In this document: piece after piece, positions 1 to 33,865 of the stretch
How the letters are laid out: every line of letters starts with the position of its first letter
How positions within the stretch are numbered: the stretch's first letter is position 1
NCBI GenBank assembly: GCA_025454525.1
Contig: JALOOG010000098.1
Coordinates: 1-33,865, forward strand
Source: Anaerolineae bacterium
Lineage (GTDB): Bacteria; Chloroflexota; Anaerolineae; Aggregatilineales; Phototrophicaceae
DNA: 33,865 bases
Direction: 5' to 3'
The notes under the pieces: generated by a model
What the model saw: only the letters and a program-made list of their open reading frames with translations
Databases searched by the model: none
What the model was told of the DNA's origin: nothing
Program-made: the position numbers and the translations under genes

Positions 1-419
1 AGATCGGAGTAGAACCAGCGACACTCATACTCCCTAAGGTCAGCATCCACGCATAAGCCAAGGCCAGCACCAACAAATACCGCTCCATGCGGTCGGGATA
101 AGGAAACCATCAAGACCCCGATCTTATCTCCCAATTTTGTCTCGTACACTAGCAGGATCGGGCGGGAAAAGTCACAAGACCTCCACACCCATTTGATCCA
201 CAACTCAAATGCCAAGCCCAAATCGAAATTCCGATTGCTGACCCAACGCTTAAAGCGTTTGTTGAGTGTTTCAACCCGCCCCACCCAGCACAATTCTTCC
301 GCAATCCGTGTCAAACTCGCGTGGCGTGCGAGGATGACCCCAAAACTCAGTAAGGCCAGTCCTACCACTTGCCACTTCCCTAAGTCGCAAAGTGCTTGAC
401 CCCCTTCATTTTGAGTTCA
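1..419 (-). pseudogene. Decayed DDE transposase remnant (runs off the left edge)
   Basis: No intact gene is present. The minus strand reads, from about 419 downward, an N-terminal transposase-like stretch with HASLTRIAEEL, then TLNKRFKRWVSNRNFD (the usual RRFRRWL-type DNA-binding segment) and LLVYETKLGDKIGVLMVSL, which resembles the first catalytic strand of IS4-like transposases with a Tyr where Asp is usual. Near position 100 the frame shifts straight into a C-terminal-like stretch, DRMERYLLVLALAYAWML. The catalytic core between the two is missing, so this is an internally deleted, frameshifted remnant. No start codon is evident and terminal inverted repeats cannot be judged because the window cuts it. 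Family assignment is from motif memory only. Confidence 0.65.
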
Positions 420-438
420 TCCTTCGGTTCTCGCTATC

Positions 439-780
439 TTGGTGGACCTAACTCTGAACCCTTTTTTTTCAAACCTTCCCCCCCAAAACTGCCCCCTGTC
501 AGCCATTGGGGGGGATGCGTCTGAGGTTATTGAGATACTAGGGAAAGGGCTGTTATCAGCTGTTAAATTTTATTTGTCACCCTTGGTGAGCTTCGCTTAC
601 AATTCGTTCCCCAACCCTAGGCTGGGGAAGCGGTTTGCATGGGGTGGGGAGGTGTATCTCTATGGATAGGGTTTTTTTTGAGATTATTGAAAAAATTGAG
701 ACCGTTATGAAATAGGATTTGTGAGGGTCTAGCGATCAAAAATTAGGCTGAATCAGGATTTCAGCGGAATATCGGCTTTA
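439..780. repeat. Intergenic repeat region, no gene seen
   Basis: This stretch lacks a convincing gene; the open frame at 439-669 is repeat sequence with low-complexity runs. It holds segments that recur in two other intergenic regions: GTTATCAGCTGTTAAA followed by CTTACAA, a GC-rich CCAACCCTAGGCTGGGGAAG palindrome-like core and TTTGCATGG (compare 18530-18635), and TCTGAGGTTATTGAGA (compare 24493-24508). It looks like a dispersed, degenerate intergenic repeat family. A strand direction cannot be assigned. Confidence 0.5.
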
Positions 781-781
781 T

Positions 782-819
782 GATCCCTTCCTAAGCGTGA
801 ACGCGCTTAGGAAAGGATC
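782..819 (-). terminator. Strong hairpin downstream of the L,D-transpeptidase gene
   Basis: A 16-position stem with a single mismatch (GATCCCTTCCTAAGCG against CGCTTAGGAAAGGATC) closes a 6-nt loop, 22 bases beyond the stop codon of the minus-strand gene. There is no T-run on the minus strand after it, so intrinsic termination is plausible but not proven. It could instead stabilise the 3' end of the mRNA. Confidence 0.5.
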
Positions 820-840
820 GGGTTACGCCAAAGGGGAAAC

Positions 841-1899
841 TTACTTGGTCGCCGCGCCGTCACGACGGTATTCACCGGAACTGTAGACATACACAGGTGT
901 TCCCACACCGTCGACATTGCCACGCGACATCCACTCGAATAACCACCGGGCATCGCTAATGCTCAAATTGACGCACCCGCGACTCCGCCGATACCCAAAG
1001 TTTTCATGCCAATAAGTGCCATGTAAGCTGATCGAGTCGTCAAAGTACATCACCCACGGCACGCTTTGCAGATCCCACCCGTTGGGAGCGCCCGCCGCAC
1101 CACTCATGCGATCGCGTGGCAAGGCGGCCCAAATCTCGAATAGGCCTTCATTCGTCTCCGTACCGGGGAGGCCGGATGAGATCAAGGTGGCAAACACGGG
1201 CGTGTCATTTTCCCACGCGATCAACGCTTGTTCATACAGATCCACTGAGATCCAACGGCCTTCCACCCCTTCAGGGCGATCCACGCGCAGCGGTTTTGAG
1301 ACCAAGCGCTGTTCGATCCATTGATCCGGCCCGACCATATACCAACGCCAACCGGCTTCATCATAAGCTTCGGCGAAAATGTTGACGCGATCGAATCGGA
1401 ACAACAAGCGACCGTTGTCGGAGTCTTGCGGCCCACCGGGGTAAGCGGAAGTAAACAACATGCCTAATGACCAGGCAAAGGTGTTTTCGAGTCCGTCCAA
1501 TAAACGCACCCCTTTAAACTCCGAGGCGGGGACATAACGCACATCTGCGGTACGCATCCATTCGCCCGACTCGATCTTGACCCAATCGGGTGTTGAGGTG
1601 CTGTCTAAGACGTTCACAAAGTTAAAGCCGAGTCCAAAATTGCGAACGATCGTGCCGTTAGGCGCATCAAACACGGGGGCTTGGGTGGTTTCGACTTTCC
1701 AAAAGCTGTAACTACTCAAGGTATAACCGTCGCGAGCGATCTCTAAGACATTCGGCTCTGGATAGACTTCCATGAGTTCGCGACACGCTTGGCTCACCGG
1801 ATTCAACTGCTCACACACGCTAAAATCGTATTGAGCGCGCACTAAAAAAACGGATAACATGAGGGTGATTAGAACGCTGATCCAACGCGCTTTAAACAT
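841..1899 (-). CDS. L,D-transpeptidase (YkuD domain), secreted
   Basis: A 352-residue protein with an N-terminal signal or anchor segment (about residues 7-22). The C-terminal YkuD catalytic domain spans roughly 215-342. The active-site block is visible as HGTYWH (His293) followed by SRGCVNLS with the nucleophile Cys309, matching the family HGT...S-x-G-C-V-R/N signature. Family members form 3-3 cross-links in peptidoglycan or attach proteins to it, outside the membrane. The segment between signal and catalytic domain (about 60-200) has short beta-rich stretches that could be SH3-like wall-binding repeats; that is inference. The gene stands alone, is divergent from rsmI, and is followed by a long hairpin. 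Function of the domain is secure, physiological substrate is not. Confidence 0.9.
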   Translation of the reverse strand: MFKARWISVLITLMLSVFLVRAQYDFSVCEQLNPVSQACRELMEVYPEPNVLEIARDGYTLSSYSFWKVETTQAPVFDAPNGTIVRNFGLGFNFVNVLDSTSTPDWVKIESGEWMRTADVRYVPASEFKGVRLLDGLENTFAWSLGMLFTSAYPGGPQDSDNGRLLFRFDRVNIFAEAYDEAGWRWYMVGPDQWIEQRLVSKPLRVDRPEGVEGRWISVDLYEQALIAWENDTPVFATLISSGLPGTETNEGLFEIWAALPRDRMSGAAGAPNGWDLQSVPWVMYFDDSISLHGTYWHENFGYRRSRGCVNLSISDARWLFEWMSRGNVDGVGTPVYVYSSGEYRRDGAATK

Positions 1900-2026
1900 C
1901 CGTGATCTTCTCCTTACGTAAACATCTCCCTGATGATAGCATAAGTGTCAAGAGATGAGCAGACGCGAATCCGACGATTGACCACCGTTTAAGCAACGAT
2001 AGCGATAGCAATAGCGACATAGGCGT

Positions 2027-2845
2027 ATGGGAACTTTATATATTGTACCGACTCCAATCGGAAACTTAGAGGACATCACGTTACGGGCGTTGCGCGTGCT
2101 AAAAGAGGTACGCTTGATCGCTGCTGAAGACACCCGTACCAGCCGTGTCTTATTGCAACATTACACGATCACGACTCCGCTCACCAGCTATCATGAACAC
2201 AATAAGCTGGATAAGTTGGCGGCGATTTTTGAGGCCTTAGCACAAGGCGATGTGGCATTGATCTCGGACGCGGGGACACCAGGGATTTCGGATCCGGGGT
2301 ATGAGTTGATCCAAGCGGCCATTGAACATGGGATTCGGGTGGAGCCCTTACCGGGGGCCAATGCCGTGATCCCCGCTTTAGTGGGATCGGGCTTGCCGTC
2401 GGATCGATTTTTGTATCTGGGATTCGCTCCGCGTAAACAGCTGATCGCTTATTGGCAAGGGTTGGCGCAAGAACGGGCGACGATGATCGTCTATGAAAGC
2501 CCACATCGTCTGATCGAGACCCTAGAAGCCTTGCAACACACGCTAGGGGAGGCGCGTCAAGTGTGTGTGGCGCGGGAATTATCGAAAAAATTTGAGGAAT
2601 TTCAACGGGGGGCGATCGGCGCTGTTTTGCGGTATTATCAGGAACATCCACCACGGGGCGAGATCACGTTGGTGATCGCGGGCGCACCAGAGGTGATCGC
2701 TGTATGGGATGAGGCTCGAATCCGCGAGGCCCTACACACACGCTTAGCCGAAGGCGAGTCGCTCTCACAGGCCGCTAAAGCTGTGGCCCGCGAGTCCGGC
2801 TGGGAAAAACGCACGATCTACGCGCTCGCTCAAACTGATGAGTAG
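2027..2845 (+). CDS. rsmI: 16S rRNA (cytidine-1402-2'-O)-methyltransferase RsmI
   Basis: A 272-residue protein of the normal family length. It opens with GTLYIVPTPIGNLEDIT, the diagnostic tetrapyrrole-methylase-type N-terminus of RsmI, followed by AAEDTRTSRVLL, LISDAGTPGISDPG (SAM-binding loop) and PLPGANAVIPALVGSGLP. RsmI transfers a methyl group from SAM to the 2'-OH of C1402 in the decoding centre of 16S rRNA; with RsmH it makes m4Cm1402. The start at ATG 2027 leaves the canonical N-terminus intact. The dioxygenase gene begins 12 bases after the stop, so the two are probably co-transcribed, although no functional link is known. Identification is solid. Confidence 0.96.
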   Translation: MGTLYIVPTPIGNLEDITLRALRVLKEVRLIAAEDTRTSRVLLQHYTITTPLTSYHEHNKLDKLAAIFEALAQGDVALISDAGTPGISDPGYELIQAAIEHGIRVEPLPGANAVIPALVGSGLPSDRFLYLGFAPRKQLIAYWQGLAQERATMIVYESPHRLIETLEALQHTLGEARQVCVARELSKKFEEFQRGAIGAVLRYYQEHPPRGEITLVIAGAPEVIAVWDEARIREALHTRLAEGESLSQAAKAVARESGWEKRTIYALAQTDE

Positions 2846-2857
2846 TCAAGGGATTGT

Positions 2858-3571
2858 ATGAGCATCCTCACCCCCTATCCGATCCGTGCCACTTTGACGG
2901 AACAACCGTATGTCGTGATCCGCGCCGATCAATTCACGATTGCCCCAGAATTAGCGACGGATTATCACGCATTGCGCGCCGCTTATGCGGATCTGCCTGC
3001 GGATGATTATCTACCCGATGGGGGCAAATATCGTTTTCGGCGCTTTGGACGCTATCGCTATCAACCGGATTCGGGTCACTTGGAACGCCTACCGCATCGC
3101 GATTATTTTCAAGATCAGCTGATCAATCCGGTGACCGGAGGGATCGTGCGAAAATTTGCCCCGCTGACCGATGCCCTGTTTGAGAATCGTTTTTTGCAAG
3201 CGATGATCCGATTCAACCTCGATCATGTGCCGGATACGTCACTCACCGCTTGGGAAGTGGATGTGCATTTGATCCGCGTGATCACAAAAGCGGGGATGGC
3301 CGGTGAACCTACCCCTGAAGGCATTCATCAAGATGGGGCGGAGTGGGTGACGGTGCATCTGATGGCCTTAGAAAATGCCCAAGGCGGGGATGTGACGATC
3401 TACGATGATCAAAAGCAGCCGATCGAAACCTTTCGCTTGCTGCATGTGATGGACTCGTACCTGTTTCGTGATCCGATCGTGTGGCATGGTGCGACCCCGA
3501 TCCAACCGATTGATCCAAGTCGGATCGGGGTTCGTAGCATTCTAACGTTTGATTACCATGCGTTGGGTTAG
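2858..3571 (+). CDS. 2OG-Fe(II) dioxygenase, BsmA/amino-acid hydroxylase family
   Basis: A 237-residue protein resembling the 2OG-Fe dioxygenase family that contains E. coli BsmA and the Bacillus L-isoleucine hydroxylase (PF10014-type). Visible metal ligands are His157 and Asp159 (GIHQDGAEW) and a distal His210 (IVWHGATPI), with Arg226 (SRIGVRSILTFDY) placed to bind 2-oxoglutarate. The block ENAQGGDVTIYD is also typical. Such enzymes hydroxylate free amino acids or related small molecules; the substrate cannot be read from the sequence. The gene follows rsmI closely on the same strand and ends convergently, overlapping the stop of the ferritin-like gene by 4 bases. Confidence 0.85.
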   Translation: MSILTPYPIRATLTEQPYVVIRADQFTIAPELATDYHALRAAYADLPADDYLPDGGKYRFRRFGRYRYQPDSGHLERLPHRDYFQDQLINPVTGGIVRKFAPLTDALFENRFLQAMIRFNLDHVPDTSLTAWEVDVHLIRVITKAGMAGEPTPEGIHQDGAEWVTVHLMALENAQGGDVTIYDDQKQPIETFRLLHVMDSYLFRDPIVWHGATPIQPIDPSRIGVRSILTFDYHALG

Positions 3572-4068
3572 CGGTTGTTCATCGCATCGCGATTGATGTG
3601 TTGTTCAGCGAGGGCGGTCAATTTGCGATCGGTGGCTTCTTCTTCGCTCAAATTGGCTTTGAGCAGTTGGGCCGCGTCATCTTCCCCCAACAATTGAGCA
3701 AAAGAGGCTAAGGTGCCATAAGCGGCGATCTCGTAATGCTCCACCCGTTGGGCGGCCGTGATCAACGCGGCATCTTTGACGGCCGGCGCGGCGCGCTCAC
3801 TCATGGTCTCTTGGCCTTCGGCCACGATACCTTGCATCGCTTTACAGGTCTTGCCGTTCGGTTTTTCACCCAAGGCGGAGAAGATCTGCTCTAAGCGTTT
3901 GAGCTGATTATGGGTCTCGCTCAAGTGTAGGTTAAACGCTTGTTTGAGATCAGGGGCCGTGGCTGCTTCGGCCATTTTGGGCAACGCTTGGGTAATTTGT
4001 TGTTCGGCGCTATACGCATCGCTCAATTGATCCAGATACAGATCGCGTAAGGTTTCCAATTTTGTCAC
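3568..4068 (-). CDS. Ferritin-like DUF892 (YciE/YciF) protein
   Basis: A 166-residue all-helical protein of the YciE/YciF (DUF892) family. The N-terminus ETLRDLYLDQLSDAYSAEQ and the following LPKMAEAAT...LKQAFNLHL...ETHNQLKRLEQIF pattern are typical, as is the later HYEIAAYGTL helix. Carboxylate and His residues on the helices (Glu in AEQQ, Glu/His in SETH, Glu in HYE) fit a di-metal four-helix bundle. Family members are induced by stress in enterobacteria; a precise activity is not established. A minus-strand start at 4068 is preceded by a purine-rich GAGGAGT ribosome site. The gene overlaps the convergent dioxygenase stop by 4 bases. Confidence 0.9.
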   Translation of the reverse strand: MTKLETLRDLYLDQLSDAYSAEQQITQALPKMAEAATAPDLKQAFNLHLSETHNQLKRLEQIFSALGEKPNGKTCKAMQGIVAEGQETMSERAAPAVKDAALITAAQRVEHYEIAAYGTLASFAQLLGEDDAAQLLKANLSEEEATDRKLTALAEQHINRDAMNNR

Positions 4069-4165
4069 AGTTCACTCCTCGTCATTTGATGACCTTTATC
4101 TCAAAGTTTATAACGGTCGTATGAGCAAAGTGAGAAGGTCAACCTAGAAGCGGGTGAGCAGTGCG

Positions 4166-5752
4166 CTATTTATCCTCGTAAGACAAGCCACTTAATTCAT
4201 AGGCGGTTGCGGTGCGTTTACGTCCCTTGACGCGCACCTCTCCCAACGGGCGCGCTTGTGCCAACGCCCCTAAGCGCTTGATCACCGACTCTTCCACCAA
4301 AATTTGCCCCGGTGCGGCGTATTCTTGCAGGCGCTTGGCCAAGTTGACGACATCGCCGACGGCGGTGTAATTCATCGCACGTTCCGTGCCGATGTAACCG
4401 ACCACCGCTTCCCCAACATGCACCCCGATACTATAGGTGAGGCGATGTCCGTGTTGGGATTGGACTTCATTGGCGGCCTTGATCAAGGCCAAGGCGGCAT
4501 CCGCGGCCCGATGCACATGATCGGCTTGGGCTTGTGGCGCGTTGAACACGGCCATAAGTCCGTCACCGGTGTATTTATCCAAGGTGCCTTCCCACGCTAA
4601 GATGACCTCGGCGGCGATGCTCAAATAATGATTCAGCCCTTCGATCACTTTTTCGGGGTTTTCTTCTTCGCTCCAAGTGGTATAACCACGAATATCAGCG
4701 AATAAGACGGTGATCTCTTGACGTTTGCCGCCTAATTGCAGGGATTCTGGTTTGCTCAAGGCTTGCGAGACGATCGGTGGGGGGACAAAGCGCTCAAAGG
4801 TATCGCGCATCCGCTCGCGTTCTTCGTCTTGGGTGTTTTGCAAGGCCTCGTAATTGCGGGCATTTTCGATCGCGATCGCGGCGTAATCGCCCAAGGCGCT
4901 TAACAAGGCCGCGTCGTGATTGGTAAAGATCGGTTTGCCGATCACCACATTTCGCACCCCTAACGCACCGATCACCTTGTCCTTGATGATCAACGGGGTG
5001 TAAGCGGCGGAGGTGGGCATTGGGTTGAGCTTCAAGCGGAATTTTTCGGGATCGATCACCGCGGATTGACGGGTCTTGATGATGTGAGCGGCGATCACAT
5101 CGCGGATCTCCTCATTCATCGGTTTGGCTCGGCCGGCGTTGTGGCGGCGGGCCGAACGGCACATCAATTTTTCATCCTCTAGCAACAGCAGATAGGCCTC
5201 ATCCGCATTGGTGATCTGGGCAGAAGCTTCGACAATGCGCGGTAACAGCTGATTCATGTTGATCATGGCGGTCACGCTTTTGCCGATGCTATACAACACG
5301 TTTAGCTCTTGTACCCGATTTTGGAGTTCCTGATTGGCTTGGATCAAGCGGCGGGTGAGGGCCTCTTTTTCACGGGTGAGGTTGATCCGCGTGAGGGTGT
5401 TTTCGACAATTTTGAGCATTTCTTCCGGATAAAACGGTTTGCGGATGTAATCTTGCGCGCCCATGCGATGCACTTCTACGGCGATGTCTTCGGAACCATG
5501 CGCGGTCATAAAGATCACCGGAATTTCGATGCGGTGTTCATAGAGATATTCTAAAACCGCACGGCCATCCATGCGCGGCATGTTCATGTCTAGGAGGATC
5601 AGATCGGGTTTATAGCGCAAGGCCATTTTTAACCCTTCTTCTCCGTCTTTAGCAGTGAGGGTGTTGTAGCCTTCTGGCTCTAACACGTATTTCACCACAA
5701 ATTCTCGATTTTCTTCGGTATCGTCAATGATTAAGATAGTTTCATTTGCCAA
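4166..5752 (-). CDS. Response regulator receiver - GAF - class III adenylate cyclase
   Basis: A 528-residue soluble signalling protein. Residues 5-120 are a receiver domain with acidic pocket Asp10/Asp11, phospho-acceptor Asp55 (ILLDMNMPRMDG), Thr83 and Lys105. A coiled-coil-like linker (125-155) leads to a GAF domain at about 160-300. A class III nucleotide cyclase occupies about 340-520: metal-binding Asp353 (LFADIRGYT) and Asp397 (YTGDGLMAVF), base-selecting Lys393 and Thr463, and transition-state Asn470 and Arg474 (VVNLAKRL). All are present, so ATP to cAMP conversion is expected, controlled by phosphorylation and by the GAF ligand. The partner kinase is not adjacent; the orphan kinase at 18.6-21.6 kb is one candidate. 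Transcribed divergently from the CRISPR operon. Confidence 0.92.
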   Translation of the reverse strand: MANETILIIDDTEENREFVVKYVLEPEGYNTLTAKDGEEGLKMALRYKPDLILLDMNMPRMDGRAVLEYLYEHRIEIPVIFMTAHGSEDIAVEVHRMGAQDYIRKPFYPEEMLKIVENTLTRINLTREKEALTRRLIQANQELQNRVQELNVLYSIGKSVTAMINMNQLLPRIVEASAQITNADEAYLLLLEDEKLMCRSARRHNAGRAKPMNEEIRDVIAAHIIKTRQSAVIDPEKFRLKLNPMPTSAAYTPLIIKDKVIGALGVRNVVIGKPIFTNHDAALLSALGDYAAIAIENARNYEALQNTQDEERERMRDTFERFVPPPIVSQALSKPESLQLGGKRQEITVLFADIRGYTTWSEEENPEKVIEGLNHYLSIAAEVILAWEGTLDKYTGDGLMAVFNAPQAQADHVHRAADAALALIKAANEVQSQHGHRLTYSIGVHVGEAVVGYIGTERAMNYTAVGDVVNLAKRLQEYAAPGQILVEESVIKRLGALAQARPLGEVRVKGRKRTATAYELSGLSYEDK

Positions 5753-5876
5753 GAGAACGCCTCACGATCTGTCCCTAGCATTATAATCCGCTTTTGGCAA
5801 TTGCGACAAACGGACTCTTCTCCCACATTGATCAACGCGCTATTTCGCCTCTAAGTGGAGATGAAAGGCGTTTGGG

Positions 5877-5905
5877 TTGCCATATAGTATTATTTCGCTT
5901 ATAGT
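5877..5905 (+). promoter_or_regulatory. Promoter of the type III-A CRISPR operon
   Basis: TTGCCA (-35, 5 of 6 consensus) and TATAGT (-10, 5 of 6) are separated by exactly 17 bases, in the 203-base gap between the divergent cyclase gene and the first operon gene. A start of transcription near 5912 would give a leader of about 45 bases. Inferred from consensus only. Confidence 0.6.
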
Positions 5906-5937
5906 TGTCTTGTTAAATTCGGTTTTTTGAAAATCTA

Positions 5938-5953
5938 TCGATTTAGTGATCGA
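5938..5953. promoter_or_regulatory. Inverted repeat just before the CARF-HTH start codon, candidate operator
   Basis: TCGAT and ATCGA are separated by 6 bases and end 2 bases before the ATG of the CARF-HTH gene, downstream of the promoter. The position suits an autoregulatory operator for the DNA-binding domain encoded immediately after it. The arms are short and GATC/CGAT words are common in this genome, so chance occurrence is possible. Confidence 0.35.
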
Positions 5954-5955
5954 AA

Positions 5956-6717
5956 ATGAGTGAAACACTCCTTGTTGCAACGCTTGGTGCTGAACCCCAA
6001 GTGGTTACGCTCACCTTAGATGCCTTAATAGCCCGTGGGATTGTCATAAACCGTGTGGTGATTGTTCATACGAATCCACAATTACCACCTATTGATGATT
6101 CCCTAAAAGCGCTTCATCAAGTATTCGTCATTGAACGTCATTATCAAGACATTTTGTACGTCCCTCATCCCTTAACCGACTCGCAAGAAATTTTGTCGGA
6201 TGTTACCACACCGCATCAAATTGAAGCCGCTTTTAGCAGTCTCTATGCACTTCTCAAACATCACAAGGCAGCGGGCAATGCTATTCATCTGTGTATAGCG
6301 GGGGGCAGAAAAACCATGACGATCTTTGCATTATCGGTGGCGCAGGCGATCCTAACTACTCAGGATGCGGTTTGGCATCTTGTCAGTTCATCTAAGATGC
6401 TTCAAACAAAAGCCATGCACGCGAATAATCCGACCGATGTGCAGCTTATTCGGGTTCCGTTTGTGAATCTAAGTGCTGAAAATAGTGTTTCTCCGCAAAA
6501 GTTTTTACAAACCCTTACGTCTGCCGAACGGGAGATCGTTGAGCTTTTAGTGCGTGAAGGATTACCGAATGCACTACTCGCACAACGATTAGGGAAAAGC
6601 CCTAAAACCATAGCCAACCAATTGACCGGGATCTATCTCAAACTACAGACGTATTTCGGATTACCTCACCCCCCAGATCGGGCGATGCTTTTAATATTGT
6701 TAGGAAAAAGTTCCTAA
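5956..6717 (+). CDS. CARF-domain protein fused to a LuxR-type helix-turn-helix
   Basis: A 253-residue protein heading the CRISPR operon. Residues 1-175 form a CARF (Rossmann-like) domain of the NE0113/Csm6-N type: the first strand and loop read LLVATLGAEPQVVTLTL, and the ligand-loop motif CIAGGRKTM (GGRKT at 116-120) matches the conserved signature of cyclic-oligoadenylate-binding and ring-nuclease CARF proteins. Residues 186-250 look like a LuxR/GerE-type HTH (TSAEREIVELLVREGL ... LAQRLGKSPKTIANQL). Two roles are possible and not exclusive: a transcription regulator switched by cyclic oligoadenylate, or a ring nuclease that ends signalling. The separation of 77 bases from cas10, with its own promoter candidate there, would allow differential expression. 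Domain calls are from motif recognition. Confidence 0.82.
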   Translation: MSETLLVATLGAEPQVVTLTLDALIARGIVINRVVIVHTNPQLPPIDDSLKALHQVFVIERHYQDILYVPHPLTDSQEILSDVTTPHQIEAAFSSLYALLKHHKAAGNAIHLCIAGGRKTMTIFALSVAQAILTTQDAVWHLVSSSKMLQTKAMHANNPTDVQLIRVPFVNLSAENSVSPQKFLQTLTSAEREIVELLVREGLPNALLAQRLGKSPKTIANQLTGIYLKLQTYFGLPHPPDRAMLLILLGKSS

Positions 6718-6724
6718 AATTTTG

Positions 6725-6768
6725 GGATGATTATCAGATTGACAAATCATCCAGTCATAAATTAACAT
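6725..6768 (+). promoter_or_regulatory. Hairpin and internal promoter candidate upstream of cas10
   Basis: An 8-bp stem (GGATGATT against AATCATCC, 6725-6752) lies in the gap after the CARF-HTH gene. Overlapping it is a perfect TTGACA at 6739-6744, followed after 18 bases by TAACAT at 6763-6768 (4 of 6). The hairpin has no T-run, so it may attenuate rather than end transcription. Either signal would let cas10-cas6 be expressed separately from the regulator. Confidence 0.45.
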
Positions 6769-6794
6769 AAAGTTTATAGAGAAGGGGAAATTGT

Positions 6795-9242
6795 TTGCAA
6801 AACTCACCGTCACCTAATCAGTTGGCCGCAGTAGCGGGTCTATTGCATGACATCGGTAAATTCTGGCAACGCACGGAAAAGCGTGGTGTTGATGAGGTTC
6901 ATCGGGATTTTGATCAAGGAAAATATGGTGGCAACGGCGCATACGCAACTTATAGTGCGGCGTTTGTTAAGCAATTTGTGCCTAAAACATTTCAACATAT
7001 GAGTGACGCAATACTTTCGCACCAAAATCCACAAGATGAACATGCGCGTAGATTGGCGTTAGCAGATCGATTCGCGGCAGCCCATGAACATCAAAAATCA
7101 ACGCATCAGCATCCTGAAGCACTTATTTCTATTTTTTCAACCCTTGGGACAAAACCGATTGAACGGTTTTATGTTCGGCCGCGTCCGCTTGAACTTGGAT
7201 CAAAGGCCCTTTTTCCAACGAACGAGGTCGCTGTGGGACAAAATGCGTATCAAGGCCTTTGGCAAGCCTTTATCCAAGAGGTACAGCAATTATCCGATGA
7301 AACAGATGCAGCGATCTATCTAGAAGCGTTGCAAGGGCTTATGCAGCGGTATTGCTGGGGTATTCCGGCAACGGATTATGGCGGTGAACCCGATATTTCT
7401 CTGTATGATCACAGTCGTGTTACCGCAGCTTTGGCCGCTTGTTTGAGCCATATTGACGATCTAAGCTTGGGGCGGTTATTAAAGGGGTGGGATGCAACCC
7501 CAATCGCCACTTTTATTGAAGGCGATATATCGGGGATTCAGCGCTTCATCTATACCGTGCCGACCAATGGCGCGGCACGCCAACTTAGGGCAAGATCGTT
7601 TTATCTGCAACTATTGACCGATGCCGTCGCACGGTTCATCTTGAAAAAATTTGAGATGCCGCCCACCAACCTCATTTATAGCGGAGGTGGACGTTTTTAC
7701 TTACTGCTTCCGGCTCACCTTCACCCAGATTTACAGTCCGTTCAAGAACAGTTGGACGCGGTGCTACTCAAACATCATGACGGTGATTTATACCTCGCAT
7801 TAGGTCAAACTAAACTGAATGCCCAAGATTTTAAACCAGAAAAATTTCAACAAAAGTGGGTTGAAGTTGGGCAATCTACCGCTCAAAACAAGCGTAGGCG
7901 TTTTGGGCAAATGTCACCTTCCAATTTATTTAATCAGATTTTTGAGCCGCGTGGCTATTATGGTGATCATGAATTTAGCAAGCGCCGCGATGACCGTGAA
8001 AATCCTTCAAATGAGGATGATTGGGAGTCTACGTCTGCTTTTGGCACATCGTTGGATGATTTTGGAAGGGCGCTCTCAAAAGCCAACTTTATCGTTTTGG
8101 GTGAAGTGAAGCCACAATTGCAGATGCAAGGATCATTTGAGGCGGTTTTGAATGAATTGGGTCAAGCGGTAGCGCTACTGGACAATTCTGGAAAACGGAT
8201 CTTCCCTCATGATAAGCCATTACTTGAAAAAGCGATTGTACTGGGAATACAGCATCCGCCTGATAAGGCCATGTTGGAGCAGATACGCGCACATTTCAAA
8301 TGTCCGCTTGTCGGCCGGGTTCGTTACACCGTCAATGTTGTTGCGAAAAACAACGAGGATATGACAGCGGACTTTAGCGAATTGCAACAATCCGCGCAGG
8401 GACTTAAACGCTTTGGGGTTTTGCGAATGGATGTGGATAACTTGGGTCAGCTGTTCGCAAGCGGATTTCGTGGCAAAGACGGCCAATCACGGGCTTCTCT
8501 GGCGCGTGTCGCCAGTTTGAGCTTTGCCCTAAGCCTTTACTTTGAGGGTTATGTGGGTGAGCTTTGCCGAAAGATGAATGAGGCATGTAGAAGCGAGAGC
8601 AAAAACGAGAACGAGAAAAAGATCGAAGCGGTCTACACGGTGTATTCCGGAGGGGATGATCTTTTTATTGCGGGTAGATGGGATAAATTGCCTGAACTTG
8701 CTGAACAAATCCACGATCAATTTAAAGAGTATGCTTGCAATAACCCCGAAGTGCATATCAGTGCCGGTATCACGTTACATAGCGGCAAATATCCGCTCTA
8801 TCGCGCCGCGGAAGAAGCCAGCGAGGCCCTAGAAGCAGCCAAGAACTTACCCGGTAAGGACGGCATCTGTTTCTTAGGGCAACCGATTAAATGGCAACAG
8901 TGGCCGGATGTCTTGAACCTTCGAGATACTTTGCGCCGGTTGATCAACACCGGTAACGTGAAGCGTAGTTTGCTTCAAACCCTGTTACAGCTTCATGCCG
9001 ATTATGAAGCGACCTTAGGAGAAACACGCAATACGCGAACTGGTGAAGGACAGTTGCCCTACGGGCCTTGGTTATGGCGTAGCGCGTATCAATTCGCACG
9101 CCTTGCTGAACGTTCGGGTGGGTCAAAAGAGGATATTAATGCGTTATATTCTAAGTTGAAGAAAGACAATTTTAAGGGTATTGCCCTAACCGGAATGACG
9201 GCACGTTGGGTTGATGCCCTAACTCGTAAAGAACGATCATAA
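6795..9242 (+). CDS. cas10: Cas10/Csm1, type III-A large subunit (HD nuclease and cyclase)
   Basis: An 815-residue protein. The N-terminal HD nuclease domain shows His18-Asp19 (LLHDIGKFW) and a further SHQNP motif. The first palm-like domain starts near 240 with GDISGIQRFIYTV. The second palm carries LRMDVDNLGQLF (about 541-552) and the intact cyclase motif GGDD at 619-622 (YSGGDDLFIAG), so synthesis of cyclic oligoadenylate from ATP is expected on target RNA binding, along with HD-dependent ssDNA cleavage. A C-terminal helical domain ends the protein. The paired cysteines of the usual Csm1 zinc finger are not visible between the palms. The start is TTG at 6795, supported by GAAGGGG 7 bases upstream and by retention of the HD motif close to the N-terminus. 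Confidence 0.97.
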   Translation: MQNSPSPNQLAAVAGLLHDIGKFWQRTEKRGVDEVHRDFDQGKYGGNGAYATYSAAFVKQFVPKTFQHMSDAILSHQNPQDEHARRLALADRFAAAHEHQKSTHQHPEALISIFSTLGTKPIERFYVRPRPLELGSKALFPTNEVAVGQNAYQGLWQAFIQEVQQLSDETDAAIYLEALQGLMQRYCWGIPATDYGGEPDISLYDHSRVTAALAACLSHIDDLSLGRLLKGWDATPIATFIEGDISGIQRFIYTVPTNGAARQLRARSFYLQLLTDAVARFILKKFEMPPTNLIYSGGGRFYLLLPAHLHPDLQSVQEQLDAVLLKHHDGDLYLALGQTKLNAQDFKPEKFQQKWVEVGQSTAQNKRRRFGQMSPSNLFNQIFEPRGYYGDHEFSKRRDDRENPSNEDDWESTSAFGTSLDDFGRALSKANFIVLGEVKPQLQMQGSFEAVLNELGQAVALLDNSGKRIFPHDKPLLEKAIVLGIQHPPDKAMLEQIRAHFKCPLVGRVRYTVNVVAKNNEDMTADFSELQQSAQGLKRFGVLRMDVDNLGQLFASGFRGKDGQSRASLARVASLSFALSLYFEGYVGELCRKMNEACRSESKNENEKKIEAVYTVYSGGDDLFIAGRWDKLPELAEQIHDQFKEYACNNPEVHISAGITLHSGKYPLYRAAEEASEALEAAKNLPGKDGICFLGQPIKWQQWPDVLNLRDTLRRLINTGNVKRSLLQTLLQLHADYEATLGETRNTRTGEGQLPYGPWLWRSAYQFARLAERSGGSKEDINALYSKLKKDNFKGIALTGMTARWVDALTRKERS

Positions 9243-9254
9243 TGAGGAGGAACA

Positions 9255-9701
9255 ATGAGTAACTATAGACCACAGAGACCGGGACAACACCAACAAGCCC
9301 AACAGAATAAGATTGAACTTCCACCGAATAGTGATTTAAACACGATCATTGCAGGCGATCCTGTTACGAGTGCCAAGTTAACCAACGAATGGGCAGAAAA
9401 AATTGGTAAGGCACTCAAACAAGACCTCAAAGCCGCGCAAATCCGTAACATCTTTGGCAAGGTACGCCAGATTGAGATGTATTGGTCAACCACTGAAACT
9501 CAAGATAGAACAGCCCTACGCGATCTGATCCTACTCAAACCCAAATTACGCTACCAAGCAGAACGCAAAGGAGAGGTTAAAGACTTGGCAAAATTACTTT
9601 CTGATCTGATTGACTTGGTTGATAACCGTGACAAATTTCAGCGTTTTGTCGATTTTTTTGAAGCAATTCTCGCTTATCACAAAGCCGAAGGGGGGCAATA
9701 A
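9255..9701 (+). CDS. csm2: Csm2, type III-A small subunit
   Basis: A 148-residue basic helical protein between cas10 and csm3, the expected place and size for Csm2. After a Gln-rich N-terminus (about 1-22, probably disordered) come helices with LKAAQIRNIFGKVRQIEMYW, the family's conserved T/A-x-Q-I-R motif, then LILLKPKLRYQAERK and a C-terminal helix ending FVDFFEAILAYHK. Csm2 subunits line the belly of the Csm complex along the crRNA-target duplex. A strong AGGAGG ribosome site lies 7 bases before ATG, the best in the operon, which suits a subunit present in several copies. Confidence 0.93.
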   Translation: MSNYRPQRPGQHQQAQQNKIELPPNSDLNTIIAGDPVTSAKLTNEWAEKIGKALKQDLKAAQIRNIFGKVRQIEMYWSTTETQDRTALRDLILLKPKLRYQAERKGEVKDLAKLLSDLIDLVDNRDKFQRFVDFFEAILAYHKAEGGQ

Positions 9702-9703
9702 AA

Positions 9704-10489
9704 ATGAATGATCATAAAAAACTTCAACTTGAAGGACGGGTATTCATCACAGGAATTATCGTAGCCAAAAGCGGCCTGCACATTGGTGGTTCAGGGGGGT
9801 CTTTTTCGATTGGTGGGAATGATAATCCGGTGATTGTTAATCCCATGAACGGCGAACCTTATATCCCCGGTTCATCCTTGCGCGGAAAAATGCGTTCGTT
9901 GACAGAGAAATATATGGGAGTAAAGCTTGTTCGACACGCTAATATCACGATGCACACAGCGGAGAATGAGGAAGATTACAAGGAGTCTCCAATTGCCAAT
10001 ATCTATGGCGTGCCAGCACAAGATTTTAATCTGCCTTCTCGTTTGATCGTGCGGGATGTGATGTTAACTTCGGCTTCGCGTGAACAGCTGCTCAAAGCCC
10101 GAACCGATTTGCCGTTTACCGAAGTTAAAACGGAAGTGTCGATTGATCGCATCACCTCACAAGCGAATCCGCGCTCCTTAGAACGGGTACCGGCCGGGGC
10201 GGAGTTCGGCCCGATGGAAATGGTCTACAACCTTTATATTCGGCAAGATGTGGACTGGTTCAGCGTGCTGGTCGATGGGATGACCCTGTTAGAAGACGAT
10301 TATCTCGGTGGGAGCGGATCGCGGGGGAGTGGTAAGGTGGCGTTCAAAGACTTGACGATCACGATCAAGCCAAAAAATGATTACCGTAATCCCCAACCTG
10401 TTCAGGGTAATTATGATACATTACGGGATTTCTCGAACGACTTAGAGAACATATTGAAAGAAATAAAACAACGATTGTTCCAGAGTTAA
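9704..10489 (+). CDS. csm3: Csm3, RAMP backbone subunit and target-RNA nuclease
   Basis: A 261-residue RAMP (Cas7-like) protein. SGLHIGGSGG at 23-32 and GGNDNPVIV at 37-45 align with Csm3; Asp40 corresponds to the catalytic Asp33 of the Streptococcus thermophilus protein, so cleavage of bound target RNA at 6-nt steps is expected. YIPGSSLRGKMRSL (53-66) is the conserved crRNA-binding block, and a Gly-rich loop (GGSGSRGSGKV) lies near 203-213. Csm3 polymerises along the crRNA. The gene starts 3 bases after csm2 stops, so translation is probably coupled. Confidence 0.96.
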   Translation: MNDHKKLQLEGRVFITGIIVAKSGLHIGGSGGSFSIGGNDNPVIVNPMNGEPYIPGSSLRGKMRSLTEKYMGVKLVRHANITMHTAENEEDYKESPIANIYGVPAQDFNLPSRLIVRDVMLTSASREQLLKARTDLPFTEVKTEVSIDRITSQANPRSLERVPAGAEFGPMEMVYNLYIRQDVDWFSVLVDGMTLLEDDYLGGSGSRGSGKVAFKDLTITIKPKNDYRNPQPVQGNYDTLRDFSNDLENILKEIKQRLFQS

Positions 10490-10493
10490 TGCG

Positions 10494-11579
10494 ATGGCTC
10501 ATAAAGCTTACAAATTCACTTTCAAAACTGGATTACATCCAGGGCGTGAAGGGTTGGCCTTGGAATCGAGTGGTGAAACGTTCCCTTCGGATTCGCTCTT
10601 TTCGGCGATCATCTCTGAACTGGCCGTGCTTGATCCGAAATTAGTGCCGGAAATACTGGCGGCGTTCAACCAAAGTGAGCCGCCCTTCCGGTTATCGTCG
10701 CTGTATCCGATCCTCGGAGATTTGCCGCTGTTTCCGATGCCGCGCCTGCAATTGCAGTATACCGCCCGGGAAGGTCAGCATTCCGTCAAACTATTCAAGA
10801 AACTGGCTTATGTATCACCTATAATCCTCCGGCGCATCCTCACTCACCAAAACATTGACGACTGGTTGCCTAACGAGGCTAATCCAGAGAGCAGTCGCGG
10901 ACGGTTTTTGCAAGGCGGGGCGGTGTGGATCGATGCTGATGAAGTCGTACAATTACCCCCTCGCTTCCAAAATCTATCGGTTAATCAGATGAAGGAGGCT
11001 AAATTCTGGAGCATCGGCACTGTTTCGCGAGTGACGATCGATCGGATCACCAACGAAAGCAATATCTATCAGGTGGGGCGGACGTTCTTTGCCTCTGAGT
11101 GCGGATTATGGCTCTTGGCGGATATTCATCAGTATGAAGACGCACTAGTTGAAGTGTTATATCATCTGGGAGATACCGGAATCGGTGGAGAACGCTCGGC
11201 GGGATATGGGAGTTTTGAGTTGTATTCAATCCCAGTGCCGGAAATACCGCTTGCCAGCCACGGCCCCCAAGCTATGACGCTCTCGCGTTACAATCCGACA
11301 CTTGAAGAATTAAATCAAGGTGTGCTTGGCGAAAATGCCGCTTATGAGTTGGTCGATATCGGCGGGTGGTTTAGTGCGATTGGTGCGGCCGGGCAGCGGC
11401 GTAAACGGATTCGTTTTATTGAGGCGGGATCCATCTTAGACTTGCGACAGACTCCAACCGTGACTGGTCGCCTTGTGGATGTACGTCCGCCGAATGATCT
11501 ACCGGGATCACCGCGTCATCCGATCATCCGTAGCGGAATTGCACTCCTAATCGGCGCTGGAAAGAGGGAGCATCCATAA
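10494..11579 (+). CDS. csm4: Csm4, RAMP subunit binding the crRNA 5' handle
   Basis: A 361-residue Cas5-like RAMP. The N-terminus YKFTFKTGLHPGREG...FPSDSLFSAI is typical of Csm4 (xLHxG then S-D-x-L-F), followed by the PFRLSSLYP block. The C-terminal glycine-rich loop GIGGERSAGYGSFEL (about 229-243) is well conserved. Csm4 contacts Cas10 and caps the 5' handle of the crRNA. ATG at 10494 lies 5 bases after the csm3 stop. The stop TAA shares one base with the csm5 ATG, indicating translational coupling. Confidence 0.94.
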   Translation: MAHKAYKFTFKTGLHPGREGLALESSGETFPSDSLFSAIISELAVLDPKLVPEILAAFNQSEPPFRLSSLYPILGDLPLFPMPRLQLQYTAREGQHSVKLFKKLAYVSPIILRRILTHQNIDDWLPNEANPESSRGRFLQGGAVWIDADEVVQLPPRFQNLSVNQMKEAKFWSIGTVSRVTIDRITNESNIYQVGRTFFASECGLWLLADIHQYEDALVEVLYHLGDTGIGGERSAGYGSFELYSIPVPEIPLASHGPQAMTLSRYNPTLEELNQGVLGENAAYELVDIGGWFSAIGAAGQRRKRIRFIEAGSILDLRQTPTVTGRLVDVRPPNDLPGSPRHPIIRSGIALLIGAGKREHP

Positions 11580-12703
11580 TGGCGAAACTGCATAAAACAT
11601 TCCGATTAACAATCACCACCCTGACCCCGTTGCATATCGGCACGGGTAACCATTTGCTACGCGATTTTGATTATGTCACCCGTGATGGAAAAACATGGGT
11701 TGTTAATGAAGAGGCGCTGGCAGATCTGCTCATAGACTATGAAGATGATCTGGCGAAAATGGCGGCCGGGCGACCGGTGAGTGAACTACTCAGACCGTCG
11801 GATTATCAGGCGGATAGCCCTTTGTTCCGTTATGTGCTTCCCGGTGAGCCGCGATCAGAGAAGCCCGGCTCGGTGTTACAAGAACAAATTAAAGATCCGT
11901 GGGATCGTCCTTACATCCCGGGTTCATCGCTGAAAGGCGCTTTGCGAACTGCGCTATTTTATGCGGGATATGAGCAACGCAAGTTACAATTCAAGGTGAG
12001 CGATCTGGGCAATAGTGCCAAGTTTGCTGCTCAAACTTTGGAACGCAATGTGTTTGCAAATAACGTAAGCCCCGGCAAAGCGCCTAATCACGATCTTCTG
12101 CGTGCTTTGCAAATCAGCGATAGTGTGCCGGATGATCAAAAACGTCTGCAAATTGTGAACATTACCGTTAGCAAAAACGGTCAATCAAGCGGCTCACCGA
12201 TCGAATTAGAGGCGATCCCCCCAAGTATCACGTTTGAGATGACTCTAACGCTTGATGGATACTTGCTAAATGATCAAACACGTCGAAATGTGGGTTATGA
12301 GGATGATCAGTTGAAATGGATGCGCCGCATTTCACAAGTTATCAATTACTGGACACAACAACGACTCGCCACTGAAATGGCACTCAAGCGGTATTTTAAT
12401 TGGAGTGAAGGGTTTCAACGGGTGATCCAATATTATGAGCAGGATCAACTCCAGAAGGATGAATTCATTTTGCAACTGGGTTGGGGTGGGGGTTGGGATA
12501 GCAAAACGCTTGGTAAGCATCTCACAGATAATCAACCCGAGTTTGCCAGATTGGTGAATGACAGCCGCTTCAAAATGTTGCGTAAAGGGAAATTTGCCGA
12601 GGGGGATATGTACCCCAAAACACGACGGGCCGTTGTCACCCCAAAAATGCGGCCTGTGAGTCTGTTGGGTTGGATATGGGTTCGCATGGAGGCGATGACA
12701 TGA
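11579..12703 (+). CDS. csm5: Csm5, RAMP subunit at the crRNA 3' end
   Basis: A 374-residue RAMP. The start FRLTITTLTPLHIGTGN is the characteristic Csm5 N-terminus, and YIPGSSLKGALRTALFY (about 111-127) is its conserved RAMP block. Csm5 sits at the 3' end of the crRNA in the complex and helps recruit trimming nucleases. The gene overlaps csm4 by one base and its stop overlaps the ATG of the following CARF-HEPN gene (ATGA). Sequence between about 250 and 340 is helix-rich and less conserved, as usual for this subunit. Confidence 0.94.
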   Translation: MAKLHKTFRLTITTLTPLHIGTGNHLLRDFDYVTRDGKTWVVNEEALADLLIDYEDDLAKMAAGRPVSELLRPSDYQADSPLFRYVLPGEPRSEKPGSVLQEQIKDPWDRPYIPGSSLKGALRTALFYAGYEQRKLQFKVSDLGNSAKFAAQTLERNVFANNVSPGKAPNHDLLRALQISDSVPDDQKRLQIVNITVSKNGQSSGSPIELEAIPPSITFEMTLTLDGYLLNDQTRRNVGYEDDQLKWMRRISQVINYWTQQRLATEMALKRYFNWSEGFQRVIQYYEQDQLQKDEFILQLGWGGGWDSKTLGKHLTDNQPEFARLVNDSRFKMLRKGKFAEGDMYPKTRRAVVTPKMRPVSLLGWIWVRMEAMT

Positions 12704-14163
12704 GTAAGGTAGTGCTATTGGCAAACGTTGGTAACAGCGATGTGAAACTTGAAGACGAAACGCGGCTTCCTAAGCAACCGGATGAATACCGTCGTTCTGC
12801 GCGCAAACTGGGTGAGGAGATCCGCGATAAGTTTGAAACGTATGTCGACTCAATTCAGTTACCGTTGTTAGAGCCGACTCTCGAATGGATTACAAAAGAT
12901 GCGACATGCAACATTAAAGATATTGTGGTGTTTATTTTTGCTTCCGATCAAGATAAAAAGGTGACACGCGAAGAAGAATGGCGAAATGATACGGCCCCTT
13001 ATGCTGAGGTCATCCAACTGTATTTGAATCAAAAACAGCAAATGCCAAAGAAGCAGGTGAAGATTATCCCGATTTCAGGCAATCCCGCAAACTACCCTAA
13101 TGCGTTGGAGTTTCATCAAAAAACACTCACAGACATCAAAAACAGACTTCCTGCTGATGCTCGGGTCTACATGGAAGTGTCTGGTGGGACTCCTGCTATG
13201 ACGGCAATGCTCATGTTGATGGGGGTTGAAACCTTCGGGCAAGATGTGATTACGCTTTATATGGATCGAGGTAGTAAATCCCCAAAACGGCTCGGCGTAT
13301 CCGAGGCGCTGTTCGCCCGTAAGACCAAGCAAACCCTACGTGACCAGATGAATTTATATGCTTATGGTGCGGCGAGAAAAACTGTGATACAAGATGGACG
13401 ACTTCTCACTGCTGATGAGAATCGACGAAATTTAATCAGTAAACTGTTAGGCTATGCAGATCGTCGTTTGGCATTTGACTACAAACGCGCTCGCGATGAA
13501 CTGGAAGGCTCTAAGGTTGTGGGAGAACTCCAAGCGCAATTAGATTATTGGCAGCGGGAATTAGCAGAGCCAAAGGCATCTCATCATCTCGCTGAACTTA
13601 TACATAGCGCACAAATCAAGCTCTTTCAAGGCGAATATGCAGATTTTACACAGCGGCTTTTTCGCTTTCAGGAGGCGATCTTACGCTGTATGGCTGAACA
13701 AATGGGCATTATCATTATCGACAACTATCTAAGCGACACTTGGCGTAGTGAGAAACCTGAACTTGATAACTATCTAAAATCGTATCGACGCAGGGAAAAC
13801 GGTATCATATTATCGGAGGGTTCTAAGGCAATTGAAACAAAAGGACGATCACTAAATCGTTACAGTCTCGGCGCAATCGTAGATTATTTTATCCAACAGT
13901 CGGATTGGTCGCACTGGAGTGAACCCACAGAAAAAATTTTCCGGCTTTCCTTGGTGGCCGATCTCCGGAATAAAGGGATTGCAGGGCATGGTTTTGAAGG
14001 AATTAGCCAAGAAGATATTGAAAATGTTTACACGCATAACTGTGATCAATTGATTAATCATCTGAAAGAGATTTACGAAGCTGTATTCGAGAAAGCGATC
14101 CGTGATAACCCATACGATACGATCAATGCCCTGATCCTTGATCTCATTGAGGGACGGCGATGA
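12700..14163 (+). CDS. csm6: CARF-HEPN ribonuclease (Csm6/Csx1-like), cyclic-oligoadenylate activated
   Basis: A 487-residue protein from the ATG at 12700, which overlaps the csm5 stop as ATGA; a longer in-frame reading from 12670 would overlap csm5 more and adds no conserved residues. The N-terminal CARF domain shows VVLLANVGNSD (strand 1 and loop) and SGGTPAMTAMLM (161-172), the ligand-binding signature of Csm6. A helical linker (about 220-330) leads to a C-terminal HEPN domain whose active-site motif is Arg423-x6-His430 (LRNKGIAGH). The family degrades single-stranded RNA non-specifically when cyclic oligoadenylate binds the CARF dimer. Co-occurrence with a GGDD-intact Cas10 supports this. 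Whether cA4 or cA6 is the activator cannot be told from sequence. Confidence 0.93.
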   Translation: MSKVVLLANVGNSDVKLEDETRLPKQPDEYRRSARKLGEEIRDKFETYVDSIQLPLLEPTLEWITKDATCNIKDIVVFIFASDQDKKVTREEEWRNDTAPYAEVIQLYLNQKQQMPKKQVKIIPISGNPANYPNALEFHQKTLTDIKNRLPADARVYMEVSGGTPAMTAMLMLMGVETFGQDVITLYMDRGSKSPKRLGVSEALFARKTKQTLRDQMNLYAYGAARKTVIQDGRLLTADENRRNLISKLLGYADRRLAFDYKRARDELEGSKVVGELQAQLDYWQRELAEPKASHHLAELIHSAQIKLFQGEYADFTQRLFRFQEAILRCMAEQMGIIIIDNYLSDTWRSEKPELDNYLKSYRRRENGIILSEGSKAIETKGRSLNRYSLGAIVDYFIQQSDWSHWSEPTEKIFRLSLVADLRNKGIAGHGFEGISQEDIENVYTHNCDQLINHLKEIYEAVFEKAIRDNPYDTINALILDLIEGRR

Positions 14164-14999
14164 GCGATTTGCTTTCTGTGGTTGTCAAAGTTCAGGCGCA
14201 AGCGGATGTTACGCTTCCAGCTCATACCGGACGTATGATCTATAACGTTTGGATGCGTTGGCTTGAGGCCTACGATGCCGCGCTTGCCAAGCATTGGCAT
14301 GATTCCCAAGGTCTGAAACCCTATACTTGTTCGACTCTGATTCACCCCAATTCGAGAACCTTGGCTTGTGGCGATGTCGCGTGGTTTCGGATCACAACGT
14401 TGGAAAAAGGCCTTACCCGTCTTTTAAGATCTTATCTTGATCAACCGCCTAATGTTGTGATCATCGGTGAGACTCCGTTTGAAATATTAAGTATTACCGA
14501 TGATTCACAAAGACATACATGGGCTAATTCAATCGCTTATGAAGACCTTGCAGCGCCTCATCTGCTAATGGGCGCAAATCCTGAGCGTCGTTTGAAAATG
14601 GAATTTGCCGCACCTGTGGTTTTCAATCACCATGAGATGAATATGCCTTTCCCTTTGCCAGAGTTGGTTTTTGGGAGTCTATTGGATAAGTGGAATGCCT
14701 TTAGCCCTATTTCTATTCATCAGGATATTCGGAAATTCTGCGCTTCAGGTTTGAGCATTGGCTACTTCAACTTGCGTTCGCAACGTGTGCAGGTATTGGA
14801 GCAGAATCAGCCGATCGGCGGTAAAGGCGATATTCAATATGTGGTGACACGCTATGATCGTTATTGGATGAGTATTGTCGGTTTATTGGCAAATTATGCG
14901 TTTTATGCGGGAGTAGGGCGGTTTACGGCTTTAGGCCTAGGGCAAACACGCCATGTTCCTATGCTGAACCCTCAGATGAGTAGTCCACCACAAAAGTAA
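14160..14999 (+). CDS. cas6: Cas6, crRNA-processing endoribonuclease
   Basis: A 279-residue Cas6-family RAMP ending the operon, overlapping the Csm6-like gene by ATGA. The N-terminal ferredoxin-like half has AHTGRMIYNVWMRWL and the nearby His45/His47 (KHWHDS), candidates for the catalytic base. The C-terminal half carries the diagnostic glycine-rich loop YAGVGRFTALGLGQTR (about 250-265). Cas6 cuts the repeat part of the pre-crRNA and leaves an 8-nt 5' handle loaded into Csm4. No CRISPR array lies in the window, so its substrate must be transcribed elsewhere. Confidence 0.94.
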   Translation: MSDLLSVVVKVQAQADVTLPAHTGRMIYNVWMRWLEAYDAALAKHWHDSQGLKPYTCSTLIHPNSRTLACGDVAWFRITTLEKGLTRLLRSYLDQPPNVVIIGETPFEILSITDDSQRHTWANSIAYEDLAAPHLLMGANPERRLKMEFAAPVVFNHHEMNMPFPLPELVFGSLLDKWNAFSPISIHQDIRKFCASGLSIGYFNLRSQRVQVLEQNQPIGGKGDIQYVVTRYDRYWMSIVGLLANYAFYAGVGRFTALGLGQTRHVPMLNPQMSSPPQK

Positions 15000-15204
15000 T
15001 TGAGGATATAAGCGGGATGACTTGGTGCGGGTTTGGGGAATGTCGAATGATCAGCGAACGGTAGCGTGCGTTGCGTTGGGCTTGCTAAGCACCGACTTTA
15101 CGGTTGAGGGTGAAGGTGAGCATATCAGTGGACGCATTGCTTGACTAGGATTAAGCTAGGAAGCCTATTTGGGCGTGTCGTAAAATTCCGGTTACGGTGG
15201 GCCG
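15000..15204. other. Intergenic stretch after cas6, no gene recognised
   Basis: There are no CRISPR repeats and no terminator with a T-run. A short open plus-strand reading (about 15026-15144) ends in TGA and matches no family I recognise. It may be older decayed coding sequence belonging to the neighbouring methyltransferase relic. Confidence 0.4.
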
Positions 15205-15678
15205 CTTTTACGTCAAAAGTTGATCGGATGAACACGCTATCTTGCGACCCCTGAAGTCGCTAAACATCGCTTCTTTGTCTGGTTAGATCTAGACACCGTG
15301 CCGGATCACACCTTGCATGTGATCGTCCGTGATGATTACTTTTTCAGTTATGGGCTTTGCGAACAGGCGCAACCTTAGAAGATCGTCCGCGCTATACATC
15401 TACCCGTACTTTTAACACATTCCCGTTTCCTTACCCTCCCGGGCGATCAACTGAAGGATCGCACACTCACCAACCTGTATAACGCGCTTAACGCTTATCG
15501 GGGGATCGAACAGATCCGTGTGAAGCCAATTGCGGGGGATTTTGCGCCGCGTCTAGATACGCTACATCGCGAATTGGATCAGGCGGTGTGTGTGGCATAT
15601 GGGTGGGATGTGTCGATTTTAGAGGATGAAGATGTGCTGTTAGCGCGATTGTTGGCGCTCAATTTACAACGCGCCTGA
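15205..15678 (+). pseudogene. 3' remnant of an MmeI-like N6-adenine DNA methyltransferase
   Basis: No single frame is open, but successive frames give typical blocks of large single-chain type II (MmeI-like) or DrmMI-like DNA methyltransferases: TRYLATPEVAKHRFFVWLD and VIVRDDYFFS, then in another frame LEDRPRYTSTRTFNTFPFPY, then in a third LKDRTLTNLYNALNAYRG and the C-terminal ELDQAVCVAYGWDVSILEDE ending in ALNLQRA and TGA. A stop codon precedes the first block, and the usual HSRIHELW segment is deleted between the first two. So at least one deletion and two frame changes have occurred. The N-terminal nuclease and SAM-binding core are absent. The last 81 bases recur at 17068-17148. Confidence 0.8.
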
Positions 15679-15686
15679 AGATAAAT

Positions 15687-15716
15687 CCGCCCACCTGACC
15701 GCAATTAGGTAGGCGG
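15687..15716 (-). terminator. Hairpin after the small anchored-protein gene
   Basis: A 10-position stem with one mismatch (CCGCCCACCT against AGGTAGGCGG) and a 10-nt loop begins 11 bases past the stop of the minus-strand gene. ATTTAT follows on the minus strand, a weak T-run. Possible intrinsic terminator. Confidence 0.45.
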
Positions 15717-15726
15717 TGCGTTGCCG

Positions 15727-16173
15727 TTAGCGCAAAGGGCTAAAATCTAACGTGGCAGTAGCCGGTACATGCGCTCCGCCTTGATATTCACCTGTATCTA
15801 AAGCATAAGCCATCACAAGGCGATCGAAGTGCATTTCAACAGATTGAAAGTAATAAGTGATCTCCCCCGTGTAAACCAATACCAAAAACGGACGTTGCTC
15901 TTCCCCTGGCATTCCGGTGAAAGTCGCGTGCCGCCATCTTGACCATTTCTCATAGGTTGTTTCGATGACTTGGGTCAAATAAGGTTCCGAACGCAAAGGA
16001 TCAACTTCTAACCCAAATCGAATGGCAGTTTCTAAGCCTTGCTCCAAGATCGCTGAACGGGTAATGCTTTGAGCATCAATAGAAGGCGCAAAACGCATCG
16101 CCAATAAAACTGCTAAGGCAAGCAATATTGCTATCAATGTCAGCCCACTGAGCCATTTAAATTTTGAAGTCAT
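15727..16173 (-). CDS. Small membrane-anchored protein, function unknown
   Basis: A 148-residue protein I do not recognise. Residues 8-26 form a single hydrophobic segment (LSGLTLIAILLALAVLLAM) after a short basic N-terminus, so it is probably a signal anchor with the rest outside the membrane. The remainder has mixed alpha/beta character with EPYLTQVIETTYEKW and a beta-rich end (LVLVYTGEITYYF). An AAGGA ribosome site lies close before the ATG. It starts 18 bases after the broken secreted-protein gene upstream and probably shared a transcript with it. The region is AT-richer than the flanks. Confidence 0.65.
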   Translation of the reverse strand: MTSKFKWLSGLTLIAILLALAVLLAMRFAPSIDAQSITRSAILEQGLETAIRFGLEVDPLRSEPYLTQVIETTYEKWSRWRHATFTGMPGEEQRPFLVLVYTGEITYYFQSVEMHFDRLVMAYALDTGEYQGGAHVPATATLDFSPLR

Positions 16174-16191
16174 GTTCTTGTTCCTTTACCT

Positions 16192-16963
16192 TTATTCCGA
16201 GTCGGAAGGGGCGATAAATTCAGGCAGTTCTGTGTAAGGAGGGCTACAATAGACGTAACTATGATGGCTATAAAACGCATTATTGATTCTGGGATAGGGT
16301 TGGTTATTGTAAGGTGGATTATCGACATAATTCCAATGATTAGGCCAATTATACCAAATTATACCAAATTCTCCCATAATCGCGCCATTGAAGATTGTAA
16401 TTTAAGACACAACGTATTTGTTCATTTCCACACCCAACTTCACCTCCCCCTGTCACCTGATCAGCGTGATTGAAAGATGTTCTGGCCATATAAACTGGGG
16501 AACCATTAACGTAGATACGCCACCTACCACTGTGAATGTGTCTGATTTCATAATGATTGTCTTGCAAAACCGGAAACTGTTGATTGTTCACACGAAAATC
16601 TTGTGGTAATCCTGAACGGTTGGTAAAAACTATATAATGTATCGTTCCCCATTGATAATCTTTAATCCAACCCGCTTCAACAAATTTGAAAGAGTTAAAA
16701 TCGTAATTATTTGCTGAAATTCGGTGGTAACTGGCAATCCCACCATTAGCGACAAATAATTCAGGATTGGTAAATCTAATGCTCCCTCGAATGGCGGTGA
16801 TGGAATTGAATTGATTAATGTATTCTGTAGCATTTGGGAAATAGGGGTGATTATATGGGCAATTCGCACGAGCATTTACGGTAGAAGTTGATGTATGATG
16901 TGGAGTCAGATTTGTAAATCCATAGACAACAATGAAAATTACTAATATGGTTGAAAGTCACAT
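16192..16963 (-). pseudogene. Secreted protein gene broken by a codon-2 stop and a 10-bp tandem duplication
   Basis: A continuous reading can be rebuilt. An ATG at 16963 with a GAAGGGA ribosome site is followed at once by TGA, then by a hydrophobic signal-like stretch (LSTILVIFIVVYGF) and an open frame of about 200 codons with ANCPYNHPYFPNATEYI, FVEAGWIKDYQWG and HIHSGRWRIYVNGSPVY. It ends early at 16349, where ATACCAAATT is present twice in tandem (16351-16370). Removing one copy joins the frame to WPNHWNYVDNPPYNNQ and a natural stop at 16192. The reconstructed product is an Asn/Tyr/His-rich exported protein of about 250 residues with no family I recognise. Both lesions could be real mutations; the 10-bp repeat could also be reversible. 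Confidence 0.7.
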
Positions 16964-17067
16964 AAATTTCCCTTCAAGTGCTGTTTCAATGTTATTGTAA
17001 TCATAAAACGATTGTAAATTTAAGTCAAGATTTCGGATTTTTCTAACACAGAAAATTGGATCATGGG

Positions 17068-17160
17068 GCGTATGGGTGGGATGTGTCGATTTTAGAGGAT
17101 GAAGATGTGCTTTTAGGGCGGTTATTGGCGCTCAATTTACAACGCGCCAACTTGCTATAA
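17068..17160 (+). pseudogene. Second copy of the methyltransferase C-terminal fragment
   Basis: Bases 17068-17148 match 15595-15675 at 76 of 81 positions by eye, encode AYGWDVSILEDEDVLLGRLL with ALNLQRANLL and end in TAA. Nothing upstream in this copy belongs to the methyltransferase. The two fragments form a direct repeat around the AT-rich insert. Confidence 0.8.
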
Positions 17161-17167
17161 CAAAAAA

Positions 17168-17199
17168 TAGCGCGAGTCTCACTGATGAGACTCGCGCTA
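17168..17199 (-). terminator. Rho-independent terminator of the phage portal gene
   Basis: A perfect 14-bp stem (TAGCGCGAGTCTCA and its complement) with a 4-nt loop is followed on the minus strand by TTTTTTG. It starts 8 bases past the portal gene stop. This is the strongest intrinsic terminator in the window. Confidence 0.9.
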
Positions 17200-17206
17200 C
17201 TAAGGG

Positions 17207-18361
17207 TTATTGTCCAGCCCGTTGATCGCCCCATGACACAGGCGGCAACTGATAGAAACGTTCACGGATCTCGTTAATGCTCAACACAGGCAACGCCGCG
17301 GTGATCTCCTGCAAACGCAAGCCTTGATCGGTGGGACGGATATCCTCAAATTGTGCGATCCCGTCCTCTGACCAAAACGGTAACAGATCTTGGCTGATCT
17401 TTTGCGCGATCCGCACCAATTTGGGATACAAGGTGCGCTCAATAAACAGACGTTCGGCGACTTTGGCATTGGCTTCGGTCGCATTATCGCTCACCAAGCC
17501 GACCGGAATCCCAAAAATGTTCAGGATCTCATCCCGATGTGCCTTGCGTCCCTGCAAAAAGTCTAGATCGGTGTGTGATAAGCCGATGCTGCGCCATTCG
17601 ATCTCACCGCCACGCACAAAGGCCGTGCGCCGTTGACCCGCGCCATAGGCCGTGCGCCATTCCCGTTTGATCCGTTCAAAATCCGCATCCGAGATCCGTT
17701 CCCGAATGTTGACCACGCCCGCAGGCACACCATGATCATCGCCGAAGGTGTTTTTATTCCATTCGGCCATCGCCCGATCGCTTAAGATCGCCACACGGGC
17801 CGCCTCTAACGCCGATAAGCCGTAATAATCATTGGCGGGATGCCAGCGCTTGAAGTGGATCACCTCTAAGGTGGAGAGTGGCATCCGCTGACCGTCTACC
17901 TCATACACATAACCCTTGATGTGATCATAGGCATCCGGCACGATCGTCATGCGATCCGGACGCAAAGGCCAGATCTCGCGTGGGCGGCCGGACTCATCTC
18001 CGATCAACAACCAATAGGCGTTTCCAGTCAGTTCTAAAAAGCCGAGTGTTTGCTCAAATAACTCAAACCGACTTAGGAACGGATTCGGCGCATCTAACAG
18101 CACCTCCAACGGATGACGCACCACCTCTAAGCGGCGATCACCTTCGATCCGATACACATGCAACGGCACTAACGCACTTGCTTCGGCGATCCGGTTGATC
18201 GCCACATACACCCATGACGAGGCTTCGTAAGCGTTCAGGTGCGAGATCTGGGGTGTGGCGCGGACGCTGTGTTGGATCGTTTGCGGGATCAAGGGCGGTG
18301 GTGTCGTCCGCAAACGTGAGACGATCGGAAAACTTAAGAGACTCGATAACCAGTTGAACAT
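17207..18361 (-). CDS. HK97-family phage portal protein, solitary
   Basis: A 384-residue protein starting at ATG 18361, preceded by AAAGGAT; the longer in-frame reading to 18520 runs back through the upstream terminator and repeat and is not credible. HK97-type portal features are clear: AYEASSWVYVAINRIAEA near the N-terminus, the NPFLSRFELFEQTLGFLELT block, GNAYW, the VIHFKRWHPANDYYGLSAL block and a C-terminal helix-rich part with DEILNIFGIPVGLV. Portal proteins form the dodecameric DNA gate at a capsid vertex. No terminase, protease or capsid gene flanks it; the gene has its own promoter-side and 3' terminators. Either a phage remnant kept intact or a domesticated gene. Confidence 0.92.
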   Translation of the reverse strand: MFNWLSSLLSFPIVSRLRTTPPPLIPQTIQHSVRATPQISHLNAYEASSWVYVAINRIAEASALVPLHVYRIEGDRRLEVVRHPLEVLLDAPNPFLSRFELFEQTLGFLELTGNAYWLLIGDESGRPREIWPLRPDRMTIVPDAYDHIKGYVYEVDGQRMPLSTLEVIHFKRWHPANDYYGLSALEAARVAILSDRAMAEWNKNTFGDDHGVPAGVVNIRERISDADFERIKREWRTAYGAGQRRTAFVRGGEIEWRSIGLSHTDLDFLQGRKAHRDEILNIFGIPVGLVSDNATEANAKVAERLFIERTLYPKLVRIAQKISQDLLPFWSEDGIAQFEDIRPTDQGLRLQEITAALPVLSINEIRERFYQLPPVSWGDQRAGQ

Positions 18362-18401
18362 CGTGTAGATCCTTTCAGTAGGTTGTAAATAGACAAAAAA
18401 A

Positions 18402-18425
18402 ACGCCTTGCGAAATGCGAAGGCGT
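18402..18425 (-). terminator. Terminator between the histidine kinase and portal genes
   Basis: A hairpin with outer stem ACGCCTT/AAGGCGT and a short inner pairing is followed on the minus strand by eight T residues. It lies downstream of the histidine kinase and upstream of the portal start, so it insulates the portal gene from kinase transcription. Confidence 0.75.
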
Positions 18426-18449
18426 GGTGTTACCGATGTAGAGTTGTTA

Positions 18450-18635
18450 AACCACAGAGGACACACAGGTAGGTACAGGAAAGTTTCTGTGAAAAGCTTT
18501 AAACCACAGAGGAAGAACAAAGACAGAGCCGTTATGAGCTGTTAAACTCTGTTTTTGACCCTTTGTAAGCTTAATTTACAACCCCATTCCTAGCCTTTCC
18601 CCAACCATGGGGCAGGGAATCGGCTTGCATGAGAT
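18450..18635. repeat. Intergenic repeats (AAACCACAGAGG and a GTTATNAGCTGTTAAA family)
   Basis: AAACCACAGAGG occurs at about 18449 and 18501, and AAACCACAGA again at 24360. Next to the second copy, GTTATGAGCTGTTAAA, a TTTACAA segment, CCTAGCC...CCCCAACC and CGGCTTGCATG match the repeat region at 540-640. This resembles short dispersed repeats seen in many environmental bacterial genomes. No gene is present here. Confidence 0.55.
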
Positions 18636-21604
18636 TATGTGCCTTCTACCAAGGGCATGATAAAGCCGAAAGTGCTGCCTTGATGATAAGCGCTACTAAA
18701 AAACATCGTGCCTTGATAGCGCTCAATGATGTTTTTCACCAGATGCAACCCTAATCCCGTGCCTTCAATGTCCACGCTTTCGGGGGTTTTGGCCCGGAAA
18801 AACGGTTCAAATAACCGTGCTTGATATTCGGCGGGAATGCCGATCCCCGTATCGGTGACACTGAAGCGGGCTTGCCCGTCCATACGATAGAGTTTGACCT
18901 CTACGCGGCCATATTCATAGGTGTACTTGATCGCGTTTTCGATTAGGTTAAAGATCGCCTCGTGTAATTGGGCCGGATCGGCCTGCACAAAGATCTGTTC
19001 CGCCGAAACTTGATTGTGTAGATCAAGCTGTTTGAGTTCGGCGTGGGGTTCGATCTCATAAATCACCCGCCGCACCATATCCCCTAAATCGACAAATTCC
19101 CCTTTGCCCGTGCGTACCACCTGTTCGATCCGCTCTAATGAGAGGATGTCGGTGATGATTGTCTGAATCCGCATGATGTTACGGCGAATCGCGTCGATGT
19201 ATTCGCGTTCATCCTCATTCAATTTCGGCAAGATGTCGGTTTCGACCACTTCCAGATAGCCTTTGATCACGCCGATCGGATTACGGAGATCGTGCGAAGC
19301 AATGCGGATCATATCGGTTTTGAGCTGTTCTAATTGACTGACACGCTTACTACTTTCGGTCAATTCTTGGAGTTGACGTTGCGAGAGTTCATATAAACGC
19401 GCATTGTCCAACGCCACTGCGACGCGAGTCATCAGCAATTTTACAAAGTCAAACACTGCGGGCGTGAAATTGTCCTCTTGGCTGGTCTCAAGGTTTAAGA
19501 TCCCGATGAGTTGATCGTGTGCCGTCAACGGAATCACGATTTGCGATTGAGTCTCTGGGAGATCGGCGACATAATGAGCGTCCTGATGCACATTTGGGAT
19601 CAACAAAGCGTGGCGCGTTTCGATAGCGCGTTGCACCGTGCCGTGGGGTTGGATCTCCCGGTTGATCTCCGATCGCCCTTCATATTCTCCGATCGCATCT
19701 TTGAGGTAAAAGCGATCGTTTTCACATAACAAGACAAAACCTGCCTCCGCGCTACTTAGGACAAAAGCAGAGCTTAAGGCCACATGCAACACCTGATCGA
19801 TCTGTAAGGTGCTGGTGATCTCCACATCCACTTGACGCAAGGCCGCCAATTGCACCAAACGTTGTTCAAGTTCGGTTTCGGCCTCTTTGCGGGCGGTGAT
19901 GTCATGGTTGATCGATACCGTGCCGATCATCTGATCATCGGCATCGCGCAAGAGCGAGACAGAGGTCAACATATAGAGTTGTTTTCCGTCCCGGCGGAGT
20001 TGAGTCACTTCGCTACGCCAATACCCACGTTGGAGATACTTTTCGCGGATAAAGTTTTCGCTGTCGTGTTCAAAGACGGTTGGCACCAGTTGATCAAAAC
20101 GCTGACCTAGTGCCTCTTTTTCCTTCCAACCGTAGACCTGTTCTGCGGCCCGATTCCAACTTAAAATCACGGTGTCCATATCCATTGAGACGATCGCATC
20201 GGACACCGATTGCAACAATTTCGCCTGATAATTCAATTGGCGTTCGATCTGTTTACGGGCGGTGATGTCACGCACGATGCTTTGGATGTGTAACGGATTG
20301 CCGTCAGCATCACGCACCAACTCCACATTGATCTCGACGTTGATCTCGCTCCCGTCTTTGCGGCGAAACACGCGCTCATAAAACGGCGCGATCCGTTCAT
20401 TTTTCAGCAAGCGCTCTAAGACTTGATCGCTACGATCATGTTCACGTTCGACCACGATATCGCGATAGGACATCTTGGTGAGTTCCTCAAAGCTATAGCC
20501 CAACATTTGGGTAGCGCGTTGATTCACGGCCAGATGTGACCCTTGCACATTTAAGAGGAAGATCGCATCGTTGGCTTGTTCAAACAGGGCGCGGTAACGC
20601 ATGGCGCTACGCATCTTTTCGGACTCGATACGACGACGATCGCTCATATCCTCCATTTGATAAATCATGCCGGTCATGTGGCCGTCGGAGTCCCGCATCA
20701 CCGATTGAAAGACGGTCACTTGCAGATAGGCCCGCGATTTGGTGATCAATAAGGCCTCACCGCTGCGCGTGGCATCCTCACCACTGACCTCGCTTGTCCC
20801 CTCTTGCAAGGCGATATTGTTAAACGGTTTGCCGATCAATTCGCGTTCGCTATAGCCTAACACCCGTAAGGCGGTGGGATTGATCGTGCGGATCATGCCG
20901 TGCGAATCGACCACGATCAACATATTGCTCATCGAACGTAAGATGTTGTCGATGTAATCCTTAGAGAAGGTGGTCAATTGCAATTGTTCTAAGGTGTTGC
21001 GGAGTTTTGCATCCCCTTGTTGTAAGCGTCGGAAACTACGCCCTAACATTTCACTGGCCAAGATCACCAAACCACCGACCATCACGATGAACAGCAGATG
21101 CACCATGAGCTGACTTTCAAGAGAAAGATCAAGCTGACGATATTGTGTGCCTTGTGCGATCTGGATGATGCCTAACGAGAATAACCAGGTGACACTGACC
21201 GCTGTGCCGATCACCGCGGCACGAACACCGAGTAACATCCCGGTCATCAAGATCAACAGGATATGGCCGCCGGTCATCGGCGCACCGATCCCGCCCCAAA
21301 TCAAGGTCGAGAGGCCGTTGATCAGATACAAGCCGATGATCAACAGGATCGAAGCGGTTTGGGTGTAGTTTCGTCGGGATAACCACCAGACAAACACCAA
21401 AAAGCCAATCGCCGCCCCGACAAAACTTGAGGCGGCCAACGGATTTAAGGCGACGCGGGCCGCCAATATAAATACCAAGCACATCACGATAAACAGCAGG
21501 AAGATCACCCGATTGAGGATCTCTGCTTGTGCGTTTTTCATTTCATCGGCAAACGTCGGGGCCTTCAGTAAACCTCGAATGCGCTCTTGCATAGGATATA
21601 ACAA
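18635..21604 (-). CDS. Membrane-bound multi-PAS/GAF sensor histidine kinase
   Basis: A 989-residue protein. About six hydrophobic segments lie in residues 30-185, then three PAS domains (about 215-325, 331-450 and 456-575, the last two ending in DITARK), a GAF domain (590-735), a HisKA dimerisation helix with phospho-accepting His771 (IASHDLRNPIGVIKGY), and an HATPase domain with N-box Asn886/Asn890, DTGIGIP (918-924) and GTGLGL (948-953). All catalytic boxes are intact. It should autophosphorylate in response to membrane, small-molecule or redox input; no cognate response regulator is adjacent. Start could be ATG 21604 or the Met at codon 5. A T-rich terminator lies about 210 bases after its stop. 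Confidence 0.95.
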   Translation of the reverse strand: MLYPMQERIRGLLKAPTFADEMKNAQAEILNRVIFLLFIVMCLVFILAARVALNPLAASSFVGAAIGFLVFVWWLSRRNYTQTASILLIIGLYLINGLSTLIWGGIGAPMTGGHILLILMTGMLLGVRAAVIGTAVSVTWLFSLGIIQIAQGTQYRQLDLSLESQLMVHLLFIVMVGGLVILASEMLGRSFRRLQQGDAKLRNTLEQLQLTTFSKDYIDNILRSMSNMLIVVDSHGMIRTINPTALRVLGYSERELIGKPFNNIALQEGTSEVSGEDATRSGEALLITKSRAYLQVTVFQSVMRDSDGHMTGMIYQMEDMSDRRRIESEKMRSAMRYRALFEQANDAIFLLNVQGSHLAVNQRATQMLGYSFEELTKMSYRDIVVEREHDRSDQVLERLLKNERIAPFYERVFRRKDGSEINVEINVELVRDADGNPLHIQSIVRDITARKQIERQLNYQAKLLQSVSDAIVSMDMDTVILSWNRAAEQVYGWKEKEALGQRFDQLVPTVFEHDSENFIREKYLQRGYWRSEVTQLRRDGKQLYMLTSVSLLRDADDQMIGTVSINHDITARKEAETELEQRLVQLAALRQVDVEITSTLQIDQVLHVALSSAFVLSSAEAGFVLLCENDRFYLKDAIGEYEGRSEINREIQPHGTVQRAIETRHALLIPNVHQDAHYVADLPETQSQIVIPLTAHDQLIGILNLETSQEDNFTPAVFDFVKLLMTRVAVALDNARLYELSQRQLQELTESSKRVSQLEQLKTDMIRIASHDLRNPIGVIKGYLEVVETDILPKLNEDEREYIDAIRRNIMRIQTIITDILSLERIEQVVRTGKGEFVDLGDMVRRVIYEIEPHAELKQLDLHNQVSAEQIFVQADPAQLHEAIFNLIENAIKYTYEYGRVEVKLYRMDGQARFSVTDTGIGIPAEYQARLFEPFFRAKTPESVDIEGTGLGLHLVKNIIERYQGTMFFSSAYHQGSTFGFIMPLVEGT

Positions 21605-21682
21605 CCATGATTATCGAATAATTTACCTCTATCATAGCACTCGGATCGGTGAATACGCAATTGAATGGGCAGCGAGGGCGTT

Positions 21683-23131
21683 TTAATTGGCTAATTGCGC
21701 CAACGTGATCAAAAATTCGCCGGTTTCATCCGCTTCCCCGCGTTCCACCCGTAGATAATACAAACCCGTGCGCGGCAAGACATACCGATCGATCCGTACC
21801 GATCCACCGGCCCCCTCCGATCCGCTACTTAACACCCGCCCGCTCTCATCACTCAGCGTTAAGCGGGGAATCAGCGCTCCGCGTTCACGGATCGCTGAAG
21901 CGGTGATGATGTCCGCTTGTACGCCATAAAAAGCGTAGATCGCGCTTTCGGTGGTCGCATCTAAGGTCAACTCCACCGTGGCCCCATACACCAAGCGGCC
22001 CGCGCCTTCGATCACCCGGTCAAACACATTGCCCAACGGCAACAATTCGATCCGATAACGCCCGATCGATGTGCCGGCCGCACCCTGATAACGCGATGCG
22101 ATCACGTAATAAGTGCCGTCAGACGGGATGCGAAATTCCGCGATCTGGGCGTTCTGATTGCCCTGCACGATGTCATCATTGGTCGCTAAGGGTTGTAAGT
22201 TAGCATTGGTGAGCGTCAACAACGAGTCTAAGGTGCTTCCGGTGAGCCGGGTCATCCGCACCGTGAGCAGTTCATCTCGGCGGGCGGAAAAACTGTAGTA
22301 GATCTCAAAGCGCTCCGGCGTGATCTCACCAGTGATTGGCGTGTTGAGGGGCAAGGGGATCGCCACTTGCGGTGAGACCCCTTGCCCACTGCTATCGGCG
22401 CGCTCCAAAGTGAGCAGAAAATCGCCTGCGGAGCGCCCGGCCGCGCCGCCGTAACGAGTGGCGATGATCAAGTAGACTCCCGGTTCTTCGATCAACAGAT
22501 CGGCGATTTGCGCGTCGATCGAGTCCGGCATATCGTCATTTTCGGCGATGATCTGGCGCGTGGCCACTTTGGCTACCTGTAACAGCGGGTCAAGATCACC
22601 GGAATCGCGGCGCATGGTGATCGTGATCAGATCGCCGCGTTCGGCGGTGAAGGTGTAGAAAAACTCGCCTTGTTGCGGGGTGATCTTGTTGACGATCGTA
22701 TCCCCATAGCGCAAAGCACTACCGGACTCGAAACTCACCCCGACGCGCTCAATCACCAGTTCATAGGTGCCGGCCGTGCTACCTAACGCATAGCCAAAGC
22801 GCCCAATCACGATCGTATAGGTGTCATTTTGATCGATGCGTAAGGCCTCAATGATCGGGTCTTTTGCGCCACTGCTATCATCGCGAGTCGCCAAGAGCGA
22901 TCCGCTGCTGTCTAAGACGCTGATCACCAGATCGAGATTGCCACTGGTGGTTTTCGCCCGAATGCGGGTGTATTCCCCGCGCAAGCCGTCAAAGGTATAG
23001 ACTTGGCGCGGGGTACTTTGATCGATCCGTCCGGTGACGATCGTGCCGTAGGTGAGGGGGGTCGCTTGCGCGGTGATCCCGCCGATCCCTAGCACGAATA
23101 AGCTCAATAGCATCCAAAAGCAGCGTCTCAC
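21683..23131 (-). CDS. Secreted protein with four PPC-like beta repeats
   Basis: A 482-residue protein with a classic signal peptide (about 1-23, LLSLFVLGIGGITAQA). The mature part is four repeats of about 110 residues, each following the pattern YGT/G-x-I-x-x-x-I ... Y-x-F ... G-D/N-L-D-x-x-L-x-L ... DD ... I ... G-x-Y-x-I-x-x-x-R-x-G, resembling bacterial pre-peptidase C-terminal (PPC) domains. Repeats 1-3 contain SGNLDLV, SGDLDPLL and STLDSLL; the fourth is shorter. Such domains are extracellular adhesion or folding modules. No catalytic domain is attached, which is common in Chloroflexota. A direct partner is not evident. Confidence 0.8.
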   Translation of the reverse strand: MRRCFWMLLSLFVLGIGGITAQATPLTYGTIVTGRIDQSTPRQVYTFDGLRGEYTRIRAKTTSGNLDLVISVLDSSGSLLATRDDSSGAKDPIIEALRIDQNDTYTIVIGRFGYALGSTAGTYELVIERVGVSFESGSALRYGDTIVNKITPQQGEFFYTFTAERGDLITITMRRDSGDLDPLLQVAKVATRQIIAENDDMPDSIDAQIADLLIEEPGVYLIIATRYGGAAGRSAGDFLLTLERADSSGQGVSPQVAIPLPLNTPITGEITPERFEIYYSFSARRDELLTVRMTRLTGSTLDSLLTLTNANLQPLATNDDIVQGNQNAQIAEFRIPSDGTYYVIASRYQGAAGTSIGRYRIELLPLGNVFDRVIEGAGRLVYGATVELTLDATTESAIYAFYGVQADIITASAIRERGALIPRLTLSDESGRVLSSGSEGAGGSVRIDRYVLPRTGLYYLRVERGEADETGEFLITLAQLAN

Positions 23132-23169
23132 CGCGATCCTTTACCCTGTGTCACCTGTGATCTGCTTCA

Positions 23170-23634
23170 TTATAGTTCAAATGCCCAAAATTGACCGATT
23201 CCCATTTCTAACCATTGTTGATCGGTGCGCCATTGTAGCGTCAAGGTGTGCGATCCGGTGGTGACTCCGGTGATCAGGAGGGAGAGACTCACCGGAACAC
23301 GAGTGCTAGTCGCATCCACTCTGAGCGATCCGTTAAAGCCATCCAAAGCGACGCGCACCCCGTCTAGGGCGATGTCAAAATAGCCCGCTGATCCGACGGT
23401 GTGTGAGACGTTGGCATAAAAGCCGACCATGAGATCACCACCGCGTGTTAACGGGCTAAGTGTCGCACGGGTCGCAAAGAAGCTGGTGGCGTTGGTGCTG
23501 GTGGCGGGCGTGAGGGTCACGCGGGCGCGGAAGTTAGGCGTTTTGAGGTAATTCAGGTTATCGCCGATCGCGTTGAGGTCTTGCGCGGTCACGATGTCAT
23601 TTACATTCCAATTGTTTTTTGGGGGTGTCCACAT
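23170..23634 (-). CDS. Phage-type structural protein (tail/fibre-like)
   Basis: A 154-residue protein from ATG 23634, preceded by AAAGGGA; the longer reading to 23730 overlaps the divergent gene and is unlikely. The N-terminus WTPPKNNWNVNDIVTAQDLN followed by IGDNLNYLK is a pattern typical of short phage baseplate or tail-fibre-associated proteins (W-x-P-x-x-x-W...D-x-V-T/N-A-x-D-L-N-x-I-x-x-N). The rest is beta-rich with Thr/Ser strands and ends DQQWLEMGIGQFWAFEL. With the portal gene 4.8 kb away it is the second phage-type gene on this strand, without other virion genes in between. Specific function is uncertain. Confidence 0.6.
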   Translation of the reverse strand: MWTPPKNNWNVNDIVTAQDLNAIGDNLNYLKTPNFRARVTLTPATSTNATSFFATRATLSPLTRGGDLMVGFYANVSHTVGSAGYFDIALDGVRVALDGFNGSLRVDATSTRVPVSLSLLITGVTTGSHTLTLQWRTDQQWLEMGIGQFWAFEL

Positions 23635-23671
23635 GATAATTGTCCCTTTTCTAGGTTTTAGGAGCGAATAG

Positions 23672-24343
23672 ATGTTATTGATGTGGGGCTTATGGGCGGC
23701 CCTGTTATTCGGCGGATTCCTGTTCGGCACGACTTGGCCAGAGGGTCATCGACGGATGCCGATCTGGACACGCATGGCCTCATCGGCGGTTTTGGCGATC
23801 GCGGCGTGGATCTGGGCGGGGATCGGGCCGGAGTCGCCGTTAGCGATCCCGATCGCGATCGGGATGACATTTGGGTGGTTGGGTGACTTATTGATGGCAC
23901 AACTGCTCCTCAAAGTGAATTATGTGTTAGCGGGTATGAGCGCGTTTGGGATCGGGCATCTTGCTTATTTGTACGGATTGATACAAGTCCGATCGGAGTC
24001 GATGTCGTTCGCGCCGATCGGGATCGCGTGGATCATCGGGGCGATCGGGTGGTGGATCGTGGTCTATTGGCGTAACGAATGCGGGAAATTGCATTATGCG
24101 GCCTTGCCGTATACGTTGTTACTGAGTAGTACGGCGGGGGTGAGTGCGGCGATCGCGCTGAGTCAACCGCAGTATGGGTGGATCGCAATTGGCGCGGCGT
24201 TGTTTTTGATCAGCGATACGATCTTAGCGATGGAACTGTTCCGGCCGGTGAAGTTTCCGCTGATCAATGATGCGGTATGGTTGACGTATGGGCCGGGGCA
24301 GATGTTGATCGTGTTCGGGTTATTTTTCGCGGGTGGGGTATAA
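23672..24343 (+). CDS. YhhN/TMEM86-family membrane protein (lysoplasmalogenase-like)
   Basis: A 223-residue integral membrane protein with about eight hydrophobic segments. Conserved YhhN features are visible: FGWLGDLLMA (Asp in the second core helix), a later LFLISDTILAMELF and the C-terminal WLTYGPGQMLIVFGL. Eukaryotic TMEM86 hydrolyses lysoplasmalogens; the activity of bacterial members is less certain. The gene is divergent from the phage-type gene with a 37-base gap. Its DNA is extremely rich in GATC (20 sites counted in 23761-24343). Confidence 0.85.
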   Translation: MLLMWGLWAALLFGGFLFGTTWPEGHRRMPIWTRMASSAVLAIAAWIWAGIGPESPLAIPIAIGMTFGWLGDLLMAQLLLKVNYVLAGMSAFGIGHLAYLYGLIQVRSESMSFAPIGIAWIIGAIGWWIVVYWRNECGKLHYAALPYTLLLSSTAGVSAAIALSQPQYGWIAIGAALFLISDTILAMELFRPVKFPLINDAVWLTYGPGQMLIVFGLFFAGGV

Positions 24344-24550
24344 AGTGCGAAAAGCAATTAAACCACAGAAGTAGCATCAGGAAAGGTGATTGCGTCCCAC
24401 CCTACCCTAGCCCTCACCCATGCATGGGGAGGGAACTGGCCCGCGTAAGATGAATTCATCCGTCTCCATGGATGGGGTATTTTTCTGAGGTTATAGAGAC
24501 CGATTCACATCGATTCTGGGCAGATCCGGACGCGAGGCAATGAGCAGGCG
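24344..24550. repeat. Intergenic repeat region
   Basis: No gene is seen. It contains AAACCACAGA, a CCCTACCCTAGCCCTCACCC / GGGGAGGGAA segment and TCTGAGGTTATAGAGA, each echoing the intergenic regions at 440-700 or 18450-18635. The sequence is probably a mosaic of the same dispersed repeat family. Confidence 0.5.
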
Positions 24551-24583
24551 TGATGAGGGTGATCGGACAGATCACCCTCATCA
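24551..24583 (-). terminator. Hairpin closing the first small-protein cluster
   Basis: A perfect 14-bp stem, TGATGAGGGTGATC with its complement, and a 5-nt loop, begins 23 bases after the stop of the last gene in the cluster. It has no T-run but belongs to the same sequence family as the hairpins at 27151 and 30241. Confidence 0.6.
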
Positions 24584-24606
24584 CTGGTGTTATCTCAATC
24601 GCGGGT

Positions 24607-24987
24607 CTAAAAAAGCTCTCGGATCACAGCGATGTTGGTGAAGGGGACGCATGAAACAAATTGCTTGGTGTCATCCGTAATATCAAAACAGACATGATCC
24701 GCTCCGACATTGGCAATTTGAATGATGGGAGCGTTAGGGTTATCTGCCCGATCGGGTATAAAAAGAGTTGGATCACCGTCGGTCTCTAATGGGGTGACTA
24801 GGCGAATTAGGAGTGATTGCGGCTTTGTTGAATCGTGTGTGCCATAGGATTGTTGATACTCAAGCAACACCGCTTGTAAATTATTCGCGGTAGCTTGCCC
24901 CTCAATAGAGCTGATATAGAGCAAGTGCAAAACCACCACGAGAATCAATAGGCTAAACGAGACATAGGTTAACTTTTTCATCCACAT
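24607..24987 (-). CDS. Small anchored two-Cys paralogue (type A1)
   Basis: A 126-residue protein with an N-terminal hydrophobic anchor (about 5-25) and an exported remainder. It is one of seven paralogues in the window. The conserved end reads VGADHVCFDIT then CVPFTNIAVIRELF; the two Cys are about 14 residues apart and probably form a disulfide. A preceding segment TLFIPDRADNPNAPIIQIAN is shared by type A members. Very similar in DNA and protein to the gene at 30297-30674, including 3' flank and hairpin. It follows the type B gene at 25009 by 21 bases. Function unknown. Confidence 0.8.
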   Translation of the reverse strand: MWMKKLTYVSFSLLILVVVLHLLYISSIEGQATANNLQAVLLEYQQSYGTHDSTKPQSLLIRLVTPLETDGDPTLFIPDRADNPNAPIIQIANVGADHVCFDITDDTKQFVSCVPFTNIAVIRELF

Positions 24988-25008
24988 GATTTAAGATCCT
25001 TTCACAGC

Positions 25009-25389
25009 TTAGGGTTCAAAATTCACACTCGCGATGTTTGAAAATGGAATACACTCGCGGTAACGGACACTACCACCTGTGCTGGTAAAACATACAAAAT
25101 CGACACCAACCTCACTGATATGATTTAGCACGGTGATACTAAAGTCTTGGTATTGCGGCAAAATGGTGTTGTTGTAACCGATGTCTCTAGGTTCACCATC
25201 CGCAATCGGATGGACAAAGCGAATTTCGACACGCTTCGGCGGATACGTTTCATCCTGCATCAACTGGGTAAACAGCGTTTGCAGTGTTTCGGCTTGATCT
25301 TCTGTAGATCTTGCGGCCGATACCGTGGCTAGTATCGCTAAAAATGTGATCACGGCTAAAGCGATTAATCTCAAACCTTGCCTATTCAT
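25009..25389 (-). CDS. Small anchored two-Cys paralogue (type B1)
   Basis: A 126-residue protein starting at Met of MNRQGLRLIAL, supported by AAAGGAG 7 bases upstream; a longer reading to 25425 overlaps the preceding gene. A hydrophobic signal or anchor (about 5-24) is followed by a helix with ETLQTLFTQLMQDE and the conserved end VGVDFVCFTSTGGSVRYREC plus IPFSNIASVNFEP. Type B differs from type A in the GGSVRYREC stretch. Its closest relative is the gene at 30696-31094, which also ends IPFSNIASVNFEP. Function unknown. Confidence 0.8.
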   Translation of the reverse strand: MNRQGLRLIALAVITFLAILATVSAARSTEDQAETLQTLFTQLMQDETYPPKRVEIRFVHPIADGEPRDIGYNNTILPQYQDFSITVLNHISEVGVDFVCFTSTGGSVRYRECIPFSNIASVNFEP

Positions 25390-25405
25390 CTGAAAGCTCC
25401 TTTCG

Positions 25406-25708
25406 TTAGCGCAAGTTGACTTCACGAATCACGGCGATATTCGTAAACGGAATACAGAGGGTTTCGACGCTCTGTTGAGTGATCGTTAAACAGACATGAT
25501 CCTCTCCTACGCTTGAAATGGCGTACATCGGGCTGTCTGGAAGATCAAGGCGAGTTGGCAGAAAGATCGATGAGTCGTCGTTAAAAGGAGGTGATACGAA
25601 ATGAAAAAGGGTGATCACGATCAAGGCAACCTTAATCACACCCCTCCCCGTCATTTGCGATTTACGATCATTCAAATCGATCGATGTTGGTTTAAGTGTC
25701 GTGTTCAT
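25406..25708 (-). CDS. Small anchored two-Cys paralogue, internally shortened (type A2)
   Basis: A 100-residue protein with a hydrophobic anchor (about 24-40). Its C-terminal half, SSIFLPTRLDLPDSPMYAIS then VGEDHVCL and LCIPFTNIAVIREVNLR, closely matches the type A gene at 31503. Relative to that gene about 35 residues are missing just after the anchor, covering the helix with NLLMEYQ and LIIRLAKPL. The reading frame stays open and a GAGGGAA ribosome site precedes the start, so it may still be made as a shortened product, or be in decay. It lies 16 bases before the type B1 gene. Confidence 0.65.
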   Translation of the reverse strand: MNTTLKPTSIDLNDRKSQMTGRGVIKVALIVITLFHFVSPPFNDDSSIFLPTRLDLPDSPMYAISSVGEDHVCLTITQQSVETLCIPFTNIAVIREVNLR

Positions 25709-25772
25709 TTTTCCCTCGCATTACGCCGCTGTTCATTGCAAAGGCTAACCCACAGTGAGGAAAAAATCCCGA

Positions 25773-25799
25773 ACGCTTGCCCTACGCTTGCCCTACGCG
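25773..25799 (-). promoter_or_regulatory. 11-bp tandem element upstream of the A2-B1-A1 cluster
   Basis: ACGCTTGCCCT occurs twice in tandem followed by ACGCG. Related words precede two other minus-strand units: ATGCTTGCCCTACA at 30173 and CGATTCCCCTACGCTAGG at 27051. The position upstream of each unit suggests a shared control site or repeat, with no known factor. Confidence 0.35.
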
Positions 25800-25853
25800 A
25801 TCTAAAAGGAGGGGAACTACAGCGCGTTTCATCAGTTCTCCTATGATCTAATC

Positions 25854-26993
25854 TTATTGCGGTGGTGGATAGTAAGTGAACACACGCTCCACATTTTCGG
25901 CGATCAGCGTTTGTGTGTCGTCGAGTCCGAGTCGATAGAGTTGATCGTCGTCCGTTAAAACTGCGATCGATTGACTGTTAGGAAACCAGTGGTAATCGCT
26001 AAGCGAGTAACGTCCGTTTAACCGCTGAATCGTATTGGTATTGAGGTTAAAAACCACAAACTCCAACGATCCAATTTCAAATGAAGCATAGTCATCAATC
26101 ACAAACATAAAATGCGTTTCATCAGGCGACCAGACGACCTCCGAATACACAAAATAGTCGGAATATAAACTTCCTATCGCGGAAGTATCAAGGTAACGAT
26201 CGTTCACCAGATCGTAGATCATCTTCCCGTTTAGAGTAGGGTAAGCGACATACCGCCCCGAAGGGGACACGACAAAAACGTCAGGTCCCAAGTTCCCAAA
26301 TTCTACCCGTTGAGAAATGCTGAGATCAGGGTTTTGTAAGATCTCTAGAGCCGTCCGCGTGATTGGGTCATACAATACCCATTGATCATAACCGCATCGT
26401 GTAGCGGTATTGAGATCTAAATCCGTTTCTAAACAGCGTTGGTAGATCACCCAATCACGATTCGGGACAAAAGTATACATGGGATTAGCAACCAGAATCT
26501 GCGGTAAAGTGGTGACATCCAAAGGAGAACTCGGTAAACGTGGAAGCATAGGGGTAACTTCTAAAGTCGTGATCACATCAAAAGTGACCACACGGCTGTA
26601 ATCGTCCGATAACAAAATCGTCAATCGGTCTGATGGAGTACGATTAAACCAAAATTCACAGGGATAGGGCCAAGTCGACTGCCATGGGAGTTCATTCAAC
26701 AAGCTTTGATCGCGAAAGTCATAGATACGAAGCGAAGTTGGGTTTTCTTTTTCTGAAATCGCAATGTGGGTAAAACCATGTGACAAAGAATAACACTCGT
26801 TTGATAGAACTGAAAATGTGTAAGAGACTTGTCCTAGCCAGACCACAAGGTGCGTAGTTTGATCAATGGTATGATATATATAAATCAAACTGACAGGCTG
26901 ACGGGGTGTTTGAGATTGTATGTGAGTAGCGAATAGGGGAGCTAAGCACATCGCTAACAAGAACCGCAGAAAATGGCGATGAATCAACATCAT
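25854..26993 (-). CDS. Secreted protein, probable beta-propeller, unknown function
   Basis: A 379-residue protein with a signal peptide (about 8-28, ending near THIQSQ) preceded by AAAGGAT. The mature part has recurring blade-like strands such as PSGRYVAYPTLNGKMIYDL, SPDETHFMFVIDDYASFEIG and FPNSQSIAVLTDDDQLYRL, the spacing seen in TolB/WD40-like propellers. No catalytic residues can be named. It shares this pattern, but little direct sequence, with the gene at 27181-28347. It sits between the two-Cys clusters and reads in the same direction. Confidence 0.65.
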   Translation of the reverse strand: MMLIHRHFLRFLLAMCLAPLFATHIQSQTPRQPVSLIYIYHTIDQTTHLVVWLGQVSYTFSVLSNECYSLSHGFTHIAISEKENPTSLRIYDFRDQSLLNELPWQSTWPYPCEFWFNRTPSDRLTILLSDDYSRVVTFDVITTLEVTPMLPRLPSSPLDVTTLPQILVANPMYTFVPNRDWVIYQRCLETDLDLNTATRCGYDQWVLYDPITRTALEILQNPDLSISQRVEFGNLGPDVFVVSPSGRYVAYPTLNGKMIYDLVNDRYLDTSAIGSLYSDYFVYSEVVWSPDETHFMFVIDDYASFEIGSLEFVVFNLNTNTIQRLNGRYSLSDYHWFPNSQSIAVLTDDDQLYRLGLDDTQTLIAENVERVFTYYPPPQ

Positions 26994-27150
26994 GATCCTT
27001 TCGGGTGGTACGTATCCCTAACGTAACACAAAAAATAGAACATCACTGGACGATTCCCCTACGCTAGGTCATAAGTCGCCGCACCAACGGTTGGGCTATT
27101 GGCAAGTCGGGGTGACGGCTTTGGCCGGAGCGCGCTTAGGGTATTGAGAA

Positions 27151-27183
27151 TGATGAGGGCGATCTGACCGATCGCCCTTATTA
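27151..27183 (-). terminator. Hairpin overlapping the stop codon of the second propeller-type gene
   Basis: A 14-position stem (TGATGAGGGCGATC against GATCGCCCTTATTA, with two G-T pairs) and 5-nt loop TGACC. Its right arm contains the TAA stop of the minus-strand gene. Same family as the hairpins at 24551 and 30241. Confidence 0.55.
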
Positions 27184-28347
27184 CAACTCAGCGCACGATC
27201 TCAAAGGAAGCAGTTCCTCACTCGTGAAATAGCGATAATCACCTGTTTCAGTCGATACAAGCATTAAACGGGTTTCGGTAGCGGTAGGAGATGTATTAAA
27301 TAATAGGTATTCACCACTTGCATCGGCATAAAGTCTAGATTGGTTGGCTGTAATACATAGATCGATCACTTCACCTGTTCGATAGTTCAATAACACCAGC
27401 TGATCATCGATTACTTGATCGATTTGCGGTTGGCTGACCCACATCGCAACTTGATCCCCTGCAACTGGAACGCCAAAACTGATAAAGTGCTGTTCACCAT
27501 AGATACTTTCTATGTCTAATAGCAACTCAGATCGTCCATCTTGATAAATCCCTAACGCTTGTCCTGAAACAGCTGAAAGTCTACCTAGGTCAAAACTAAC
27601 GATCGCAATGAGATCTTCATTGTTAGTCCAAACAATGCTTGGAAGTCCGTTAGTGGAAGGGTATTCCCAAACGATTTGATGCTGTTCCAAATCATATATA
27701 ACATACAGGTTCTTGAAAATCTCGGTGTGAAAGATATAATTGTGATTCGGTGCTACCTCTAAATAGAGTCCGGGTCCGCTATTACTGTGATATTCAAACG
27801 GAAGTAGTTGGATTTCAGCAATAGCCACAGAAGTCGCTGTTATATTCACCTCTGCCTGATATACAGCGGTACCCTCCCCATTTATTAATACAGTGAGGAC
27901 ATTAGGACGTACTTCTGCCACCAATCGTTCCACAAAAAGCGCATTTTCGTAATCTGGAGGTAACGTCAGATGTTTACCATCTGCTCTCAACACATGGAGA
28001 GTATAAGGGACATCTTGGTTATCCTCAGCGATAAAAGAGAGATAGACTAATGATCCGTCCTTCAATTGAAGCAGTTGAGGGGATCTCACTTCCAAAGGAT
28101 TTAAGGGAGTCATAACGATAGGCTGATCATCATGCGCTAATATCAATGCTTCATTGTTTTGGTAAACTTGTGTGTAATGTAATTGATGATCTCTGGTTTC
28201 AATGACTCCCGTAAATTGAATATCGGGTAAAATTTGATTTTCGCGTCCACATTGACGAATGACAGATACAGAGTGTAACTGTATCTGCTCGGTGATTAAG
28301 ATCAAAATCAGCATGATAAGAAGTTGCATTAGCTTTAACATACTCAT
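27181..28347 (-). CDS. Secreted protein, probable beta-propeller, unknown function
   Basis: A 388-residue protein with a hydrophobic signal segment (about 4-20, LMQLLIMLILILI). Repeated blade-like elements are visible: ALILAHDDQPIVM, LKDGSLVYLSFIAEDNQD, VAPNHNYIFHTEIFKNLYVI, WTNNEDLIAIVSFDL and ADASGEYLLFNTS. The fold guess rests on this periodicity. The gene starts 8 bases after the stop of the large Thr/Pro-rich gene, so the two are co-transcribed. It ends at a hairpin. Confidence 0.65.
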   Translation of the reverse strand: MSMLKLMQLLIMLILILITEQIQLHSVSVIRQCGRENQILPDIQFTGVIETRDHQLHYTQVYQNNEALILAHDDQPIVMTPLNPLEVRSPQLLQLKDGSLVYLSFIAEDNQDVPYTLHVLRADGKHLTLPPDYENALFVERLVAEVRPNVLTVLINGEGTAVYQAEVNITATSVAIAEIQLLPFEYHSNSGPGLYLEVAPNHNYIFHTEIFKNLYVIYDLEQHQIVWEYPSTNGLPSIVWTNNEDLIAIVSFDLGRLSAVSGQALGIYQDGRSELLLDIESIYGEQHFISFGVPVAGDQVAMWVSQPQIDQVIDDQLVLLNYRTGEVIDLCITANQSRLYADASGEYLLFNTSPTATETRLMLVSTETGDYRYFTSEELLPLRSCAEL

Positions 28348-28355
28348 ATACCCCT

Positions 28356-30071
28356 TTAATATGGGTGAAGATTATTCACAGTTTGATGGTCTTTGATATT
28401 TGCGTCTTGTGCTGCGGTATACATTTCGAAGATTGCTGAACCTTGCACTTGGGCACGAAATAAGACACCCTGACAAGCGTCAGTGCTAGGAACATTCGGA
28501 CGAGTTAGAGAGGTGTCTCTGTTGAACCATTGCCACGGTTGATCGTCAATTTTACCGGCATACCATGTATTATCTATCGGCATCAAGACAAGATCTGCTT
28601 CATTCCAAATTGAGGAGTCAAAAGGGTGTTCTGCCAGTGCCAACATTAACAACCGTGCGTCCTCATGAGCGCCTTCTCTAGATAGAAGCCACGGTTGATA
28701 ACCTGATAAAAAGTAAAGACGCTCTACAATATTACACTCATCTAGACCACAATTTTGAAAGTAAGCACGGGAGATAGCCTCAGTTCCTATGGTTCTAATT
28801 TGTGGATATATATCCGTGTTGGCCCAGTATTCGGTTTGCATGGTGATTGTGATCATTTCTCGGTGTGTTGGTTCACGGCCTAATAAGTTGACGAAGGCCA
28901 AATAAACCGGAAGCGTGCGAGCATAAACGGTATTTTGACAGTAATCCTTATAGATCCCTTCCTCACCTGAAGCCGTAGGTGGGGATAAGACATACACACA
29001 ATAGAACCCTGAATTAAAAGCCGGATCAGCTGGAAGCGGTCTCTCTGGGAGTCGATTGCAGTCTCCAGCGATCACATCAAATAAATCCCCGCGTAACCAA
29101 TGCGAAACGCCAGCAATATGAGCGTGATACCAACGATAGTTTTTAATCTCATCTGCGGGAATGAATTGACCTGAAAGCACCAATTCCTGACCACTAAAAA
29201 TAAACCCGATGGTTGCGCCTTGAGGGGTATCACGAAGTATGACGGTATTGTTAGCATCAGGTAGTGGTTTGATCCGAATCGTACAGTAATCCCAATACAC
29301 ATAAGTTTGGGTGAGGTCGAAAGTCGGTGTTGAAGTCGGTGTGCTGGATGGGGTGGGAGTCGCGCAGTCTCCGGGTAACGCATTGATACAACGAGTCGGA
29401 ATCGGCCTTGGGGTACGTGTAGGAGTCGGACTGGGAGTCTCACAATCTTCAGGGTACGCGCTGATACAGCGAGTTGGGATCAAGGTTGGAACGGGAGTCG
29501 CACCACACCCATCCGATGAGGCTTCACAGACCCCCGGTGTCACTTCCGTTGCGGGTTGAAAGATGAATGGGGTGGGGGTCGGTGTCAAGGTCACTGACGG
29601 TGTGAGAGTCGCCGTCGGTGGAATTGGCGTGATGGTTGCAGTGTGGGAGGCGGTCAAGGTTGCAGTCGGAGTCCAAGAGGGAGTACGGGTAGCAGTACGG
29701 GTCAAGGTGCGAGTCGAGGTGCGTGTAAGAGTCGGTGGGATCGGTGTAAGTGAAGGTGGAATGGGAGTCGGCGGCGGGAGCGTCCGAGTCGGGCGTGAGG
29801 TGTTGGTGCGGACGGGTGTGGCCGTGCCGATGCAACCGGACTCCGGGCAGATCAAACGCGGCGCGATCTGAATGCGTTGACGTGGGCCGCGGAATTGAGT
29901 TTCCGGTGTGAGCGCCACCACAAACCAGACATAGCGCCGTTCCGGACGCAAACGCGGAAAATCAGGGATCGTGGTGGTATCAATGCGACAAATGCCGTCG
30001 AAACAGATCTCATGGGCCTTGAAACGTCCGTTATAGAGGATGTTCCCATTGCGACGGAGGATCAGTTCCAA
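28356..30071 (-). CDS. Large Thr/Pro-rich stalk protein, 5'-truncated copy
   Basis: A 571-residue reading from TTG 30071. Residues 1-85 match the N-terminal domain of the gene at the right window edge (LYNGRFKAHEIC, FPRLRPERRYVWFVVALTP, PESGCIGTATP), a likely Fn3-like beta domain. Residues 90-250 are a Thr/Pro/Arg-rich stalk with TPT/TRT repeats and two copies of an IPTRCI-type motif. A segment around 255-330 resembles a bacterial SH3 domain (LRDTPQGATIGFIFSGQEL ... HWLRGDLFD). The C-terminal 240 residues are unrecognised, Cys-containing, ending near IFEMYTAAQD. Compared with the edge copy, 28 bases are missing at the 5' end and upstream homology stops, removing the signal peptide. It may be untranslated or non-exported. 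Confidence 0.65.
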   Translation of the reverse strand: MELILRRNGNILYNGRFKAHEICFDGICRIDTTTIPDFPRLRPERRYVWFVVALTPETQFRGPRQRIQIAPRLICPESGCIGTATPVRTNTSRPTRTLPPPTPIPPSLTPIPPTLTRTSTRTLTRTATRTPSWTPTATLTASHTATITPIPPTATLTPSVTLTPTPTPFIFQPATEVTPGVCEASSDGCGATPVPTLIPTRCISAYPEDCETPSPTPTRTPRPIPTRCINALPGDCATPTPSSTPTSTPTFDLTQTYVYWDYCTIRIKPLPDANNTVILRDTPQGATIGFIFSGQELVLSGQFIPADEIKNYRWYHAHIAGVSHWLRGDLFDVIAGDCNRLPERPLPADPAFNSGFYCVYVLSPPTASGEEGIYKDYCQNTVYARTLPVYLAFVNLLGREPTHREMITITMQTEYWANTDIYPQIRTIGTEAISRAYFQNCGLDECNIVERLYFLSGYQPWLLSREGAHEDARLLMLALAEHPFDSSIWNEADLVLMPIDNTWYAGKIDDQPWQWFNRDTSLTRPNVPSTDACQGVLFRAQVQGSAIFEMYTAAQDANIKDHQTVNNLHPY

Positions 30072-30296
30072 GTGAACACGGGGTGATCAACGTGTGTCAA
30101 CGGCACAATACCTCCTTATGATAGGTGTCGCTAAAGTAATACATGCGATGGAGAACTCCTGATCATTGTTCTATGCTTGCCCTACAAACAGCTTAAACAT
30201 TTTGACTAGAGTGAGCTTAGGAGTTTTTGATCAATTAGTGTAATGAGGGCGATCTGTTAGATCGCCCTCATTATGGTTGTTATTTCAATCGCGGGT
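30072..30296. other. Gap between the truncated stalk gene and the A3 gene
   Basis: No gene is seen. It holds the broken 5' junction of the stalk gene (homology to the edge copy ends at about 30087), a GCTTGCCCTAC-type word at 30175-30185, and the terminator-like hairpin at 30241-30273. Confidence 0.5.
30241..30273 (-). terminator. Hairpin closing the second small-protein cluster
   Basis: A perfect 14-bp stem, TAATGAGGGCGATC with its complement, and 5-nt loop TGTTA, begins 23 bases after the stop of the A3 gene. The spacer to the stop is nearly identical to that at 24584-24606, so hairpin and gene were duplicated together. Confidence 0.6.
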
Positions 30297-30674
30297 CTAA
30301 AAAAGTTCTCGAATCACTGTGATGTTGGTGAACGGAATACACGACACGCTTCGATTTTCGTTACGTGTTACCTCGAAACAGACATGATCCGCTCCGACAC
30401 TCGCAATTTGAATGAAGGGATTATCACTCCCATCACCTAAAAAAATAAAGGGATCGCCATTCGCTTCTAAAGGTGTGATCAAGCGAATCACAAGCGAGGG
30501 AGGCCTATTGGTTTCACTGGCGCTGGCTAGCGATTGTTGGTATTCAAGTAAGACTGTCTGTAAACTATTCTCTGTTGTGGATTGCCCCTCAATAGAGCTG
30601 TTATAGAGCAGGTGTGAGCAGAGTACGATGATCAATAAACTGAACACAAGATAGGGTAACTTTTTCATCCACAT
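30297..30674 (-). CDS. Small anchored two-Cys paralogue (type A3)
   Basis: A 125-residue protein with the start MWMKKLPYLVFSLLIIVL, a hydrophobic anchor, a helix with LQTVLLEYQQS, then IQIASVGADHVCFEVT and CIPFTNITVIRELF. It is the close duplicate of the gene at 24607-24987: same N-terminus, same 21-base spacing after a type B gene, same hairpin. Lengths differ by one residue, and substitutions are spread along the gene rather than clustered. Function unknown. Confidence 0.8.
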   Translation of the reverse strand: MWMKKLPYLVFSLLIIVLCSHLLYNSSIEGQSTTENSLQTVLLEYQQSLASASETNRPPSLVIRLITPLEANGDPFIFLGDGSDNPFIQIASVGADHVCFEVTRNENRSVSCIPFTNITVIRELF

Positions 30675-30695
30675 GATTTAAGATCCTTTCACAAA

Positions 30696-31094
30696 TTAGG
30701 GTTCAAAATTCACACTTGCGATGTTTGAAAATGGAATGCATTCACGATAGCGAACACTACCCCCTGTAATGCTAAAGCACACAAAATCAGAACCTACTTC
30801 ACTAATAGAAGTAAGAACAGTGTCCTCATTCTTTTTATAGCTTGGTATTACAATATTGTTATAACCAATTTCCCTTGCAATATCAGCAACAGGATTTATA
30901 TATCTTACTTCGATAAATTTGGATGGATTAGCATCATCCCTCATTAATTGTGTGAACAAGGTCTGCATTGTTTCCATCCTTTCTTGCGTAGAAGCTGTAG
31001 TAGAGACCAACATGATGACCAGTATACTGATCACGGCAGTAAAAGCTGTTAAAGCGATCACATTCACGACTCGTTTATTCACATTGAGCGCCAT
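30696..31094 (-). CDS. Small anchored two-Cys paralogue (type B2)
   Basis: A 132-residue protein with a hydrophobic segment (about 9-30), then METMQTLFTQLMRDDA and the conserved end VGSDFVCFSITGGSVRYREC plus IPFSNIASVNFEP. Nearly the same C-terminus as type B1 at 25009. Its start overlaps the end of an orphan C-terminal fragment of the large stalk gene by 20 bases, exactly as the B3 gene overlaps the intact large gene, so the junction was copied as a unit. Confidence 0.8.
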   Translation of the reverse strand: MALNVNKRVVNVIALTAFTAVISILVIMLVSTTASTQERMETMQTLFTQLMRDDANPSKFIEVRYINPVADIAREIGYNNIVIPSYKKNEDTVLTSISEVGSDFVCFSITGGSVRYRECIPFSNIASVNFEP

Positions 31095-31262
31095 AACCTG
31101 TTTCTCCTTGAAGTTTCATTTTTTGGGCAGTCCACATTTCAAACACATTTCTTCCTATATCTACCCAATAATGGGTTAATCTTGCACATGACTCCTCTTC
31201 TTCACCCGGCTCACAACTAAACTTAGCCCCACTGCTGTCAGGGTCAGTAAAGGGTCTCTCAA
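31075..31262 (-). pseudogene. Orphan C-terminal fragment of the large stalk protein
   Basis: Bases 31080-31262 closely match the 3' end of the large gene (32254-32436). They encode ERPFTDPDSSGAKFSCEPG, then CARLTHYWVDIGRNVFEMWT and a divergent tail ending GYGAQCE with TAA at 31075. An in-frame stop precedes it and no start codon fits, so it is not an independent gene. Homology stops abruptly at 31262. Most substitutions relative to the intact copy are single bases. Confidence 0.85.
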
Positions 31263-31502
31263 AGGACGCGCTTCATCACACTCACTTATATCAGCTAACA
31301 TTACCAGCAAACGCACATAAACTTCTGTGCATTTATGCCATGTTTACTGAATGAATGTCGGATGCTATCAGTCGGTCAATTAAAGAGGTTTTGATTTCAG
31401 TGAGACAGGTGTGATTTTGGATGTGTCGGCATAAATCTATTCGCCGACACATTCCGAAAATGGACACTACAATAACGACGCTAATTGTTTTTCAGCTGTC
31501 AA
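31263..31502. other. Gap with hairpin between two modules
   Basis: No gene is seen. A perfect 10-bp stem (ATGTGTCGGC / GCCGACACAT, 31421-31452, 12-nt loop) lies 51 bases past the stop of the A4 gene on the minus strand and could act as a weak terminator. It is unrelated in sequence to the three GATC-type hairpins. Confidence 0.5.
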
Positions 31503-31883
31503 TTATTGCAATTTAACCTCACGAATCACCGCAATATTGGTGAATGGAATACAAAGGGTCGTTATATTCCTAGCTTGACTCCTCTCTAGACAAACATGAT
31601 CGTGACCAACGCTGACCATGGTATAAACTGGGCTATCAGGGATGTCTGTTCGAGAAGGTAGAAAGATCGAAGGATCTTCTTCAGGTACAAGTGGTTTAGC
31701 AAGGCGAATAATTAGCGGTTCAGTAGTATCGAAAGATCGGATTCCTGTTTGATATTCCATCAATAGGTTTCTTAGATTGTTCGTGTGATCTTGGCTAGAT
31801 ACAATAGTGCTTTGTGTAACAAGCCACAAATTTAAGATAGCTAGAGTCAAGGTGATCGCAAAGATCATGTATTTTGATTTCAT
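31503..31883 (-). CDS. Small anchored two-Cys paralogue (type A4)
   Basis: A 126-residue protein starting at ATG 31883 (MKSKYMIFAITLTLAILNLW); the longer reading overlaps the preceding gene. The anchor is followed by NNLRNLLMEYQTGI, LIIRLAKPLV, SIFLPSRTDIPDSPVYTMVS and the conserved end VGHDHVCLE ... LCIPFTNIAVIREVKLQ. It starts one base after the stop of the type B3 gene, so the pair is translationally coupled. It is the full-length relative of the shortened A2 gene. Function unknown. Confidence 0.8.
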   Translation of the reverse strand: MKSKYMIFAITLTLAILNLWLVTQSTIVSSQDHTNNLRNLLMEYQTGIRSFDTTEPLIIRLAKPLVPEEDPSIFLPSRTDIPDSPVYTMVSVGHDHVCLERSQARNITTLCIPFTNIAVIREVKLQ

Positions 31884-31884
31884 G

Positions 31885-32268
31885 TTAATTCTCCGGAGTC
31901 TCTCGTTTCTGAGTGATAGTGGCGATATTTGTATAAGGGATACAAGAACGGTAATCAACACCCATCCCAGCTATGTTGAAACACACGAAATCACTTCCAA
32001 TCGTATCAATGGTTATAGAGGTGTCAGCGGTAATAGTGTAACCGGTCATTTGATTGGTGATTGGATAGAGAAATTCGATCATCCACTCACCTTCAGGATC
32101 ACTTGCCAATTCTTGTGATGTTTGCAAGAAGATGCCCTGAATAGTGGTGGGTATCTCTTGAGTATGGGCTGTATGGGCTAGATTCAACAGTGTTATCAAG
32201 AACATGACCAGACAGAGAATACTTCCGCTAACTGTTTGCCACACCGTTTTACCCACATTGCGCGCCAT
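31885..32268 (-). CDS. Small anchored two-Cys paralogue (type B3)
   Basis: A 127-residue protein starting at ATG 32268 (MARNVGKTVWQTVSGSIL), overlapping the end of the large stalk gene by 20 bases; the longer reading runs back through that gene. It has a hydrophobic segment (about 13-33), a helix with TTIQGIFLQTSQEL, and the end IGSDFVCFNIAGMGVDYRSC plus IPYTNIATI, followed by a divergent tail. It is the most divergent type B member. Function unknown; the overlap implies co-translation with the large protein. Confidence 0.8.
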   Translation of the reverse strand: MARNVGKTVWQTVSGSILCLVMFLITLLNLAHTAHTQEIPTTIQGIFLQTSQELASDPEGEWMIEFLYPITNQMTGYTITADTSITIDTIGSDFVCFNIAGMGVDYRSCIPYTNIATITQKRETPEN

Positions 32269-33865
32269 AACCCGATTCCTCCTCATTAAACATTTTTTCG
32301 GCAGTCCACATTTCAAACACATTTCTTCCTATGTCTACCCAATAATGGGTTAATCTTGCACATGAATCCTCTTCTTTACCCGGCTCACAACTAAACTTAG
32401 CCCCATTGCTGTCAGGATCAGTAAAGGGTCTCTCAATGTGCGTCGGATTTCCACGCATCAATTCATATTTTGGACCAGAGGTACGATTCGGATCTTCCAA
32501 TGGACACTGATATCTTAACCAAGCATTGGTGATAGAAACATCACCGATGACCACCGCTTTGATCGCATTCGGTGCGTTGAATACATACTTTACCGAATAT
32601 TCGTCATCTGCTCTAAATTGGTCACTCCGTGTTGCGTGGATCGAGACTTCAAAGCGCACGCTAATATCTGCTGCAATTTGAGCGAGGGTGGGATCATTCG
32701 CAATCCGTGGATAAACATCGTCTCCAAACAAGGTCAGCGGTTCACCCGTCGTACAGAAACTTTCAACCATGATGGAGGCAATATCATTCATCCGTGGGAT
32801 ATTGGGATTAGTCGGTAAATTTTCAGGAGGGGTACTCCCGAATGTTCCCAAGGCGATCCAATTTCCAGTCCCCCTAAACGTATTCACTTGAATGAGCATT
32901 AAGGCTGCCACCACCACATCATCGTTAGCCAGATAGCTGCCACCGTCGGTTTCAGCATTAGCAGTGGCTGCTAACACGTTAACCCCGTTGCGATCGCGCA
33001 TGGAGCAAGGAATGAGCGTGGCCTCAGGATTAGGGGTATTGCTAGGAGTCCGGGATGGAGTCAGCGACGGAGTGAGCGTCATCAGCGGACGCGCAGTCGG
33101 TGACGGGGTGCAAACCACATAATCACCCGCGCCATACATACAATACCGCCCATCTTCAGTTGGAGTCGGCTGATCACAATTGCTACCTGTGACCATTTCA
33201 CAGGTTGGCGAGGTGGGTTTGGGAATTACTTCACCTCTAGGCGTGGGAGTGCGCGTTGGGGTAAAAGTCGCTGTCCAAAAACCGGGGCCACATACGTCCG
33301 GGGCATGGTCTACTCCGGCGATACATTGCGTCGGCGGGATCGGGGTGCGACTTGGCGTGAGCGAGGCGGTGGGAGACGGCGTGCGAGTCAGCGTGCGGGT
33401 TGGGGTACGACTCGGCGTGCGGGTATGCGTCCGCGTTGGGGTTTGTGTCCAAAAGCCCGGCCCGCAATTTTCAGGCGATTCGCCGGAAGCGATACATTGG
33501 GTCGGTGGGATCGGAGTATTCGTCGGGCGGGGGGTGTTGGTGCGAAACGGCGTGGCCGTGCCGATGCAACCGGACTCCGGACAGATCAAACGCGGTGCGA
33601 TTTGGATGCGTTGACGCGGGCCGCGGAGTTGCGTATCGGGTGTGAGCGCCACCACAAACCAGACATAACGCCGTTCGGGACGCAAACGCGGAAAATCGGG
33701 AATCGTGGCGGTGTCGATGCGGCAAACGCCGTCCAAGCAGATCTCATGGGCCTTGAAACGTCCGTTATAGAGGATGTTCCCATGGCGACGGAGGATCAAG
33801 CGGTAGCGTGTGGCATCGGGATGCGCGTTCCAAGTGAACACGGGACGCGGGGCGACATTTTGCGC
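32249..33865 (-). CDS. Large Thr/Pro-rich stalk protein with distinct C-terminal domain (5' end outside the window)
   Basis: At least 538 residues; the frame is open to the right edge, so the signal peptide lies beyond it. The N-terminal beta domain (PVFTWNAHPDATRYRLILRR ... PERRYVWFVVALTP) looks Fn3-like and ends with PESGCIGTATP. A Thr/Pro/Arg-rich stalk follows, interrupted by two IPPTQCIA...CGPGFWT motifs whose Cys could pair. The C-terminal 250 residues (from about MRDRNGVNVLAATAN) are unrecognised, ending RLTHYWVDIGRNVFEMWTAE and GYGAQCG. Its C-terminal domain differs from that of the 28356-30071 protein except for the short FEMWTA/FEMYTA end. Probably a surface protein. It is followed, overlapping, by the B3-A4 pair. 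Confidence 0.75.
   Translation of the reverse strand, partial: AQNVAPRPVFTWNAHPDATRYRLILRRHGNILYNGRFKAHEICLDGVCRIDTATIPDFPRLRPERRYVWFVVALTPDTQLRGPRQRIQIAPRLICPESGCIGTATPFRTNTPRPTNTPIPPTQCIASGESPENCGPGFWTQTPTRTHTRTPSRTPTRTLTRTPSPTASLTPSRTPIPPTQCIAGVDHAPDVCGPGFWTATFTPTRTPTPRGEVIPKPTSPTCEMVTGSNCDQPTPTEDGRYCMYGAGDYVVCTPSPTARPLMTLTPSLTPSRTPSNTPNPEATLIPCSMRDRNGVNVLAATANAETDGGSYLANDDVVVAALMLIQVNTFRGTGNWIALGTFGSTPPENLPTNPNIPRMNDIASIMVESFCTTGEPLTLFGDDVYPRIANDPTLAQIAADISVRFEVSIHATRSDQFRADDEYSVKYVFNAPNAIKAVVIGDVSITNAWLRYQCPLEDPNRTSGPKYELMRGNPTHIERPFTDPDSNGAKFSCEPGKEEDSCARLTHYWVDIGRNVFEMWTAEKMFNEEESGYGAQCG

Follow-up and report, generated by a model that had tools for sequence, protein, structure and literature searches.

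A CARF protein with a LuxR-like helix-turn-helix heads a type III-A CRISPR operon in Chloroflexota and is a candidate cyclic-oligoadenylate-responsive regulator

Among the described systems closest to the protein reported here is archaeal Csa3 (Csa3a and Csa3b). It has a CARF domain followed by a winged helix-turn-helix (HTH), is encoded beside cas genes and has been proposed to convert the cA4 signal into a change in transcription; its HTH is a MarR-like winged helix (PMC8844856), and it often accompanies type I-A systems (PMC9704534). The orthologous CARF–winged-HTH ring nucleases Sis0811 and Sso1393 join a Crn1-like CARF domain to a C-terminal HTH, also a winged helix (PMC10018336). Makarova et al. 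2014 (PMC4012209) predicted the Csa3 and NE0113 families to be direct regulators of transcription. In type III immunity, transcriptional control by cyclic oligoadenylate (cOA) is unsettled: Csa3a binds cA4, but its DNA binding in vitro was non-specific and did not depend on that ligand (PMC8699464), so that the regulatory step cannot be assumed. Nor need an HTH beside a CARF domain regulate transcription, as that of Csx1 lies beside an RNase domain (PMC9704534) and the winged helix of Sis0811 inhibits the protein's own ring nuclease (PMC10018336).

Domains of the LuxR/NarL type (NarL, VraR, DosR, GerE, EL222) are usually coupled to REC, PAS or autoinducer domains, whereas here such a domain is coupled to CARF. 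A survey of type III systems set predicted transcription factors aside (PMC11229360), a survey of ring nucleases limited candidates to 250 amino acids (PMC12409355) and would therefore have missed the 253-residue protein described below, and a review that covers CARF proteins with an HTH treats Csa3 and Csx1 (PMC9704534). In the literature searched, no paper had such a fusion in its title, and a LuxR-like CARF fusion appears undescribed in the searchable literature.

The window analysed here, a 33,865-nt stretch of DNA from an Anaerolineae bacterium (Chloroflexota), contains a 253-aa open reading frame with an ATG start at 5956-6717 on the forward strand. A first-pass annotation of the letters alone had read it as a CARF domain fused to a LuxR-type DNA-binding domain, unlike the winged helix of Csa3, at the head of a type III-A operon. 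The motifs that it quoted all lie in this frame: LLVATLGAEPQVV at residues 5-17, GGRKTM at residues 116-121 and LAQRLGKSPKTIANQL at residues 208-223. The position in the operon was also borne out. Csm1 to Csm5 all score above their NCBIfam cut-offs, which makes this a type III-A operon, in the order CARF-LuxR, cas10/csm1, csm2, csm3, csm4, csm5, csm6, cas6. The CARF-LuxR gene is separated from cas10 by 77 nt, and the later genes follow with gaps of at most 12 nt or overlaps. The operon and its control-like sequences are as follows.

5877-5905, + strand: promoter-like sequence of the sigma-70 type, TTGCCA-N17-TATAGT, ahead of the operon (consensus match only)
5956-6717, + strand: CARF-LuxR gene, 253 aa, gene no. 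1 of the type III-A operon (open reading frame, Pfam, PADLOC, dN/dS)
6725-6752, no strand assigned: inverted repeat GGATGATT-N12-AATCATCC between the CARF-LuxR gene and cas10 (by eye)
6795-9242, + strand: cas10/csm1 (TIGR02578, 607 bits; HD at residues 18-19, GGDD at 619-622)
9255-9701, + strand: csm2 (TIGR01870, 72.5 bits, above cut-off)
9704-10489, + strand: csm3 (TIGR02582, 213.7 bits, above cut-off)
10494-11579, + strand: csm4 (TIGR01903, 200.2 bits, above cut-off)
11579-12703, + strand: csm5 (TIGR01899, 126.8 bits, above cut-off)
12670-14163, + strand: csm6/csx1-type CARF-HEPN ribonuclease (PADLOC PDLC01509, 294 bits)
14160-14999, + strand: cas6 (Pfam PF10040, 56.7 bits, above cut-off)

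The csm6/csx1-type protein scores 72.6 bits against TIGR02672, below the cut-off of 150, and carries RNKGIAGH, an HEPN-like R-x6-H motif. Together with the HD and GGDD motifs of Cas10, this suggests, as far as motifs tell, that cOA can be both made and used by products of this operon. Cas6 reaches 50.5 bits with TIGR01877 (cut-off 58.65). The 33,865-nt window showed no family of repeats with the regular spacing of an array, and the genome to which it belongs, 97% complete, gave no Cas1 match (as a control, Cas1 was detected in 9 of 14 genomes), so the operon seems to be without an adaptation module of its own. No Rfam family matched in the window.

Three further observations concern the flanks. 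A gene for a response regulator-GAF-adenylate/guanylate cyclase (4166-5752, - strand) lies divergently upstream of the operon. About 2.2 kb past cas6, a phage portal protein (PF04860, 203.9 bits) is encoded at 17210-18520 on the - strand, and an 85-nt stretch occurs twice, at 15591 and 17064, with 93% identity; the portal gene and the repeat are possibly a prophage remnant. Between 24.5 and 33.8 kb, among several other duplications, a 31-nt palindrome-like sequence, ATGAGGG..GATC..CCCTCAT, is present in three copies (24553, 27153 and 30243) and may be a terminator or an operator.

A single-protein contig scan found one relative of the window's protein, an 85% identical copy in Anaerolineae bacterium SB15 (locus L003). 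That locus keeps the order CARF-LuxR, cas10, csm3, csm6, cas6, the last gene being common to both loci. Of the genes that flank the operon in the window, eight were compared, five on the upstream side and three on the downstream side; none had a match in the L003 stretch, which extends 10 kb upstream and only 1.7 kb past cas6. The divergent cyclase gene had none within the 10 kb upstream of the L003 operon. Compared with L003, dN/dS was 0.06 for the whole CARF-LuxR gene and 0.08 for HTH residues 186-234, and both domains are under purifying selection. By eye, in this two-sequence comparison, the promoter-like sequence at 5877-5905 is among the best-kept upstream stretches. The inverted repeat at 6725-6752, which overlaps a promoter-like match at 6739-6768, is not conserved in the L003 counterpart sequence.

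Within the protein, we distinguish the following parts.

5956-6480, + strand: CARF domain, residues 1-175, NE0113/Crn1-like (PF09623, 93.2 bits; Sso2081 and Sis0455 profile matches; VIA-align)
5980-6000, + strand: CARF motif I TLGAEPQ, residues 9-15, with E13 at the place of Crn1 Ser11 (alignment)
6301-6312, + strand: CARF motif II GGRK, residues 116-119, Lys kept (sequence, alignment)
6502-6657, + strand: LuxR/NarL-like HTH, residues 183-234 (Pfam, PDB profile search, model, family alignment)
6679-6699, + strand: C-terminal helix, residues 242-248 (model secondary structure)

The N-terminal part matched Pfam family PF09623 (Cas_NE0113) over residues 13-176 with 93.2 bits (E 2.5e-26; gathering cut-off 23), and with 93.1 bits when residues 1-175 were searched alone. 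It passes PF09623 but falls below both TIGR cut-offs of the Cas_NE0113/Csx14 group, namely the NE0113 ring nuclease equivalog TIGR02584 (36.6 bits, cut-off 80.65) and Csx14, TIGR03642 (54.6 bits, cut-off 90.35). Two NCBIfam models also scored short of their cut-offs: the Crn1 ring nuclease NF040581 (16.9 against 125) and Csa3, TIGR01884 (26.4 against 60.2). Judged by the TIGR01884 cut-off, the protein falls outside the Csa3 family; its CARF domain fits Crn1/NE0113.

For the tail, the whole protein scored 31.1 bits with HTH_38 (PF13936, residues 186-222; cut-off 27), 20.2 bits with GerE/LuxR (PF00196; cut-off 23.5) and 24.1 bits with Sigma70_r4_2 (cut-off 25.7). When the halves were searched apart, as had been suggested, residues 176-253 gave 33.8 bits with HTH_38 and 26.9 with Sigma70_r4_2, both above cut-off, and 23.3 bits with GerE, just below 23.5. 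Because the GerE cut-off was narrowly missed, we call the tail LuxR-like and keep it out of PF00196. The first-pass annotation had made its claim depend on residues 186-250 resembling some HTH family; HTH_38 exceeds its cut-off there, and the claim stands.

A PDB profile search with a query profile built from 21 family members ranked VraR first for the tail (2.9e-7), then VpsT, NarL and GerE, and matched the CARF part to Crn1/Sso2081 (1.3e-5) and Sis0455 (5.3e-5). Csa3 chains ranked later, at 3.4e-4 to 5.5e-4, with the HTH region matched, so that the family profile fits LuxR/NarL domains better than Csa3 chains (2.9e-7 versus 3.4e-4), with Csa3 nevertheless matched as well. In a family alignment, T218 was present in all 62 rows and H or Q at position 222 in 60; these are consistent with T-V/I-x-x-H/Q, the LuxR signature of domains such as NarL, VraR, DosR, GerE and EL222. 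The PADLOC profile PDLC01851 ('CARF3--CARF'), which has no curated cut-off and which we take to derive from Makarova et al. 2020, matched in two stretches with 241.7 bits. As the isolated tail alone matches positions 203-270 of its 279 (E 2.5e-18), this profile already holds the CARF-HTH fusion, yet its label says only 'CARF' and gives no role as a regulator.

An AlphaFold2 model, built from two sequences, had a mean pLDDT of 60.7. Blocks of residues 181-250 reached 60-88, and residues 117-159 and 161-177 fell below 50, so the CARF part of the model serves as support only. VIA-align matched this part to CARF proteins, among them Cdn1, Sis0811, Sis0455, Sso2081 and Sso1393, with Z of about 9-11 (about 10 for Sis0811, Sso1393 and Sso2081). 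The tail had Z of about 9-10, with an rmsd of 1.6-3.2 over 59-74 residues, with EL222, VraR, StyR, DosR, VpsT and NarL; for helical bundles a VIA-align Z below about 13 may reflect a mere common arrangement, so this fold match backs the sequence match and cannot stand alone. The recognition helix falls at residues 216-234 in the model, and the C-terminal helix at 242-248 presumably stands in place of the LuxR dimerisation helix, by analogy with LuxR-type structures. With the whole model as query, the two best Foldseek entries were both Csa3, at E-values of 1.5e-4 and 5e-4 and an rmsd near 10; Sis0455, VraR and StyR followed. Profiles, model and conservation together support the reading as CARF plus a LuxR-like HTH distinct from the Csa3 winged helix, within the limits set by the GerE miss and by Csa3 coming first in Foldseek.

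The CARF-LuxR gene is a member of a sizeable family and not an isolated oddity. Family matches at E 1e-15 or better occurred in 57 of 400 sampled Chloroflexota genomes, the window's own included, with at most 6 candidates scored per genome; among whole genomes of kin, 26 of 61 (again including its own) were positive, in some cases through the HTH only. From these we collected 87 genes, 20 rows from kin genomes and 67 from the 400-genome scan, counting the window gene and dropping kin rows that matched the HTH only and second pieces of one gene. The HTH was read directly in 62 aligned rows and from model coverage in the 400-genome scan for the remaining rows; three of the 87 have no HTH (G335:C71:65028, G226:C1:1759971 and G229:C428), and leaving out such genes makes the number of carriers 56 of 400.

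Linkage to type III systems recurs across this set. In 43 of the 87 cases (43 of 84 without the HTH-less three), the gene is followed on its own strand by a Cas10 palm match no more than 4 kb away, the distance being measured to the palm match; cas10 is usually, though not always, the next gene, and in G027 a RAMP match intervenes. Cas10 or RAMP matches were within 20 kb of 64 genes (61 of 84 without the three), RAMP genes having been sought in 33 of 74 genomes. The other 23 of the 87 had no such match within 20 kb, several of them being on short contigs, and for 5 of the 23 Cas10 was on the same contig more than 190 kb away. At the genome level, Cas10 (PF22335) was detected in 110 of 400 genomes: 53 of 57 carriers versus 57 of 343 non-carriers (Fisher p ~3e-30, with related genomes not independent). 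Outside the phylum, plasmid records of two Rhodothermus marinus plasmids contain a homologue directly before csm1-csm2-csm3-csm4-csm5, annotated 'CRISPR-associated ring nuclease'. Among viral contigs, 14 stretches matched a search pattern and none encoded a relative.

That annotation bears on whether the protein senses cOA or destroys it; the first-pass annotation had named ring-nuclease function as a competing or added role. Two residues of Crn1/Sso2081, Ser11 in motif I and Lys106 in motif II, are important for its cleavage of cA4 (PMC10018336). The window protein has G11-A12-E13 where Crn1 has G-T-S, and G117-R118-K119 matching Crn1 G-R-K. Of the two residues, then, the motif II lysine (K119) speaks for this role and the lost motif I serine against it. 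At the serine position the 62 family rows have Q in 29, R in 17, E in 10, K in 5 and S in 1. HTH-less PF09623 relatives, which have other tails, often keep the serine: it was present in 11 of 18 CARF units, the others having A (4), Y (2) or H (1) and none Q, R, E or K, although some units are near copies and one more locus gave no motif. For Sis0811, the titles of PDB entries on mutants name Ser12 and Lys169, and that serine too is absent here. Since 61 of 62 rows have another residue in place of the serine, 'ring nuclease' is a doubtful database name, and its use for some family proteins needs checking.

A ring nuclease with an HTH appendage, whose CARF domain cuts cA4 and ends the alarm while the HTH has a structural role or, as reported for Sis0811, tunes activity and regulates no gene, would agree with the kept Lys119, with structural matches that include the ring nucleases Sis0811, Sso1393 and Sso2081, with the name given to the Rhodothermus homologue, and with Sis0455, in which the motif I serine is seemingly not critical for catalysis (PMC10018336). 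Against it stand E13 and the Q, R, E or K of 61 of 62 rows where HTH-less relatives keep Ser in 11 of 18 units, a motif II lysine that is also absent from 32 of 60 tree rows, and scores short of the Crn1 and NE0113 cut-offs; we consider it unlikely. On these sequence grounds we rate a sensor above a ring nuclease for the window protein, with weak cleavage still conceivable.

A tree of 60 rows, made by a quick method with SH-aLRT supports only and no bootstrap, and leaving out the truncated loci L066, L083 and L084, divides the family further. The window protein falls in a set of 14, nearest to L003 and then to L065. A clade of 17 has a GQRP/GARP-type motif I, 14 of its members belonging to the window's own family or order and 3 lying elsewhere in the phylum. 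A clade of 29 combines a divergent AAA-Csx3 gene with Arg in motif II. The AAA-Csx3-like gene was divergent in 29 of 60 tree rows, with extrapolated starts 27-269 nt apart, and PADLOC identified AAA-Csx3 as the divergent neighbour of L105, L106, L112, L117 and L123. L112 has Cas10 close by as well, so the pairing is not a trait of solo genes only. With the PADLOC-identified neighbours as queries, 14 of 19 GQRP/GARP-type rows had an effector gene of the kinds named next, at most about 0.4 kb away and on the strand of the CARF-LuxR gene (query loci are counted in this and the AAA-Csx3 tally, and L084 was assigned by overall similarity). Of 10 neighbours submitted to PADLOC, the same-strand adjacent genes were CARF-RelE at L072, CARF-DUF2103 at L076, CARF-HEPN at L070 and a TIR protein at L069, and the L068 neighbour had no match. 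Genes of the GQRP clade (17 rows) are often inside operons, and the one in G003 begins 29 nt after the end of a RAMP match; the operon-head position is thus not general.

The association of Csx3 with motif II suggested a regulator that limits itself, binding cOA, acting on DNA and slowly destroying its ligand: proteins with the motif II lysine, the window's included, would cleave, and those with arginine would leave this to the divergent Csx3, known as the ring nuclease Crn3 (PMC7371418, PMC12409355). Arg was found in 29 of 29 divergent-AAA-Csx3 rows and Lys in 28 of 31 others, and Csa3, in which Arg98 ends the corresponding loop, binds cA4 and lacks ring-nuclease activity (PMC8844856). However, AAA-Csx3 changes only once on the tree, and two of the three K/R changes occur without Csx3; the correlation amounts to one evolutionary event and is no evidence of a functional trade-off, which we rejected. 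The motif I serine is, moreover, missing in both the Lys and the Arg types. We regard such self-limitation, a special case of the explanation that we prefer, as possible but doubtful.

Our preferred explanation is that the CARF-LuxR protein is probably a cOA-responsive transcription regulator that would act in the manner of Csa3, a judgement that takes in the case of slow ligand cutting. It is consistent with the block from CARF-LuxR to cas6 common to the window and L003 and with the repeated occurrence of family genes near cas10 and cOA-linked genes; control of transcription by cOA is what we infer from two things, the architecture and the gene neighbourhood across many genomes. The regulator would dimerise, and its paired CARF domains would bind the cOA that Cas10 of the same operon makes on meeting foreign RNA; by analogy with Crn1 and Csa3, cA4 is the likeliest ligand. 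Ligand binding would shift both LuxR-like HTH domains, so that the dimer would bind DNA at or near the promoter-like sequence at 5877-5905 and change the output of its own operon (cas10, csm2-csm6 and cas6). LuxR-type regulators are mostly activators; for this reason activation, giving positive feedback during the alarm, is our first guess, with repression that cOA lifts a close second. A bacterial host and a place as the first gene of a type III-A operon set this protein apart from Csa3. If the regulator is real, the CRISPR alarm also switches genes on or off.

Operator searches bear on the DNA-binding step. A palindrome-constrained motif search in 11 to 23 regions per set identified no operator, and neither did palindrome and free motif searches in 22 divergent regions. 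Scores above those of shuffled sequence traced to AAA-Csx3 coding starts, to coding sequence of the gene preceding GQRP-type genes (by eye) or to ribosome-binding sites, so we claim no operator. One 20-nt palindrome, scoring 42.0 against a shuffle maximum of 34.2, lies over purine-rich, ribosome-binding-site-like sequence and was not trusted.

These searches are also compatible with an HTH that serves as a dimerisation or protein-contact module, making the protein a cOA 'sponge' or an effector partner and neither regulator nor nuclease. The low positive net charge of the HTH, with a median of +1 across 62 rows (from -6 to +6; +3 in the window protein), points the same way. By contrast, the tail matches the DNA-binding NarL, DosR and VraR in sequence and in fold (the latter with Z below about 13), and T218 and H/Q222 of the recognition helix are conserved; we hold this alternative to be improbable.

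Returning to a cOA-responsive regulator, the family as a whole might comprise widespread bacterial second-messenger transcription factors whose CARF domains, having lost the ring-nuclease serine, are pure or nearly pure sensors. We put this forward tentatively, at somewhat less than even chances, with three arrangements: at the head of a cas10 operon (the window and Rhodothermus), beside one cOA effector (the GQRP type) and divergent from AAA-Csx3, whose expression CARF-LuxR would set. Its HTH is of a familiar type, many of its loci have the gene at the front of the operon, and homologues number in the dozens, so the family offers a bacterial test case for cOA-controlled transcription.

Several loci stand out among the relatives. 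L161, L162 and L163, PF09623 relatives from the same phylum, are open frames of 579-596 aa that contain a pair of CARF-like units. GGRK is present in both units, and nothing in these frames matched the LuxR-like tail. At L069:7964-9810 (G027, a single-contig genome), the CARF-LuxR gene lies 11 nt from a TIR-protein gene and about 488 kb from cas10, possibly a stand-alone cOA module. Head-to-head CARF-LuxR and AAA-Csx3 genes with a very short intergenic region, as at L105:8959-11117, L112:8923-11028 and 27 further loci, are a natural putative regulator-target pair.
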